A DNA stretch of 64,000 bases from Haloplasma contractile SSD-17B. GTDB taxonomy: Bacteria; Bacillota_I; Bacilli_A; Haloplasmatales; Haloplasmataceae. The position numbers were made by a program, and so were the translations under genes. Shown here one piece after another: positions 1 through 64,000 of the stretch; the stretch's first letter is position 1; each line of letters begins with the position of its first letter. The stretch spans positions 434,001 to 498,000 of the forward strand of contig NZ_AFNU02000001.1 of the NCBI RefSeq assembly GCF_000215935.2, written 5' to 3'. The notes beneath the pieces are model-generated. The model was not told the DNA's origin and did not search any database. It was given only the letters and a program-made list of their open reading frames with translations.

Positions 1-336
1 GCTGAGTATGACGCTGCACGTGAAGAACAAGCTCAAATAGAAGCACGCGTTCAAGAGTTAGAATATATTTTAAAAAATGCTCACATAATTGAAGACGATG
101 ACTCGACGACTGGTGTGTCAATAGGTAAAGTTGTTGTTTTTCAAGAATTACCAGACGGAGAAGAGCAGACATTTAAAATAGTAGGAAGTGAAGAAGCAGA
201 TCCTTTGAATGAAAAAATCTCAATGAATTCACCAATCGCTCAGTCATTATATGGTCGTGAGGCAGGAGATGTCGTTAAAGTTAAGATACCTGCTGGTGAA
301 ATCAATGTTAAAATAGTAGATGTTCGTAACAAGTAA
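1..336 (+). CDS. greA: Transcription elongation factor GreA, 3' part
   Basis: This frame is open from the first base and encodes the last 111 residues of GreA, so the 5' end lies outside the window. GreA enters the secondary channel of RNA polymerase and stimulates cleavage of backtracked transcripts. The visible part starts in the second helix of the N-terminal coiled coil (AREEQAQIEARVQELE) and continues into the globular C-terminal domain, with the family-typical segments FKIVGSEEADP, ISMNSPIAQSLYGREAGD and VKIPAGEINVKI. A hairpin terminator follows directly and mtnN is next on the same strand. The assignment rests on recognised family sequence. Confidence 0.95.
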   Translation, partial: AEYDAAREEQAQIEARVQELEYILKNAHIIEDDDSTTGVSIGKVVVFQELPDGEEQTFKIVGSEEADPLNEKISMNSPIAQSLYGREAGDVVKVKIPAGEINVKIVDVRNK

Positions 337-341
337 GTCAT

Positions 342-367
342 ACTGTCACTTAAAAGTGACAGTTTTC
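342..367 (+). terminator. Terminator after greA
   Basis: Inverted repeat ACTGTCACTT / AAGTGACAGT with a 2-base loop, followed by a short T run. It lies 6 bases after the greA stop. Confidence 0.75.
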
Positions 368-466
368 CATTTATACCTACAAATGATTGGCTATTTTTAT
401 AGTTAACGTTTTGTAAAGCTATGAGGAGTAGTCAAATAATAATTGAAATAATCAGAGGTGTTTTAC

Positions 467-1153
467 ATGATTGGAATAATTGGAGCTATGGACCAAGAGG
501 TCAGTGTTTTACGTGATAAGATGGAAAACATGACTAAAAAAGTTATTAAAGCTATTGAATTTTATTCGGGTGCGATTAATGGTAAATCTGTTGTGTTGTT
601 AAAATCAGGGATTGGTAAGGTCAATGCATCTGTTGCGACCACCATTTTATTTGAGCACTACGATATTGATTTGGTAATTAATATCGGATCTGCTGGTGGT
701 TTAAAATCTGAAGCCATGATCGGTGATATCGTTATCTCAACAGAAGTAGCACATCATGATGTTGATGTAACAGTGTTTAATTATGAGTATGGACAAGTTC
801 CACATATGCCACTGTTTTATAAATCAGAAGAACGATTAGTCGAGTTAATGGAAGATATATTAGACGGTGAAGGATTTAATTATCATAAAGGATTAATCGT
901 GTCAGGCGATTCGTTTATGAATACTGAACGTCAGCTAGTAAATATAAGGACACATTTTAGAAACGTAGTAGCAGTTGAAATGGAAGCAAGTGCTATAGCA
1001 CAAGTATGTCATATATATGATCAACCATTTATCATATTACGTTCGTTATCAGATATTGCTGGTCAAGAATCAAATATTTCGTTTGAAAAATATATTATGA
1101 AGGCTGCAGAGAATTCTTCTATTTATTTAGAAAAATTATTAGACCGATTATAA
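467..1153 (+). CDS. mtnN: 5'-methylthioadenosine/S-adenosylhomocysteine nucleosidase
   Basis: 228 residues, the usual length. The enzyme hydrolyses the N-glycosidic bond of methylthioadenosine and S-adenosylhomocysteine in the cytoplasm, recycling methionine and feeding LuxS-type reactions. Family signatures are visible in order: MIGIIGAMDQEV at the N-terminus (catalytic-type Glu11), the glycine-rich GSAGGL, SGDSF, VEMEASA (ribose-binding Glu), and RSLSDIAG with the probable catalytic Asp near residue 196. The ATG at 467 is chosen over an in-frame GTG at 458 because AGAGGTG at 454-460 is its Shine-Dalgarno. It follows greA as in many Bacillota and may be cotranscribed with the WYL regulator 18 bases downstream. 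Confidence 0.95.
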   Translation: MIGIIGAMDQEVSVLRDKMENMTKKVIKAIEFYSGAINGKSVVLLKSGIGKVNASVATTILFEHYDIDLVINIGSAGGLKSEAMIGDIVISTEVAHHDVDVTVFNYEYGQVPHMPLFYKSEERLVELMEDILDGEGFNYHKGLIVSGDSFMNTERQLVNIRTHFRNVVAVEMEASAIAQVCHIYDQPFIILRSLSDIAGQESNISFEKYIMKAAENSSIYLEKLLDRL

Positions 1154-1171
1154 GTCATTTGGGTGGATTAT

Positions 1172-2119
1172 ATGAATAAAACAGCACTAAGTATCATGAT
1201 GGTAGTTTACTTATACAATCGAGATTTAGTAAAAAAAAGTGAATTAGCAGAATATCTAGAAGTTAGTGAACGTAAAATTATTGACCTTAGAACTGAACTT
1301 GAGGTAGCAGGTATTGACATTGAAACGATCCCCGGAAAAAACGGCGGTTATAGACTGAATAGCAAGAGTACTGTTTTATCTGCACTAAGTTTAAGTGATG
1401 AGGAATTTAATGCATTATTTATGGCTAGAGAACAATTGAAGAGTGATAATTTCATCTATCAAAAAACATTAAATCAACTTATAGAAAAAGTGGAAGCCAC
1501 GCATCACGCAAAAGACTCCCACACGAATTATCAATTTATTAAATCACTAAAGCGAAATCGGATGATTACAAAGGAAAAAGAATGGTTTAAACGGATTAAA
1601 AAGGCAATCGATGAGCAAAATAAAGTTATCATCTATTATAAAAATAGTAAGGCAGAAATTAAGAAGTATTATGCAAATCCCTATGATTTATTTTACTACA
1701 AGGGATTTTGGTATATGATTTCTTACAACGCAAAATATAATAAAGGTTACAACTATAAATTAGTAAGAATACAAGATATAGAGATTTTAAGTCAACAATT
1801 TGAACGACATGCCAACTTTAAACTGCAAAATTTCGTTGGTGAGACTTCTATATTTAGTGATGAAGAATACCAGATTAAACTTCATATAGAACCTCCACTG
1901 TCAGTTATTGTATCTGAGATGGTAATTGCAAAGAATCAAGAAATCTTAGAACTAGAAGATGGTTCAATTATATTTGATGGTAAAATGGAAGGTAAACTTG
2001 AAATTATATCATGGCTCCTAAGTCTTGGATCTAGCGTTAATGTATTAGAACCACAAGTTATAAAACGGGCTTATGAAAGTGAAGTCAAACGATTAATTGA
2101 TAAGTATACGACGCATTAA
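1172..2119 (+). CDS. WYL-domain HTH transcriptional regulator
   Basis: 315 residues. The N-terminal 60 residues form a DeoR-type winged helix ([32 protein letters not shown], followed by the wing GKNGGYRL). A WYL sensory domain follows around residues 140-215, with [21 protein letters not shown] and [12 protein letters not shown]-like C-terminal part ends in a regulator-typical segment, [18 protein letters not shown] regulators sense nucleic-acid-related or other ligands; the target here is unknown. ATG 1172 is used because GGGTGG at 1161-1166 is its ribosome site. The stop codon overlaps that of the convergent sigK by 4 bases. Confidence 0.85.
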
Positions 2120-2799
2120 CGTGAAGATAACATGCGATATAACTTCATTAATGCTCTTTTTTCAATGCGGGATACATAACTACGAGAAATATTAAGAGAT
2201 TCGGCAATCTCACGCTGTGTTTCTGGTGGTCGATTTGCGAGACCAAAACGTCTTGTAATGATTTGTAATTCACGTTCTGTTAATTCGGGGAGTATTTCAT
2301 TTAACTTTTCAACTTTTTCCCCAAAAAGAACACGTTCTTCAACTGATTTATTATCATCTTTTAAAATATCAATTAAAGTAATCTTATTTCCTTCTTTGTC
2401 AAACCCAATAGGGTCATGAAGTGAGGTAACATTTCTGTTTTTCTTGTTCATTCTTAATTGCATTAATATTTCGTTTTCAATACATCTAGCTGCATAAGTT
2501 GCTAGTTTTGTACCTTTTTTATCGTTATACGAGTCAATGGCCTTTATTAATCCAATGGTACCGATTGACAATAAGTCTTCTTTATCCTCCGATGTATTTT
2601 CATATTTTTTTACAATATGGGCAACAAGTCGAAGGTTGTGCTCGATCAATAAATTACGAGCATCAAAGTCGCCCGAATACATCCGGTTTAGTAGTTCTCT
2701 TTCTTGATCACTTGTAAGTGTTTCAGGAAATGTTTTTGAACGTACTGAACCGATGAAAGGTAATAACTTTAATAAACTAGCTATAATAACTTCTAACAT
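2116..2799 (-). CDS. sigK: RNA polymerase sporulation sigma factor SigK
   Basis: 227 residues in one uninterrupted frame. SigK directs late mother-cell transcription for cortex and coat. A hydrophobic N-terminus ([17 protein letters not shown]) resembles the inhibitory pro-sequence that SpoIVFB removes in B. subtilis. Region 2 follows ([49 protein letters not shown]). The linker [10 protein letters not shown] and the region 4 helix-turn-helix ([28 protein letters not shown]) are close to SigK. The start is ATG 2799, with GGGGTGTG at 2803-2810 as Shine-Dalgarno; the GTG at 2805 lies inside that site. Unlike B. subtilis, no skin-type element splits the gene. SpoIVB, which triggers pro-SigK processing, is also in the window. 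Confidence 0.93.
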
Positions 2800-2858
2800 A
2801 TACACACCCCTATGTTTAATTTATTTAATAAAATTTTTAGTTAAGAAGGTGATTTCGC

Positions 2859-3356
2859 TTGAGAAAGTTCATTCCCAATGAATATCATAAATCTGTTCAT
2901 GATGTCGACCTAGTAAAATTATATGATGCAGGTAAACGATTAATTCTTACAGATTTAGACAATACACTAGTTGGTTACGAAACAGTAATTGCTCCTGAAG
3001 AAATTATGAAGTTTAAAGATGAAGCAGTAAATATAGGTTTCGAATTTATAATTCTATCAAATAATCGTCAAGATCGTGTTAAAAAATTTGCAAATAGTCT
3101 AGGAGTCGAGTTTTATAGCAATGCTAGAAAACCGTTTAAGACTACATTCAAACGAGCTGTATCAAAGTTTGATCCAAGAGAAGTAGTAATGATTGGTGAT
3201 CAATTATTAACGGATATATTAGGTGGAAATCGAATGGGATTTTATACGATACTTGTCGAAGTTATTAATTATAGTAATGAAGGATTCTTTACTAGAGTGA
3301 ATCGTTATCTAGAAAGAAGACTACTAAAACGCGGAAAAATAAAAGGTGATCAGTAA
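2859..3356 (+). CDS. yqeG: YqeG family HAD-type phosphatase
   Basis: 165 residues, the family length. It is a HAD-superfamily hydrolase of subfamily IIIA. Motif I is LTDLDNTLVGYE, motif II is in FIILSNN, and motif III is VVMIGDQLLTDILGGNRMG. The start is TTG 2859, supported by AAGAAGGTGA at 2843-2852. The cellular substrate is not established. It opens the conserved yqeGH cluster and its stop overlaps the yqeH start (TAATG), so translational coupling is likely. Confidence 0.9.
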   Translation: MRKFIPNEYHKSVHDVDLVKLYDAGKRLILTDLDNTLVGYETVIAPEEIMKFKDEAVNIGFEFIILSNNRQDRVKKFANSLGVEFYSNARKPFKTTFKRAVSKFDPREVVMIGDQLLTDILGGNRMGFYTILVEVINYSNEGFFTRVNRYLERRLLKRGKIKGDQ

Positions 3357-4465
3357 TGGAAGAATTAAAATGTATTGGTTGTGGTGTCTTAATACAGACA
3401 GAACATAAAGACAAACCAGGTTTTACCCCTAAGTCAAGTTTAGAGAAAAAAGATAATGACATTTTTTGTAAACGATGCTTTAGATTGAAACATTATAATG
3501 ATGTTCAAGATGTAGGATTAAGCAATGATGATTTTTTAAAGATCTTAAATGAAGTTAGTAAGGAAGATGCTCTAATCGTAAAGGTTATTGATTTAGCAGA
3601 TCTAACAGGAAGTATATTGACTGGTATTAATCGTTTAATTGGAGATAATGACTTACTAATTGTAGGAAATAAGCGTGATTTGTTACCAAAGCCGATTAAT
3701 GACAATAAAATTATCAATTGGATGAAACAGTCATTGAAAGAATACGGTATGAAACCTGTTGACTACGTATTAGTAAGTGCTAATAAGGGTATTGGTGTAG
3801 AAGAATTATTGAATACAATCGAAACCCATAGACGTAATCGAAATGTATATGTGGTTGGGAGTACAAATGTAGGGAAGTCAACACTGATTAACGCAATAAT
3901 TAAGCGTTTTACTGAAGAGGAAAAAGATTATATAACAACTTCTTACTTTCCGGGAACAACGCTTGGAATTATAGAAATCCCACTAACAGATGAGCATAAT
4001 ATCATCGATACTCCAGGAATTATTAATAAACATCAATATGCTCATTATCTTGATCAAAAATCTCTTACACATATTACTCCTAAAAATGAAATTAAACCTA
4101 AAGTATATCAATTAAATAATGAGCAAACATTATTTTTTGATGGTTTAGCACGTTTTGACTTTGAAGACGGTCCTAGAAGTTCTTTTGTCTGCTATTTTGC
4201 TAATCAAGTGAATATACATCGTACTAAGCTTGAGAAAGCAGATCAACTTTTTGAAAATCATTTAGGTAAGATGTTAACACCGCCAACGACTGAAGAATAT
4301 AAACGCTTAGGTGGATATAGGAGACAGCACTTTAAAACGCCTTCGTATAAATGTGATCTTGTTATTTCTGGGTACGGTTGGATTACAATTGATCAGCCGA
4401 ATATAAAAATTGCAATTCATGCTCCGAAAAATGTTGGAGTTTTCATAAGACGTTCACTTATTTAA
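3356..4465 (+). CDS. yqeH: Ribosome biogenesis GTPase YqeH
   Basis: 369 residues. It is a circularly permuted GTPase needed for 30S assembly in B. subtilis. An N-terminal treble-clef zinc knuckle has CIGCG and CKRC separated by about 35 residues. The GTPase motifs come in permuted order: G4 NKRD, G5 SANKG, G1 GSTNVGKST, then G3 DTPG. The C-terminal domain (FVCYFANQVNIHRTKLEKAD and GYGWITID) is typical of YqeH. It overlaps yqeG by one base. The next cluster gene, yhbY, is separated by 348 bases where aroE sits in B. subtilis. Confidence 0.95.
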   Translation: MEELKCIGCGVLIQTEHKDKPGFTPKSSLEKKDNDIFCKRCFRLKHYNDVQDVGLSNDDFLKILNEVSKEDALIVKVIDLADLTGSILTGINRLIGDNDLLIVGNKRDLLPKPINDNKIINWMKQSLKEYGMKPVDYVLVSANKGIGVEELLNTIETHRRNRNVYVVGSTNVGKSTLINAIIKRFTEEEKDYITTSYFPGTTLGIIEIPLTDEHNIIDTPGIINKHQYAHYLDQKSLTHITPKNEIKPKVYQLNNEQTLFFDGLARFDFEDGPRSSFVCYFANQVNIHRTKLEKADQLFENHLGKMLTPPTTEEYKRLGGYRRQHFKTPSYKCDLVISGYGWITIDQPNIKIAIHAPKNVGVFIRRSLI

Positions 4466-4813
4466 GGATGATAAAGTGGGATCAGTTTTAATCGATATCC
4501 CATCATTATATAAACAGTCTTGATGTATAAAACTGTTTCACGTATTAGTAAATGATATAACTAACTAAATCACAGAACACATGACATTTTAGAGGAAATA
4601 GACAATCTTAGACAATTTAGGAGTTAATATAACTATATCTTACAAGGATTGATTCAATCTTATTTGGACAAAATAAGTAATAAAGCAAAGTTTCTTAAAG
4701 TACTATATACTTATAAAAATTTAGTTAGACATAGAGCCAATTGCTGACTCTATGGACGACTCATTCAATATAAATGATACTATACTGACTTATAATATAA
4801 AGGAGTGGAATAC
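4466..4813. other. Gene-free stretch between yqeH and yhbY
   Basis: No gene seen. It holds three inverted repeats: GGGAT / ATCCC just after yqeH (about 4477-4503), AAACAGT / ACTGTTT (4512-4518 / 4532-4538) and CATAGAG / CTCTATG (4730-4736 / 4748-4754). None has a strong T run. In B. subtilis aroE occupies this position; I see no remnant of it. Confidence 0.6.
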
Positions 4814-5104
4814 ATGTTAACAGGAAAACAAAGACGCCATCTGAGATCATTAGCTCATAAAGTAAACCCAGTCACTCAAATTGGTAAAAATGGTTTATCA
4901 GATAACTTATTTAAAACATTAGATGATGCACTAGAAGCACATGAATTAATAAAAGTTTCTGTGTTACAAAATTGTTTGTTAGACAAAGATGAAATAACAG
5001 AATCATTAACGAATGAATTAGAAGCTGAACGTGTTCAGCAAATTGGAAATCAAATTGTCTTATATCGTGAAAGTTCTAAGGAAAAACAAATAGAATTACC
5101 TTAA
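4814..5104 (+). CDS. yhbY: YhbY family RNA-binding (CRM domain) protein
   Basis: 96 residues, the normal size for a stand-alone CRM domain that binds pre-50S particles. The family start MLTGKQRRHLRSLAHKVNPV, the GKNGLSDN loop (the GxxG-type RNA-contacting turn) and ELIKVSVLQN are all visible. ATG 4814 is preceded by AAGGAGTGG; an in-frame GTG lies within that site. Its cluster position between yqeH and yqeK supports the call. nadD, which normally follows, is absent. Confidence 0.93.
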   Translation: MLTGKQRRHLRSLAHKVNPVTQIGKNGLSDNLFKTLDDALEAHELIKVSVLQNCLLDKDEITESLTNELEAERVQQIGNQIVLYRESSKEKQIELP

Positions 5105-5119
5105 TGGAGACCGTTTAAT

Positions 5120-5719
5120 ATGTCGTTATCACTAATAGATTTAAAACGTATAATAAAAGCAAAGAACCCTAATCGTTATAAACATATATTAGGTACTTTT
5201 GAGACTGCAACTTATTTAGCAAAGAGACATCAAGTAGATGAATACAAATGCCAAGTTGCGGCATTATTACATGATTATGCAAAGAATGAACAATTAAATG
5301 AAATGCAAGAATTACTAAAAACCTTAGAACCTGATCTACTTAATCACTCAATTGAACTATTTCATGGTCCTGTTGGTGCATACTTAATTGAAAAACGATT
5401 CAACATCAAGGATGAAGACATCTTAAATGCAATTAAATATCATGTAACGGGTCATCCAAATATGAATGAAGTTGCTAAAGTTGTTTATATTGCAGATTAT
5501 ATTGAGCCAGGTCGAAAGCATAATGTAAGTATACAAAGACAACTGGCTGATATTAGTTTAGATATGGGAGTTATTAGTTGCTCAGAAGGAACTATGAACT
5601 TTTTAAATTCGATTAATGAGTCAATTCATCCATTAACATTAAAGACGTATCAAACACTTTTAAAACATGTAGGAGTTGAAACTTATGAAATTACTAAAAA
5701 CAATTGTAAGCGCCATTGA
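5120..5719 (+). CDS. yqeK: YqeK family HD-domain diadenosine tetraphosphatase
   Basis: 199 residues. Family members hydrolyse Ap4A symmetrically to ADP and use a di-iron or other metal HD site. Visible metal ligands are His in YKHILGTFETA, the HD pair in LLHDYAKNE, His in KYHVTGHPNM, and Asp in YIADYIEPGR. ATG 5120 has GGAGA about nine bases upstream. It overlaps rsfS by 35 bases, which implies coupled expression. In most Bacilli nadD lies just upstream; here only 15 bases separate yqeK from yhbY. Confidence 0.92.
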   Translation: MSLSLIDLKRIIKAKNPNRYKHILGTFETATYLAKRHQVDEYKCQVAALLHDYAKNEQLNEMQELLKTLEPDLLNHSIELFHGPVGAYLIEKRFNIKDEDILNAIKYHVTGHPNMNEVAKVVYIADYIEPGRKHNVSIQRQLADISLDMGVISCSEGTMNFLNSINESIHPLTLKTYQTLLKHVGVETYEITKNNCKRH

Positions 5720-6029
5720 TGATGGGAAGGCAGAGGACATAAAAGTTCTTGATATGAACAATGTATCGCCGCTTGTTGACTATATGGTTTTAGCAACAGG
5801 TAGAAGTGATCGACAAGTGCAGGCACTTGTTACACGTGTCAAAAAGGCAGTTACCGAAAATGGTTTTGATATTAAACATATAGAAGGAAATCAGATGAAT
5901 CTATGGGTATTAGTAGACTGTAAAGACATAATTGTTCATGTATTTCAAGAAGATGAACGTGTTAAGTATAATCTTGAAAGTCTATGGGCAGATGTACCAC
6001 GGTTACAAGTAGACGATATTTTAGAGTAG
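5685..6029 (+). CDS. rsfS: Ribosome silencing factor RsfS
   Basis: 114 residues. RsfS binds L14 (uL14) on the 50S subunit and blocks subunit joining when nutrients fall. Family segments seen are VSAIDDGKAEDIKVLDM, PLVDYMVLATGRSDRQVQAL, HIEGNQMNLWVLVDC and DIIVHVFQEDERVKYNLESLW. ATG 5685 is preferred because AGGAG at 5671-5675 fits it; a TTG nine bases upstream is in frame but too close to the site. The gene starts inside yqeK. Confidence 0.95.
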   Translation: MKLLKTIVSAIDDGKAEDIKVLDMNNVSPLVDYMVLATGRSDRQVQALVTRVKKAVTENGFDIKHIEGNQMNLWVLVDCKDIIVHVFQEDERVKYNLESLWADVPRLQVDDILE

Positions 6030-6043
6030 AAGGTTTTGTTAAT

Positions 6044-6790
6044 ATGGCTTATGAACATTTTTATAAATACTATGATTTATTAATGAATGATGTTAATTAT
6101 GAGGACTGGATTCAGATTGTAAACCAATACTTTAATACCGATGACAGTCTTTTAGAAGTCGGTTGTGGAACAGGAACAATACTAATCCAGTTACTAGAAA
6201 AAGGGTTTAGTATTGATGGACTTGATATAAGCGAAGAAATGCTCACCATTGCTAAAGAGAAGATTAGCCAAAAAAAGGTATCCTCAAACCTTTTTTTGGG
6301 TGATATGAGAGAATTAGAATCGGAAAAAAAAGCAAATTACGATGGTGTAATTTGCTTTTTAGATTCAATTAATTATTTAGAAACAAAAGTTGATGTAGAG
6401 AATACATTCAAAGGAATTTATCATATTTTAAAACCAGATGGTATATTTATTTTTGACATACATTCTATCCATAAACTTTTAACAAAAATGGATGGCTATT
6501 CATATAACGAAACATTTAATTCTTTTACTTACTTATGGAATACATTTGTTGAGGTGTTTAATGACCATTCGATTTTATATCATGAACTTAGTTTCTTTAT
6601 AAAAAAAGCAAAAAATGTGTATGTTCGCTTGGATGAAGCTCATAAACAGACTGTCTTTAATGAAGCGTTTTATGCATCAATTCTTGAGAAATATGGATTT
6701 AAAATTATTAATATTTTATATGACTTTAATAATTCAATAGATAAAGAGAAATGTGACCGAATCCTCTTTGTTAGTAAAAAATGCTTGTAA
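6044..6790 (+). CDS. yqeM: YqeM family SAM-dependent methyltransferase
   Basis: 248 residues. It is a class I methyltransferase with motif I LLEVGCGTGTILIQL, the acidic GLDISEEML and DGVICFLDSINYL. The family start MAYEHFYKYYDLLMND matches YqeM-type proteins. The substrate is unknown. ATG 6044 follows AGAAGG and lies 14 bases after rsfS. This is the last gene of the yqeG-like row before the two SASP-like genes. Confidence 0.88.
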   Translation: MAYEHFYKYYDLLMNDVNYEDWIQIVNQYFNTDDSLLEVGCGTGTILIQLLEKGFSIDGLDISEEMLTIAKEKISQKKVSSNLFLGDMRELESEKKANYDGVICFLDSINYLETKVDVENTFKGIYHILKPDGIFIFDIHSIHKLLTKMDGYSYNETFNSFTYLWNTFVEVFNDHSILYHELSFFIKKAKNVYVRLDEAHKQTVFNEAFYASILEKYGFKIINILYDFNNSIDKEKCDRILFVSKKCL

Positions 6791-6861
6791 TATGAACGTC
6801 CACTTTGTTAAAAATATAAATGTGGCCACGGAACACATCATATTTTCAAGAGGAGGACAAT

Positions 6862-8274
6862 ATGAGTCACGAAATGGGAAAAGGAAAAGAGAGAAGAAGA
6901 AGTCAATTAAATGGGAATACTACAGGACAAACTAGAGCACAAACAATGAAGCAAAATAATGGACAGTATGATTATGAATTTGGACAAGGTCAAGGAAGCA
7001 ATATGGGTAAAAAAGAAACGCGTGAAAAGAACATACAGAATCCTATGACTCCAAACGGAAATAAAGTAAACAAATCTCCTTATAAAAATAAGTATCAATA
7101 TGAATTTAGTAGCGAACCTGTAGCCGGTGCAGGACAGCGAATCACAAACAGAAGAACAAATCAAAAGATCAGTGACCAAGCAAACTTAAAAACAGATCGT
7201 TATGATTTAGAATTTGGTGAAGATAGTAGCTTAAAAGGAACAGGTATGGTACCACAGCGAAATACGACTACTCAAAATGTAAATAATAAAGCGGATCTAA
7301 AAACAGACCGTTATGATTATGAATTTGCTACAGATAGTAGTCTAAGAGGAACTGGTCAAAAAGCTAGAAGACAAGGTACTATGACAAATTCTAAAACAGA
7401 AGAAGGATCTAGAGCACGACAACGTCAAAATATAACTACAAGCGCTGATCAATATAAGTATGAGTTTGGTACAGGAGGTTCTGATTTACAACAAATAGCA
7501 AGACAAACGAAACAAAACTATAAGCAGGCAGAAAATCAATTCAATCAAACACATAACAACTATAATGAAGAGTTTGGTGCAGGAAACAAGAACGCATCAA
7601 AATATCAAACGTCAACAGCAAATTATGATGCAGCAAATCGTTACAAAGAAGAGTATGGTAGAGAAACACTAGCACAAGGATATGGACAATCTTCAGGATA
7701 TATGCAAAAGCAAAATAGGGGTTTGATGAAAAGTAGCTTACCCAGAAACAATTATAACGAAGAATTTGGACAAGATTCTAATGGTGCTAGAACAAATCAA
7801 AATTTAGCAAATAGAAAATCTAAGGTAAGAACGCCTGCATATGGGGAGTCATATAATTATGACCAAATATCATCTACATATAAAAGAAGTGAAGCAAGGC
7901 CAAGTTATAATGTAGAGTTTGGTAGAGACAACAATACAGTAAACGATAAAGGTATATCAAAAAAAGCGAATGAAATGGCTAATCGATATACAGAAGAATA
8001 TGGATTAGAGGGACCAGAAGCAAATCCTCGTACCTTAAAAGAAAAAATGCAATCAGATGAATATGTAGGTAAATCTCAAAGAGGTTTATATAATACCAAT
8101 AAAAAGTATAAGGCAGAGTTTGCTGATGCGTCTCCACACAGTATGTTTACAGCAGGAAAACAAGTAGCAGCTGAGAAATTTAAACAAAAATTCCAAGATA
8201 ATTTACAACAAAACTATAACGTAGAAATTGCGAAAGAAAATATAATAAAAAAGGATGATAATGATGAGAAATAA
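6862..8274 (+). CDS. Large gamma-type SASP-like repeat protein with twelve Gpr-like sites
   Basis: 470 residues, rich in Gln, Asn, Lys and Arg, with no membrane segment and almost no hydrophobic core. An aromatic-x-x-Glu-aromatic-Gly/Ala motif repeats twelve times; Glu is at residues 39, 81, 117, 154, 201, 237, 264, 301, 352, 379, 419 and 455 (for example YDYEFG, YNEEFG, YKAEFA, YNVEIA). Spore protease Gpr cleaves SASPs between Glu and Phe or Ile in TEFASE- or YEIA-like contexts. The protein therefore looks like an outsized gamma-type (SspE-like) SASP, a forespore amino-acid store released on germination. Gamma SASPs are usually about 60-100 residues with two or three sites, so the size is odd. 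ATG 6862 has AGGAGG at 6851-6856. The gene overlaps the start of the next SASP-like gene. Function is inferred from motifs and the nearby gpr gene. Confidence 0.7.
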   Translation: MSHEMGKGKERRRSQLNGNTTGQTRAQTMKQNNGQYDYEFGQGQGSNMGKKETREKNIQNPMTPNGNKVNKSPYKNKYQYEFSSEPVAGAGQRITNRRTNQKISDQANLKTDRYDLEFGEDSSLKGTGMVPQRNTTTQNVNNKADLKTDRYDYEFATDSSLRGTGQKARRQGTMTNSKTEEGSRARQRQNITTSADQYKYEFGTGGSDLQQIARQTKQNYKQAENQFNQTHNNYNEEFGAGNKNASKYQTSTANYDAANRYKEEYGRETLAQGYGQSSGYMQKQNRGLMKSSLPRNNYNEEFGQDSNGARTNQNLANRKSKVRTPAYGESYNYDQISSTYKRSEARPSYNVEFGRDNNTVNDKGISKKANEMANRYTEEYGLEGPEANPRTLKEKMQSDEYVGKSQRGLYNTNKKYKAEFADASPHSMFTAGKQVAAEKFKQKFQDNLQQNYNVEIAKENIIKKDDNDEK

Positions 8275-8767
8275 CAACGATCGACCAAAGCTCAACAGAA
8301 AATCAGACCTTGAACAAGAGAGTAGACAATACAATCAAGAATTCGCAAGAGCTAATGCTACTATTAGAAATCAAAATCCATACGATCAAGAATTTGCTGT
8401 TGAGACAGAAGGTACGTTAAGAAATACACGTAACGCAAATACAAGAGATCAAGATGCAGAAACAGAAAGTATGATAAGAAATACACGTAACGCAAATACA
8501 AGAGGACGTAGACAAGATGATGCTTTAAATTTAGAATTTGCGAAAGATAATGATTTCAAAAATTTAAAGCGTGACAAAGATAATGTTGAATTCGCTAAAG
8601 ACAATGACTTTAAAAAGTTAGATAAAAAAGACAATGTTGAATTCGCTAAAGACAATGACTTTAAGAAGTTAGATAAAAAAGACAACGTTGAATTTGCAAA
8701 CGACAATAACTTCGAAGATTGTGATGATTGTGACGATTGCAAAGAAGACGATTGTGATTGTGAATAA
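8264..8767 (+). CDS. Gamma-type SASP-like protein with Cys-Asp tail
   Basis: 167 residues. Six EFA sites are present: YNQEFA, YDQEFA, LNLEFA and three DNVEFA. They have the glutamate-phenylalanine-alanine context that Gpr cuts in gamma SASPs, and this protein is closer to a classical SspE type than its upstream neighbour. The middle and end hold tandem repeats of 19 and 17 residues. The last 20 residues are an acidic cysteine-rich tail with repeated DCDDC, unusual for a SASP. ATG 8264 fits AAGGA at 8251-8255; ATGs at 8255 and 8261 are possible. The gene overlaps the preceding SASP-like gene by 11 bases, so the two are coupled. A long hairpin follows. Confidence 0.75.
   Translation: MRNNNDRPKLNRKSDLEQESRQYNQEFARANATIRNQNPYDQEFAVETEGTLRNTRNANTRDQDAETESMIRNTRNANTRGRRQDDALNLEFAKDNDFKNLKRDKDNVEFAKDNDFKKLDKKDNVEFAKDNDFKKLDKKDNVEFANDNNFEDCDDCDDCKEDDCDCE
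8419..8713 (+). repeat. Tandem coding repeats in the second SASP-like gene
   Basis: Two families lie in one gene. A 57-base period covers 8419-8504, with the shared block coding RNTRNANTR twice. A 51-base period covers 8579-8713: two full units coding DNVEFAKDNDFKKLDKK, then a partial third with changed bases. The 51-base units differ by very few bases, which suggests recent duplication. Confidence 0.9.
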
Positions 8768-8820
8768 ATAAGAAGAGCAAGAGTTTACATTAATAAAATA
8801 AATTGAGTAAAAAGTATTAA

Positions 8821-8864
8821 AAACATCCCTCCTAAAGAGTATAAAACATTTAGGAGGGATGTTT
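8821..8864 (+). promoter_or_regulatory. Perfect 16-bp hairpin enclosing the comEA ribosome site
   Basis: Arms 8821-8836 and 8849-8864 are perfectly complementary (AAACATCCCTCCTAAA and its complement) with a 12-base loop. The 3' arm contains AGGAGGG (8852-8858), the only Shine-Dalgarno of comEA, whose ATG is at 8865, directly after the stem. The T run is just three bases, so as a terminator it is weak. In any transcript reading in from the SASP genes the ribosome site would be base-paired. Confidence 0.8.
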
Positions 8865-9395
8865 ATGTATATAAGTAAAAAAATGAAAATCGCATTAGCA
8901 GTATCGATTTTAATTAATATGACTTTGTTGTACTTCATTATTCAAAAAAGTGCTGAACCTGTTAATCTTAAAGCTGAAGCAGAACAATCTGAAAAAACGA
9001 TTTTTGTCGATTTAAAAGGTGAAATAGTAAATCCAGGTGTATACGAACTGAAGAATCAGGAGCGATTGTTTTATTTAGTAGATAAAGCAGGTGGACTCAC
9101 TGAGAATGCCGACAGTTTTAAAGTGAATCTTTCAATTATACTAGAAGATGAAATGACAATTATTATTCCTTGTAAAAATGATTCAAGCGGTCAAATGATA
9201 AATAATCGTGTTTCTATTAATTATTCTGATTTAGATGCTCTAAAAACATTGAATGGAATTGGTGATTCAAAAGCTAAGGCTATTATCAGATATCGCGAAG
9301 AAAATGGTCCATTCAAAAAACTTGAAGAATTACTAAGGGTAAGTGGAATAGGAGAAGCAACTTTTAATAGTATAAAAGATGATATTACTTTATGA
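8865..9395 (+). CDS. comEA: Competence protein ComEA, DNA receptor
   Basis: 176 residues. ComEA is the membrane-anchored receptor that binds double-stranded DNA during transformation. A single N-terminal membrane segment (residues about 7-25) is followed by an SLBB-type domain (FVDLKGEIVNPGVYEL, DKAGGLTENAD). The C-terminal helix-hairpin-helix pair is LKTLNGIGDSKAKAIIRYR and LLRVSGIGEATFNSI. ATG 8865 is six bases from AGGAGGG; an ATG at 8859 lies too close. comEC follows with an ATGA overlap. comEB and comER, often nearby, are absent. Expression may be limited by the upstream hairpin. Confidence 0.95.
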   Translation: MYISKKMKIALAVSILINMTLLYFIIQKSAEPVNLKAEAEQSEKTIFVDLKGEIVNPGVYELKNQERLFYLVDKAGGLTENADSFKVNLSIILEDEMTIIIPCKNDSSGQMINNRVSINYSDLDALKTLNGIGDSKAKAIIRYREENGPFKKLEELLRVSGIGEATFNSIKDDITL

Positions 9396-11620
9396 TCGGA
9401 TTTCAGAAAGCATTTTTTTACCTAGCAATATCAGTTACCTTGAGTTTACTTCTTATAAAAGACTATCATTTACTCTATGTTATAATTGGATTAATTTATT
9501 CGTTTTTTCTATATCGTAAAAATAAATACTTACTGATAGTAGCTCTTTTAATATCAATGTTAATGGTGGTAAATTATTATGTTCAATATAACTATTATAT
9601 AAATTCAAATCAATTCAACGGAGAATCTATTCAATTAACCTGTGTCATCGATTCTTTCTTTGAGAAAACAGAATATACCTATAATGTTACATGTAAAAAA
9701 AACAATAAACGGTATCTATTAAAAATTGAACTCACTACTATTAAAGATGAGACAGTTCTACAATTAGGTAATACAATAAAATTAAAAGCAATTACTTCAA
9801 TTCCAAAACATAATACAACACCACATGTCTTTAATTATCACTCATACCTTACATCGAAAAAAATTTCTGCCTTACTTTATGTTGATGAACTAAGGGTTGA
9901 GAACTCATATATGACACACTTACAAGCGATTAAATATAAATTGTATCTTCACTTAAATCGTATCAAATCGAATAAGGCATATGGTTTTGCTATTCTATTT
10001 GGTGACCGTAGTTATTTTGATGATCATTATAATAAAGAAATTGAGTCATTAAATATCTCATACCTTTTTGCTATATCTGGATTACATATAGGGCTTATTG
10101 TAACAGTATTTTTTGAACTATTAAGACGATGTAAGCTAAATCAAACGATCATACAAATTATACTTACAGTCATTCTAATGATGTATTGTTACCTCACGAA
10201 CTTCAGTCCTTCAATAATGAGAGCTAGCTTATTTGTATTGGCCTTATTCATTAAACAAAAATTTTTGTTTTCGATTCATAATTTAAATGTTTTAAGTTTA
10301 ATTTATCTCGTGTTATTAATTATAAATCCCTTTTCGTTATTAAACATAGGATTTGTACTAAGTTTTTTGATTACGTTTGTCTTTATAATTAGTGGTGAAC
10401 TACTATCTAACGATCAAAACAATAGATTTAAATCAGTATTTATTGTGAACCTGCTAGCTCAACTTTTCTCATTGCCGATTATTGCTTCAATGAATTACAC
10501 TTATAACTTTTTATCAATCATTACAAACATTCCATTATCGATTTTATATGTATTTTTTATATTACCATCGTCATTCATGATTGTAATTATTCCATCTTCT
10601 ACTTATTTTTTGAATCCAATATTTGTTGGTTATGAATCGCTCGTATCATTTTTTTCATCAATTGATTGGTTTCTAGTCAATATAGGAAGTTTTACACTCA
10701 TACGTAGTGTTTTTTACTATAGTTTACTGTACTTCATCGTTTGTAATCTAGAGAATCAAAAATCTATAATTAAGTTGAGTATTTTGTTACTCATTGTAAT
10801 GTTTAGTTGGAATCAGTTTAAGATACAAGATGAGATCGTGTTTTTTGATGTTGGTCAAGGTGACAGTATATTATTACACTCGTCATTTAATAGATGTACA
10901 ACGTTGGTCGATACGGGAGGGAAAGTAACCTATACTAATAAAATTAGTCATCCATCTTTATATTCAGTCATACCGTACTTAGAATCACAATCTATAAATA
11001 CAGTCGATTACCTATTTATTTCGCATGGAGATACCGATCATGCAGGTGACTATGCTTTGTTTTTTAAAAACTTTTATGTGAAACATGTTGTACTTAGTCA
11101 ATATGATCAATCGAAATTAAAAAAAGAAATTGTAGCGGTTGCAAAACAAGATGGATCGAATATTATACTAATAGACCAGGAAAAATCAATCCAGTGTGGA
11201 AACTTTTTATTTACAATTGTCAGTCCGAATAAACAGTATGGAAACGACAATGATAATTCTTTAGTAATTAAAACAACACTTGAATCTCAAATAGTATTAT
11301 TAACTGGAGATATCAGTAAACAAGTTGAAAATAACTTAATCGATTCTGGTTTACTTAATGATATTTCGATTCTGAAAGTCGCACATCATGGTTCAAATAC
11401 GTCAACCTCGTTATCCTTTTTAGAGCATGTAGATGCCGAAATTGGTGTTATATCGGTGGGGAAAAATAACTATGGTCATCCTTCAGCTGATGTGCTTAAT
11501 CGCTTAGAACGAACAAAAACACAGTATTATAGGACGGATCAAGATGGAACGATTAGAATATCATATTATTTCAAAAAATATCGTATTATAGAGACATTTC
11601 CACCATATAATAATAAATAG
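9392..11620 (+). CDS. comEC: Competence protein ComEC, DNA uptake channel
   Basis: 742 residues. ComEC is the polytopic protein that passes single-stranded DNA across the membrane. N-terminal membrane segments and a soluble DUF4131-type OB region are followed by the competence domain (ISYLFAISGLHIGLIV and the many helices to about residue 480). A C-terminal metallo-beta-lactamase domain carries FFDVGQGDSILL, the SHGDTDHAGD metal motif, TGDISK and KVAHHGSNTS. It overlaps comEA by four bases. Length and domain order are standard. Confidence 0.95.
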   Translation: MIGFQKAFFYLAISVTLSLLLIKDYHLLYVIIGLIYSFFLYRKNKYLLIVALLISMLMVVNYYVQYNYYINSNQFNGESIQLTCVIDSFFEKTEYTYNVTCKKNNKRYLLKIELTTIKDETVLQLGNTIKLKAITSIPKHNTTPHVFNYHSYLTSKKISALLYVDELRVENSYMTHLQAIKYKLYLHLNRIKSNKAYGFAILFGDRSYFDDHYNKEIESLNISYLFAISGLHIGLIVTVFFELLRRCKLNQTIIQIILTVILMMYCYLTNFSPSIMRASLFVLALFIKQKFLFSIHNLNVLSLIYLVLLIINPFSLLNIGFVLSFLITFVFIISGELLSNDQNNRFKSVFIVNLLAQLFSLPIIASMNYTYNFLSIITNIPLSILYVFFILPSSFMIVIIPSSTYFLNPIFVGYESLVSFFSSIDWFLVNIGSFTLIRSVFYYSLLYFIVCNLENQKSIIKLSILLLIVMFSWNQFKIQDEIVFFDVGQGDSILLHSSFNRCTTLVDTGGKVTYTNKISHPSLYSVIPYLESQSINTVDYLFISHGDTDHAGDYALFFKNFYVKHVVLSQYDQSKLKKEIVAVAKQDGSNIILIDQEKSIQCGNFLFTIVSPNKQYGNDNDNSLVIKTTLESQIVLLTGDISKQVENNLIDSGLLNDISILKVAHHGSNTSTSLSFLEHVDAEIGVISVGKNNYGHPSADVLNRLERTKTQYYRTDQDGTIRISYYFKKYRIIETFPPYNNK

Positions 11621-11689
11621 AAAATCGAATAGGTTGGTCTGCCATTAGACACATCCCGTGTTTAATGTTTATATAGATCGCGTAGAAAG

Positions 11690-11726
11690 AGAGTTTGACT
11701 ATTGTCAGGCTCTTTTTCGTTTTTTA
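11690..11726 (+). terminator. Terminator after comEC
   Basis: Stem AGAGTTTGAC / GTCAGGCTCT (two G-T pairs), 4-base loop, followed by TTTT and a further T run. It probably ends the comEA-comEC message. Confidence 0.85.
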
Positions 11727-11791
11727 TAGAAAAACGAGTTAATGTATGTTAAAATTTATAAAGATACGTGTAGAAAAATAGGGTGATATAA

Positions 11792-12748
11792 ATGAATCAT
11801 GTCATTATTTTGACAGGCGAAAATAAATTTGCGATCGATGCAGAAATTAATAAATTAATAAAAAAATATAAAGTAGATGAACTTAGTTTAAGTAAATTTG
11901 ATAGTGAAGAATCAACTATTGATGAAATACTGAATGATTGTGAGACACTACCATTTTTAGTAGACCAGAAGCTTGTGCTTATTAATAATCCTGTGTTTTT
12001 AAGTACATCTAAGTCAGGGTTAATGCATAATACTGATCGTTTCATAAATTATTTAGAAAATCCTAATAAAACAACTGTTCTTGTAATTAACGCGTGTTTA
12101 GTTAAACTAGATGGACGAAGCAAGGCTGTAAAAGCTTTAAAGAAGCATGCAAAGTTTATCAACAAATCAAATCTTGAAGATTATGAAGCTAGACGAATTA
12201 TTAAAGACAGGTTGAGTGAAAGTAATGTATCGATTGATCGAGATGCAATAGGTGAGTTAATCGCTCGTACAGAGTGTGATGCATTTAAACTGAACTCTGA
12301 ACTCGAGAAACTATCGTTTTATTCTGAAACAGGGACAACAATCACGGTGGATGATGTTCGAATTCTAATCGCTGAACCCATGGAATCGAACGTTTTTAAC
12401 CTTACAAATAGTATACTAGAGCGTAATACAAGCGATGCTGTTAAGCGCTACAAAAAGTTATTAGTAATGAATGAAGAACCTATTTTATTTGCAGCTATTC
12501 TAGCTAAAAACTTTCATAATTTATATTTAATCAAGCAATTTCAGATAAGCAGATATACTGAAAACCAGATCAAACAATATCTTAAAATTCATCCTTATCA
12601 ATTAAAAAAACTCTACCAGATCGCACTTCGTACTGAAATAGAGCAAATTACTGACCATATAAACCATTTACAAGAATACGATTTTCAAGTGAAATCTGGA
12701 CAAATTGATAAGAATTTAGGATTTGAATTATATATTTTGAGAGCGTAA
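11792..12748 (+). CDS. holA: DNA polymerase III delta subunit HolA
   Basis: 318 residues. Delta opens the beta sliding clamp within the clamp loader. The family-typical N-terminus (ILTGENKFAIDAEINKLIKKY), the PFLVDQKLVLINNP segment, the middle region (RIIKDRLSESNVSIDRDAIGELIARTECDAFKLNSELEKL) and the C-terminal collar helices are present; there is no Walker A, as expected for delta. GGGTGAT precedes ATG 11792. Its position between comEC and rpsT matches B. subtilis. Confidence 0.92.
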   Translation: MNHVIILTGENKFAIDAEINKLIKKYKVDELSLSKFDSEESTIDEILNDCETLPFLVDQKLVLINNPVFLSTSKSGLMHNTDRFINYLENPNKTTVLVINACLVKLDGRSKAVKALKKHAKFINKSNLEDYEARRIIKDRLSESNVSIDRDAIGELIARTECDAFKLNSELEKLSFYSETGTTITVDDVRILIAEPMESNVFNLTNSILERNTSDAVKRYKKLLVMNEEPILFAAILAKNFHNLYLIKQFQISRYTENQIKQYLKIHPYQLKKLYQIALRTEIEQITDHINHLQEYDFQVKSGQIDKNLGFELYILRA

Positions 12749-12750
12749 TA

Positions 12751-12777
12751 AAAAAGAGTGAATTTACTCTTTTTTTA
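12751..12777 (+). terminator. Terminator after holA
   Basis: AAAAAGAGT / ACTCTTTTT hairpin with a 6-base loop and a T run, immediately after the holA stop. Confidence 0.85.
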
Positions 12778-12930
12778 CATATGTCAGTAAACCTAGTAGT
12801 TTGTCTAAATCATACTCGATTCTTTTTCTGTATGAGCATTTTTACGACGGCTTAAAAAATAAGACTTTTTTCCATCGAAATCGTACGATATAAATTTGAT
12901 GTAGCAACCATCATATATGATTTTTAGCAT
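12764..12930 (-). pseudogene. Possible small frameshifted gene
   Basis: On the minus strand an ORF opens at ATG 12930 (MLKIIYDGCYIKFISYDFDG, continuing to a stop at 12805). A second, differently phased frame of coding character continues where the first fails (RKRIEYDLDKLLGLLTYV, stop at 12764-12766). Joined by one frameshift they would give a basic protein of about 57 residues. No clear Shine-Dalgarno is present. It may be a decayed gene, a sequencing indel or chance. I do not recognise a family. Confidence 0.3.
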
Positions 12931-12941
12931 AATATAATAAA

Positions 12942-12967
12942 AAATGAGCACAGGATGCTCATTTTTT
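12942..12967 (-). terminator. Terminator after the DUF975-like gene
   Basis: TGAGCA / TGCTCA with a 5-base loop, flanked by A and T runs on both sides, so it could act in both directions. It lies 25 bases beyond the stop of the minus-strand membrane protein gene. Confidence 0.75.
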
Positions 12968-12991
12968 ATTTCTTATCTTATAGTTTAAATT

Positions 12992-13711
12992 TTAATAATT
13001 TTCTAATTTACTCAGGTCTTCTTCTAGTTCATAGTCAGGTAATTTTAACTCTAATCCTTTTTCAGTTGCAATTGCCCGATATAAATTGGCATAGGATACG
13101 TGCATATAAGGTCCTAACCAAATGTATAAAAGATTTAATGTTAGTAGAGATAATAGCCACCATCCAATAAAAGAAAATTGAAAGATTATGATTCGCCATT
13201 TGTTACCTTTTGTTAAGTGAGCTGATTTCTTTAAAGCTTCTATGGCACTTAAATCTGTATCACGTAAGATATAAAAAGTATAGCCATATCGTAATGCTAA
13301 ATATATCATTAATAAAAGTCCTACAATGATTAATAGTGCTATTAATAATCCTAAGTTAGTGTACCCCAAATCAATTAAGATGATTCCACTCATATAAGGA
13401 ATCATACCTAAAATGATAATCAGTGTGAATAGCATATATGTTCCAAAAATGCGTCCAACTTTCCCTTTAAATACAAACAAGTCATCAACACTAGGTTTTC
13501 GATCGTCTACTACCGTTAATGCTAAATGGCTATAAATAAATGTACTTAATGAGGCTACAATTAATCCTGGTATTATAAATAGAAGTAAACCAAATAACAT
13601 AGCAAAATACATAATAATCCAACCCAGAATAGCAACCGAAACGTATTCAACCCATTTCCCTTTTAAAAGACTTAATGCTTCTTGTTTAATTTCTTTTCTT
13701 TTTTTACTCAC
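12992..13711 (-). CDS. DUF975-like integral membrane protein
   Basis: 239 residues. A charged N-terminus (MSKKRKEIKQEALSLLKGKW) is followed by about five or six membrane segments and a C-terminal YANLYRAIATEKGLEL, a pattern I associate with DUF975 proteins. Function is unknown. The start is GTG 13711, with AGGGAGG about nine bases upstream. It is not part of the B. subtilis version of this cluster and is transcribed against holA, so it is probably an insertion between holA and rpsT. Confidence in the family name is moderate. Confidence 0.65.
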   Translation of the reverse strand: MSKKRKEIKQEALSLLKGKWVEYVSVAILGWIIMYFAMLFGLLLFIIPGLIVASLSTFIYSHLALTVVDDRKPSVDDLFVFKGKVGRIFGTYMLFTLIIILGMIPYMSGIILIDLGYTNLGLLIALLIIVGLLLMIYLALRYGYTFYILRDTDLSAIEALKKSAHLTKGNKWRIIIFQFSFIGWWLLSLLTLNLLYIWLGPYMHVSYANLYRAIATEKGLELKLPDYELEEDLSKLENY

Positions 13712-14167
13712 AATTAAAACCTCCCTTTTGTATCTATTTTACTATAGATCATACTAGAAAAATATCTAATTTTAAAATTTTTTTTATTTATTGTTTTAGT
13801 GGAATTGATATGCATATTTTTTGCTATAATATGTAGTACGTAGTAGTTTAAGAATATAATTAAAGACATTATGTAACTTACCCATTAAAAAAGAAGATAT
13901 CGTTATTCTTATAGATTCCAAAATAGCTTATATGATAATACATTAAAATTTCTTAGTGGTATAGATTAATCTGTCTAACAATTTTATTGCTTATTATTCA
14001 TAAGCGCTCATGAACAGAAAAAGCTTCGTCAAGAACGCATAATAACACATAGACAAAAATATTAAATATAAAAATGATTAAAATAACAACTGATCTATAA
14101 TTAAATAAAAAATGAGCTACCGATACAGGTAACTCATTTTTTATTTAGTAATATACGTTTTAAACAT
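13712..14167. other. Gene-free stretch with a possible noncoding RNA
   Basis: No coding region seen. On the plus strand there is an extended -10 box (TGCTATAAT, hexamer 13825-13830) with TTGATA 14 bases before it. About 280 bases later comes a hairpin ATGAGCTACC / GGTAACTCAT (14112-14121 / 14128-14137) followed by TTTTTT. The interval could be a transcribed RNA of about 300 bases. Confidence 0.35.
14107..14145 (+). terminator. Terminator-like hairpin
   Basis: ATGAGCTACC / GGTAACTCAT stem with one mismatch, A run before and T run after. It may act in either direction. Confidence 0.7.
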
Positions 14168-14197
14168 CTAAAAAGACCTACTATAATAGTAGGTCTT
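14168..14197 (-). terminator. Terminator after rpsT
   Basis: Perfect stem AAGACCTACTA / TAGTAGGTCTT around 14173-14197, followed on the minus strand by TTTTT. It lies just beyond the rpsT stop. Confidence 0.85.
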
Positions 14198-14200
14198 AGA

Positions 14201-14464
14201 TTATGCTACTGAGTTTACTAATTTAGCTAAACGAGATTTTTGGTTAGCAGCATAATTTTTATGGTTGATACCTTTGCTTACTGATTTATCTAAGAATTTA
14301 CATGCATTTCTATACGAAGACTTTGCAGTCTCTACGTCATTATTTTGAACTGCAGTTTCTACAGCTTTAATTACAGTACGCATTTGAGATTTAAACGCTG
14401 CATTTTGAAGACGACGTTTCTCGTTAGTTTTTGCACGTTTTTCTTGTGATTTTATGTTTGGCAT
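14201..14464 (-). CDS. rpsT: 30S ribosomal protein S20 (bS20)
   Basis: 87 residues, normal size. S20 binds 16S rRNA early in 30S assembly. The N-terminus MPNIKSQEKRAKTNEKRRLQN, the middle FKSQMRTVIKAVETAV and the C-terminal GINHKNYAANQKSRLAKLV are typical. AAATGGAGG precedes ATG 14464. It is divergent from gpr, as in B. subtilis, and has its own consensus promoter and terminator. Confidence 0.98.
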   Translation of the reverse strand: MPNIKSQEKRAKTNEKRRLQNAAFKSQMRTVIKAVETAVQNNDVETAKSSYRNACKFLDKSVSKGINHKNYAANQKSRLAKLVNSVA

Positions 14465-14497
14465 ATTTCCACCTCCATTTTATCTTGCAACTTCTAC

Positions 14498-14526
14498 ATT
14501 TTAGCAAATAATAGTACTAATTTCAA
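14498..14526 (-). promoter_or_regulatory. Sigma-A promoter of rpsT
   Basis: On the minus strand TTGAAA (14521-14526), a 17-base spacer ending in TGC, then TAAAAT (14498-14503). It lies 34 bases upstream of the rpsT start. Confidence 0.75.
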
Positions 14527-14601
14527 TATTATTTTATATTTTAGTATAAATTTTATGAATTTTTAAATATTATTAATGAATATATGTTGAGGTGATAACA
14601 A

Positions 14602-15642
14602 ATGGACAAGATAAAAGTAAGAACAGATTTGATTATAGAAAGCCTTGAAGCATCAGGTGATACCATTCATATGAACGAGTTACAGCACACAGAAGAGCTG
14701 GTTCATGGAATGAAAATAAATCAAGTTATTATTAATGATGAACATGGAAGAGAAATAGGAAAACGAGCAGGAACATATGTAACGATTGATACATCAGCTG
14801 TTAATGACCATGATCATGAACAATTATTAAAAATACAAAAACAAATTGCAATAGAAATTGACAAACTCCTTACTAAAAATCAAATTACTGAGGATTCAGT
14901 CGGAATGATCGTCGGATTAGGAAATGATAACGTTACACCTGATTCTTTAGGACCAAATGTGATTGAACAGGTTTTTGTTACAAAGCACTTATTTGAACTA
15001 CACCCTGAATCAATTGATCCTAAAGGGTTTAGACCAGTTTGTGCTATGGCACCAGGTGTAATGGGAATGACAGGTATTGAAACAGCAGAAATCATTGACT
15101 CTGTAATTGACCGTATAAAACCTGATTTTGTTATTGTGGTCGATGCCTTGGCTGCAAAATCAATCAAACGCGTTAATACAACGATTCAATTATCGGATGC
15201 AGGAATTAATCCCGGTAGTGGTGTAGGAAATAAGCGTAAGGAATTAAGTAAGGCAACTTTAGATATTCCTGTTGTGACAATTGGTATACCTACTGTAGTA
15301 GATGCAGTGACGATTACATCTGAGACGATTGATATGATTATCAAACATATTGGGCATAGTTTGAAGAACAATCGTCCTAGTAATCGACTTGTTACGTCAG
15401 CTACTCCAAATAAGGTTGATTTTTCAGAACAAGATGTACCAGATGAAAATGTGGTAAGAGATCTGTTTGGAAATATCGGATTAATGTCAGTTGAAGAAAA
15501 AGAACGATTAATTTTTGAAGTTTTAACACCACAAGGGCTAAATATGATGGTTACCCCAAAAGAAGTCGACACAAATATCGTAGACCTAAGTCATATCGTA
15601 GCAAGAGGTATAAACTTAGCTCTACATAAAAATATTAACTAG
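14602..15642 (+). CDS. gpr: Germination (spore) protease Gpr
   Basis: 346 residues. Gpr (peptidase family A25) degrades SASPs when the spore germinates. Family blocks are clear: GLGNDNVTPDSLGP, APGVMGMTGIETAE, VIVVDALAAKSIKRVNTTIQ, LSDAGINPGSGVGNKRKELS, VVTIGIPTVVDAVTI and MVTPKEVDTNI. The zymogen is normally activated by removal of an N-terminal propeptide of 15-16 residues at a TD-L site. Here the same site (VRTD-LI) sits after residue 9, so the propeptide is short. The start is fixed by GAGGTGAT eight bases upstream and an in-frame stop before it. Likely substrates are the two SASP-like proteins at 6862-8767. A hairpin follows. Confidence 0.97.
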   Translation: MDKIKVRTDLIIESLEASGDTIHMNELQHTEELVHGMKINQVIINDEHGREIGKRAGTYVTIDTSAVNDHDHEQLLKIQKQIAIEIDKLLTKNQITEDSVGMIVGLGNDNVTPDSLGPNVIEQVFVTKHLFELHPESIDPKGFRPVCAMAPGVMGMTGIETAEIIDSVIDRIKPDFVIVVDALAAKSIKRVNTTIQLSDAGINPGSGVGNKRKELSKATLDIPVVTIGIPTVVDAVTITSETIDMIIKHIGHSLKNNRPSNRLVTSATPNKVDFSEQDVPDENVVRDLFGNIGLMSVEEKERLIFEVLTPQGLNMMVTPKEVDTNIVDLSHIVARGINLALHKNIN

Positions 15643-15668
15643 ACAACAATTTAAAACATATTTTTCTG

Positions 15669-15700
15669 CATCACCTCTATATAATTTATAAGAGGTGATG
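15669..15700 (+). promoter_or_regulatory. Hairpin after gpr that encloses the next ribosome site
   Basis: CATCACCTCT (15669-15678) pairs perfectly with AGAGGTGATG (15691-15700) around a 12-base loop. The 3' arm is the only Shine-Dalgarno (AGAGGTG) for the SpoIIP-like ORF. The following T content is modest (TATTATTAATTTT), so it may be a weak gpr terminator, a translation switch, or both. Confidence 0.7.
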
Positions 15701-15716
15701 TATTATTAATTTTAAA

Positions 15717-15971
15717 TTGTTAATTGGTATAAAAGCACTTGTTATATTGGTTTGTCTAGTAATATCATTTTCTTACTTAGAACCGAATATAGAACTTTAT
15801 TTCTTAAATCATGAATTTGACAGTCTTGTTTTCTTTTTAAATGATGTCCACACTGAAGACAATCTACTTAATGAACTCTTTGACTTTATGGTCTATTTAG
15901 TATTTGGTGTGAACCTAGAGGAACCTGATTCCATGTTTTCGTTTAATTCATTTTTAAGAAGTTTACTATAA
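15717..15971 (+). CDS. SpoIIP-like N-terminal fragment without the amidase domain
   Basis: 84 residues from TTG 15717. One N-terminal membrane segment (LIGIKALVILVCLVISFSYL) is followed by an acidic extracytoplasmic part containing FGVNLEEPDSMFSFNSFL. From memory this resembles the SINLEDPRSFL segment that ends the N-terminal region of B. subtilis SpoIIP. The locus is exactly that of spoIIP (gpr-spoIIP-yqxA-lepA). The whole amidase/endopeptidase domain, about 220 residues, is missing, and yqxA starts 17 bases after the stop. SpoIIP degrades septal peptidoglycan during engulfment with SpoIID and SpoIIM. TTG 15717 is 19 bases from AGAGGTG; an ATT codon at 15702 or 15705 has the right spacing and may be the true start. 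It could be a remnant or a minimal SpoIIM partner. Confidence 0.55.
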   Translation: MLIGIKALVILVCLVISFSYLEPNIELYFLNHEFDSLVFFLNDVHTEDNLLNELFDFMVYLVFGVNLEEPDSMFSFNSFLRSLL

Positions 15972-15988
15972 TGTAAGGAGATGATTTG

Positions 15989-16300
15989 ATGGAACGGAAA
16001 TTTGTGCGATATTTAATGATTGGTATCATTTTTTTCATTGGTCTTTCGATGGGAACCTCTTTTAGTCCAACAAATTCAGCAAAAGATGTTCAAGAAAAAG
16101 CAAAAGAATTTGAAGATGATATTACAAACCCAGATACGGATTTTGAACCAGTAAATCCCTATGAAAATCAAACCGGTGAACCTATAAAACATAATTTTTA
16201 TACATCACTAGCTAAAGATGGAGAGTACCTCGTAAAAAAGACCGTTGAATTTGTTTTTGAGAAGAGTGACGACCTTTTAAGAATTATTTTTGATTCATAA
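15989..16300 (+). CDS. yqxA: YqxA (DUF3679)-like membrane-anchored protein
   Basis: 103 residues. A short basic N-terminus and one membrane segment (RYLMIGIIFFIGLSMGTSF) are followed by an acidic extracytoplasmic stretch and an amphipathic C-terminus (NFYTSLAKDGEYLVKKTVEFVFEK). The size, layout and position between spoIIP and lepA match YqxA of Bacillus, whose function is unknown; the similarity is weak. ATG 15989 follows AAGGAG; a TTG one codon earlier is less likely. A terminator follows. Confidence 0.6.
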   Translation: MERKFVRYLMIGIIFFIGLSMGTSFSPTNSAKDVQEKAKEFEDDITNPDTDFEPVNPYENQTGEPIKHNFYTSLAKDGEYLVKKTVEFVFEKSDDLLRIIFDS

Positions 16301-16305
16301 TAGAC

Positions 16306-16333
16306 AGAGCCCAGTCTAAATTGGGCTCTTTTT
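16306..16333 (+). terminator. Terminator after yqxA
   Basis: AGAGCCCA / TGGGCTCT with an 8-base loop and TTTTT. It separates the gpr-yqxA unit from lepA. Confidence 0.9.
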
Positions 16334-16364
16334 CATTAAAAATGACTATTTTTGTAAGATATGT

Positions 16365-16393
16365 TTGAAAAAGAGTCACAAATGATGTAAAAT
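16365..16393 (+). promoter_or_regulatory. Sigma-A promoter of lepA
   Basis: TTGAAA (16365-16370), 17-base spacer, TAAAAT (16388-16393). It is 35 bases before the lepA ATG. Confidence 0.75.
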
Positions 16394-16428
16394 GATTGTG
16401 TTTCACATTTATGAATGGAGTGACTAAA

Positions 16429-18264
16429 ATGAGTAGTGAAAACTTTGATTTTGATAAACTAAAAGAGCGACAAAAATATATACGTAACTTTTCGATCATT
16501 GCTCATATCGACCATGGGAAGAGTACGTTAGCTGATCGTATCTTAGAGCGCACAAATGCAATCGAATCGCGTGAGATGATGAATCAGTTACTAGACTCTA
16601 TGGATTTAGAACGTGAAAGAGGAATTACGATTAAATTAAATGCTGTGCAATTAAGCTATACAGCTAAAGATGGAAATGAATACACGTTTCACTTAATTGA
16701 TACTCCAGGTCATGTTGACTTTACTTATGAAGTATCAAGATCGTTAGCTGCATGTGAAGGTGCCATTTTAGTCGTTGATGCTGCTCAGGGTGTAGAGGCT
16801 CAGACGCTTGCAAACGTATATTTAGCATTAGACAACGATTTGGAGATTGTACCAGTTATTAATAAAATTGATTTACCTAGCGCAGATCCTGATAAAGCAA
16901 AAGAAGAAATTGAAAATGTAGTAGGCTTGCCTGCTGATGATGCCGTGTTAGCATCTGCTAAAAATGGGATTGGAATTGAAGATTTATTAGAACGTATTGT
17001 AGAAGTTGTTCCTGCACCTCTAGGAGATCCAAAAGCGCCACTTCAAGCTATGGTGTTTGACTCATTTTTTGATCCTTATCGTGGTGTAATTCCTTCTATA
17101 AGAATCGTAAACGGGACCATTAGAAAAGGTGACCGTATCAGGTTAATGCAATCTGGGGCAGAGTATGAAGTAAATGAAGTTGGAATCCATACACCTAAGG
17201 AAGTAAAACGGGACTATTTGACAGCTGGTGATGTAGGTTATTTAGCAGCATCCGTAAAATCGGTGAAGAATGTTCGAGTAGGTGACACGATTACGAAGGT
17301 AGAGAATCCTGCTAAAGAACCATTACCAGGATATCGTAAAATGAACCCAATGGTTTATTGTGGATTGTTCCCAATTGATTCATCAAAATATACAGATCTT
17401 CGAGATGCACTTGAACGTTTACAATTAAACGACTCATCACTTGTATTTGAACCAGAAACATCTCAAGCATTAGGGTTTGGTTTTAGAACAGGTTTCCTTG
17501 GATTACTCCATATGGAAATTATTCAAGAACGTTTAGAGCGTGAATTTAATTTAGATTTAATTGCGACTGCACCATCAGTAATCTATAAAGTAACGTTAAA
17601 TGATGGAACAGTAATAACGGTTGATAATCCATCACAGATGCCAGAGCAAAAGGATTATCAGGACATAGAAGAACCGTATGTAAGAGCATCGGTGATCACA
17701 CCAAACGATTATGTAGGTCCTGTAATGGAGTTATGTCAGAAAAAACGCGGTGATTTTGTTAATATGAAATACCTAGATGATATTCGGGTAAGTATTGAAT
17801 ATAAAATACCGCTGTCTGAGATTGTATATGATTTCTTTGATAAACTTAAATCAAATACAAAAGGATATGCATCACTCGATTATGAACTAATTGGTTATAG
17901 ATCATCGAACCTTGTTAAAATGGACATTTTACTGAATGCTGAAATAGTGGATGCGTTAAGTGTAATCGTTCACCGTGACTTTGCCTATGAACGTGGAAAG
18001 TCAATCACTGCAAAAATGAAAGAACTGATCCCACGACAACAATTTGAAGTACCTGTACAAGCTGCTATTAATAATAAAGTAATTGCAAGAAGCACGATTA
18101 AAGCTCTACGTAAAAACGTACTTGCAAAATGTTATGGTGGAGATATTTCGCGTAAGAAGAAACTACTCGAGAAACAAAAAGAAGGAAAGAAACGTATGAA
18201 GTCCGTAGGAAGCGTAGAAGTACCTCAAGAAGCGTTTATGGCGGTTCTTTCAGTAGATGAGTAG
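16429..18264 (+). CDS. lepA: Elongation factor 4 (LepA)
   Basis: 611 residues, family length. LepA is a translational GTPase that binds the ribosome and aids initiation or back-translocation. G1 [10 protein letters not shown]2 region RERGITIK, G3 DTPGH, G4 NKID and G5 SAKNG are present. They are followed by EF-G-like domains II-V and the LepA-specific C-terminal domain ([27 protein letters not shown]). ATG 16429 has GGAG eight bases upstream. It has its own promoter and terminator. hemN and hrcA, which follow in B. subtilis, are not here. Confidence 0.98.
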
Positions 18265-18288
18265 TAAACTAAATAAAATGAACTAAGG

Positions 18289-18323
18289 ACACATTGTGAT
18301 GAACTGACACAGTGTGTTTTTTT
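18289..18323 (+). terminator. Terminator after lepA
   Basis: ACACATTGTG / CACAGTGTGT stem with one mismatch, followed by TTTTTTT. Confidence 0.85.
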
Positions 18324-18416
18324 ATGTTTTATTAATTATCAAAATATCAAACAGATTATTATTACTCATTTACACCTCAATCAATATGGGAACACCTAGT
18401 CTCAGCAAATATTTTA

Positions 18417-18695
18417 ATGATCATTACATTAATAGTTGTCACGTTCATACTGGTAACGTTAGGTTCTTTAATTAAAAATTATCATTTAATGACAACCATT
18501 AACTACTTTCTATACTTATTAACAGTATTTATATTCATAATTATTCATGATTATGAAGAACCGCTTTTGTATGATCTATTCATGCCACTTTTATCGGAAT
18601 ATAACTTTCTAACGCTTTTAATTACTATAGCTATTTTGTTTACACTTGATCAGTTTACAATATATCTAATTAAAAACAAATTGGATTTCACCTAA
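18417..18695 (+). CDS. Small hypothetical membrane protein
   Basis: 92 residues from ATG 18417 with three predicted membrane segments, and an acidic loop between the second and third (HDYEEPLLYDLFMPLLSEY). I do not recognise the family. No good Shine-Dalgarno precedes the ATG. The frame stays open upstream to 18336 with protein-like codons (for example TPQSIWEHLVSANIL) but no ATG, GTG or TTG, so the true start may be lost or unusual. It may be a remnant. A GC-rich hairpin follows. Confidence 0.4.
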   Translation: MIITLIVVTFILVTLGSLIKNYHLMTTINYFLYLLTVFIFIIIHDYEEPLLYDLFMPLLSEYNFLTLLITIAILFTLDQFTIYLIKNKLDFT

Positions 18696-18708
18696 GATTA
18701 TTCATACA

Positions 18709-18742
18709 AAAAGGGATTGCATTCTAATTGCAATCCCTTGAT
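18709..18742 (-). terminator. Hairpin after the small membrane protein gene
   Basis: AAGGGATTGCA / TGCAATCCCTT around 18711-18739 is a perfect 11-bp stem. The T run lies on the minus strand (CCCTTTTTG), so it would stop leftward transcription best, although no leftward gene is seen to its right. Confidence 0.65.
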
Positions 18743-19345
18743 TATAGTTCTGACTTAAAAAGATGAATCTTACCCGCTGACTACTCATTGTGATCAGAAC
18801 CTGTACTTTATTTAAGTAAACACTCTGTGTCTTTATACTTATTAATACGAAATTATAACAATATACGATGTCAAATTATGTCGACAACACCTAATCGACA
18901 TAATACAACAGAATTTTATCTAAATTTTAATAAGCATTTTTCTCCTACAGACATATAGTAATAGTGAAGGAATTTTTAACATGAACAGGATAAATTAAAA
19001 TGTGAAATAACACGAACTATATTTAGTAGAATTAATATATATATGTAAAAAACTGAATTATTGATCTATAAACATTGTAACTAATTGTATGTTCAGTAAT
19101 ATAAATAATATGAATGTACTAAATTAATTCCTTGAATACTCCGCGATTCTTCATTTTAATTGAATGGCGGCCATTTTGCTTTACTAATTGGTTAATTTCT
19201 AGCAGCACTATGATTGAGTAAAATCATCATTTTGATGTTTAGATTGCTAAAAATTAAAAAAAGGTATCAATAAATAATTGAATAAAATCCTTCACTATTT
19301 CACAAATAGTTAAGAATATTTTACCATGATAATGAGAGTGAGATT
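18743..19345. other. Gene-free stretch before spoVK
   Basis: No coding region seen on either strand. It holds the TGTCGA palindrome at 18875-18904 and a short palindrome AATGGC-G-GCCATT at 19163-19175. I found no convincing promoter for spoVK. Confidence 0.6.
18875..18904. promoter_or_regulatory. TGTCGA palindrome, copy 1 (Spo0A-box-like)
   Basis: ATTATGTCGA (18875-18884) and TCGACATAAT (18895-18904) are a perfect 10-bp inverted repeat with a 10-base spacer. The core is close to the Spo0A box TGTCGAA. Related copies lie at 36809-36844 and 38301-38347 and in front of spo0A. Confidence 0.5.
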
Positions 19346-20182
19346 ATGGATATTTTATATAATGAAAAATTTAATGAATTTAAAGATCGGTATTTTCCTA
19401 ATATAATTGGCCTTAAAAATGTACTACATGAATTGTTTTCCATTTACTGCATGATTCAAATTAATGGAGTAAAGGAAGGATTTAAAATAAAGAATAAAAA
19501 ACAAGCATTAAATATGGTGTTCTATGGAAACCCTGGGACTGGTAAAACAACGATTGCAAGAAAGGTAGCTCATTTGCTGAAAGACTTAAACTATCTTAGT
19601 CGCGGCCATTTAGTCGAAATTGATCGAAGTGATTTGATTGGTGAATACGTTGGTCAGACTACGATTAAAACGAAGAAGGTATTACAAGAGGCAAAGGGTG
19701 GTATATTATTTATAGATGAAGCCTACAGTTTATATAATAATGAATTTGTCGATTATGGAAATGAAGCGATTGATATTATGCTTAAGTTTGTAGAGGATAA
19801 CCATGAGGATATAGTTGTAATATTAGCTGGCTATAAAGAGAAAATTACTGAGATGCTAGACAATAACAAGGGACTATCATCTCGTTTTCCTATTCAAATA
19901 GAATTTAAGGATTATAAAGTTGATGATCTTTATAAAATTTTTATCCAACTAATTGAAGAAAATGAATATTTGCTAGATAAAAAAGCTGAAAAATCAATTT
20001 ATACGCTTTTAAAAAATAAAGCACTTGAAAATAGCAATCAATTATTATCAAATGGCAGATATATTAGGAATTTAACAGAACATATCATTAGAAAACACGA
20101 TATGAGAGTATATCTTTTAAACAAGTTAACATTAAATGATTTAAAACTTATCACAGATGAAGACATAAAGGTACAAATATAA
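19346..20182 (+). CDS. spoVK: Stage V sporulation protein K, AAA+ ATPase
   Basis: 278 residues. It is a CbxX/CfqX-type AAA+ ATPase of the SpoVK group, needed for mature spores in B. subtilis. Walker A is GNPGTGKTT (residues 61-69), Walker B GGILFIDEAYSLY, sensor 1 and arginine-finger region VVILAGYKEKITEMLDNNKGLSSRFP, and the C-terminal lid NGRYIRNLTEHIIRKHDMR. The exact partner is unknown. The Shine-Dalgarno before ATG 19346 is weak (GAGAGTGAG). The gene stands alone between two gene-poor stretches; promoters for sigma-E or sigma-K could not be placed. Confidence 0.85.
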   Translation: MDILYNEKFNEFKDRYFPNIIGLKNVLHELFSIYCMIQINGVKEGFKIKNKKQALNMVFYGNPGTGKTTIARKVAHLLKDLNYLSRGHLVEIDRSDLIGEYVGQTTIKTKKVLQEAKGGILFIDEAYSLYNNEFVDYGNEAIDIMLKFVEDNHEDIVVILAGYKEKITEMLDNNKGLSSRFPIQIEFKDYKVDDLYKIFIQLIEENEYLLDKKAEKSIYTLLKNKALENSNQLLSNGRYIRNLTEHIIRKHDMRVYLLNKLTLNDLKLITDEDIKVQI

Positions 20183-20271
20183 TTACATAGATATTGGGAT
20201 TGTAGAGTGATGAAGTTTAAGTTAGAATAACAACGGTGAATATAAACAGATTTAAAATAACTGTATAAATA

Positions 20272-20317
20272 AAAAAAGCAAGTAAATCCTAAGAAGAGGA
20301 ATTACTTGTTTTTTTTG
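20272..20317 (-). terminator. Bidirectional terminator between spoVK and lexA
   Basis: CAAGTAAATCC (20279-20289) pairs with GGAATTACTTG (20298-20308), with an A run before and an eight-T run after, so it serves both convergent genes. Confidence 0.85.
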
Positions 20318-20332
20318 TTGTTTCTAGTATAG

Positions 20333-20947
20333 TTAACTCATAAATCTAAATAAACCAACTACTTTTCCAATTATTTTACAGTGTTTAAGTAAGATTGGTT
20401 CGTAGTCATCGTTTTCAGGTTGTAACCTGATATGGTCTTTTTCTTTATAAAATGTCTTAACGGTTACTTCTCCCTCTTCATTCATAGCGACAACGATTTC
20501 TCCATTACGCGCTACATCTGTTTTATTAATTAAAATTTGATCGCCGTCATGTATTCCGGCATTAATCATACTATCGCCAGATACAGTTAATAAAAAGACA
20601 GCTTCGTTTGATTTTACATACGAAGTAGGAATAGGGAAGTAGTCAGTCGTGTGTTCAATAGCCTCTATTGGATTACCGGCAGTAACTTTACCAAGTACGG
20701 GAATATGAATGAGATCCTGATTAAAGTGATTTGTATCATGTACAATTGATAATCCACGTGATTTTGAAGGGTCTTTATGTAAATAGCCCTTATCAATTAA
20801 TTTTTGTAACTGAGAATGAACTGAAGCACTAGATGATAGTGAAACTGCTTTACCAATTTCACGAACACTAGGTGGATATCCCTGTTCATTTAAATATTCC
20901 ATTATGAATCCCAAAATTTCTTCTTGTTTTTCTGATAATTTATTCAT
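20333..20947 (-). CDS. lexA: LexA repressor
   Basis: 204 residues. LexA represses SOS genes and cleaves itself when RecA is activated. An N-terminal winged helix (residues 1-65; YPPSVREIGKAVSLSSSASVHSQL) is followed by the S24 peptidase domain with the Ala90-Gly91 cleavage site (VTAGNP), Ser126 in SGDSM and Lys164 in TVKTF. The recognition helix reads SASVHSQLQKL rather than the B. subtilis SSTVHGHLARL, so the operator may differ. The gene is preceded by an 8-7-8 palindrome that may be this operator. yneA, normally divergent from lexA, is absent; tkt lies further on as in B. subtilis. Confidence 0.96.
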   Translation of the reverse strand: MNKLSEKQEEILGFIMEYLNEQGYPPSVREIGKAVSLSSSASVHSQLQKLIDKGYLHKDPSKSRGLSIVHDTNHFNQDLIHIPVLGKVTAGNPIEAIEHTTDYFPIPTSYVKSNEAVFLLTVSGDSMINAGIHDGDQILINKTDVARNGEIVVAMNEEGEVTVKTFYKEKDHIRLQPENDDYEPILLKHCKIIGKVVGLFRFMS

Positions 20948-21308
20948 CGTATCACCTTGTTTTATTATTTAATTTCATACGAAAGTTAATTCCTTTCGTA
21001 ATATGGTAGATAATGTTAAAATAAATAAGAAATGTCCTAATTAAATATTATCATATTTTTACCATATAATCAAACAAATGTTCACTAGAAACAAAATTCT
21101 TCTAATTGTTAGTGAAGAGAATATGAAATTAGCTTATAATCACATTGTTTGATGACGGTTCTAAACTTTCCCAGTTTTTAAAGTACGAGAGTTGCGGTGG
21201 CATGTAGCAACAGATTTTGTTTACTCTACACTTAAAAATAAGTCGACATCATACTTGTTATGGTTTATTAGTCTGAGGTTGTTTTGATCACTAAGATAAA
21301 CGAACTCT
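20948..21308. other. Gene-free stretch upstream of lexA
   Basis: Holds the palindrome at 20978-21000. Otherwise nothing coding seen; the segment from 21001 to 21308 has no ORF with a ribosome site. Confidence 0.6.
20978..21000. promoter_or_regulatory. Possible LexA operator
   Basis: Perfect palindrome TACGAAAG-7-CTTTCGTA, 31 bases upstream of the lexA start codon. It does not match the usual Gram-positive LexA box (GAAC-4-GTTC). Confidence 0.5.
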
Positions 21309-21369
21309 TTAAAAAAGAAAAACCCACTACGTTAATAGTGGGTTAAAAGCCAACCTTCTCTTGGCTTTT
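21309..21369 (-). terminator. Double terminator after the ferredoxin gene
   Basis: Two perfect hairpins in a row: AAAAGCCAA / TTGGCTTTT (21345-21369) and AACCCACTA / TAGTGGGTT (21321-21344). The second is followed on the minus strand by TTTTTCTTTTTT. Confidence 0.85.
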
Positions 21370-21376
21370 TGATTAA

Positions 21377-21544
21377 TTATTCTTCTATGATACAATCTAC
21401 TGGGCATGCGTCTTCACACGCTGCACAATCAATACACACCTCAGGATCAATTACATAGATATCCCCTTCATCAATACAGTCAACAGGGCATACTGCTGCA
21501 CAAGAGCCGCATGCGATACAAGTATCTGTTATCTTTCTTGGCAT
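21377..21544 (-). CDS. 2[4Fe-4S] ferredoxin
   Basis: 55 residues. It is a small clostridial-type ferredoxin carrying low-potential electrons in the cytoplasm. Two clusters are complete: CIACGSCAAVCPVDC and CIDCAACEDACPVDC, each CxxCxxCxxxCP. The start MPRKITDT is typical, and AAGGAGGAAT precedes ATG 21544. The gene is monocistronic, between lexA and tkt on the opposite strand to tkt, and has a double terminator. Its redox partners are not visible here. Confidence 0.95.
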   Translation of the reverse strand: MPRKITDTCIACGSCAAVCPVDCIDEGDIYVIDPEVCIDCAACEDACPVDCIIEE

Positions 21545-21697
21545 ATCATATTCCTCCTTCTCTCAAATTCATTGATAATTTTAACATAATTTTCAAAAAA
21601 TATATATATAAATTTATATTTTTTTAAAAATAACTTAAAATATATCCTGAAATATTATATAATCTTAAATGGCAAAATATTACTTGGAGGTAAAAAA

Positions 21698-23674
21698 ATG
21701 ATTCAAAAACAAGCAATTGACGCAATTCGTGTATTAGGTATCGATGGAATTAACAAAGCAAACAGTGGTCACCCAGGAATTGTACTAGGTGCAGCACCTA
21801 TGACTTACACATTATTTACTAAACAACTTCGCGTAAATCCTAGTGTATCTGAGTGGGTAAACCGTGACCGTTTTGTGTTAGCGGCAGGACATGGTTCTAT
21901 GTTGCTTTACACAATGCTTCATCTATCAGGATTCAATGTATCAATTGATGATATTAAGGAATTCAGACAGTTGGGAAGCAAGACACCGGGACATCCTGAA
22001 TATGGTCATACAGAAGGTGTAGATGCTACAAGTGGTCCATTAGGGCAAGGGATACCTACAGCAATGGGTATGGCTATGGCTGAACGTTTTTTAGCCGAAA
22101 AGTATAACAAAGACGATATAGAGATATTTGATCATTATACATATGCTTTATGTGGTGATGGTGACCTTATGGAAGGTGTAACATCAGAAGCATCGTCGCT
22201 TGCAGGGCATTTAGGTCTTGGTAAATTAATCGTGCTTTATGATTCAAATGACATTTCATTAGATGGAGAAACGGACATATCTTTTACTGAGAATGTTATG
22301 AAAAAATATGAAGCATATGGATGGCATGTTGTTCTTGTTGAGGATGGTACAGACCCTGAAGCGATTAATAAAGCGATTGAGGAAGCAAAGCAAGTAACTG
22401 ACAAACCATCTATGATTGAGATAAAAACAGTTATTGGTTATGGTGCTCCACTTCAAGGTACGCATAAAGTTCATGGTGCACCTCTTGGCGAAGAGGGAGC
22501 AGTTAAAGCGAAAGAAGTGTATGGTTGGAAACATGATGCTTTCCATGTACCAGAAGAAGTTTACAACCACTTTAATCAAGAGGTAAATGAACGTGGAACA
22601 AATGCTTATACAGAGTGGGAACAAAAACTTAATGCGTATAAGGAAAAATATCCAGAAGATTATAAAGAGTTATCAAAATTATTTAATAAAGAGTTACCGG
22701 TAGATTTAGAAGAGGTACTACCTAAATTTGAACTAGGTTCAAACGAGGCAACTCGTGCAAGCAGTGGTAAGTGTATTAACGCGATTGCAAAAGTAATGCC
22801 TAACTTCTTAGGAGGATCAGCAGATCTAGCCGGATCAAATAAGACTAATATTGACGGAGAAGGCGTATACGGTAAAGATTCTTTTAAAGATCGTAATATT
22901 TATTTTGGAGTACGTGAATTCTCTATGGCTTGCATGTTAAACGGTATGAGTTTACATAGTGGACTTCGAGTATTCGGTGCTACTTTCTTTGTATTCAGCG
23001 ATTACTTAAAGCCAGCCGTTCGTTTATCTGCGCTGATGAATCAGCCAATAATCTATGTATTAACGCATGATAGTATTGCAGTAGGAGAAGATGGACCAAC
23101 CCATCAACCAGTCGAGCAACTTGCAATGCTACGTTCAATTCCTAATGTACAGGTAATTCGTCCAAGTGACGGTAACGAAACAGCTGCAGCATGGAATTTA
23201 GCATTACAGACTACTGACCGTCCTACAGTGCTTGTATTAACCCGTCAAGGTGTTAAAACGGTAACGGAATCTAACTTTGAAAATGTTAAAAAAGGTGCCT
23301 ATATATTAAGAGAAGCAAAGGACAAAGCTAATATTGACGGTATCCTAATTGCCTCTGGTTCTGAATCTGAATTAGTGGTTGATGCTAAAGAAACCTTAGA
23401 AAAAGATGGATTAAGTATTCGCGTAGTAAATATGCCATGTGTTAATCGATTTGATGAGCAACCTACGGAATACAAGGAAGAAGTATTACCAAGTGATGTA
23501 CGTAAACGTATATATGTAGAAATGGGTACTGAGTATGGTCTTTATAAATACGTAGGACTTGATGGTAAAGTAATGGGTGTTAACACATTTGGAGCATCAG
23601 GTGTAGGAAATCAAGTAATAGAAGAATACGGATTCACCGTAGAGAACGTTGTGGAAGAGTTTAAAAAATTATAA
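21698..23674 (+). CDS. tkt: Transketolase
   Basis: 658 residues, family length. It transfers two-carbon ketol units in the pentose phosphate pathway using thiamine diphosphate. The TPP-binding part ([44 protein letters not shown]), the pyrimidine domain ([15 protein letters not shown]) and [19 protein letters not shown] are present. TTGGAGG precedes the ATG. A TATAAT lies at 21658-21663 with a poor -35. yneF follows in the same direction, an order shared with B. subtilis. Confidence 0.97.
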
Positions 23675-23735
23675 TTAATTGTTATGTTCACTATTAAACT
23701 GTGATATAATTGGGTAAAAAAGGAGGTATTATAAA

Positions 23736-23963
23736 ATGGAACCATTGTGGTTAGTAATCGTACTAATTGTTGTAGCATTAATTGTAGGAGTAATTTTAGG
23801 ATTTTTAATAGCACGTAGGTACATGGTTAAATATCTTAAAGAAAATCCACCGATTTCAGAAGACATGATTCGCGTTATGATGAGTCAAATGGGGCAAACT
23901 CCTTCAGAGAAAAAAGTGCGCCAAGTTATGCGATCAATGAACGGTCAAATAGGAAAAAAATAA
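23736..23963 (+). CDS. yneF: YneF family (UPF0154) small membrane protein
   Basis: 75 residues. One N-terminal membrane segment ([22 protein letters not shown]) is followed by a conserved cytoplasmic tail ([38 protein letters not shown]). This tail is the UPF0154 signature; the function is unknown. AAAGGAGG precedes the ATG. It sits after tkt, as in Bacillus. Confidence 0.92.
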
Positions 23964-23996
23964 TCAAAATATAAACAAAAACAATGTAATAAAAAA

Positions 23997-24048
23997 AGCC
24001 TATCATGATATCAACTCTCGTTCAGGAGTTAATCATGATAGGTTTTTA
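23997..24048 (+). terminator. Terminator after yneF
   Basis: CCTATCATGAT / ATCATGATAGG (23999-24009 / 24032-24042) with an inner stem ACTC/GAGT. T run follows on the plus strand, and a matching A run on the other side lets it serve plsY too. Confidence 0.9.
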
Positions 24049-24106
24049 TTTAATCACTCATTCTTCATAGTGTACTTATTTTCCAATTTATTTAATATAG
24101 AATCTT

Positions 24107-24793
24107 TTATTTGTTTTTCTTTTGTCCAATTTTAGATTCTGTTCCTTTTATAAGTCGTTTATAGTTAGGAATGTGTCTTATAACGATAAATAGGACAAGT
24201 AAGAATGTAATGATTTGTAGTGGTAAATTTGTATTGATGTCAAACGTTAACTCCCTTTCTCGTTCTATATGTGGTAATTGATCGATAAAAAGAGTTGTTA
24301 TGAAGATAAACATTGCACCCACAGTTGATGCTACTGATACGTAGCGTGTTGTCTTTGCTAATAGAACAAAAAAGATTAACCCTATAAAAACAACGAACGG
24401 TTGATAGAATAATAAAATTCCAGCACTTGTTGCGACTGCTTTACCGCCTTTAAAATTAGCGAAGATAGGGAACACATGACCAATAACCGCAAAAATACCG
24501 TAGAATAATGGATCAATACTATTTATTTCAAGGCCGAACAGTGAAAGGCTCAAACCTGTATTAATACCTAGTAAATCGACTAAAAGAATGACAACGCCAC
24601 CTTTTAAAATGTCCATTAATCCAACAATTGACCCAAGTTTCTTTCCAAGCACCCTAATTGCATTTGTACCACCTAAATTTCCACTTCCATGTTTACGGAT
24701 GTCTATACCTCGAAACAATTTTCCGATGATTAATCCAGATGGTATAGAGCCAAATAAATAGGCAATAAAAAAATAAAAAACTTGTAAAAACAT
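24107..24793 (-). CDS. plsY: Acyl-phosphate:glycerol-3-phosphate acyltransferase PlsY
   Basis: 228 residues. PlsY starts phospholipid synthesis by acylating glycerol-3-phosphate from acyl phosphate in the membrane. Conserved loops are GSIPSGLIIGK, HGSGNLGGTNAIRVLG, the glycine-rich GHVFPIFANFKGGKAVATSAG and RHIPNYKRLIKGTE. About five membrane segments are seen. The C-terminus is somewhat extended (ERERELTFDINTNLP loop). AGGAGGTAA precedes the ATG. It is divergent from parE, which also neighbours plsY in B. subtilis. Confidence 0.95.
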   Translation of the reverse strand: MFLQVFYFFIAYLFGSIPSGLIIGKLFRGIDIRKHGSGNLGGTNAIRVLGKKLGSIVGLMDILKGGVVILLVDLLGINTGLSLSLFGLEINSIDPLFYGIFAVIGHVFPIFANFKGGKAVATSAGILLFYQPFVVFIGLIFFVLLAKTTRYVSVASTVGAMFIFITTLFIDQLPHIERERELTFDINTNLPLQIITFLLVLFIVIRHIPNYKRLIKGTESKIGQKKNK

Positions 24794-24940
24794 AGTATTT
24801 ACCTCCTAGGTATTTTCGTAATGATTATATCATATCGTGTTATAGTTTGGTAGTCAAAGTAAAAAAATAACATAAAATCTATATTTTTATGTTAAAATAA
24901 TATATAATCGTATCGTAGAGAACGAAAGGGTGAGTCAAAA

Positions 24941-26875
24941 ATGAGCAAAAACTTACAGTATAATGAAGAATCTATTCAAGTTCTTGAAGGATTAGATGCA
25001 GTTCGCAAGAGACCGGGGATGTATATTGGTTCTACCGATTATCGTGGTCTTCATCATCTAGTATTTGAAATTGTAGATAATTCTATAGATGAAACGTTAC
25101 AAGGTTTTGGCGATACAATAAAAGTAACTATTGGAGAAGATAATAGTATCACTGTAGAAGACCAAGGTCGAGGAATGCCTACAGGAATGCATAAGACAGG
25201 AAAACCAACTCCCGAAGTAATTATGACCGTTCTTCATGCCGGAGGTAAATTTGGTGGTAGTGGATATAAAACATCTGGTGGACTTCATGGTGTTGGTGCA
25301 TCAGTTGTTAATGCTCTTTCAGAATGGTTAGAAATTGAAATCAAGCGGGATGGCAATGTGTTCTATCAACGTTTTGAAAATGGTGGTAAACCCGTGACAA
25401 AGCTTAAGAAGACTGGGAAAACGAACCGTACAGGGACAACCATTCGATTCAAACCAGACGGGACAATATTTAGTACCACTAAATATAAATATGAAGTCTT
25501 AGAGGAACGCTTACGTGAATCAGCATTCCTTAAAAAAGGATTAAGAATTATCTTAGAAGACAAGAGAACTGATAAAAAAGAAGAATTCTATTTTGAAGAT
25601 GGATTGGAATCTTTCTTACGCTATATCAATGATGAAAAGAAACAATTACATGATCCTGTCTTTTTTGAAGGGGTCGGAAACGATATAGAAGTTGAATTTG
25701 CGTTTCAATACGTGGATACATACTCTGAAAATATTATTTCTTTCGTTAACAATGTTCGCACAAAAGACGGTGGTACTCATGAAATAGGAGCAAAAACCGC
25801 ATTAACTAAGATGGTGAACGAAGTAGCGAGACGTAATAATTTAATAAAAGAAAAAGACAAGAATCTTGAAGGAGCCGATATTAGAGAAGGCCTAACCGCT
25901 ATCGTTTCAGTACGCGTTCCTGAATCATTATTACAATTTGAAGGGCAAACTAAAAATAAACTCGGAACTTCTGAAGCGAAACAAGCTGTAGAGAGTGTTG
26001 TATCTGAACAACTTACGTTCTTCTTTAGTAAAAACCCAGACATAGCAGACAATATCATTAATAAGGCAGTTAAAGCTGCTAAGGCACGTGATGCTGCTAG
26101 AAAAGCACGTGACCTTGCACGAATAGGGAAGAAAAATAAAAATAAAGTCAACTTAAATGGTAAGTTAACACCTGCCCAATCTAAAAGCAAGAAGAAAAAC
26201 GAATTATTCATTGTCGAGGGGATTTCTGCTGGTGGTTCGGCAAAACAAGGTCGAGATAAGAAACACCAAGCAATTCTTCCACTTAGAGGTAAAGTTATTA
26301 ATACTGAAAAAGCTAAAATCTCTGACATAATTAAAAACGAAGAAATTAATAACTTAATATTTGCAATTGGTGGCGGATTTGGTAGTGAGTTTGATGTCGA
26401 TAAAATTAATTACGATAAAATCATTATCATGACCGATGCCGATACCGATGGGGCACATATTCAGGTCTTAATATTAACCTTCTTCTTTAGATATATGACT
26501 GAGTTAGTAGAGGCTGGGAAAATATATCTAGCAAATCCACCTTTATATAAAGTTTCTAGAAAAAGAGGAAAGAAAGAGATTATTAAATATGCGTGGTCAG
26601 ATAAAGAACTAAAATCTACTCTGGCTGGCATGGAAAAAGGATACATGATCCAACGTTACAAGGGATTAGGAGAAATGAATGCAGACCAACTCTTTGATAC
26701 AACCATGAACCCTGAAACGAGAACATTAATACGTGTAAATGTTGAAGATGCAGCTGAAGCCGATCATTACTTTAATATTATAATGGGAGACAAGGTTGAC
26801 CTTCGCCGTGAATGGATTGAAAATAACGTTCAATTTACGCTAGAAGATGACTTTAACATTGAAGGGACTGTATAG
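24941..26875 (+). CDS. parE: DNA topoisomerase IV subunit B
   Basis: 644 residues. ParE is the ATPase subunit that drives decatenation of daughter chromosomes. The GHKL ATP site (EIVDNSIDE, DQGRGMPTG, GLHGVGASVVNALS), the TOPRIM block (LFIVEGISAGGSAKQGRDKK, MTDADTDGAHI) and the C-terminal KGLGEMNADQLFDTTMNPETR are all present. ParE rather than GyrB is chosen from the length, the paired parC and the plsY neighbour. GGGTGA precedes the ATG. parC starts three bases after the stop. Confidence 0.96.
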   Translation: MSKNLQYNEESIQVLEGLDAVRKRPGMYIGSTDYRGLHHLVFEIVDNSIDETLQGFGDTIKVTIGEDNSITVEDQGRGMPTGMHKTGKPTPEVIMTVLHAGGKFGGSGYKTSGGLHGVGASVVNALSEWLEIEIKRDGNVFYQRFENGGKPVTKLKKTGKTNRTGTTIRFKPDGTIFSTTKYKYEVLEERLRESAFLKKGLRIILEDKRTDKKEEFYFEDGLESFLRYINDEKKQLHDPVFFEGVGNDIEVEFAFQYVDTYSENIISFVNNVRTKDGGTHEIGAKTALTKMVNEVARRNNLIKEKDKNLEGADIREGLTAIVSVRVPESLLQFEGQTKNKLGTSEAKQAVESVVSEQLTFFFSKNPDIADNIINKAVKAAKARDAARKARDLARIGKKNKNKVNLNGKLTPAQSKSKKKNELFIVEGISAGGSAKQGRDKKHQAILPLRGKVINTEKAKISDIIKNEEINNLIFAIGGGFGSEFDVDKINYDKIIIMTDADTDGAHIQVLILTFFFRYMTELVEAGKIYLANPPLYKVSRKRGKKEIIKYAWSDKELKSTLAGMEKGYMIQRYKGLGEMNADQLFDTTMNPETRTLIRVNVEDAAEADHYFNIIMGDKVDLRREWIENNVQFTLEDDFNIEGTV

Positions 26876-26878
26876 AAT

Positions 26879-29419
26879 ATGGCAAAGATAGAAGAAATAA
26901 ATCGTATTATCGATAACAGAATTGAATCTGTTTTAGGGGAACGTTTTGCACTTTATTCAAAATATATTATTCAAGACCGTGCTCTACCAGATGTTAGAGA
27001 TGGCTTAAAACCAGTTCAACGACGTATTCTATATGCGATGTACAGAGAAAAAAATACTTCAGAAAAGAATTATCGTAAATCGGCTAAAACCGTCGGTGTT
27101 GTAATTGGTAATTACCATCCTCATGGTGACTCTTCTGTTTATGAGGCAATGGTACGACTATCTCAGGACTGGAAGGTCCGTGAACCACTTGTTGATATGC
27201 ATGGTAACAAAGGTAGTATAGATGGAGACCCTCCTGCAGCGATGCGTTATACAGAGGCAAGGTTATCTAAAATATCAAATGAATTATTAAAAGATATTGA
27301 TAAACATACAGTAGAGTTTGCACCAAACTTTGATGATACTGAGCTTGAGCCTACTGTTTTACCCAGTCGTTTTCCTAACCTTTTAGTGAATGGTTCAACA
27401 GGTATTTCAGCTGGTTATGCAACAGATATACCACCGCATAATATTACAGAAGTAATCAATGCAGTTAATTATCGATTAAAACATCCAGATTGTTCTTTAA
27501 AGGCAATCATGAGGTACATTAAAGGTCCTGATTTCCCTACAGGTGGAATTGTTCAAGGGCTTGCAGGTATTGAAAAAGGATACAAGACCGGAAAAGGTAA
27601 GATTGTCATAAAAAGTCGATACGAGGTAGACGACAAGAAACGACGTATAAATATTACAGAGATTCCTTTCGAGGTAAATAAGTCTGTTTTACTAAAGAAA
27701 ATTGAAGATATTCGTATAGATAAGAAGGTCGATGGCATCGCAGAAGTACGAGATGAAACCGATCAACAGGGATTACGAATTGCTATCGACTATAAGAAAG
27801 ATGCAAATGTCGAATTAATTATTAACTATTTACTTAAAAATACACATTTGCAAGTAAACTATAACTTTAATATGACTGCCATTCACAATAAACGACCGGT
27901 TCGATTAGGAATTCTAGAGATGCTTGATGCGTATATTGAACATCAAAAAGATGTAACGATCAATCGTTCGAATTATGAATTGAATAAGGCAAAGGCACGT
28001 TTACATATTTTAGATGGACTTGTTAAAATGGTTTCTGTTTTAGATGATGTTATTCGTATTATTAGAAAGTCAAATAATAAGTCGGATGCCAAAAATAATC
28101 TGATTGAGGAATTTAAATTTTCAGAAGAACAGGCAGAGGCAATTGTAACGCTTCAATTATATCGATTATCAAATACTGATGTAGTAGCCTTAGAGGAAGA
28201 AGCACGAAAGTTAACTGTTTATGTAACTGAACTAGAGGAAATTCTTTCGAAAGAGGATAAATTAATCACCGTAATCACTAATGAATTGAACGACGTGAAG
28301 AAAAACTACAAGAGTCAGAGACGTACTGATATCGAGGAAGAAATTGAAGAGATTCAAATTGATAAAATAGATATGATTAAACAGGAAGATGTCATTCTAA
28401 CAATTACAAGAGAAGGATATATTAAAACAACAAAGTATCGAACTGAACTATATAAGCTTGAAGATTATGAAGTAATCGCAAACGATTATATTGTGACGAA
28501 TCTTGTGGCAACGACTATAGATACCGCACTGATTTTTACGAATAAAGGGAATTATATTTATTTACCACTTCACCAGATTGCACAAAAACGCTACAATGAA
28601 CTTGGTCAACACATAAATGAACTCGTACGTATAGAGCCTGATGAGAAAATTATGCGTACGATCATTGTAAAAGACTTTGATTTTGAAGATCGTTTCCTAT
28701 TATTAGCCACTAAGAATGGATATATTAAGCGTACAGCAATCACTGACTTTAACGTGACACGATATTCGAAGACATTTACAGCTATTAAATTAAAAGGCAA
28801 TGACGATGCCCTTATTGACGTCTCTGTAAGTGATGATACAGACCGAGAAGTAATCGTAGTTACAAAAGAGGGTTATATGGTTCGTTATCCTGAATCTGAA
28901 ATTTCAATATCGAGTACAAAGGCGAGAGGCGTAAAGAGTCTTAATCTAAAGGACGATGATGAAGTAGTTGCTGCTAAATATATATATAATTATGACTATT
29001 CGTTATGTCTATTTACCCATCGTGGTCACATTAAGAAAGTACAGTTAAAAGATATTCAGCAAACATCGCGAGGGGTTAGAGGAAATTATACATTAAATCG
29101 ACTAAAACGAAATAATCATTTATATGTTGGAGCAATACTTATTCACGATAATGAACCATACATACTTGAAACGACAGATCAGCATCAAGTACTAAATAAC
29201 GTTTCAGATATTTCACACACGGATTTAAATACAAATGGTTCAAAGTTTTTAGAAAACAAGGGTCAAGAGATTAAACGTGTTCTTGAAATCACAACTGATC
29301 AATCGTTTGTTTTCGACAAAGAAAGACCAAAGTCTACACTAGTTAGTCAAGATTCATCTAAAAACAACAAAAATAATGACGAATCAACATTATTCAACAT
29401 GAATAGTCTTAAAGAGTAA
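26879..29419 (+). CDS. parC: DNA topoisomerase IV subunit A
   Basis: 846 residues. ParC holds the catalytic tyrosine that breaks DNA. The winged-helix domain has [40 protein letters not shown] (quinolone-determining region with Ser) and [11 protein letters not shown], with the tyrosine in RYTEARL. A tower, coiled-coil and six-blade C-terminal beta-pinwheel follow (repeats such as [16 protein letters not shown] and [13 protein letters not shown]). It is cotranscribed with parE. A strong terminator follows. Confidence 0.96.
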
Positions 29420-29420
29420 T

Positions 29421-29447
29421 AAAAAGCCCGTTTCGGGCTTTTTTTAT
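29421..29447 (+). terminator. Terminator after parEC
   Basis: AAAAGCCCG / CGGGCTTTT with a three-base loop and a T run. Confidence 0.93.
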
Positions 29448-29510
29448 ATCAAATTTTAAGTTTGAATATATTTATTCCTATAAAAGTACCACATATTTCA
29501 ATTAAATATC

Positions 29511-29539
29511 TTCAAAAATTGAAAAAAATGTATTATAAT
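29511..29539 (+). promoter_or_regulatory. Promoter of the Fic-like gene
   Basis: TTCAAA (29511-29516), 17-base spacer, TATAAT (29534-29539). The ATG is 34 bases on. Confidence 0.55.
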
Positions 29540-29572
29540 GGATGTATGTTTCGATCAAAAGGGGGAGACCTT

Positions 29573-30577
29573 ATGTATTATTTTACTAATATCAAAAATA
29601 CGCCGTATTCATTCTCAATTGTTAAAAAGATGACAGAAGTGTATGAGTACAAAGGTAAAGAAACTTACTATCTAAAAACTTTCAATAATAACATTTCACT
29701 TATTAAAGAAAACGTAGTAAGTAATCAAGCAGAGTATTCGGGGAAATTTTTAAATATAAAACTATCCAATCAACGATACAAACTCTTAACTCGTCAAAAT
29801 GCGTCACACCAGGATCGTAGAGAAAACTTAGTTGTCAATCTATTAGAGTCATTTAAGATTATTCACAATTCAGATACGAACTGGAACCTAACCACAAATG
29901 GTGTAATAGAAATTCATGATTTTATTTTTGCAGAATTTGATCCACATGCTGGGATCAAAAACAAACGTAATAAACTTGAAAAGAAAAATGAACTTGATAC
30001 ATTAATAAGTACATTTAACAAACTAATGAAAGAGGATGCAACGGAATACATTAGCTTGTTCTCGGCATTCATCATTGATTTCATCAATATTAAACCGTTT
30101 AACGAATATAATGAGTACATTGCAATTGTATTATTAACTCTATTACTAAAACAATATGGATATAATGTAGTTGATTTTGTTAGCTTGTTCAATTTAATTG
30201 AAGAGGACAAGCAGTCTTTTAAAGATGCTATTACTAAATCCGGAATGAATTGGGAACTTGGCTTACCTCAATATCATTTCTTTATCAATTATATTCTTGA
30301 ATTACTAATTGTGGCATATCAAAAATTAGAACTACTACATAAAAGTTTCCAATTTGATAAACAATACAGTAAAGAAGAACTGATTGAACAGACGATTGCA
30401 AACTTTACAAGTACATTTACAAAAGAAGAAATTCGTGAGTTAAATCCATTTATTAGTGATTCTACGATTAATCGAACACTGAAAGCATTACGTGACCAAG
30501 GAATCATTGAACCAACCGGTAAAGGGCGTTCAGCTAAGTGGAAAAAAGTCCGTAAAGGTACATTTCAAATCTACTAA
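29573..30577 (+). CDS. Fic-domain-like protein with degenerate active site and C-terminal winged helix
   Basis: 334 residues. The middle (residues about 85-200) has the Fic fold pattern, and at the place of the HPFxDGNGR catalytic motif it reads KPFNEYNEY (residues 174-182). The histidine is a lysine and the glycines and arginine are gone, so AMP transfer is not expected. The C-terminus (INRTLKALRDQGIIEPTGKGRSAKWKKV, about 299-326) is a winged-helix DNA-binding unit, as in many Fic proteins that act as regulators. I infer a sensor or transcriptional regulator. ATG 29573 follows GGGGGAG; upstream in-frame starts lack ribosome sites. It has its own promoter, and an MFS transporter follows 27 bases on. 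No antitoxin-type gene is adjacent. Confidence 0.6.
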   Translation: MYYFTNIKNTPYSFSIVKKMTEVYEYKGKETYYLKTFNNNISLIKENVVSNQAEYSGKFLNIKLSNQRYKLLTRQNASHQDRRENLVVNLLESFKIIHNSDTNWNLTTNGVIEIHDFIFAEFDPHAGIKNKRNKLEKKNELDTLISTFNKLMKEDATEYISLFSAFIIDFINIKPFNEYNEYIAIVLLTLLLKQYGYNVVDFVSLFNLIEEDKQSFKDAITKSGMNWELGLPQYHFFINYILELLIVAYQKLELLHKSFQFDKQYSKEELIEQTIANFTSTFTKEEIRELNPFISDSTINRTLKALRDQGIIEPTGKGRSAKWKKVRKGTFQIY

Positions 30578-30604
30578 AGAGTTCACATTTAAGGAGTACG
30601 AACT

Positions 30605-31792
30605 ATGAATTCATCAACTGATCACTCAACATCTCTCATATTGAACATGAAATACTTTTTTCCGTATTTATTTATAGGTCTAGGGGTAGGGTGCTATTTT
30701 CCGATATTAGGGTTTTACCTAGAATATGAACTATTTTTTACTGGTACTCAAATAGGTCTTATATTAGCCTCTACTGCTTTATTTCAGATTGTTGCAATGC
30801 CAGTTTGGGGGATTCTAACAGACTATATCAAGTCACCTAAACGAACCTTATCTATATCACTTGTTTTTTGCTCACTGACTATTTTTGTACTCATGTTTGT
30901 CAGTTCATTTATTGCATTTATATCTTTTATCATTCTATTCACTCTTTTTAGAGCGCCAATTTTTTATCTATATGATGAAATGATTTTATCAATTTCAAAA
31001 ATCAAAGTAGTTAATTATGGGTTTATTCGTGCAGGGGGCTCAATTGGTTTTGCAGTTGCTGCATTTATTGGTTTCTTTTTCTCTAAATTTTTTGACTATA
31101 ATATTTTTTTCCTACTAAGTGCTGTTTTTTTTATTTCAGCAGTGACAATAATATTTTTTATTCGAGATGTTGAGTATAATAAACCACGAATTCATATTAA
31201 ACGCGATTTACCATTTTTATTTACTGAACGGTCTTTTGTTCTACTATGTTTACTTATATTTATTACCATTGGGGTATTAGAAACAAATATGTCTTTAATG
31301 GGGAACTATTTAAAAGATTTTGGCGGTTCAGACTTTCAAATTGCACTTGCAATTTTTCTTTCCGCTTCAATTGAGTTACCAGTACTTACTTATTCGAAAC
31401 GGCTCTATCAGTATATTTCTTTTAAAAAAATTGTGGTTATTATAACCATTTTAAATATTGCAAAGTATCTAATTCTTTACTTTTTTGATAGTGTTGCACT
31501 TGTTTTAATATTGGCTCCTGTTCATGGAATCACTTACGGATTGATCTATCCTCTGTTTATCTATATGGTAGAAGCAATGGTACCTAAAAAAATCCTATCA
31601 ACATCACTATCTCTTTTAAATGCATTTGTTGCACTCGGGACTACTGTATTTGTGTATACCTCTGGTGTTTTAGAAGAGTTCACAAAAAATATTAATACGA
31701 TTTTTATACTGTTTATTATTTTATATGTATTTAATTTTATATTACTCCTTGCTTTTAGACAAAATAATAAAGAGATTCAAAAAGCCACTTAA
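30605..31792 (+). CDS. MFS transporter (MFS_1-like / LacY-type)
   Basis: 395 residues with 12 predicted membrane segments. The N-half carries PVWGILTDYIKSPKRTLSISL, a loop 2-3 motif A of the major facilitator superfamily. The layout (GFIRAGGSIGFAVAAFIG near segment 5, a basic central loop, short tails) is like MFS_1-like nucleoside or sugar proton symporters. The substrate cannot be told. AAGGAG precedes the ATG. It is likely cotranscribed with the upstream Fic-like gene, which may control it. Confidence 0.8.
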   Translation: MNSSTDHSTSLILNMKYFFPYLFIGLGVGCYFPILGFYLEYELFFTGTQIGLILASTALFQIVAMPVWGILTDYIKSPKRTLSISLVFCSLTIFVLMFVSSFIAFISFIILFTLFRAPIFYLYDEMILSISKIKVVNYGFIRAGGSIGFAVAAFIGFFFSKFFDYNIFFLLSAVFFISAVTIIFFIRDVEYNKPRIHIKRDLPFLFTERSFVLLCLLIFITIGVLETNMSLMGNYLKDFGGSDFQIALAIFLSASIELPVLTYSKRLYQYISFKKIVVIITILNIAKYLILYFFDSVALVLILAPVHGITYGLIYPLFIYMVEAMVPKKILSTSLSLLNAFVALGTTVFVYTSGVLEEFTKNINTIFILFIILYVFNFILLLAFRQNNKEIQKAT

Positions 31793-31894
31793 TTCATTAA
31801 TCATCATTTAAATTATAAATATAAATATGAGTTAGAACATATTCATATTACTAACGGATCACTAATAAGCGAAAGAAATATGGAGTTGATTAAA

Positions 31895-32662
31895 ATGAAA
31901 ACGAACTATCATACTCATGTTTACCGTTGTGGCCATGCAACAGGTGACGTAAAAGATTACGTAGAAAAAGCAATAGAAGAAGAATATAAAGAGATTGGAA
32001 TTTCTGATCATGCACCAATGCCTAAATACTTAACAGATCGGATGAAAATGTATGAATTAGAAGATTATATCGATGATATTCATTATTGTAGAGAACATTA
32101 TAGTAATCAAATTAAAATTTATTCTGGTCTTGAAATTGAGTATTTTGACGACTTGCACGATTATTATGAAAAATTAGTAGACAAGTTTGATTATTTAATC
32201 TTAGCCATTCATCAATTTAAACTAGATCATAAACTTATTAACACCTATAAAATGAAAACAGAGGCTGAAGTAGAACAGTATTTTAAAACGTTAATAAAAG
32301 GAATTGAAACTGACTATTTTAAATTTGTCGCTCATCCTGATTTATTTGCTTATCGATTAAATTGGACACCTAAAATGGAAACGTTAACTCACGAATTAGC
32401 CTCTGTTTTAGAAGAAAAAAATATTATTATAGAGTTCAATGCAAATGGAATTAGAAGAGGAAACAGAACAATCGAAGGAGAAAAACGGATTGCTTACCCC
32501 TATAAACCATTCTGGGATGTTATTAAAAAATACGATATAGATATCCTTATAAACTCTGATTGTCATGACCCATTATTCTTAAATGACGAGTATGATCATA
32601 AAGCAAAAGAATTAGCTGAAAAATGGGGATTACAAATAATTCATTTCTTATTTGAAAAATGA
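31895..32662 (+). CDS. PHP-domain phosphatase, HisJ-like
   Basis: 255 residues. A PHP-fold metal-dependent phosphoesterase. Metal ligands are visible in NYHTHVYRCGHATG, GISDHAPMP, SGLEIEYFDD, AIHQFKLDH, VAHPDLFAY and NSDCHDP. The family includes histidinol-phosphatase HisJ (HisK type), but no histidine genes are nearby, so the substrate is open. ATG 31895 is used because GGAGTTGAT lies before it; the ATG at 31880 overlaps that site. Confidence 0.82.
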   Translation: MKTNYHTHVYRCGHATGDVKDYVEKAIEEEYKEIGISDHAPMPKYLTDRMKMYELEDYIDDIHYCREHYSNQIKIYSGLEIEYFDDLHDYYEKLVDKFDYLILAIHQFKLDHKLINTYKMKTEAEVEQYFKTLIKGIETDYFKFVAHPDLFAYRLNWTPKMETLTHELASVLEEKNIIIEFNANGIRRGNRTIEGEKRIAYPYKPFWDVIKKYDIDILINSDCHDPLFLNDEYDHKAKELAEKWGLQIIHFLFEK

Positions 32663-32716
32663 TGTAGAATATTGTAAAATAATGGTATGGTATTTAAAAT
32701 GTAGGGGGTGTAGCCC

Positions 32717-33085
32717 TTGAAGGCTATAGTTAAGGTAATTTGGTTTTTTGGAGCAATTAAGGCTTCAGAGTTTCTATTTAATCTTCTGATGCAGTTTGCG
32801 AATCCAGAAGAACTCTATTTATCAGTTGTAAATAACATACCATTCCTAGATTCATTTAAGGATTTAATTAATCAGGTATTTATAAATATTAATATTGTTA
32901 TTTATCTATCGATTCTTTTACTTGGATTCGAATTGATTGATGGACAAATAAAAGGTCTAAAAGCACCACTCGTTATTTTTTTTCATACAGTACTTTATTT
33001 TTTAGGTTTTTCTCTAATAGTAATGTTTTTTAAAGATACTATAATTGATTTGTTCACGGGACAAGCTTTAAATATATTGAAATAG
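32717..33085 (+). CDS. Hypothetical membrane protein
   Basis: 122 residues with two or three membrane segments: near the N-terminus, in the middle (INIVIYLSILLLGFELI) and near the C-terminus (VIFFHTVLYFLGFSLIVMFF). Family not recognised. The start is TTG 32717, with GGGGGTG a few bases upstream. It lies 68 bases before the helicase-like gene in the same direction. Confidence 0.6.
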   Translation: MKAIVKVIWFFGAIKASEFLFNLLMQFANPEELYLSVVNNIPFLDSFKDLINQVFININIVIYLSILLLGFELIDGQIKGLKAPLVIFFHTVLYFLGFSLIVMFFKDTIIDLFTGQALNILK

Positions 33086-33153
33086 GATTATAACACGATT
33101 AGTTTGCTGTTAAACTTTATAGCTTACAAAAAAAATGGTATGGGTGTGGAGAT

Positions 33154-34947
33154 ATGAAATTGACAGATATACAAAATCAAATAATAAATGCTTCTATAGA
33201 GGGAATAACATTAATTAATGGATATGCAGGAGTAGGGAAGAGTACCGTGCTTCTTAAACGGTTTGAGCAACTTGTTAACAGATACTCCATTGAAGAGCAA
33301 GAAATAATAATAGTAGTTAAGGATTCTTTAAAGAAAGCAGTTTTAGAAAAATGTGCTGAAGATCTTTCATTAGAGTGTAATGTTAATATAAGTACAATCT
33401 ATGAAGTGATTTCAGCCTATTTACATTTTATTGATTTAGACTTATTTAATAATACAATTGACGAAGAGCAAAAGGATGTCTTAATTTCAACTATTTATAA
33501 AGAATCTAATTCAGATTTTAAAACGTCTATATCTGTGGATTTTGTTGTAAACGAAATTAATTACATTCAACAAACAATTTTAGAAGAATCTAAAGATACA
33601 TTGCAAAATTTATTAAAAAAAGAATTCCAACGATATGCATTAACTAGCAGAAAATCATCATCCAAGAATGTCTTGACTTATAAAGAGAAATCTTTTATTT
33701 GGGGTATTTATGAAAAATTTTTAAATATCGTATTAGATGATAATCTTTTTGATGAACATACGTTTTTTCAAAGTTTCCTGAGATTAATGAGTCTACAAAA
33801 AAATGATGAACATCTATTATCATTTAGACATTTTCTTATAGACGATATTCAGGATTTTACCCCTGTACAATTATCTATAATCTATAAATTCTTGAATCAA
33901 GACGAACATAGTCATCACTTAATGATGACTTATGATCCACTTAAATCTCCATATAAAATAAGGAAAATTGATAATAAGCTAATAAAATATATATCAAATG
34001 AAGTGATATTAAGTGATAACTTTAGATCGAATACAGCGATATTTAACCTACTTAAATCAAGTATAGAACGTAATCCATTGTATCCTGACCAACTCAACTA
34101 TAATACGTCTTCAAATGAGCGATTGAATTATCCTGTCGTTTCGTTTTTTCATAAAGAAGATGTTGAAAAAGGTAGCAAACAATTTGATGTTGTATTAGAA
34201 CGATTGGACTTATTTATTAAAACCTTTAACTATCGTTTGAATGATATCTTACTAGTTCTATGTGATCCTAATAAAATGGAGTTTTACAAAAGCGAATTTC
34301 TATCTAGAAAGATTAATGTTATTTCTATTGACGAAAGAATAATAAATTCAGATTTAGAGGGGATAACCCTTGCATCAAAAGATAGTCTAAGATGTGTTGA
34401 ATTTCCAATTGTATTTATTATGGATATGAATGATCAATTGTTATGCCAGAGTCCTGTAAATAGAGTAACGAATATTTCTAAAAATACAGCAGATAGTAGA
34501 TTATTTTATAAAATGATTAGTATTGCAAAGGATCACCTTATATTAAATAGTTGTAAATCAAATCCTTCTTACCTTCTCCTACCAGGGAGTATCGATTACA
34601 ACCACTTACGCTTCGAAGTAGGGTCCGATTTCAAACTAAATACCAACTATAATATATATAGAAAAAGTGAAATTAAAACTTGGATAAAAGAACAACTGAT
34701 TAATAACTATAATTACAAACAGGATTCGTTTAAGTCATCTGACATTCATGACTTGATTTTGACCTCTGATGATGATAAAAAAATAGGAATAACACTATTG
34801 GACGATAAGACTAATTTAGAAGTTAAAGAAACTTTCAAAGCTAATAATTTTGATTATCTAATGTATATTGATGAATTTCATTACATGGTCTATAAATTTG
34901 AAAATTCTAAACTTTCACGAATAAAAGATATACCAGTAAACCCATAA
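33154..34947 (+). CDS. Divergent UvrD/Rep-type superfamily 1 helicase-like protein
   Basis: 597 residues. Walker A is GYAGVGKST (residues 23-31). Motif II reads IDDIQD (229-234) where UvrD-type enzymes have DExxQD, so the Glu is replaced by Asp. LSDNFRSNT (about 287-294) corresponds to motif IV NYRS, GITLASKDSLRCVEFPIVFIM to motif V, and DSRLFYKMISIAKDHLIL to motif VI, where the usual YVALTRA arginine is missing. ATP binding is likely; helicase activity is doubtful. The last 100 residues match no domain I know. GGGTGTGGAG precedes the ATG and a terminator follows. It may act in repair or, given its isolation, defence; neither is shown. Confidence 0.6.
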   Translation: MKLTDIQNQIINASIEGITLINGYAGVGKSTVLLKRFEQLVNRYSIEEQEIIIVVKDSLKKAVLEKCAEDLSLECNVNISTIYEVISAYLHFIDLDLFNNTIDEEQKDVLISTIYKESNSDFKTSISVDFVVNEINYIQQTILEESKDTLQNLLKKEFQRYALTSRKSSSKNVLTYKEKSFIWGIYEKFLNIVLDDNLFDEHTFFQSFLRLMSLQKNDEHLLSFRHFLIDDIQDFTPVQLSIIYKFLNQDEHSHHLMMTYDPLKSPYKIRKIDNKLIKYISNEVILSDNFRSNTAIFNLLKSSIERNPLYPDQLNYNTSSNERLNYPVVSFFHKEDVEKGSKQFDVVLERLDLFIKTFNYRLNDILLVLCDPNKMEFYKSEFLSRKINVISIDERIINSDLEGITLASKDSLRCVEFPIVFIMDMNDQLLCQSPVNRVTNISKNTADSRLFYKMISIAKDHLILNSCKSNPSYLLLPGSIDYNHLRFEVGSDFKLNTNYNIYRKSEIKTWIKEQLINNYNYKQDSFKSSDIHDLILTSDDDKKIGITLLDDKTNLEVKETFKANNFDYLMYIDEFHYMVYKFENSKLSRIKDIPVNP

Positions 34948-34953
34948 TAAATA

Positions 34954-34980
34954 CGCCACTGTTTCTAAGTGGCTTTTTTA
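34954..34980 (+). terminator. Terminator after the helicase-like gene
   Basis: GCCACT / AGTGGC with a 7-base loop and TTTTTT. Confidence 0.85.
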
Positions 34981-35022
34981 TTTTTTAAAACAACTATTTT
35001 ATGAAAATATTATGATTTATAA

Positions 35023-35052
35023 TTGACATTAATACAATCATTCGTTTATAAT
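35023..35052 (+). promoter_or_regulatory. Consensus sigma-A promoter of the XRE-cupin gene
   Basis: TTGACA (35023-35028), 18-base spacer, TATAAT (35047-35052). Both hexamers are perfect. The leader to the ATG is about 75 bases. Confidence 0.8.
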
Positions 35053-35131
35053 TATCAATATAAAAAAAGTTTATAAATATTAAACCAAATGTATACTAAT
35101 GATATAACACATCATTGAAGGAGTGGAATTA

Positions 35132-35671
35132 ATGGAAATCGGCATCAAAATAAAACGATTACGCACAGAAAACGGACTTACTCAAGAAGAACTCGCGGAT
35201 CGTTGCGAAATAACAAAAGGATTTGTATCTCAGATTGAAAGAGACATGACATCGCCTTCTATCGCTACTCTAGTAGACATATTAGAAGCACTAGGAACAA
35301 ATTTAAGTGATTTCTTTGGAGACGAAACGGATGAAAAAATTGTGTTTTCAGAAGAAGATATGTTTGTAAAAGAGGAACAAGATTATAACATGGTTATAAA
35401 TTGGATCGTTCCAAACGCTCAAAAAAATGAAATGGAACCTATAATAGTAGATTTAAAACCAGGTGGACATACATATATGGACAGTTCTCATAAAGGAGAA
35501 GAGTTCGGTTATGTACTTGAAGGTGAACTTGAACTTAAACTTGGAAGGCGTACATACAAAGTGAAGAAGGGAGAATCCTTCTATTATACATCGAATAAAG
35601 AACACCATATTCGAAATAAAACGAAAGAACATGCCAAGTTTTTATGGGTTTCAACACCACCAACATTTTAA
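35132..35671 (+). CDS. XRE-family regulator with C-terminal cupin
   Basis: 179 residues. Helix-turn-helix at residues 1-60 (IGIKIKRLRTENGLTQEELADRC, GFVSQIERDMTSPSIATLVDILEALG) and a cupin_2 sensor domain at about 100-175 (HKGEEFGYVLEGELELKLG, VKKGESFYYTSNKEHHIRNK). This class often regulates polyamine uptake genes (PuuR/PotR-like), but no potABCD genes follow here, so its target lies elsewhere or it regulates itself. ATG 35132 has AAGGAGTGG; an in-frame GTG lies within that site. Promoter and terminator bracket it as a single-gene unit. Confidence 0.88.
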   Translation: MEIGIKIKRLRTENGLTQEELADRCEITKGFVSQIERDMTSPSIATLVDILEALGTNLSDFFGDETDEKIVFSEEDMFVKEEQDYNMVINWIVPNAQKNEMEPIIVDLKPGGHTYMDSSHKGEEFGYVLEGELELKLGRRTYKVKKGESFYYTSNKEHHIRNKTKEHAKFLWVSTPPTF

Positions 35672-35694
35672 ACCTACGAACCAATATAATGATG

Positions 35695-35724
35695 CAGTAC
35701 ACCGTAATCCGTGTGCTGTTTTTT
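35695..35724 (+). terminator. Terminator after the XRE-cupin gene
   Basis: CAGTACAC / GTGTGCTG, 8-base loop, then TTTTTT. Confidence 0.85.
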
Positions 35725-36011
35725 ATTATGCATGTATTATAGGCTCAGTACTCTTATAAAAAAAATTATATAAGATATGCAAAAAAAATATGACTCATTA
35801 TCCCTCATAAACTATTTATAGTTAGATGAAGAAAAGACAGATCTTATCCTGTCTAATGCAGTGTAAGACAGATGTATCATGAAGCTTATATAGAAAGCAA
35901 ACTTAATAGTTTCATGGTAAAAAAGCAATAACAAAATATCAGTTTTATAGGTAATTAATTATTTGAGTAATGTTATAAATAAAACAATATGGCTAATATT
36001 ATTAGTTTATA
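35725..36011. other. Gene-free stretch
   Basis: No coding region with a ribosome site. It holds small inverted repeats such as GACAG / CTGTC near 35838-35853. Nothing else seen. Confidence 0.55.
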
Positions 36012-36040
36012 TTTAAAATTTATAGCATTTTCTGTATAAT
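36012..36040 (+). promoter_or_regulatory. Promoter of the PH-like membrane protein gene
   Basis: TTTAAA (36012-36017), 17-base spacer, TATAAT (36035-36040). Confidence 0.5.
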
Positions 36041-36076
36041 AAGATTAACAATAATAATAAGTGAGGGGAAATAAAT

Positions 36077-36559
36077 ATGAGTCAATTATTAAATAAATTA
36101 ATTGATAAACTATTTAGGGTAAAAGATAATATAAAAAACTTTAAAGAACAGTATCCAAATGAAGAAGTTTTAGTTGCTGGTGGAACTAAAGCAGTACAAG
36201 GTTTAAAAGATGAAGAAATATCATATAATCATAAATGGATCACTTCATATAGAACAGTTTTAATACTAACTAACAAACGACTATATACCAACCAATGGAA
36301 AATAGAGTTAGAAAATATTATAGAAGCAAAGTTAATTAAAATAAAATCATTATTTTTTAAAGGGTTTGTTTTAAAGGTTAGTACTACTGATAAAAAATTT
36401 TTCCAATTTGGATTACAAGATGATCCATTATGGTTAGACCAAAAAGTATTAGAACTAAAAATAGAAGACGGAAAGGTTAAAATGTCACGCTTTAGCGTGT
36501 TACTTAGACTTACTCTTCTTATAATATTTTTATTATTTATATATAAAGCAATGTTTTAG
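36077..36559 (+). CDS. Membrane-anchored protein with PH-like (bPH/GRAM) domain
   Basis: 160 residues. A beta-rich middle (VLVAGGTKAVQGL, TVLILTNKRLYTNQWKIELENIIEAKL) has the TNKRLY pattern seen in bacterial PH or GRAM-like domains. A C-terminal membrane segment (LLRLTLLIIFLLFIYKAMF) anchors it, with the bulk probably cytoplasmic. Function unknown. GTGAGGGG precedes the ATG. The gene is a single unit with its own promoter and terminator. Confidence 0.65.
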   Translation: MSQLLNKLIDKLFRVKDNIKNFKEQYPNEEVLVAGGTKAVQGLKDEEISYNHKWITSYRTVLILTNKRLYTNQWKIELENIIEAKLIKIKSLFFKGFVLKVSTTDKKFFQFGLQDDPLWLDQKVLELKIEDGKVKMSRFSVLLRLTLLIIFLLFIYKAMF

Positions 36560-36605
36560 TTAACTCAAGAAATAAATAATACACATCTCAATAGATAATT
36601 TTAAT

Positions 36606-36634
36606 GCGTCCTTATTTATTAAGGATGCTTTTTT
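36606..36634 (+). terminator. Terminator after the PH-like gene
   Basis: GCGTCCTTA / TAAGGATGC (one G-T pair) with a 5-base loop and TTTTTT. Confidence 0.88.
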
Positions 36635-37354
36635 ATTTATGTACCGATATGTACATTAACTATGATGAACGTTTACTTTTTTTTATATAAATTGTGCATA
36701 TCATTAATGTAATAAAAAGTTTATAAATTGAACATGAAAAAGTTTCCTTAAACAATTTTCTGTGTATATAAAACTTTTTATTATTCTCTAGAAAATACGC
36801 AACAATTCTATGTCGAATTTTGTCAGATGTATATATTCGACATAATGCGACAACGATTTACTGGAAGGAAATCAGATTGAAACTCTTTTAAAATTAAATT
36901 TAGATCTAATAACAATATTTTTATTAATATTGATTCTTAAATAATATTTTTGCAGTTCATCTAAAATTTTATGTTTCCGTTTATACTTAAAAATGTCTAA
37001 AATACAAATATTGTCGAATGTCAATTCAGATGAGAGTAGAGCAGTACAAAAAAATGGAGTAGGATAGAAAAGATAAATAGTTAAATAATATAGAAAGTCA
37101 ATTTTAAAGTTAAAGCAACCAACATACATACAAGATGATCAAATGATGATCACACCTATGATGTACCTTACCTTATAGACATAGAACATTTAAAAATCGA
37201 TACAATTACTCTTTTAATCACATTAAGCATCTTTAAATAATGTTATCCAGTATTTAACTTGGAGTTAGTTTTACAAATGACTTATAGACTACTGCAAATA
37301 TATAAATACTAAAAATAAAATAATAAGTGTTTAATGAAGCAAGGAGGAATTACA
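36635..37354. other. Gene-free stretch with TGTCGAA sites
   Basis: No gene I can support. It contains the palindrome at 36809-36844 and another TGTCGAA at 37012-37018. An 85-codon minus-strand ORF (36872-37129) lacks a ribosome site and is not accepted. Confidence 0.55.
36809..36844. promoter_or_regulatory. TGTCGAA palindrome, copy 2 (Spo0A-box-like)
   Basis: TATGTCGAA (36809-36817) and TTCGACATA (36836-36844) form a perfect 9-bp inverted repeat with an 18-base spacer. A further CGACA follows at 36848. Both halves contain the exact Spo0A-box heptamer TGTCGAA. Confidence 0.5.
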
Positions 37355-37555
37355 ATGTCAGTACGTCGTGAATTCATAAATAAAGGTGTAAGTTTTGGAT
37401 CCGTATTAGCGATCGTTATCTCTTATGTAGCATGGAAATCGGTGTTTTGGGCCATTTTTCATGGTATTTTAGGTTGGATCTATGTCATTTACTATCTATT
37501 AGTACATAAACACGAAATTCTTAAAATAACTGTAGAGACTGTATGGTTACATTAG
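37355..37555 (+). CDS. Small hypothetical membrane protein
   Basis: 66 residues with two membrane segments (SFGSVLAIVISYVAWKSVFWAI and GILGWIYVIYYLLV) joined by FHGILGW. The pattern resembles small conserved proteins of Bacillota without a known role. ATG 37355 follows AAGGAGG; an ATG at 37334 lies upstream of that site. No partner gene nearby. Confidence 0.7.
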   Translation: MSVRREFINKGVSFGSVLAIVISYVAWKSVFWAIFHGILGWIYVIYYLLVHKHEILKITVETVWLH

Positions 37556-37746
37556 GTTCGACAATCTTTGTAATAAGGACTAAATCCTTACAAGATTATA
37601 TTTGCTTAGCTCCATGTCCACCTCATTTTATAAACTGCTCAGTAACTCTATATAATTAGTTACTGGTCTATGTATTGTTAAAGGTTATCTTACATACCTA
37701 TATGAACAATGATTAATTGTAGACTTCATTAAAGTCTAGGTTCTCG

Positions 37747-37778
<32 letters not shown>

Positions 37779-38185
37779 TTTTTCTTTGTCAAAATCGATG
37801 ACCGTTCCAATAATAGTTAGTTATAGATCGTTCTTATCCGTTAAAGCTTCTACGAATTGTTGCGTTTTGAATCTCCATTATTAATTAATCCGTTACGCTT
37901 ATACTATAATCAGCAGATTCACTATTACGATCTTGGATGCATTCATTTTCAGATAGAAACTATAGTTTGTAAGTAAAATTACTTATTATACACTACTCCA
38001 TATGGGAAATATACCGTTTCATTAGCAGTCTCGTATTAGGAAATAAATATTAATTAATATATATAGGATCATTCATATGGGAAATAACTTTTATTATCGA
38101 CATTTTAGGAGATTTATTAGGTGCTTTTGATGATCAACGGGGCCAGTCCATACATATAGTAATCATATATTTGGTTAATACGAAA

Positions 38186-38221
38186 AAACTTGGTATAATA
38201 TTCGTGACTTATACCAGGTTT
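38186..38221 (+). terminator. Terminator-like hairpin in the gap
   Basis: AAACTTGGTATAA / TTATACCAGGTTT, 13 bp with one G-T pair and a 10-base loop. The T run is poor. It ends the protein-like frame described for this gap. Confidence 0.45.
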
Positions 38222-38300
38222 TGACATCGTTTTATTTTTTAATCATATCTATAATGAGATAAAAACCTAACATTTAAATATGACCTTAATTAATGCTATA

Positions 38301-38347
38301 AATTATGTCGAAGCCTCGTATTAGAACGTTCAAGATGCGACATAATT
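38301..38347. promoter_or_regulatory. TGTCGA palindrome, copy 3 (Spo0A-box-like)
   Basis: AATTATGTCG (38301-38310) and CGACATAATT (38338-38347), a perfect 10-bp inverted repeat with a 27-base spacer. The left half contains TGTCGAA. It is 63 bases beyond the dps stop codon. Confidence 0.5.
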
Positions 38348-38409
38348 CAACTTAACTAATGATACTCACGTAATTATCTTTAGATACCCTCTTTAAATAA
38401 CCCTAATTA

Positions 38410-38832
38410 TTACTTCAAAAATTGTCGTAAGAAATATAATTGCTTATTGAAAAATTGATTCATTTCTGTAAAATAATCAACTAATGCTAAGTCATCACCT
38501 GATATTTTTCCATATTCGAGCGTTAACTCATTCATGAACTCAAATTGCTTAATTAGTTCTTCGATTGTTGTTCTAGCCTTATAATTTTTAGATTCCTTTG
38601 TTTCTAAATCTGATAACTTCTTAAACTGATCAAAACGTGCAACCGGGAATTCACCCTTACTTTTCATAATTTCAGCTAGTACATCGATTTTTTCAAATAA
38701 AAAATCATATTGCTCGTTATATAGTTTATGGAGCGTTAGAAATAGTCCACCTGTAACGTTCCAATGGTAATTAAGCACATTGTAAAACAGCGTGTTCAAA
38801 TTAGCAAAGTATCGGTTCAAATTAATTTCCAT
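38410..38832 (-). CDS. dps: Dps family DNA-protection/ferritin-like protein
   Basis: 140 residues. Dps forms a dodecamer that stores iron and protects DNA in stress. The ferroxidase-site pattern NYHWNVTGGLFLTLHKLYNEQYDFLFEKIDVLAE is present with its two His, Asp and Glu ligands. AGGGAGGG precedes the ATG. It is divergent from the asparaginase gene with only 56 bases between the starts, so the promoters overlap. Control by the Fur-family regulator at 44458 is possible but no box was identified. Confidence 0.93.
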   Translation of the reverse strand: MEINLNRYFANLNTLFYNVLNYHWNVTGGLFLTLHKLYNEQYDFLFEKIDVLAEIMKSKGEFPVARFDQFKKLSDLETKESKNYKARTTIEELIKQFEFMNELTLEYGKISGDDLALVDYFTEMNQFFNKQLYFLRQFLK

Positions 38833-38888
38833 TTTTTATCCCTCCCATTTATAAAATATGTTAAAATAGTATACGAGGTGACAAGGAT

Positions 38889-39875
38889 ATGGATAAAAAA
38901 ATTGCAATAATATTTACAGGTGGTACTATTTCGATGAAGATTGACGATGATTTGTCAGCAGCAGTACCATCATTATCAGGGGAAGAAATCATGAGACACG
39001 TCACACATCTCGATGAAAAAGCACATGTAGAAATTAACAATTTTTCTGCTTTACCATCGCCCTTTGTAAACCCAGAGATGATGTTTGATTTGGCATTATT
39101 AATTGAAAGTTACATAGAACGTGATGATATTGATGCTGTTGTCGTAACACATGGTACAGATACACTAGAAGAAACTGCTTATTTTCTAGATTTAAGGTTA
39201 AAAACAGAAAAACCAATTGTTTTAACGGGATCTATGCGTAATGGATCTGAGCTTGGATATGATGGACCTAGTAATTTAGCCGCTGCAGTATGTGCAGCAG
39301 TAAGTGATTACTCAAAAAACAAAGAAGTATTAGTGGTTATGAATGATGAAGTATTTGCAGCTAGAGAGGTAACAAAAACCCATACACTAACGCTTGATAC
39401 GTTTCAATCGGTTGAATTCGGACCTTTAGGGATAGTAGACCATAATGAAGTTATTTATTATAGAAATGTAACCTCACCATCACCGCATATTCCTGCAGAG
39501 GAAATTGAAAAGAATGTCCATTTATTAAAGATGACTGCAGGATTTGATAAAGCGTTGTTTGATTACTTAATTGATTACGGTGCAAAAGGAATCGTAATTG
39601 AAGCATTTGGTAGAGGTAACGTTCCCCCTACTCTAGTCCCTTCAATCAAGAGGGCTATAGGTCTTGGGATTAAGATCGTTCTTGTTTCTAGGTGTCCTCA
39701 AGGACGCGTTTTAGATACGTACGGATATGATGGTGGCGGTAAGATGCTAAGCGATTTAGGCGTTATATTTGGTGGTAGTTTAAATGGTCAAAAAGCAAGA
39801 CTTAAATTAATTTTGGCACTTGGATATAACAATGATTATGATTATATTAAAAACATCTTTGAGAATGATCTATAA
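38889..39875 (+). CDS. L-asparaginase
   Basis: 328 residues. It hydrolyses asparagine to aspartate and ammonia. The two threonine motifs are present: IIFTGGTISM at the N-terminus and VVTHGTDTLEETAYFL in the middle, plus GSMRNGSELGYDGPSNL and AFGRGNVPP. There is no signal peptide, so it is a cytoplasmic (type I-like) enzyme. GAGGTGACAAGG precedes the ATG. A very strong terminator follows. ansA or ansB naming cannot be decided. Confidence 0.92.
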   Translation: MDKKIAIIFTGGTISMKIDDDLSAAVPSLSGEEIMRHVTHLDEKAHVEINNFSALPSPFVNPEMMFDLALLIESYIERDDIDAVVVTHGTDTLEETAYFLDLRLKTEKPIVLTGSMRNGSELGYDGPSNLAAAVCAAVSDYSKNKEVLVVMNDEVFAAREVTKTHTLTLDTFQSVEFGPLGIVDHNEVIYYRNVTSPSPHIPAEEIEKNVHLLKMTAGFDKALFDYLIDYGAKGIVIEAFGRGNVPPTLVPSIKRAIGLGIKIVLVSRCPQGRVLDTYGYDGGGKMLSDLGVIFGGSLNGQKARLKLILALGYNNDYDYIKNIFENDL

Positions 39876-39898
39876 GTATTTAATTTTATATGATAAAC

Positions 39899-39938
39899 AA
39901 AAAGCTCTTTAAGTTCTGGTGAACTTAAAGAGCTTTTT
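39899..39938 (+). terminator. Terminator after the asparaginase gene
   Basis: Perfect 16-bp stem AAAGCTCTTTAAGTTC (39901-39916) with its complement at 39921-39936, 4-base loop, then TT. A and T flanks make it bidirectional. Confidence 0.93.
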
Positions 39939-40287
39939 GAATGGATATTTATAACAAAATGTATATTCGATTTAAAATTAGCGATTTAGCCCTATCTATT
40001 TACCTTTACAAACATATTTTAAATACACGTCATTGATGTTTACAATATAAACGTTAATGACGTTCAGACTATATATAAGAGAATTCACTGACGTAGATAA
40101 TATAAATAAGAATTCAGTTCCTAGCAAATGACCTAATTAAATAGGTATTAAAGAGTGAGACTTATGTAGTATTTGAGCGAATTATAGGTATTCCCTGGTA
40201 CTATTATACCTTATTGATTTCTGATTTGTGATTACAAAAACACCACTGATCTCTTAATGATGATTAATAAGATAGAGCTTTGTCTGA
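39939..40287. other. Gene-free stretch with an imperfect palindrome
   Basis: No coding region. ACGTCATTGATGTTTA (40027-40042) pairs with the segment at 40048-40063 with two mismatches across a 5-base loop. No T run follows. Confidence 0.55.
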
Positions 40288-41754
40288 TTATACATAATTT
40301 AATTCATTAGAATTCGTGTCTTCATGTTCAAGGTAATCATCCTCATGGACAAGATTATGAATATATTTACCAGATTTATACCGAATTAGACAAATAACGT
40401 CTTTTATGACTTCTTCAAAGGTAACAAACATAAAAACAACACCAATATTGTTTGTTACCTTTACAAGAACAAAGGCAATCGGTACTGCATAAACCCAAAG
40501 ACCGAAAAACTCTGTAAATAAAGCAAAGACTGTGTCGCCACCTGAACGCAAGATTCCAACAATGAAGACAGCAGCTAATAATTTAAATGGCATATAAAAA
40601 CTAACTGTAAATAATAACCGCTTAAGATTAGTAATTACAATTTCAAAATTCTCAACATCACCGGATGATAAAGTCTTAAAAAAGTTTGAAGTATTGTACA
40701 CATAATCAATTAATGGGATCGAAGCTAAAATTAAGATAGATGTAACAATTCCCATAATGATTGCGGTAAATATAAATAGTTTGCTGTACCATCTAGCCTT
40801 TTCAATATTTTTTTCACCAAGTGCCTTACCTAACATTACGGTTGATGAGTTAGCAATTCCCCAAGTAAATACAGTAAGTAGTGAGAATAATGTATCGAAT
40901 AGCTGAACTGAGGCAATCGCATTTACGCCTAGTCGGCCATAGGCCATAAAGGTAAAGGTAATACCTAGTGACCAAATAAACTCGTTAGCAAGTACGGGAG
41001 CGGCTTTACTTATTAGTTTCTTTACCAATGTCTTTTCAATATTGATTGAAGACCGTTTGATCCATAGTACACGGTCTTTAGTAATTAAAATATAAGTGAT
41101 ATAACATAATAACTGAATCGATCTAGCAATGAGGGTACCAAGGGCAGCCCCTTGTACACCTAAAGCACGAATACCTAGTGACTCATTACCAAATATAAAT
41201 AAGAAGTTGAGACCAATATTAAATACAATTCCTATAATGGCAATAATGGTTGGTAAGATCGCGTTTTCTGTGCTTCTAGATACCATTTCAAATCCAAATA
41301 TAAAGGATGATACAAGATAAGAAAAACCAATGATTCTTAAATATTGACCACCGAGTTTAATTACTTCAGAATCATCAACAAAAAAGTTAACAAATTGTTC
41401 TGGTAAGAATATAGCAATAATTGAAAATACAAATGAAATTGCAAGTCCTACAATCAGTGCAATAAAATAAACTGTTTGTAGTTGCTTTAGATCTTCTTTG
41501 CCCCAAAATTGTGAAATAAAGGCTCCGAGTCCACTGTAAACGCCAAAAAGTGAAAGCATCAGTAAAAAGAACAGCTTGTTTGCGGTTCCTACTGCAGCAA
41601 TGGCCTCCACACTTAGTTTAGTAATCATTAGCGTATCGGTCATATTTAATAGTGCTTGCAAAAGTGCACTAAGTCCCATAGGAATAGCTAATTTTAGTAA
41701 ACTTCGATAAAAATCTCGGTTATGTTTATAACGATATTGATTGATTTGCATCAT
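40288..41754 (-). CDS. MATE family efflux transporter
   Basis: 488 residues with about 12 membrane segments in two similar halves. The N-half (LAIPMGLSALLQALLNMTDTLMITKLSVEAIAAVGTANKL) carries the MATE signature, mirrored in the second half (LISKAAPVLANEFIWSLGITFTFMAYGRLGVNAIASVQL). It likely exports cationic compounds by sodium or proton antiport; the substrate is unknown. AGGAGG lies 12 bases before ATG 41754. It is a single-gene unit. Confidence 0.9.
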   Translation of the reverse strand: MMQINQYRYKHNRDFYRSLLKLAIPMGLSALLQALLNMTDTLMITKLSVEAIAAVGTANKLFFLLMLSLFGVYSGLGAFISQFWGKEDLKQLQTVYFIALIVGLAISFVFSIIAIFLPEQFVNFFVDDSEVIKLGGQYLRIIGFSYLVSSFIFGFEMVSRSTENAILPTIIAIIGIVFNIGLNFLFIFGNESLGIRALGVQGAALGTLIARSIQLLCYITYILITKDRVLWIKRSSINIEKTLVKKLISKAAPVLANEFIWSLGITFTFMAYGRLGVNAIASVQLFDTLFSLLTVFTWGIANSSTVMLGKALGEKNIEKARWYSKLFIFTAIIMGIVTSILILASIPLIDYVYNTSNFFKTLSSGDVENFEIVITNLKRLLFTVSFYMPFKLLAAVFIVGILRSGGDTVFALFTEFFGLWVYAVPIAFVLVKVTNNIGVVFMFVTFEEVIKDVICLIRYKSGKYIHNLVHEDDYLEHEDTNSNELNYV

Positions 41755-41902
41755 AAATAAATCAATCCTCCTAGATGTCTTGTTTATATAACTTAGTTGA
41801 TTATATCCTAGGTGCCAAAATAAGTCAATATATACTAGAAAGCGCTACTAGATACTAGTTTGATTTACATCCCAATGTTCAACTTTAATATGAATTTAGC
41901 AA

Positions 41903-41940
41903 TAAAAAAATCCAGTCATCTCTAAAAGATAACTGGATTA
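41903..41940 (-). terminator. Terminator after deoB
   Basis: AATCCAGT (41909-41916) / ACTGGATT (41932-41939), followed on the minus strand by TTTTTTT. Confidence 0.85.
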
Positions 41941-41959
41941 TAAATTGACATAAATACAA

Positions 41960-43138
41960 TTATTTTAACTCACCTAGTCTACTTTTTCCGATTTTAGGTG
42001 CCTTGACGTTAAAGTTCTCAGCGACAGTCGCACCGATATCTGCGAACGATTCACCAATAGGTAGCTCTTTTGGTTCGTTCAATGCCTTACTGTATACTAA
42101 GAATGGAACATATTCACGCGTATGATCAGTACCTTCATGGACAGGATCATTTCCATGATCAGCAGTTATAATTAATAGATCATTTTCCGTTAATTTAGGC
42201 ATTACTTCATTTAGGCGCTTGTCAAACTCCATCATTGCCTCACCATAGCCTACAGGGTTTCTTCGGTGACCAAATTTTGCATCAAAATCAACCAGATTTA
42301 TATAGCATAATCCATGGAAGTCGCGGTCTAATTCCTTAATAAACAGATCCATTCCGTCCATATTTGATTTCGTCTTAATAGATTCAGTTATTCCATCACC
42401 GTCATAGATGTCACTAATTTTACCTAATGAGATGACATCATAATTACTTTCTTTTAGGTGATCTAATACTGTAGGAGCGTAAGGACTCAGTGCATAGTCA
42501 TGACGATTAGCAGTACGCTCAAAGTTGTCTTTATCTGGTCCGATAAACGGTCTTGCTATGACACGTCCTAGTTTCCATTCATCTCTTAATGTAATTTCAC
42601 GTGCAATTTCACAGATTTTATAAAGTTCATCTATTGGTATAATTTCCTCATGTGCAGCAATCTGTAATACTGAATCAGCAGATGTATAGACAATTAGATC
42701 ACCTGTCTTCATATGCTCTTCTCCAAGTTCTTTAATAATCTCAGTTCCTGAAGCAGACTTATTACCAATTACTTTACGACCTGTTTTCTCTTCCAATTCT
42801 TTTATTAATTCATCTGGGAATCCTGTTTCGGTAAATGTAATAAATGGCTCAGTAACTCTAAGCCCCATAATCTCCCAATGACCTGTCATCGTATCTTTAC
42901 CAAGTGATAATTCTTTTAATTTTGTGTAGTATCCAATTGAATCAGTTACTGGTTCTACACCTTTAATATCCGTTAAGTTACCATATCCTAATTTCTTCAG
43001 ATTGGGTAGCTTTAAATCAACGGCTTCAGAAATATGTTTAATCGTATTTGCTCCTTTATCACCGTATTGCTCTGCATCTTCTAGTTCACCACAACCAACT
43101 GAATCCATAACTATAATAAATATTCGTTTAAAGTCCAT
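41960..43138 (-). CDS. deoB: Phosphopentomutase
   Basis: 392 residues. DeoB interconverts ribose-1- or deoxyribose-1-phosphate and the 5-phosphates in nucleoside salvage. It is an alkaline-phosphatase-superfamily metalloenzyme with two manganese ions. [30 protein letters not shown] (phosphorylated Thr), [15 protein letters not shown] and [23 protein letters not shown] are diagnostic. AAAGGAGAA precedes the ATG. It follows xerD as in B. subtilis (drm), but pupG does not follow. Confidence 0.97.
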
Positions 43139-43480
43139 ATAATTCTCCTTTTTGTTTAATTGATAATTTTACCATCTTTACTAAAAGTTGTTAATAATTA
43201 CATGATAGCGTATCTTTACTATGAAATCAACAAATGCACATACTTGTTAAAATTTTACAATCGAGTTTTCCACAACCTCAATAAATAGTTAGCATGTATC
43301 CTCAACTTTTTCCACAGGGAAGTTGTTCATATTGTTGTTTTAATTAACTGTAGTTTTAATGGTTATTTTTTTATGTCATTGTTTATTTTATGATAAAACG
43401 ACATATTTCATGCTATTAAATAGGGTCAGATTTAGCGTTAATTATTTACAATTTTTTGACATTTTTCGCTATTAGGGTTT
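43139..43480. other. Gene-free stretch with two DnaA-box-like sites
   Basis: TTTTCCACA occurs at 43266-43274 and 43308-43316, the same 9-mer that is clustered at 48645-48812. No coding region seen. Confidence 0.5.
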
Positions 43481-43510
43481 ATAAAAACGGTAGAAACCTG
43501 CTCTACCGTG
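43481..43510 (-). terminator. Terminator after xerD
   Basis: ACGGTAGA (43487-43494) / TCTACCGT (43502-43509), followed on the minus strand by TTTTT. Confidence 0.85.
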
Positions 43511-43534
43511 TTCATACTAACTTATTATACTAAC

Positions 43535-44446
43535 TTATTTTTGAGATCTTGGATGATACTGGTTCAATATTTCATTCAAACGCTTTTTATTAATATGTGT
43601 ATAGATCTGAGTAGTTGATACATCCGAATGACCCAAAAGTTCTTGAACAAACCTTATATCTACTCCATTCTGAAGTAAATGAGTAGCGAATGAATGACGT
43701 AATTTATGCGGTGATATTTTTTTATTGATTTCAGCGATTCGTGCTTGCTTTTTCAAAATTTTCCAAAATCCTTGTCTTGTAATTCTTGTACCATTTTTAC
43801 CAAAGAATAAAGTAGTTGAATTGTTATTGAGGTTTAATTTAGGTCTAGAAAATTGAATGTAATCTTCTAAGCTTTCGATTGCTAATTCTCCAATAGGCAC
43901 AATCCGTTCCTTATCACCTTTCCCAGTAAAGTTCACAAAACCTAAATCTAAGTGAACATCATTTAAATTAAGATTAATTAATTCGCTGACACGGAGTCCT
44001 GTCGAATATAATAACTCAATCATTGCTTTATTTCTTAAATCATAGGTAGAGTTACTATCTAAAGTGTTAAGTAGCTGATCGACTTCTTCAACAGAAAAAA
44101 CTACAGGTAGACTCTTTTCTAGTTTAGGTTGTTCAATATTAACTGCTACATTTGGTTTAACATCAAAATTAATATACAGGTATTTATGAAAACTTTTAAT
44201 AGATGATAGTTTCCTAGCAATGGACTTAGGTTTTAAATTCTGATCATATAACCTTGTGATAAACTGGATGATATAATCCCGTTTTACTTGCTTTAAATCA
44301 TCAACTTCACACTCATTCACTAAATAGTTTAGATATTGCGTTAAATCGACTTTATAAGACTCTATTGTATTTTTGGTTAATCCTCGTTCAATCAGTAGGT
44401 AATTAAGAAAGTCGTCAAGTGTATAGTTTAATAATCCCAACTTCAT
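43535..44446 (-). CDS. xerD: Site-specific tyrosine recombinase XerD
   Basis: 303 residues. XerD resolves chromosome dimers at dif. The N-terminal SAM-like core-binding domain (FLNYLLIERGLTKNTIESYKVDL) is followed by the catalytic domain with Arg in STGLRVSELINL, Lys in GKGDKERIVPIG, HKLRHSFATHLL, LGHSDVSTTQIYTH and the tyrosine within the last motif. The position between fur and deoB matches B. subtilis ripX. It starts 11 bases after fur and is probably cotranscribed. Confidence 0.95.
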   Translation of the reverse strand: MKLGLLNYTLDDFLNYLLIERGLTKNTIESYKVDLTQYLNYLVNECEVDDLKQVKRDYIIQFITRLYDQNLKPKSIARKLSSIKSFHKYLYINFDVKPNVAVNIEQPKLEKSLPVVFSVEEVDQLLNTLDSNSTYDLRNKAMIELLYSTGLRVSELINLNLNDVHLDLGFVNFTGKGDKERIVPIGELAIESLEDYIQFSRPKLNLNNNSTTLFFGKNGTRITRQGFWKILKKQARIAEINKKISPHKLRHSFATHLLQNGVDIRFVQELLGHSDVSTTQIYTHINKKRLNEILNQYHPRSQK

Positions 44447-44457
44447 TTTAATAACAC

Positions 44458-44949
44458 CTATTCATCCATTTCATCTTCATTATAATGCTCGCATTCACTA
44501 CAAGGAATGCCTTTACCACAATCTTTACATCGAACACATTCTCCTCTTAGTAATAGTTCATGATCAACGATTTTAAAGCCATATTTCTCTTCGATTGTTT
44601 TTTCTAAATCTTCTAATAAGTCTTCTCGAACCTCAATTACTTTATTACATTTTGCGCAAACGATGTGGTGATGAAAGTGTTTCTTTTTAACATCAATTAA
44701 ATCGTAGCGAGCAAACTCCTCATTATGAAAGTTTACTTTCTTTAGTATTCCAATCTTTATAAAAAGTTCAAGTGTTCGGTAAACAGTAGCCTGTCCTGTA
44801 CTTGATCCACTCAATGCTTTGCATATCTCGTCTGCAGTAAAATGATGTTCAAGGTCATTCAAAAAGATTTGTAAGATTTCTTTTCGTTGCGGTGTTACCT
44901 TTGCCTTATGTTCTTTTAGTATTTTTATGTAATCATCTAAATTTGCCAT
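44458..44949 (-). CDS. fur: Fur family metal-responsive repressor
   Basis: 163 residues. An N-terminal winged helix (KVTPQRKEILQIFL, TGQATVYRTLELFIKIGIL) and a metal-binding dimer domain (HFHHHIVCAKCNKVIEV) are followed by two further cysteine pairs CVRCKDCGKGIPCSEC, slightly more Cys-rich at the end than usual. The location next to xerD and spoIIM corresponds to B. subtilis fur, so iron is the likeliest signal; PerR or Zur roles cannot be excluded. GAGGTG precedes the ATG. Confidence 0.9.
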   Translation of the reverse strand: MANLDDYIKILKEHKAKVTPQRKEILQIFLNDLEHHFTADEICKALSGSSTGQATVYRTLELFIKIGILKKVNFHNEEFARYDLIDVKKKHFHHHIVCAKCNKVIEVREDLLEDLEKTIEEKYGFKIVDHELLLRGECVRCKDCGKGIPCSECEHYNEDEMDE

Positions 44950-44971
44950 TTAATACACCTCATTCTGATTC

Positions 44972-45589
44972 TTAAAAATATAACTTTAAGCTATTTAATA
45001 AATATGGATTTACAATTAACACGATTAATGAATATAAAACTAATGTTACAATAGCAAACAATAAAATATTAAAGTAAGCATTAATTGTATTTTTTAATTG
45101 TTTTCTGGATGTTGTCTTGTAAATCAGGTAGTAAATGTTAACAGAACACGTAATGGCACTATAACTTACGTATATGGTAAGGGGTAAAATGATTAGGTTT
45201 TGAGGGAACGTATAAATTAGTGCGAATGTAATTCCTTTTGTTCCCATCTCGATAATAAAGAATGAGATAACAAACCCATATATAAACCCAATGAAAAAAA
45301 CCATAAACACGATAAGAGGAATCCCAATTAAAGTAAGGGCTAAAACCCAGATTAAAAAAAGATAAATAAAGTGGGAACCAAAGCTTTTAAGTAGTATGGT
45401 AAGTGCATGATCACTATCAACATTATAGATTATCATCTGTATATCATTGACTATATTTAATACGCCATTATTCTCCAAACGGTGGGAATAAATCGTACCA
45501 AAGATGACTCCAATAATAAAAATGAATACAATAAAGAGTAAAACATGCTGGTTGATATTAAGCTTTAGTTTTCGTTTTTTTTTCGCCAT
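44972..45589 (-). CDS. spoIIM: Stage II sporulation protein M
   Basis: 205 residues with a basic N-terminus and about five membrane segments. SpoIIM anchors the SpoIID-SpoIIP peptidoglycan-degrading machine during engulfment. Family-like segments include the first membrane helix followed by GTIYSHRLENNG and the FFIIEMGTKGITFALIYTFPQNLIILP block. The position next to fur and xerD is as in B. subtilis. It is notable that the spoIIP locus in this window has only an N-terminal SpoIIP-like piece. Confidence 0.9.
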   Translation of the reverse strand: MAKKKRKLKLNINQHVLLFIVFIFIIGVIFGTIYSHRLENNGVLNIVNDIQMIIYNVDSDHALTILLKSFGSHFIYLFLIWVLALTLIGIPLIVFMVFFIGFIYGFVISFFIIEMGTKGITFALIYTFPQNLIILPLTIYVSYSAITCSVNIYYLIYKTTSRKQLKNTINAYFNILLFAIVTLVLYSLIVLIVNPYLLNSLKLYF

Positions 45590-45737
45590 ACTCTATTCCC
45601 CCATTACTTTATACGTATGTCGTTAAATTGATTGGTATAAATGTCACAATATCTTGATTTCACTCACATAAGTTTTTAATATCCATATAGTCTAGTTTGG
45701 CTCTATTTGTTCTAAACATTTACTTATATCGTATGGT

Positions 45738-46277
45738 TCATTGTCTCTTTTTCAAGTAATCTTCATAAATCATAACTGCATGCAGTGTTTTATAATCACA
45801 AATTAGTCCTTTTTGAATCAGCTCTTTTGCTTCAACAAGTGTAATAGCGACTAAATCTATATATTCGTCATCATCACATGCTTTAGGATTTTCTACTTTC
45901 TCTAGCTGATCAGTAAAAAATACATGCATTTTTTCATTGCAGAAACCAACAGCGGTATAGTATTCACCAATTAATTTTAATGAATCAGTTCTATATCCGG
46001 TCTCCTCTTCTAATTCTTCGTGGGCAGTTTCCTCAATTGAAATATTTTTATCCAATTTTCCAGCTGGAGTTTCATAGGTATATTGATCAACAGGATATCT
46101 AAATTGTCTGACTAATATCAATTTTTCTTCATTATTTATTGCAATAATACTTACAGCGCCAGAATGGTCAACAACGACTCGTTTGGCCTGTTTTCCATCA
46201 ATATCAACATCGTCTTCGTAGACCTGCAAAAAAGAAGAATTATAAATCACATTTCGTTTTAATTGTGTTTCTTTCAT
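45738..46277 (-). CDS. nudF: ADP-ribose pyrophosphatase, Nudix family
   Basis: 179 residues. It hydrolyses ADP-ribose to AMP and ribose-5-phosphate. The Nudix box runs from GKLDKNISIEETAHEE to LEEETGY. The REUxEE part reads EELEEE, so the box arginine is replaced by glutamate; the metal-binding glutamates are kept. The upstream RQFRYPVDQYTYETPAG is typical of NudF/YqkG. It lies upstream of spoIIM as in B. subtilis. Confidence 0.9.
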   Translation of the reverse strand: MKETQLKRNVIYNSSFLQVYEDDVDIDGKQAKRVVVDHSGAVSIIAINNEEKLILVRQFRYPVDQYTYETPAGKLDKNISIEETAHEELEEETGYRTDSLKLIGEYYTAVGFCNEKMHVFFTDQLEKVENPKACDDDEYIDLVAITLVEAKELIQKGLICDYKTLHAVMIYEDYLKKRQ

Positions 46278-46352
46278 GATTTAACCTCCAATGGAAATGG
46301 TTTACATTCCTTATTATAGTATATCTCTATCAAAATGAAAACAAAAAAACAG

Positions 46353-47099
46353 TTATTTTTTGGAATAAAAGCGCTTGTTCAATAGGTCGATGAGTCTTGG
46401 CATCAAAACATATACACTTCTTAAAAAAGGAATTGATTTAGGCAAATGCAGATGTCGTTTACGCTTTTGATGGGATTTAAAAATTGCATGTGCAACATTC
46501 TTTGCATCTAGAATACGTTTTTGTTTTAAGTAACTGTCATTATTAAAAAAGTTAGTCTTGACAGTTATTGGATGAACGGTTAACACATGAAGACCAGGTT
46601 CTTCTAGCCTTAATGAATTAGAAAACCCCAATAAAGCATGTTTTGTAGCTACATAAACACTCGCACCGGCATTAGGAAGATAACTTAAAATTGAGCAAAT
46701 GTTGATTACTGATCCATTGTGTTCTCTAAGATTACCTACGCATAACTTAGTTGTAAGAATTGGAACATTCACATTTAAATTTGTTTCAATTGTTAATTCA
46801 CTAAGTTCAATTTCTCCTACCGGCTTAAAAAAAGCAATTCCCGCGTTATTAATTAAGCACTCAATTGAATAGGTTTCATTTAATTGTTTAAAAACCTTTA
46901 TTGTATCTTCTAAAGAGGACAAGTCACATGACACATATGCGATTGAAACGTTATATTTGCCCTGTAAGCGTCTTTTAATAGTATCTAACACTTTACTGCG
47001 CCTAGCTATTAAAATCAAATTAAAGCCGTTACTAGCGTATTTAAATGCAAGTTCTTTTCCAATACCACTTGTGGCACCAGTTATAATCGTATAATTCAT
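46353..47099 (-). CDS. Short-chain dehydrogenase/reductase
   Basis: 248 residues. Classical SDR: cofactor motif TGATSGIGKE at the N-terminus, NNAG, and catalytic Ser with YVATK (Tyr and Lys). The C-terminus (LHLPKSIPFLRSVYVLMPRLIDLLNKRFYSKK) is basic and hydrophobic, as in membrane-associated DltE/YqjQ-like members. The substrate is unknown. Its start overlaps the dinB stop by one base, matching a B. subtilis-like dinB-SDR pair (yqjH-yqjQ region). Confidence 0.88.
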   Translation of the reverse strand: MNYTIITGATSGIGKELAFKYASNGFNLILIARRSKVLDTIKRRLQGKYNVSIAYVSCDLSSLEDTIKVFKQLNETYSIECLINNAGIAFFKPVGEIELSELTIETNLNVNVPILTTKLCVGNLREHNGSVINICSILSYLPNAGASVYVATKHALLGFSNSLRLEEPGLHVLTVHPITVKTNFFNNDSYLKQKRILDAKNVAHAIFKSHQKRKRHLHLPKSIPFLRSVYVLMPRLIDLLNKRFYSKK

Positions 47100-48295
47100 T
47101 ATTTATTTCGTTTCCTCTCTTTTTTAATCCCTCGTTTTATGGTTTTGTCACCATACTTTCGGTTAATCGAATTAATTATTTTTATAACATCTTCTTGTTC
47201 TTCATGTTTTTCATAACTAAATAAATCGAGTTGTTCGTAATATTCTGATTTTTCTACAATATTAGATGTGCTTACACCAAGTAAGCGGATTGGATTTTGA
47301 TTCCATAATTCATCGAATAATCGTTTAATGACTTTAAATAGTTCTACCTTTGTGTTGACATGTTTTTCAATTGTTTTACTTTTAGTATGCGTTTCAAAGT
47401 CTTTATATCGAATTTGAACCGTAATTGTCTTTGCAAGATACGTTTTTCGAATGAGTCTGTTAGAGACCATTTCGGATAATTCATCGAGTTTTTGATACGC
47501 TTCTTGTTTTTTGACTATATTTTTAGAATACGTTCTTGAATTCCCTACGCTTTTATAGTCACTATGACGTGATAAGTCAATTTTTGAATTGCCATAACCA
47601 TTTGCATTTAAATAAAAATGGTTATACTGATTCCCTAACACCTTTCTTGCTTTAAGTTCGTTTTCTTTATTTGCTAAATCACCGATTGTTTTTATCTCTT
47701 CATTTAAAAGCTTTGGAGCCGTTTTTTTACCGATTCCATACATTTTACCGATTGGCATAGACCAAAGCATATCAGGTACATCTCTACGCCTTAAAACGGT
47801 AATACCAAGAGGCTTTTTCATATCGGATGCCATTTTTGCTAAAAATTTATTAGGAGCAATTCCTATACTGCATGGTAGCTTAATTTCTTCGTGAAGTCTC
47901 GTTTGAATCTCCTTTGCTAACTCAACTGGATGTTTTGATTTTGCGAGTTCAGTTACATCTAGATACCCTTCATCAATTGATCCTACTTCTATTTGTGTTG
48001 TGTATGTTTTTAAGAAATCAAAAAACTTCTTTGAGTATTCACGATAAAGTTCCATGTTTCCGGGTACGATAATTAAATGAGGACATAATTTTTTTGCCTT
48101 ATATACTGGCATTGCAGAAGAGACACCAAATTGACGTGCTTCATAGCTAGCTGTCGTTAATACACCACGGTTTGAATTTCTAGTTCCGCCTACAGCAATG
48201 GGTTTATTTCGAAGCCGTTGATGCTCAACTTGTTCACAACTCGTGTAAAAGGCGTTTAAATCAATATGGAAAATTATCTTAAACCCATTTTTCAT
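47099..48295 (-). CDS. dinB: DNA polymerase IV (Y family)
   Basis: 398 residues. Error-prone translesion polymerase. Catalytic carboxylates are in FHIDLNAFYTSCEQ and in GSIDEGYLDVT. CSIGIAPNKFLAKMASDMKKPLG, the helix-hairpin-helix (GIGKKTAPKLLNEEIKTIGDLA) and a little-finger domain follow. The C-terminus has a possible clamp-binding motif (EQLDLFSYE). GGGGAA precedes the ATG. Divergent from the small gene at 48385. Confidence 0.95.
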   Translation of the reverse strand: MKNGFKIIFHIDLNAFYTSCEQVEHQRLRNKPIAVGGTRNSNRGVLTTASYEARQFGVSSAMPVYKAKKLCPHLIIVPGNMELYREYSKKFFDFLKTYTTQIEVGSIDEGYLDVTELAKSKHPVELAKEIQTRLHEEIKLPCSIGIAPNKFLAKMASDMKKPLGITVLRRRDVPDMLWSMPIGKMYGIGKKTAPKLLNEEIKTIGDLANKENELKARKVLGNQYNHFYLNANGYGNSKIDLSRHSDYKSVGNSRTYSKNIVKKQEAYQKLDELSEMVSNRLIRKTYLAKTITVQIRYKDFETHTKSKTIEKHVNTKVELFKVIKRLFDELWNQNPIRLLGVSTSNIVEKSEYYEQLDLFSYEKHEEQEDVIKIINSINRKYGDKTIKRGIKKERKRNK

Positions 48296-48384
48296 ATTGA
48301 TTCCCCTTTCTTTTTAATGTAAAATATATTATAATATACAAAGTATATATGTATTATAACATTATTTAAATGAGGTGGAAAGGC

Positions 48385-48564
48385 ATGGCAAACAAACACA
48401 AGAAAAAGAAGAATAAGAATACAACTGTTCAACCTAATAAACATCGCGATAACAATATTTTACACAGTAAATTAGCAAAATTTATTTTATTAATCATGGC
48501 TCTAGCGTTTACTCTAGTTCCTGTAGCTACATTAGTTTTCTGGATTATTGAATTGTCAAAATAA
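48385..48564 (+). CDS. Small basic single-span membrane protein
   Basis: 59 residues. A very basic N-terminus (MANKHKKKKNKN) is followed by one C-terminal membrane segment (FILLIMALAFTLVPVATLVFWII). This layout resembles small DUF-type proteins found near dinB in Bacillota (for example the YqzD/DUF4044 kind), with no known role. ATG 48385 is used because GAGGTGGAAAGG lies before it. A terminator follows. Confidence 0.65.
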   Translation: MANKHKKKKNKNTTVQPNKHRDNNILHSKLAKFILLIMALAFTLVPVATLVFWIIELSK

Positions 48565-48577
48565 TAAGCAATAAACC

Positions 48578-48612
48578 AAATCTACTTTCACACATGTGAG
48601 GTAGATTTTTTA
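48578..48612 (+). terminator. Terminator after the small membrane protein
   Basis: AAATCTAC (48578-48585) / GTAGATTT (48601-48608) with an inner CACA/TGTG stem and a T run. Confidence 0.85.
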
Positions 48613-48644
48613 CTTGCTACATAATTCTTATTTATTTACTTACC

Positions 48645-48824
48645 TGTGGAAAAAGATGTCATTTGATTTATTTTTCTATAGTATTAAATTAACGAAATTT
48701 AAACAATTCACAGTTTGTGTGGAAAAAAATGGGGATAACTTGAACCCTATTTATAAGTTTTCCACATTTTAATTGAGGGTTTTTATTTTTTTCACAAATT
48801 CAGTGTGGAAAATGTTGGGATAAC
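48645..48824. promoter_or_regulatory. DnaA-box-like cluster downstream of spo0A
   Basis: TGTGGAAAA occurs at 48645-48653, 48718-48726 and 48804-48812, and its complement at 48758-48766. Variants TGGGGATAA (48730-48738) and TTGGGATAA (48816-48824) follow two of the copies in the same arrangement. The consensus DnaA box is TGTGGATAA. The flanks are AT-rich. Confidence 0.5.
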
Positions 48825-48859
48825 TCGCATATAATAAAAAGTTTTCAACAATAAAGTTC

Positions 48860-48893
48860 AAAAAGTTCCCACGATTATTCGTAGGAACTTTTT
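48860..48893 (-). terminator. Terminator after spo0A
   Basis: AAAAGTTCC-C-ACG / CGT-A-GGAACTTTT stem with a 6-base loop and T runs on both strands. Confidence 0.88.
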
Positions 48894-48929
48894 GAAGTTT
48901 AACCTATATCAATTACTTAATAAATCATT

Positions 48930-49718
48930 CTATGATGCTTTTCTATGCTCTAATCGAAGTTTATCAGCAATCATCGCAATAAATTCAGAGTTTGTAGGCT
49001 TAGATTTAGATAAGCTAACTGTATAGCTGAATATCTGCGATATTGCATCAATATTCCCTCTGTTCCATGCGACTTCAATAGCATGTCTGATTGCCCTCTC
49101 TACTCTTGAAGATGTTGTTCTAAATTTCTTAGCAACATCTGGGTATAATACCTTTGTGATAGATCCTAAAATTTCAATGTTGTTATAAACCATTGAAATT
49201 GACTCACGAAGATATAAATAACCTTTAATGTGAGCAGGCACTCCAATTTCATGCAATATGTTCGTAATTTCTGAATTAAGATCAATATTTTGCTCAGCTT
49301 GTACAGCAAATACATTTTTCTTTTGTTCAGCTGGTTTTTTATTGCTTCCTAGTTCGTTAATTAACTCGATAATGTGTTGTACATTAAACGGCTTCATTAC
49401 GAAATAATCAGCACCCAGTTCTGAAGACTTAACTAGTAGTGACTCTTGATTAAAAGCTGAGAAAACAATCGTATGAGCTGGAGACTTATACGTATCATCA
49501 TTGTTCAGCTTTTGTAATACTTGAAGACCATCGAAATTCGGCGTTACAATGTCGAGTAGTAAAACATCAATTTCGACCGTTTTCAATTTTTCGAGCAAAC
49601 TTACTCCATCGTAAGTGAACCCAACTAATTCCATGTTGTCTTGAAGGTTAATAATTTCCTTCATCATTGTTACGTGTTCTTTACTGTCATCAGTAATAAA
49701 TACTTTAATTTTTGACAT
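48930..49718 (-). CDS. spo0A: Sporulation master regulator Spo0A
   Basis: 262 residues. Phosphorylated Spo0A commits the cell to sporulation. Receiver domain: Asp10-Asp11 in FITDDSKE, phospho-acceptor Asp56 in LLLDIVTP, switch Ser87 and Lys109 in FVMKPF. C-terminal Spo0A DNA-binding domain: [38 protein letters not shown] and [19 protein letters not shown], near-identical to the family. ATG 49718 follows AAGGGGG; a longer in-frame extension upstream lacks a ribosome site and is rejected. The gene has a sigma-A promoter and Spo0A-box-like sites upstream, suggesting autoregulation. spoIVB precedes it as in B. subtilis. Confidence 0.97.
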
Positions 49719-49763
49719 AAAACATTTCCCCCTTGAAAAAATTTCAATTATCATCACGATATA

Positions 49764-49793
49764 ATTATAAAATACTTTATTAGCTAATTTCAA
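49764..49793 (-). promoter_or_regulatory. Sigma-A promoter of spo0A
   Basis: On the minus strand TTGAAA (49788-49793), 18-base spacer, TATAAT (49764-49769), 46 bases before the spo0A ATG. Confidence 0.65.
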
Positions 49794-49827
49794 TAAAATT
49801 GTGATAAATAACCTTATTAAACTTTTT

Positions 49828-49889
49828 TTCGACAATATATCCCTTGCTAAAAATAACTTAATTTACATTAATATGTCGATTATGTCGAA
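49828..49889. promoter_or_regulatory. Spo0A-box-like sites upstream of spo0A
   Basis: TGTCGAA occurs in exact form at 49828-49834 (minus strand) and 49883-49889 (plus strand), with TGTCGAT at 49874-49880. The last two form a tandem pair spaced nine bases apart. Spo0A binds TGTCGAA, so autoregulation is likely. Confidence 0.6.
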
Positions 49890-49933
49890 TGATGTCTATA
49901 TATTGTTTTCGCATTTTATACTAATTTAAATTG

Positions 49934-50959
49934 TTATTCTACAATAATTCCAAGTTCTTCTAGCATAAATTCAATATAAACACCGTAACCAACAGTTGTA
50001 TCGTCAACTAAAACATGGGTCACAGCACCTATTATTTTTCCGTCTTGTATAATTGGACTACCACTCATACCTTGAATAATTCCACCAGTTTTACTTAATA
50101 ACCGTTCATCAGTTATTCTTAGTTTGATTCCTTTGATATCTTTTTTCGACTGTTTCTCAGCACTAATTATTTCGACATCAAATGTCTCAATTTGATTACC
50201 GTTGATTACTGTATAAATCTTTGCACTTCCTAATTTTACTTCATCCTGAGTTGCAATCGGTAATTTATTCTTTGATCTTAAATTTGAATGAGTGTTTATA
50301 TTTCCATAAATTCCTGTAATTGTGTTGTTGTTAACCTTTCCAATTTCTCCCTTACCTATAATTGCTCGTTTTTCTCCAGGTTTACCATTTGTACTTTTCT
50401 TGATACTCGTTACTTCAGCTCTTTTAATTTTTCCAAACACTAATTCTTCTTCTTTTAAAGAATTATTTCTGTCTTTGATTTGATGCCCTAAGGCACCGAA
50501 TTGTTGATTATTGTAAATAAACGTTAGTGTTCCGATTCCTAACACATTATCCTTCAAATATAAACCTAATGACAATGTATCATTTTTTGATTTTGCAGGA
50601 TATACCTTCTTTGTTAGTAAACGCCCATTTCGTTTAATTAAGATATTCATGGGTTTATTTTGATTGTTTTTGTACTCCATCAATGTTTCTTTTAAATCAT
50701 CAATATCCTTAATACGAATCCCATCAATATTTAGTAAGATATCTCCTGATCTGATGTCAGCAACTTTAGCTGGATTTACTTTACCTACATTCGTTTTAAC
50801 CGAGTAGGTATCAATTACAACGACATTTGTCTCAATTTCAATCCCTATTGTCTCTCCACCAGGTGTTAAGTATATATCATCAGCCTTTAAATGCGTGATA
50901 GCTGCTGCACTTAAAGAAGGAACGAAGAACATACTAATTGCTATTAACACCCAGATCAA
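49934..50959 (-). CDS. spoIVB: SpoIVB serine peptidase
   Basis: 341 residues from TTG 50959. SpoIVB is secreted from the forespore into the intermembrane space, where it triggers cleavage of pro-sigma-K. An N-terminal hydrophobic segment (IWVLIAISMFFVPSLSAAA) is followed by a PDZ domain (about 60-115; KVADIRSGDILLNIDGIRI) and the S55 peptidase domain with His159 (FGALGHQI) and Ser299 (QGMSGSPI). The TTG is 23 bases from AGAGGTG (50983-50989). An ATT codon at 50977 has normal spacing and would add IVKKK before the hydrophobic segment, a better signal-anchor. It sits between recN and spo0A, as in B. subtilis. Confidence 0.93.
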   Translation of the reverse strand: MIWVLIAISMFFVPSLSAAAITHLKADDIYLTPGGETIGIEIETNVVVIDTYSVKTNVGKVNPAKVADIRSGDILLNIDGIRIKDIDDLKETLMEYKNNQNKPMNILIKRNGRLLTKKVYPAKSKNDTLSLGLYLKDNVLGIGTLTFIYNNQQFGALGHQIKDRNNSLKEEELVFGKIKRAEVTSIKKSTNGKPGEKRAIIGKGEIGKVNNNTITGIYGNINTHSNLRSKNKLPIATQDEVKLGSAKIYTVINGNQIETFDVEIISAEKQSKKDIKGIKLRITDERLLSKTGGIIQGMSGSPIIQDGKIIGAVTHVLVDDTTVGYGVYIEFMLEELGIIVE

Positions 50960-50989
50960 TTTCTTCTTGACTATAATACTTTCACCTCT
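50960..50989 (-). promoter_or_regulatory. Ribosome site and probable AUU start of spoIVB
   Basis: On the minus strand AGAGGTG at 50989-50983 is followed after five bases by ATT (50977) and ATA (50974), in frame with spoIVB. No ATG, GTG or TTG lies at usable spacing. The in-frame extension reads IIVKKK. Confidence 0.5.
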
Positions 50990-51082
50990 TTCCTGATGCA
51001 GGTTTCATTATATTGTTAGACAACTTTGAGGTTTCTATTTAAAAAAAGCACCTTTAATTTTTGGCAAGGTGCTCTTAAACGG

Positions 51083-52765
51083 TTATCTTCTAGTTATTAA
51101 ATGCTTTGCACTCTGTAAAGCAGATTCTGTCAAATTTGAACCTGACATCATTTTTGCTAATTCGTGGATCCGTTCGTCCTGTGACAGAAGTCTTACATTT
51201 GTTGTTGTTCGATTATTATTCTCTATTTTTGAGATATAATAATGATGATCGGACTCTGCTGCAACTTGAGCTAAATGTGTGATGCAAAGGACTTGGGTAT
51301 CTTTAGAAATCGTGCCAATTTTTGAAGCAATAGCTGATGCCGTAATACCTGATACACCAGTGTCAATTTCATCAAAAATAACGGTAGAGAGATTTTGTTT
51401 TTTCGTTATAATTGTTTTTAAAGCAAGCATAAAACGAGATAATTCACCACCTGAAGCGGTTTTCGATAAAGGCTTTGCTGGCTCTCCTTTGTTAAAAGAG
51501 ACATGAAAGTCAATTAGATCGAATCCTTGGTCGGTAAATAATGTGTTATTGAGTTCATCTACTGAATCGTCAAGTTTATTAAACTCAATATTAAAGGTAG
51601 CATTTACCAAATTTAAATCTTTTAGCTGTTCAATAACTTGCTCTTTTAAATTTTTTGCAATTTTTTGTCTTTTCATTCGTATTTTTAATGCTTCATCAAA
51701 ACAAATTTTAAATTTTGACTTTATATTTTGTTTATAAGATTCGATTTGATCATCAAAATTATTAATTGAGTTGATTCGATCCTCTAATTCATCACTGTAT
51801 TTAACCAGTTCTTCAATTTCCATTTTATATTTTCTTTTTAAAATAGAATACTCATTTAAACGTGATTCAATAAAATCGAGTTCACTAGGATCATAATCAA
51901 GTGTTTGCAGTTCATTTCCGATAGAATTCGTAACATCCTCAATTTGATAATATAAATCATTCAACACGGTATTAAACGCTTCATATTTCTTTTCGTACGA
52001 AGCAATTTTACCCATTGCTTGACTGGCTTCGAAGAACTTCTCTAAAATATGATCTTTCAAATGGCTTGATGAAATGGTTAAGTTTTCATAAAGCTTATCG
52101 TAATTTGAGATAATCGTTCGTTTATTACTTAAGTCTTCATATTCTTCTAATGAAAGATTTGCGTTTTTAAACTCAGTCAGCTGATACTGATATAAGTCCA
52201 GTAATTCATTATTTTTTTTATTTTCTTTAATGAACGTCTTATATTCCTTTACTAACTTGCGATACTCGCCTAGATGATTCTGGTAGTTAACAATTAGATT
52301 GTTTAATTCTGTATCCTTAAATTGATCTAAGATATAGAGATAATTATCTGTACCTATTAAGCGATGTGTATCATGTTGAACATGGATATCTACTAAGTTA
52401 ACACCAATTTGTTTTAACTGTGCAACCGTGACAAGTGTACCGTTGATTCTACAAATATTACGACCATTTTTTGCGATTTCACGTTTAATAATTAACGTTT
52501 CATCATCGCCATCAATCCCAATTTCTTTTAGCGTATCAAAAATAACTGAATTCGCGACAAAAAATAAGCCTTCTATGATTGCCTTATCTTTATCATGACG
52601 AACCATATCTGTACTAGCACGTTCTCCAATTAGCAGATGGATTGCATCGATGATAATTGATTTACCTGAACCTGTTTCACCAGTTAAAGTTGTCATACCA
52701 TTCTTGAATTCAATTGCAATATCATCAATGATTGCAAAGTTTTTAATCTTTAATTGAGCTAACAT
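51083..52765 (-). CDS. recN: DNA repair protein RecN
   Basis: 560 residues, family length. RecN is an SMC-like ATPase acting early in double-strand break repair. Walker A is TGETGSGKSIIIDAI at the N-terminus, followed by long coiled coils around a central region. The C-terminal signature is SKTASGGELSRFMLALK, with Walker B VIFDEIDTGVSG and CITHLAQVAA. The GGGGTGG ribosome site precedes the ATG. The arginine regulator ahrC, normally between recN and yqxC, is missing: only 15 bases separate them. Confidence 0.96.
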   Translation of the reverse strand: MLAQLKIKNFAIIDDIAIEFKNGMTTLTGETGSGKSIIIDAIHLLIGERASTDMVRHDKDKAIIEGLFFVANSVIFDTLKEIGIDGDDETLIIKREIAKNGRNICRINGTLVTVAQLKQIGVNLVDIHVQHDTHRLIGTDNYLYILDQFKDTELNNLIVNYQNHLGEYRKLVKEYKTFIKENKKNNELLDLYQYQLTEFKNANLSLEEYEDLSNKRTIISNYDKLYENLTISSSHLKDHILEKFFEASQAMGKIASYEKKYEAFNTVLNDLYYQIEDVTNSIGNELQTLDYDPSELDFIESRLNEYSILKRKYKMEIEELVKYSDELEDRINSINNFDDQIESYKQNIKSKFKICFDEALKIRMKRQKIAKNLKEQVIEQLKDLNLVNATFNIEFNKLDDSVDELNNTLFTDQGFDLIDFHVSFNKGEPAKPLSKTASGGELSRFMLALKTIITKKQNLSTVIFDEIDTGVSGITASAIASKIGTISKDTQVLCITHLAQVAAESDHHYYISKIENNNRTTTNVRLLSQDERIHELAKMMSGSNLTESALQSAKHLITRR

Positions 52766-52780
52766 TTACTACCACCCCAA

Positions 52781-53587
52781 TTACTTTAAATTATGAGCGC
52801 TTGATACAATTTCGCGCACGTCTATTGTTTCATTCATTGTAGCCTCTTTTGATTCTTTTAAATGAACTAAAAATTCTATGTTTCCCTCTCCACCTCGTAT
52901 TGGTGAGTAGGTTAAATCTAAAACTGAAAAACCAGTTTCAAGAGCAAAGGACAGAAGATCATCAACCACGTGAATATGTACTTTTTGATCACGCACAATT
53001 CCTTTTTTACCAACTAGCTCTTTACCTGCTTCAAATTGTGGTTTTATTAGAGCCACAACTTCTCCAGTTTTCTTTATGACTGTCTTTAAAACTGGCAATA
53101 TAAGTCTTAACGATATGAAAGACACATCTATAGATGCAAATTCAGGACTGCCGAATTTAAAGTGATCCGGTATAACATGACGAAAATTAGTGCGCTCCAT
53201 CACTACGACACGTTCATCGCTCCTAAGTTTCCATGCAAGTTGATTATATCCTACATCAATTGCATATACCATTTTCGCACCATTCATTAAGGCACAGTCC
53301 GTAAAACCTCCAGTTGAAGACCCGATATCAACCATGATTTTGCCAGATAAATCGAGATTAAAAGAGTGAATCGCTTTTTCTAACTTTAAACCGCCTCTTC
53401 CAACATAAGGAATGACATTCCCTTTAACACGAATTTCTTTATCCGTCTTGACTTTTTCACCAGGTTTATCAACCTTTTCATTATTTACATAGACGAGTCC
53501 CGCCATGATATTTTTCTTGGCTTTTTCTCTTGATTCGAAAAAGCCCTGTTCTACTAATAAGACATCTATCCGTTCCTTTTTTGCCAT
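52781..53587 (-). CDS. yqxC: TlyA family rRNA methyltransferase (YqxC)
   Basis: 268 residues. An N-terminal S4 RNA-binding domain (RIDVLLVEQGFFESREKAKKNIMAGLVYVNN) is followed by an FtsJ-like methyltransferase domain (MVDIGSSTGGFTDCALMNGA, YAIDVGYNQLAWKLR, IDVSFISLRLILP, LIKPQFEAGKE). TlyA methylates 2'-O positions of 16S or 23S rRNA in some bacteria; the activity here is inferred. It overlaps the end of dxs by 22 bases, so it is translationally coupled. Confidence 0.92.
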   Translation of the reverse strand: MAKKERIDVLLVEQGFFESREKAKKNIMAGLVYVNNEKVDKPGEKVKTDKEIRVKGNVIPYVGRGGLKLEKAIHSFNLDLSGKIMVDIGSSTGGFTDCALMNGAKMVYAIDVGYNQLAWKLRSDERVVVMERTNFRHVIPDHFKFGSPEFASIDVSFISLRLILPVLKTVIKKTGEVVALIKPQFEAGKELVGKKGIVRDQKVHIHVVDDLLSFALETGFSVLDLTYSPIRGGEGNIEFLVHLKESKEATMNETIDVREIVSSAHNLK

Positions 53588-55488
53588 AGTACCGTGTCCT
53601 TTTTCTCTTTAGATTCCTCATTCTTTTTATTTAACAAGGCAAGTTCAACTAACATAAGGATTGCATCTTCATCCAAATTCAAATCCTTATAAACAAACTT
53701 TTTATCACCCTGTGGCACAAATGCGTCTCCTATACCTAAACTATAGATATGGTCACTTCTTAACTTGTAGTCAGAAGCAAATTCTAATATTGCGCTATTA
53801 AGTCCACCAATCTTAATTGCTTCTTCAAAAATAATGATTGGTAAATTGGATCTTAATAGTTTCTTTAATAACTGCTTGTCAAGTGGCTTTATTGACCTTG
53901 CATTAATTAGAGTTGCATTTAAGTGATGCTTCTTGATAATATCCGCTATATAGTCAACTGAAGGACCATAGGTAATAAATATGAGTTCATTACCCTCTTT
54001 TACTGTTGTCCATGTTCCTTTTTTAATCATCTGAAACTTAAAGTCATCTTCGATATCAAAAAACGTGTTTCCTCTAGGATATCGTATAAAGGTTAATTCA
54101 TTTCGATTAAATGCTGAATACAACATATTAAATGCTTCTCTCGCATTCCTTGGCATAATTATATTCACATTAGGAATATGTCGTAACATTGCAATATCAA
54201 ATATTCCCTGATGCGTTTCACCATCACCACCGACTATACCAGAACGATCGATCCCAACTACAACCGGTAAATTTTGTCTAGCTAAATCATGGCTAACCTG
54301 GTCGTATGCGCGTTGTAGAAATGTCGAATAGATTGAAACAAATGGTTTCATGCCGCTAATTGCAAGTCCTCCTGCGAACGTAATCGCGTGTTGTTCAGCG
54401 ATTCCTACATCGATAAATCGATCCGGTAGTTCTTCAGCGAACTGATTTAACGCGGATCCATTCTTCATCGCGGGTGTTATGGCCACAATTCGCTCATCAA
54501 TCTTTGCAAGTCGAAGTAGGGCCTCACTTATTACTTTACTCCATGAACGCTTATTTTCATCTATCTTCTTAAGGAATTTTCCAGTTTCTAACTCATAAGG
54601 ACCAACTCCATGCCAAACTCCGACTTGATCCGTTGCTGCTGGTTCATATCCATGCCCTTTTTTAGTTACAACGTGGATTATAACAGGCTCGTTAAGTTGT
54701 TTGCAATAGTCAAACGTGCTGATGAGTTCTGAGATCTCATGACCATTAATAGGCCCATAGTATGTGAACCCCATATCTTCAAAGATATTTCGAGCCATCA
54801 TGAACGTTTTAATACTTTCCTTTACGCGTTTCGTTAAATCAAATAAATGGGATTCTACGCTTAGGACGGATGATGAAATGCGTTTAGCGCGCTTAAATTT
54901 CTTGCTTGTTCGCATGTGGTTTAACATCCGTGTAAATGCTCCAACATTTTTAGAGATTGACATTTCGTTATCGTTTAGAATCACAATCACTCGCTTACCC
55001 GAATGACCTAAATGATTCAATGCCTCAAATGCCATCCCACCCGTTAAAGCACCATCGCCTATAATTGGAATCACGTGGTGATCTTCATTTTTATAATCTC
55101 TAGAATAAACAAACCCTGCTGCAGCAGAAATAGAGGTTGAACTGTGTCCTGTTTCCCACACATCGTGCTCGCTCTCTGACAATTTTGGAAATCCACTCAA
55201 TCCTTTATATTTACGTAGACTATTAAAAAATTGGGTTCTACCAGTTAAAATTTTGTGCGTATACGTCTGGTGTCCGACATCCCATATTAATTTATCGTTT
55301 GGACTATTGAATGCCTTATGTAGTGCTATTGTTAGTTCAACAACACCTAAATTTGGAGCAAGGTGACCCCCTGTTTTAGAAAGGCTATTGATTAAAAATT
55401 CTCGTATATTTGCACTTAACTCATTTAGTTCATCTATTGATAAATCCTTTAAAAAAGATGGATTTTCGATTTCAGTTAACTCTTTCAT
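53566..55488 (-). CDS. dxs: 1-deoxy-D-xylulose-5-phosphate synthase
   Basis: 640 residues. Dxs makes the first MEP-pathway intermediate from pyruvate and glyceraldehyde-3-phosphate with thiamine diphosphate. GHQTYTHKILTGR, WETGHSSTSISAAAGF, the TPP motif GDGALTGGMAFEALNHLG with NDNEMSISKNVG, DVGIAEQHAITFAGGLA, and DRSGIVGGDGETHQG are present. The start is ATG 55488, with GGAG eight bases upstream; GTG 55497 is less likely. ispA lies just upstream and yqxC overlaps downstream: an isoprenoid unit as in B. subtilis. Confidence 0.96.
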   Translation of the reverse strand: MKELTEIENPSFLKDLSIDELNELSANIREFLINSLSKTGGHLAPNLGVVELTIALHKAFNSPNDKLIWDVGHQTYTHKILTGRTQFFNSLRKYKGLSGFPKLSESEHDVWETGHSSTSISAAAGFVYSRDYKNEDHHVIPIIGDGALTGGMAFEALNHLGHSGKRVIVILNDNEMSISKNVGAFTRMLNHMRTSKKFKRAKRISSSVLSVESHLFDLTKRVKESIKTFMMARNIFEDMGFTYYGPINGHEISELISTFDYCKQLNEPVIIHVVTKKGHGYEPAATDQVGVWHGVGPYELETGKFLKKIDENKRSWSKVISEALLRLAKIDERIVAITPAMKNGSALNQFAEELPDRFIDVGIAEQHAITFAGGLAISGMKPFVSIYSTFLQRAYDQVSHDLARQNLPVVVGIDRSGIVGGDGETHQGIFDIAMLRHIPNVNIIMPRNAREAFNMLYSAFNRNELTFIRYPRGNTFFDIEDDFKFQMIKKGTWTTVKEGNELIFITYGPSVDYIADIIKKHHLNATLINARSIKPLDKQLLKKLLRSNLPIIIFEEAIKIGGLNSAILEFASDYKLRSDHIYSLGIGDAFVPQGDKKFVYKDLNLDEDAILMLVELALLNKKNEESKEKKDTVLWQKRNG

Positions 55489-55509
55489 GTTGCTCACTCC
55501 AAACCATAA

Positions 55510-56394
55510 CTAATTATTTCTATTAATAATAATAGAAAATAGTTCTAATATGTGACCGGATTGTATATTTAGGGTCTTAATTAATGTTGTTGCGTTCTTA
55601 TAATGGAATTCCAACATCTTCTTTGCCTCTTCAAGGCCAACAAGGCTTACATAAGTATCCTTATGATTTTTATGATCACTATTGACCGGTTTTCCAATAA
55701 GGGATTCATCTCCTATAATATCGAGTATATCATCCTTAATTTGATAAGCAATACCGATATGATACGCTACTTCTTTTAACGTCTTAATAACATCATCACT
55801 TTGTTTTGAAATAATAGCACCGGAAACAAGTGCAAACTCTAACAGTTTACCGGTTTTATGGTGATGAATCGTCTTTAATTCATCAATAGTTATAGAACGT
55901 TTCGTATATTCATTTTCAATATCTAATTTTTGTCCACCAACCATTCCATTAGCACCACTACATTCGGACAATTCACATATTAAACGAATTTTTATGTCAT
56001 CATTAATACGCTCATCATTACATATAAGCGAAAAAGAATCTAAAAGTAACGAATCCCCTGCTAAAATTGCAGTTGCTTCCCCGAATACTTTATGATTCGT
56101 TTTCTTACCACGTCTATAGTCATCGTCATCCATTGCAGGCAAATCATCATGTATTAACGAGGACGTATGTATTAACTCTAGGGCTGCTGCTGCATGAAGA
56201 CCCTCTTCTACCTCGTGATTAAACGCATGAATCATACTTAACAACATTAAGGGTCTAAGTCGTTTTCCGCCAGCAAAATAGGAATAGTCGAGTGATTCCT
56301 GTAAATGTGGTGCGAGATCAAGTGATTCTAAGAAGCTTTTCACCGTTTCATCGACTTTTTTTATATAAGTATTCCTTAATGTTTGTAAGTTCAT
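55510..56394 (-). CDS. ispA: Farnesyl diphosphate synthase (polyprenyl synthetase)
   Basis: 294 residues. It condenses DMAPP and IPP to farnesyl diphosphate for undecaprenyl phosphate and quinones. The first aspartate-rich motif is DDLPAMDDDDYRRG and the second IKDDILDIIGD. GGKRLRPLMLLS and GGQKLDIE are typical. ATG 56394 follows AAGGAGC; upstream in-frame ATGs overlap xseB and are rejected. Cotranscribed with xseB and dxs. Confidence 0.95.
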   Translation of the reverse strand: MNLQTLRNTYIKKVDETVKSFLESLDLAPHLQESLDYSYFAGGKRLRPLMLLSMIHAFNHEVEEGLHAAAALELIHTSSLIHDDLPAMDDDDYRRGKKTNHKVFGEATAILAGDSLLLDSFSLICNDERINDDIKIRLICELSECSGANGMVGGQKLDIENEYTKRSITIDELKTIHHHKTGKLLEFALVSGAIISKQSDDVIKTLKEVAYHIGIAYQIKDDILDIIGDESLIGKPVNSDHKNHKDTYVSLVGLEEAKKMLEFHYKNATTLIKTLNIQSGHILELFSIIINRNN

Positions 56395-56395
56395 A

Positions 56396-56617
56396 TTAAG
56401 CTCCTTCATTTTGGTCATTGTTCATTGTATTTACAATTAGTTTCTCCGCATTCGTCAATTTGTTGTTACAGAACTTTGTTAATTCAAGTCCTTTCTTATA
56501 AAGACTGATGCTGTCATCTAAATTAACTTGACCCGATTCTAACTTTCTTACAATTGTTTCGAGTTCCGTCATTGCCTGTTCAAAACTATAGTCTTGTTTA
56601 GTATTATTTTCACCCAT
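56396..56617 (-). CDS. xseB: Exodeoxyribonuclease VII small subunit
   Basis: 73 residues. It pairs with XseA to degrade single-stranded DNA. The family core is SFEQAMTELETIVRKLESGQVNLDDSISLYKKGLEL followed by CNNKLTNAEKLI. ATG 56617 is nine bases from AGAGG; an ATG at 56626 abuts the site. It overlaps xseA by eight bases. Confidence 0.95.
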   Translation of the reverse strand: MGENNTKQDYSFEQAMTELETIVRKLESGQVNLDDSISLYKKGLELTKFCNNKLTNAEKLIVNTMNNDQNEGA

Positions 56618-57899
56618 TTTGATCATCCTCTTTCACTTGTTTATCCTGTACAGTACAGTGTAGCTTTCCATTTGATACAGTGAGTTCAAATGTGTCATCT
56701 TTTTCGATGTCATTAACGTTTGTAATAACCGCTCCCTCTTTAACAGCAATACTATACCCCTTCTGAAGGATACTGATTGGATTTAAAATCTCTAATTTGT
56801 TTAATAAATTATTAAATTGGTTAACATTTCTTACAATCGTGCGTTCATACGCATAATTCAATCTAGAAACGTGTTGATCAAACTGAGATTTTTTCTCCTT
56901 AACTACCGTATAAGGCGTATTTTTCTCTAGTTTTGTCATAATGTGATCAAGACGCATATTAAATTGCTCGAATATTCTCGAAGGATTTGTAAAGACATAA
57001 CTACTAGCTAATCTTAAATAATGGTCTTTAAGTCCTTTATGTTTATTAATGATTAATTGATTCAAATGCCTGTTTACATTATTTAAACTAATTAGAAGCT
57101 CTTGACTGTCTGGAACTGCAAGTTCAGCAGCCGCTGTAGGAGTCGGTGCTCTAAAATCTGCAACAAAGTCTGCAATCGTAAAATCTGTTTCATGCCCTAC
57201 TGCCGAGATAATGGGTATTTTAGAATTAAAGATTGCATTGGCAACGACTTCTTCATTAAATGCCCAAAGATCCTCAATAGAACCGCCACCTCTACCAATA
57301 ATTAAAAGGTCGATGTCTTTTAGACTATTAGCAGCCTCAATTTGCTGGACGATCGATGTCTTCGCATGCTCCCCTTGTACTAGGGTTGGAAAAATCATTA
57401 CTTCAACAATAGGGTATCGCCTGGTTATAGTAGTGATAATATCACGGATCGCTGCACCCGTATCAGACGTACAAACCCCAATTTTTTTAGGATAGCGTGG
57501 CTTCTCTTTTTTGTAACGCGGATCAAAGTATCCTTGCTTTTCCAGTTTTTCCTTTAATTGCTCATATTTTACATATAACTGCCCAATTCCATCAACAACA
57601 ATGTTGTTAACATAGATTTGATAGGACCCGCCTCGTAGATATAATGAAACAGACCCCTCTACAACTACATTCATGCCATCTTCCACATCGAATTTTAATT
57701 TTGATGCCTTAGAGGAAAACATAATAGCACTTAATTGTGAGTTTTCATCCTTCAGCGTAAAATATAAATGGCCTCTACTGTGCCGTTTGAAGTTTGAAAT
57801 TTCTCCTTTTAACAATACAGTTTGCAAATTGACATCATGATCAAATTTATGTTTTAAATATTTATTTAAAGCAGTAACTGTAAGAGGTGTTTTATCCAT
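56610..57899 (-). CDS. xseA: Exodeoxyribonuclease VII large subunit
   Basis: 429 residues. An N-terminal OB-fold domain (VLLKGEISNFKRHSRGHLYFTLKDE) is followed by the catalytic domain (GVCTSDTGAAIRDIITTITRRYP, IGRGGGSIEDLWAFNEE, SAVGHETDFTIADFVADFRAPTPTAAAELA), then a coiled coil and the C-terminal LQKGYSIAVKEG motif. folD, usually upstream, is absent. Confidence 0.96.
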   Translation of the reverse strand: MDKTPLTVTALNKYLKHKFDHDVNLQTVLLKGEISNFKRHSRGHLYFTLKDENSQLSAIMFSSKASKLKFDVEDGMNVVVEGSVSLYLRGGSYQIYVNNIVVDGIGQLYVKYEQLKEKLEKQGYFDPRYKKEKPRYPKKIGVCTSDTGAAIRDIITTITRRYPIVEVMIFPTLVQGEHAKTSIVQQIEAANSLKDIDLLIIGRGGGSIEDLWAFNEEVVANAIFNSKIPIISAVGHETDFTIADFVADFRAPTPTAAAELAVPDSQELLISLNNVNRHLNQLIINKHKGLKDHYLRLASSYVFTNPSRIFEQFNMRLDHIMTKLEKNTPYTVVKEKKSQFDQHVSRLNYAYERTIVRNVNQFNNLLNKLEILNPISILQKGYSIAVKEGAVITNVNDIEKDDTFELTVSNGKLHCTVQDKQVKEDDQNG

Positions 57900-58034
57900 T
57901 CTATCACATTCCTATTCTCACTTAAAGAACTGTTCCTATATTCTCTATTGTACTAAACTATTAGGAACAAAAGCAACAAACATACATGTAAATTCTGTAT
58001 CATTCGTTTATTTTTTTAATAAAGTCCAGTAAAG

Positions 58035-58451
58035 TTACTCAATGTTTAAGCTTTTTCGAATCTTATCTAATATACTGTTGTTAAATGCTTTTGCTTTACC
58101 ATCACCAGTATCTGTATATCGTTTTGTAAACTCAACAGCCTCATCGATTGCAACAACAGCAGGAACGGTATCAACATATAGCATTTCGTAGACAGCATAA
58201 CGTAAGATTGACTGGTCTAGAAACGATAACCGAGTTAAATTCCATTTTTCTAAATGCCTCGATATGATTTTATCTAATTCCGTACGTTTTTCCATTACTC
58301 CATAAATTGTCTCATATAGATGTTCACTTGGTCTTGTCTTTTCGTTTAAGTGTGTTATTACATCTTCAACGGTATCATTTACATCGTTAGACGATAACTC
58401 TATACTATATAAGGTTAATATTGCTATTTCACGTTCTTTTTTACGGTTCAC
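58035..58451 (-). CDS. nusB: Transcription antitermination factor NusB
   Basis: 138 residues. NusB binds boxA RNA with S10 and promotes rRNA antitermination. The N-terminus REIAILTLYSIELSSND, the middle TELDKIISRHLEKWNLTRLSFLDQSILRYAVYEMLY and VVAIDEAVEFTKRYTDTGDGKAKAFNNSILD are diagnostic. The start is GTG 58451 with AGGTGAT. It lies between xseA and yqhY as in B. subtilis but without folD. Confidence 0.95.
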   Translation of the reverse strand: MNRKKEREIAILTLYSIELSSNDVNDTVEDVITHLNEKTRPSEHLYETIYGVMEKRTELDKIISRHLEKWNLTRLSFLDQSILRYAVYEMLYVDTVPAVVAIDEAVEFTKRYTDTGDGKAKAFNNSILDKIRKSLNIE

Positions 58452-58707
58452 TATGTATCACCTTTTTTTACAAATTTTATCAGTTTTTATCATAACACAA
58501 AACGTAGTCAAATAAAATAATTAACTTGAAAAACTAGAATTTTATTATAAACGAATCGGTTACATTAGTATATATTTTTTGCATATAATTAAATTTATAA
58601 CTACTTTCTGACAAATAACTTAAATTTTACTAAAGGTGTCTCATTTTTTATATCGATTTCATCATTAATTTTTAATCGGTTGCTTGTGCTCAAAACGATT
58701 GGTTAAA

Positions 58708-58738
58708 ATAAAAAAAACCACATAAAAGTGGTTTTTTT
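58708..58738 (-). terminator. Terminator after yqhY
   Basis: AAAAACCAC / GTGGTTTTT with a 6-base loop, T and A runs on both strands. It overlaps the yqhY stop. A second inverted repeat lies at about 58672-58702. Confidence 0.85.
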
Positions 58739-59108
58739 AGAAGTTAATGTTTACAACATGAACATATACTTTAGAGACCTCTAGCAACGTCATATTAAAA
58801 ATTGCTTGTTTAATATTCTCTTGAACCTTGCTTGATACTTTATGTATTGAGGCTCCATATTTTACGTCTATGTAAACATCTATTACTATTCCATTTTTAA
58901 CTAATTCTGCCGACACGCCTTTACGATGGTTTCGGTTAAATGCATCGGTTACAACCTTCGTAATTTTTTCATGCATTAACGATACTCCGTCTACTTCTTC
59001 AGCTGCGTTTGATGCGATTACCTCAATTACCTTAAGGTTAACATTTATGTCACCGTAATGTTGTTTGTTGTTATGATCAACGTCTAATTGTATGTATTTT
59101 ACTTCCAT
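58737..59108 (-). CDS. yqhY: Asp23/Gls24 family protein YqhY
   Basis: 123 residues. Asp23 family proteins include YqhY, genetically linked to acetyl-CoA carboxylase control in B. subtilis. NLKVIEVIASNAAEEVDGVSLM, GVSAELVKNGIVIDVYIDVKYGASI and VQENIKQAIFNMTLLEVSKVYVHV are the family core. accB and accC, normally next to it, are not present here. AGGAGGGAT precedes the ATG. Confidence 0.93.
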   Translation of the reverse strand: MEVKYIQLDVDHNNKQHYGDINVNLKVIEVIASNAAEEVDGVSLMHEKITKVVTDAFNRNHRKGVSAELVKNGIVIDVYIDVKYGASIHKVSSKVQENIKQAIFNMTLLEVSKVYVHVVNINF

Positions 59109-59182
59109 GCTAATCCCTCCTGCGTATATCTATATTATATATCATACCACAAAGTTAATGCAAGGCGATAGGAATTATTTAT

Positions 59183-59686
59183 TTAATTTGTTTCAGGATC
59201 TACGAATTCAACGGTTACTTTATAATCAGTTCCGAATTGCGCTTTAGTCATTAAGATAATTTCATTTACTTCACTTAATTCAACATTTCCACCAATTACC
59301 TTAACTTTAACGCTATTGTCTGTACCATGAACAAACGCATCAGGATACCCTGCGTTTACTAAATCAGTCTCCATCATTAACTCATTCTCTTGAATCTTAG
59401 ATAATTGTTGCATCGTATCTAAAGCACGACTTTTTTCTGCAACTGAGATCTCAGCATCACTTAATAATAGTCTTAACTGACTTATATAGTCTTGACGACT
59501 TGTTTCTAGCTGAGTTCGTAATGTAACAAACTCTTCACTCTTAAACTCTTCATCCACCTGAGTTGTTCCATCATCTGTTGGATTATCCACTACATCTGTC
59601 GTACCATTTGGTAATGAGAAGTAATATATGGATAGCATCACGATCATCGTAACCATCAGAATTGTAACTTTACTTTGTGTCTTCAT
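59183..59686 (-). CDS. spoIIIAH: Stage III sporulation protein AH-like
   Basis: 167 residues. A basic N-terminus and one membrane segment (VTILMVTMIVMLSIYYFSLP) are followed by an acidic linker and a forkhead-like extracytoplasmic domain (YISQLRLLLSDAEISVAEKSRALDTMQQL, ENELMMETDLVNAGYPDAFVH, VKVKVIGGNVELSEVNEIILMTK). This matches SpoIIIAH, which binds forespore SpoIIQ across the intermembrane space. The position between yqhY and efp is that of the spoIIIA operon, but spoIIIAA-AG are absent. GGGAGGAA precedes the ATG. Confidence 0.88.
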   Translation of the reverse strand: MKTQSKVTILMVTMIVMLSIYYFSLPNGTTDVVDNPTDDGTTQVDEEFKSEEFVTLRTQLETSRQDYISQLRLLLSDAEISVAEKSRALDTMQQLSKIQENELMMETDLVNAGYPDAFVHGTDNSVKVKVIGGNVELSEVNEIILMTKAQFGTDYKVTVEFVDPETN

Positions 59687-59911
59687 ATTAAATTCCTCCC
59701 TTAAGAACTATCTATTAAAAAATATGATGTAAAGTTAAAAATAATACTAAAAACAAAAGAAAAACATAAAAAAATTAGTCGAAAGTCGAAAAGTTTGATA
59801 GTTTCAAATATATGTTAACAATTATGATCGAAGCGACTATTAAACTATATGAGCGTTAATATATGAAAAGAACCGCTTTAGAAGATTTTAATGAGTTTCA
59901 ACTTTTAAATC

Positions 59912-59941
59912 GTGTATAGATATTGATATACACTTTTTTTG
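59912..59941 (+). terminator. Plus-strand terminator in the gap
   Basis: GTGTATA / TATACAC (59912-59918 / 59927-59933) followed by TTTTTTT. No plus-strand gene is seen upstream except an 18-codon ORF whose TAG lies in the stem. Confidence 0.65.
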
Positions 59942-60373
59942 TTTCGTAACCCTTGATCCATAACAGGTATTATTATGAAGGATATCTATTACAAGAATAA
60001 TTAATTTAACTCTAATTACATTAATGTAATAAAAAATAGTTAGTGTATCGACTGTCAATCAGAAAGAAAGTTAAGGAACTCTATGGGCCCCACCCGTAAC
60101 AAATTATAACTTTAAGAGGATGATTAGAGACAAAAACTGTGAAAATAAATGTAACGTTAATAAAAAACTGAATAAAAACGTCGATTAGGAAACATTACTC
60201 TATGAAAAAATGATTACAAAAAATAGGTTTTAGAAGCGGGGACGACGGCAACACAATAATAGAGGCTTTTCCAATTTACAACGCTGACACATTAAAGAAG
60301 CACTACTCTCTTTAGACATCTTATAATTAAAAAATTAAACAAACTTCACTCGGCATATGATTATTTTTATGCA

Positions 60374-60404
60374 ATAAAAAAACGCATTTAGAGAAATGCG
60401 TTTT
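60374..60404 (-). terminator. Terminator after efp
   Basis: AACGCATTT / AAATGCGTT (60381-60389 / 60394-60402) with a 4-base loop, followed on the minus strand by TTTTTTT. Confidence 0.9.
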
Positions 60405-60441
60405 AATTAGTATATAGACTCTTATCAATGAACAAATACGA

Positions 60442-61002
60442 TTATTTAGCTCTTGATACGTATTTACCTTCACTTGTGTTTACGGTAACTTTTTCACCCT
60501 CAGTGATAAATAATGGCACTTGAATATTAATACCTGTTTCTAACACTGCATTTTTAGTTGCATTTGATGCCGTATTCCCTTTAATACCTGGCTCAGTTTG
60601 TGCTACAGCTAAGTCAACTTTCTCAGGAATTTCAACACCTAAGATTTCTTTTTCATATGTCATGACTTGAACTTCCATACCTTCTAGAATGTATTGTAGT
60701 TCATGCTTAATCTGGCTTTCTGGTATTTCGATTTGTTCATATGTTTCATTATTCATAAACACATGCATGTCACCCATTGCATATAGGTATTGCATTGCTA
60801 ATTTATCAATGTGTGCACGGTTCATCTTTTCACCAGCATTAAATGTCTTATCAATAACTGCTCCTGTACGTAAGTTTCGTAACTTAGAACGTACGAATGC
60901 TTGCCCTTTACCTGGTTTTACATGTTGGAATTGAATGACTTGATAGATACTATTATCATATTCAATTGTCAAACCTGTTTTAAAATCATTACTTGATATC
61001 AT
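60442..61002 (-). CDS. efp: Elongation factor P
   Basis: 186 residues. EF-P relieves ribosome stalling at polyproline. Three beta-barrel domains: KOW-like N-domain with the tip loop [12 protein letters not shown] (the modifiable Lys position), [22 protein letters not shown], the OB domain and the C-terminal [25 protein letters not shown]. Located between spoIIIAH and aroQ; papA, usually between aroQ and efp, is missing. Confidence 0.97.
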
Positions 61003-61145
61003 TTAAAAAAACCTCCAGTTATAATGTATTCACTATTTAATGCATGTATTATTTATAGATTATTGACCAGGGTACATTAAATCATAGCGATTTTTATAGA
61101 AACACTACTATTATATAATTATTTACAAATTTTGTCCACTTTATT

Positions 61146-61619
61146 TTAGACCTGGTTTAGTTCTGGTTCTCCATCTGTCTCTACTTTATTAGTGACCGTT
61201 ATTAGGTAATCCATTGCTTCAATATAACCTTCTGTACCTTTTCCTGAAATCGTAAAGGTGACACAATCACTGATCATATTATTCTTTCGGTAAGGTTCTC
61301 TATTCATAATATCGGATAGATGAACTTCTATAATTGGGATATCGAGTATTTTCAGAGCATCCCTTATAGCAATTGAATAATGTGTATAGGCAGCGGGATT
61401 AATAATTAATGCATCGACCTTCTCATAGTAACAATTTTGAATGGCATCTATTAAGACTCCCTCATGATTGCTCTGCGTAAACGTCACAGTTAAATTATGT
61501 GTCTTAGCATGTTCTGATATCTTATAAACTAAATCACGATAGGTTTCTTTCCCATAAATCTCTGGTTCTCTAATTCCTAGCATATTTAGATTTGGCCCAT
61601 TAATAACGTGAATATTCAT
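61146..61619 (-). CDS. aroQ: 3-dehydroquinate dehydratase, type II
   Basis: 157 residues. Third step of the shikimate pathway. The catalytic tyrosine and arginine loop is NGPNLNMLGIREPEIYG; further motifs are FTQSNHEGVLIDAIQ, INPAAYTHYSIAIRDAL, EVHLSDIMNREPYR and ISGKGTEGYIEAMDYL. It is a shikimate gene in the same block as aroK. Confidence 0.96.
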   Translation of the reverse strand: MNIHVINGPNLNMLGIREPEIYGKETYRDLVYKISEHAKTHNLTVTFTQSNHEGVLIDAIQNCYYEKVDALIINPAAYTHYSIAIRDALKILDIPIIEVHLSDIMNREPYRKNNMISDCVTFTISGKGTEGYIEAMDYLITVTNKVETDGEPELNQV

Positions 61620-61838
61620 AACGATTGTTCCTCCTTAGTAGTCCTTACAAGTATCATTCCAAACTTTTTATACTTTATCACACTCTCTCTATTTTATATA
61701 CTTTAACCTTTATTTTCAACAAAAAATGCGATATAATCAGTTTAAATAAAAAATTCAGAACTTCAACACTTGGTTATAAAGATATTAATATTAATCTCTT
61801 GTTGAAGGTTTGTTTGGTTTAATAAAGGAGGAATTATA

Positions 61839-62222
61839 ATGCAATTAGAAACATGGCACATAATAGTACTTGTAGTTATGACGACACTCGTATTTTTCTT
61901 CACATTGACCTATTTCCAACAAAAGAATGCCTGTGAATCATTATCTGCTGATGAATTAAAAAAATGCATGCGAAAAGGACAACTGATTGATGTGCGAACT
62001 AAAAAAGAATACGAAGCAGGCCATATCAATGGAGCACGCAATATTAGTGTTCAAACAATAGGACGTGAATACAAAAAAATCCGTAAAGATCAACCCATTT
62101 ATTTATATTGTGCAAGTGGTAAAAGAAGCAAACGTGCTGCCCTATTATTAAAAGCGAAAGGGTACACTGATATCTACGACTTAGCAGGTGGAATCGTAAG
62201 TTGGAACGGTCCTTTAAAATAG
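61839..62222 (+). CDS. yqhL: Rhodanese-domain membrane protein YqhL
   Basis: 127 residues. One N-terminal membrane segment (HIIVLVVMTTLVFFFTLTYF) and a cytoplasmic rhodanese domain with LIDVRTKKEYEAGHINGARNI and the active-site loop YLYCASGKRSKRAA (catalytic Cys). A sulfurtransferase role is inferred from the family. AAAGGAGG precedes the ATG. It is the only plus-strand gene in this part; a TATAAT lies at 61732-61737. Confidence 0.9.
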   Translation: MQLETWHIIVLVVMTTLVFFFTLTYFQQKNACESLSADELKKCMRKGQLIDVRTKKEYEAGHINGARNISVQTIGREYKKIRKDQPIYLYCASGKRSKRAALLLKAKGYTDIYDLAGGIVSWNGPLK

Positions 62223-62256
62223 TGTATTAAACAGTTTAACCTATAAATTTAATTAA

Positions 62257-62307
62257 AAAACTGCACCCTAGTACTGTACAAATAAAGTACAAGGTGCAGT
62301 TTTTTTA
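62257..62307 (+). terminator. Bidirectional terminator between yqhL and aroK
   Basis: AAAACTGCACC / GGTGCAGTTTT (62257-62267 / 62293-62303) with an inner GTAC-rich stem and T runs on both strands. Confidence 0.92.
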
Positions 62308-62329
62308 TTTGAAATCAATAAGCATTACT

Positions 62330-62842
62330 TTACGCAAGGAGGGATTGTTTAATTTGTTCAACAAGTGCTTTCTTATTTAAGTGATCACAAGTAATTGTAA
62401 ACGTAGCCAATCCTTCATACAATTCACTGCGTTCACTAAGTAAATGTGTCAGTGTATTGTTAAGATCCGTGTTTAATAAAGGCCTCTTGGATAAATTATC
62501 AGATTGTAGATGACGGATTAACGAATCAATACTATTTTTTAAATAGATAATCTTCTTAGAACTTTTTTCAATCACTTCTCGATTTTCTCGACGCAAAATA
62601 ATGCCACCTCCTGTAGCAATTATGATTTTCTGTGATAAGGATGTTGCAACTATGTCCTTTAATACCTGGTTTTCAATATCACGAAACACATCGATTCCTT
62701 CTCTTTTAATTAATTTATGGATTTTCATGTATCGATCTTCTATCACGGAATCCGTATCAATAAATGAATAATCTAATGCTTTAGCTAGTTCTCGACCAAC
62801 TGTACTTTTACCGCTTCCCATCATTCCAATGAGAAAAATCAT
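62330..62842 (-). CDS. aroK: Shikimate kinase
   Basis: 170 residues. It phosphorylates shikimate at the 3-position. Walker A is GMMGSGKSTVGRELAKAL; IDTDSVIEDRY is the shikimate-binding Asp region; IIATGGGIILRRENRE and SKRPLL (lid) follow. ATG 62842 is six bases from AGAGGTG; a GTG at 62851 overlaps that site. It lies just after the comG genes, as in B. subtilis. Confidence 0.95.
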   Translation of the reverse strand: MIFLIGMMGSGKSTVGRELAKALDYSFIDTDSVIEDRYMKIHKLIKREGIDVFRDIENQVLKDIVATSLSQKIIIATGGGIILRRENREVIEKSSKKIIYLKNSIDSLIRHLQSDNLSKRPLLNTDLNNTLTHLLSERSELYEGLATFTITCDHLNKKALVEQIKQSLLA

Positions 62843-62853
62843 AGTCAACACCT

Positions 62854-63252
62854 CTAACTCGTATCAATTGTTAATTCCATTGTTTCACTAGTATATAAAT
62901 AGTCACGCGTTATTTTTATTTCTTTATATCTAATAGTAACATTAACCTTCCAGTCATTTCTAGTATAATCATAAAGATATAAAATAAAACATGACGTGTG
63001 TTCATAATAAATCGTTTCTTTTTCCATGTTCACTACTTGATTGGTGACAATTTTGTTTATTATATGACGTTTTACACGTTCTTCAACCACCATAATTTGA
63101 TAATGATTATGTTTCTTTTCATAGTACATAACCTCATTCAAATATAGTCTTAAGGACAAAGTGAATATGTTTAACAGTAAAACCATCAATAATAGTGTAT
63201 AAGGTAACACGTAGCCCTTCTTATTATTCAGAACGCCTCTCTTACGCTTCAT
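62854..63252 (-). CDS. comGG: ComGG-like competence pseudopilus protein
   Basis: 132 residues. A basic N-terminus and KKGYVLPYTLLLMVLLLNIFTLSL, a membrane segment typical of ComGG, are followed by an extracytoplasmic part with little conservation. ComGG joins the transformation pseudopilus. The call depends mostly on position as the last comG gene before aroK. It overlaps comGF by 11 bases. Confidence 0.7.
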   Translation of the reverse strand: MKRKRGVLNNKKGYVLPYTLLLMVLLLNIFTLSLRLYLNEVMYYEKKHNHYQIMVVEERVKRHIINKIVTNQVVNMEKETIYYEHTSCFILYLYDYTRNDWKVNVTIRYKEIKITRDYLYTSETMELTIDTS

Positions 63253-63685
63253 ATAAAATCAACGCCTCATAAACAAAACCGTCTAAAGTTGTGAAAGTAA
63301 CACTTATGAACCCATCGACACGAACAAATTGAATCCTGTAAAGTAGAGATGCGACGGTATAGACTTTGGTTCCTTTTTTATAAAATAAAAATTCATTCAT
63401 TTGATAATAACGACAATTAATGCCGTTTAGGTTATACTCTAGTGAACCAGATGATACGTTAACATATTCTGCTAATATTAAATCACGTTCTATGGTATTT
63501 TTAATGTGTTCAAATACCATAATGTGTTTACTTTCTTCTATATAAGATTCATTTCTTAAATTATATACAATTACAGAAGTACTATAAAATAACAGTGAAA
63601 GTAACATCAAGCTAACGAGTAATTCGTAGAGCATAAAACCACTTTGTTTCGATATAAACGCGATTACATACCGTCTTCGTCTCAT
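63242..63685 (-). CDS. comGF: ComGF-like competence pseudopilus protein
   Basis: 147 residues. Prepilin-like N-terminus (QSGFMLYELLVSLMLLSLLFYSTSVIV), then IERDL and a C-terminal part typical of ComGF (GINCRYYQMNEFLFY, YRIQFVRVDGFISVTFTTLDG). GGAGGGG precedes ATG 63685, so the start is well placed even though it overlaps comGE by 74 bases. It belongs to the comG operon. Confidence 0.75.
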   Translation of the reverse strand: MRRRRYVIAFISKQSGFMLYELLVSLMLLSLLFYSTSVIVYNLRNESYIEESKHIMVFEHIKNTIERDLILAEYVNVSSGSLEYNLNGINCRYYQMNEFLFYKKGTKVYTVASLLYRIQFVRVDGFISVTFTTLDGFVYEALILYEA

Positions 63686-63971
63686 TATTATACCCCTCCC
63701 ATTCTAAACAGAGTTCATTGTCAATAAAATGAAGCGTATAATTCTCACGATTTATAGTGGTGTTGCCATCAGTTAATACACGCTCATGACGTTCATACTC
63801 TAATACATGATTAATTAGGATCGTTTTCATCTTATACACTTCTCGTCTGGTCTGTAGATTATTATGTAAAAGTACCAATTGAGTTGTAAATGATGTGATC
63901 ATAAGCGTACACAGTGTAAGCGACAGTAAAATCTCAAGTGCGATCTTTCCATCCTTACTACGAAGGTTCAT
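63612..63971 (-). CDS. comGE: ComGE-like competence pseudopilus protein
   Basis: 119 residues. A prepilin-type hydrophobic helix (GKIALEILLSLTLCTLMITSFTTQLVLL) with the Glu typical of pilin position 5 follows a short basic leader. The rest is poorly conserved. Identification is by operon order before comGF and comGG. The start is ATG 63971, with AGAGTGGG seven bases upstream; it overlaps the preceding stop codon as ATGA. Confidence 0.65.
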   Translation of the reverse strand: MNLRSKDGKIALEILLSLTLCTLMITSFTTQLVLLHNNLQTRREVYKMKTILINHVLEYERHERVLTDGNTTINRENYTLHFIDNELCLEWEGYNNETKTVCNRVYIETKWFYALRITR

Positions 63972-64000
63972 ATATGTACCCACTCTTTAGAAAGACATAT
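63968..64000 (-). CDS. comGD: 3' end of upstream comG gene (probably comGD)
   Basis: Ten codons (ICLSKEWVHI) and a TGA that overlaps the comGE ATG in an ATGA junction. The rest lies outside the window. The name is inferred from operon order only. Confidence 0.45.
   Translation of the reverse strand: MCLSKEWVHI

Follow-up and report, generated by a model that had tools for sequence, protein, structure and literature searches.

Two overlapping genes of Haloplasma contractile with repeated Gpr-like cleavage motifs, probably encoding gamma-SASP-like stores outside the gamma-SASP family

Two adjacent Haloplasma contractile genes, here called ORF1 and ORF2, code for proteins in which a Gpr-like cleavage motif recurs many times; both lie in the 64,000-nucleotide stretch of DNA that was analysed (the window). 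We consider it likely that these are forespore proteins of the sigma-G type that are expanded from one ancestral gene and act as stores cut by Gpr in the manner of gamma-SASPs. They probably work like gamma-SASPs, without being assignable to that family.

Gene organization and sequence motifs

ORF1 and ORF2 (Table 1) are placed between a methyltransferase gene (yqeM) and comEA, and the annotated neighbours confirm this location, which had been proposed in a preliminary description of the DNA; the gene order is rsfS, yqeM, the two ORFs, comEA, comEC, holA, rpsT, gpr and lepA. The two frames overlap by 11 nt (8264–8274) and an AAGGA sequence precedes ORF2, so coupled translation is plausible. 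The gpr gene is 5.8 kb downstream, in agreement with the distance of about 6 kb noted earlier, but the order comEC-holA-rpsT-gpr-lepA is usual in the group and is also present in the relatives as far as these are assembled; because it is ancestral and inherited, the nearness of gpr carries no weight for function. We also note that the gap between gpr and lepA (window 15717–16300) contains two short frames (84 and 104 aa) with no Pfam match, and that there are similar ones in relatives; in B. subtilis this place is occupied by spoIIP, which may be reduced or located elsewhere.

Table 1. Features of the ORF1–ORF2 region (window positions, except where loci of relatives are named)
Feature	Position	Strand	Description or basis
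ORF1	6862..8274	+	470-aa predicted disordered protein, 12 Gpr-like sites, C-terminus homologous to relatives' small orthologues
ORF2	8264..8767	+	167-aa acidic protein, six EFA sites, Cys-rich acidic tail as in most orthologues
-35-like box ATATAA, SASP-type (sigma-G-like) putative promoter	6814..6819	+	best site of two-box matrix from family alpha/beta-SASP upstreams
-10-like box CACATCATA of ORF1	6834..6842	+	same matrix
Ribosome-binding site of ORF1, GAGGAGG	6850..6856	+	sequence
Shine-Dalgarno-like AAGGA of ORF2, within ORF1	8251..8255	+	sequence
51-bp tandem repeat, 3.4 copies, coding the DNVEFAKDNDFKKLDKK units of ORF2	8534..8712	+	repeat analysis
gpr, germination protease, presumed to act on the sites in trans	14602..15642	+	TIGR01441 351 bits, PF03418 415.5 bits
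sigK, uninterrupted, few kb upstream	2116-2796	-	TIGR02846 over cut-off
TGAGCGCTCA palindrome upstream of orthologues	L034 4547; L035 5214; L037 4534; L038 4758; L036 1602		

As first described, ORF1 contains 12 motifs of the form aromatic-x-x-E-(F/Y/I)-(G/A/S), at residues 39, 81, 117, 154, 201, 237, 264, 301, 352, 379, 419 and 455, with gaps of 27–51 residues (mean ~38) and a tyrosine at position −3 in all 12. Composition shuffling (n=5000) yields a mean of 0.08 and a maximum of two, and every other open frame of at least 100 aa in the window (68 frames) has at most one. The six EFA motifs of ORF2 likewise exceed its composition shuffles (mean 0.13, maximum two), and the earlier figure of 18 Gpr-like motifs over both genes therefore stands as a count; the aromatic context does not hold throughout, as only two of the six in ORF2 have an aromatic residue at −3 (YNQEFA and YDQEFA), and the others are LNLEFA (once) and DNVEFA (three times). 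The DNVEFA copies are inside the 51-bp tandem repeat, which is recent.

Both proteins lack Trp and are poor in hydrophobic residues, with GRAVY values of −1.5 (ORF1) and −1.7 (ORF2); ORF1 is basic (pI 9.5) with 6.4% Tyr and no Cys, and ORF2 has a pI of 4.7. AlphaFold gives mean pLDDT values of 48 and 51, respectively, and both are predicted to be disordered, although the runs used single sequences, so that low pLDDT argues only weakly for disorder. Composition and predicted disorder are compatible with an abundant acid-soluble protein of the spore core that is not bound to DNA.

Orthologues in the Haloplasmataceae

A syntenic orthologue is present in five of seven relatives, these being all five in which the yqeM-comEA interval is assembled (G001, G003, G004, G006 and G007); no such interval was recovered from the assemblies of G002, where the contig carrying gpr starts within comEC, and of G005, which is 85% complete. 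Each of the five intervals has exactly one small gene, coding for 89–157 aa with 2–5 E-(F/Y/I)-(G/A/S) motifs, and the pI of the products spans 4.5–9.4. A block like SPLARGANIANAFS is present in all five, and a KYQENLRQNYNVEFSDDE block plus a Cys-rich acidic end in four. Among four of the orthologues dN/dS is 0.16–0.36, indicating that these are selected proteins, under purifying selection. The orthologues share homology with the C-terminus of ORF1 (profile E 2.2e-8; hhalign 94.7%); the ORF2 match is confined to NVEF and the Cys tail (hhalign 35.5%), and its orthology is therefore likely but weak. ORF1 is best interpreted as an expansion specific to this lineage, with a predicted cut site approximately every 38 residues.

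The Cys-rich acidic tail is of the CDNCENC type and is found at window positions 8720–8764 (ORF2) and at the ends of orthologues P0003–P0006. It is odd for a storage protein of the spore core, and a metal or thiol role is possible.

Searching genome contigs with the orthologue profile matched four named contigs, the nearest named carriers being a MAG labelled Haloplasma contractile, Inordinaticella fortuita 4B and an uncultured Haloplasmataceae bacterium; the same search with ORF1 alone gave no match. There is no convincing match to the profile outside the Haloplasmataceae in 395 genomes of the class or in a phylum-level sample of 392, two sets that have many genomes in common. Three weak class-level matches (G157, G223 and G226; E 0.004–0.008), of which two fall in frames of ~1180 aa, are attributed to chance; among solved structures, searched by sequence with the profile, only mTOR matched, at chance level.

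To our knowledge, H. contractile has been described without spores. All eight family genomes encode full-length Gpr (PF03418), SpoIVA and 4–7 alpha/beta SASPs, which contain MKYEIANEFG, as well as a full-length sigma-G-like match beside a sigma-E-like gene, scoring 384–397 bits against the TIGR02850 cut-off of 457. Every relative that bears a homologue has the sporulation genes tested for, and the homologues are thus not restricted to non-sporing relatives; such a restriction had been listed in the preliminary description as contrary to its reading.

Upstream sequences

The alpha/beta-SASP genes of the family have in common an upstream GTATTA-N14/15-CACAWCCTATTARTGA followed by a ribosome-binding site. 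Upstream of ORF1 is ATATAA-N14-CACATCATA, at the SASP-gene distance from GAGGAGG; its −10-like box is identical to the −10 of the alpha/beta-SASP gene of one relative and equally distant from the ribosome-binding site, and its −35-like box is weaker than the SASP consensus. The window holds 13 matrix sites that are equal or better, and that of ORF1 alone precedes a ribosome-binding site. A first matrix that covered nine −10 positions did not recover the orthologues, which scored 1–5. With a SASP-trained matrix extended by the conserved TTARTGA, ORF1 scores 10.9 bits (p 0.003 against random 85-mers) and four of the five orthologues have p values of 0.002–0.014, three of these having CTATTAGTGA as in SASP promoters; the G007 orthologue has no SASP-type promoter score (p 0.2). 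Because the extension followed inspection of the sequences, making the resulting likeness somewhat optimistic, and because the orthologues are both mutually related and part of the gene-upstream background, we regard the promoter likeness as supporting but not decisive. It suggests that ORF1 and ORF2 may be expressed in the forespore.

All five relatives have a conserved TGAGCGCTCA palindrome that closely follows the putative −10 and is possibly the site of a regulator. It is absent from the Haloplasma window, where GTGGCCAC (6822–6829) is nearby instead.

Tests of family membership

The gamma-SASP profile PF04259 (SASP_gamma) has no match in the Haloplasma genome or in the 395 class genomes. 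None of the gamma-SASP profiles matches ORF1, and the ORF2 comparison with TIGR01442 gives E 1.4 and 9.5 bits against a cut-off of 30.65; the orthologues have no gamma-SASP match, and Pfam and NCBIfam scans of them, like those of ORF1 and ORF2, produced nothing usable. PF00269 (alpha/beta SASP) matches neither ORF1 nor ORF2, its true members being elsewhere in the genome. Lengths of 470 and 167 aa, and of 89–157 aa in the orthologues, do not agree with the gamma-SASP size of less than ~100 aa; a repeated Gpr recognition sequence (aromatic-x-x-E-F-A) is present, with the 12 and six sites above shuffles. Since no profile reaches its cut-off and the size departs from that of the family, we do not file ORF1 and ORF2 as gamma-SASPs, and the profile search that the preliminary description had named as a check gave no support for membership. 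Vyas et al. 2011 is reportedly the key paper on gamma-SASP variability.

Proposed role and alternatives

Peptides of B. subtilis SspE contain QFGTEFASET, and thus an F-x-x-E-F-A context (PMC3003637), Gpr cuts alpha/beta SASPs at E-I-A, and gamma-SASPs have been hypothesised to serve as a reserve of amino acids during outgrowth (PMC8452069). Because the motifs described here match such Gpr contexts, and disorder and hydrophilicity fit, the most likely role is that of a store opened by Gpr, of which ORF1 is the expanded form. Late expression in the forespore from a sigma-G-type promoter would yield proteins that remain unfolded in the spore core; upon germination Gpr would cut them at Glu|Phe/Tyr/Ile-Gly/Ala/Ser, giving fragments of ~40 residues from ORF1 or ~20 from ORF2, which general peptidases could degrade to amino acids that support outgrowth. 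The yqeM-comEA interval of the Haloplasmataceae would have held an ancestral gene of 90–160 codons, which may have been duplicated or split in the Haloplasma lineage, and its expansion would have produced the 12-site polyprotein and the six-site protein. The gamma-SASP-like reading put forward earlier thus gains a putative SASP-type promoter, small syntenic orthologues, a genome with Gpr, alpha/beta SASPs and sigma factors of sporulation, predicted disorder and a storage-like composition, and loses family membership; against it count the missing profile link, the weak −35 box of ORF1, the G007 upstream region and the Cys-rich tail, which is foreign to gamma-SASPs.

The tyrosine content of ORF1, the repeats, the Cys-rich tail of ORF2 and most orthologues, and the presence of sigK in the same window would also suit a structural protein of the coat or inter-coat, made in the mother cell with Tyr-rich repeats and a cross-linking tail. 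We think this unlikely, as ORF1 has no Cys, its promoter resembles those of alpha/beta-SASP genes, and the E-F/Y-G/A core, which a coat role does not need, is conserved in every repeat. Being basic, ORF1 could bind nucleic acid instead, and with ORF2 as an acidic partner it might serve in the spore core as a protein that binds DNA or RNA until Gpr removes it at germination, nearer in role to the alpha/beta SASPs, whose promoter type and cut-site logic are alike; this seems a little less probable still, since there is no resemblance to the alpha/beta-SASP profile and the range of orthologue pI values shows that charge is not conserved. A vegetative low-complexity protein, phase-separating or metal-binding, whose E-F-G repeats have nothing to do with sporulation, would accord with the disorder, N/Q richness, Cys-rich acidic tail and position between housekeeping and competence genes, but is very improbable given the SASP-like promoter and an occurrence, among the genomes searched, only in a family with sporulation genes in all eight genomes.

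Within the preferred reading of a Gpr-opened store, we suggest tentatively, and with some doubt, that it evolved independently in the Haloplasmataceae, converging with the gamma-SASPs of Bacillales and reaching 12 sites here, and that its Cys tail serves a second function, for example metal or thiol storage.

Comparison with known systems

Gamma-SASPs (SspE; PF04259, TIGR01442) share with ORF1 and ORF2 a repeated F/Y-x-x-E-F-A/G context, a disordered, N/Q-rich sequence with no Trp, a forespore-type promoter (here a putative one, judged by sequence upstream of ORF1) and co-occurrence with Gpr and alpha/beta SASPs. They have fewer than 100 aa and about two sites, whereas ORF1 has 470 aa and 12, and the Haloplasma proteins have G as often as A at P2′ and Tyr instead of Phe at −3. 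Also unlike gamma-SASPs are the Cys-rich acidic tail of ORF2 and most orthologues, the conserved SPLARGANIANAFS and KYQENLRQNYNVEFSDDE blocks of the orthologues, the lack of a profile match at cut-off, and the host family, gamma-SASPs being reported only from Bacillales; one source places them in bacilli but not clostridia (PMC3533761), another in Bacillus alone (PMC7985256). What is new is the Haloplasmataceae lineage, the 470-residue 12-site form, and the Cys-rich acidic tail.

Such stores appear to be missed by profile searches, and gamma-SASPs may therefore have been wrongly called absent from other spore formers; with its 12 sites, ORF1 also offers a naturally occurring substrate on which Gpr specificity could be mapped. 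The alpha/beta SASPs (PF00269) occur in the same genomes as ORF1 and ORF2, with a similar promoter and a comparable Gpr site (YEIANE), but they differ in sequence and fold, are mostly 65–77 aa, have one site and bind DNA. That a separate spore-forming lineage follows the same cut-site logic points either to a far older origin, masked by rapid sequence change, or to convergence.
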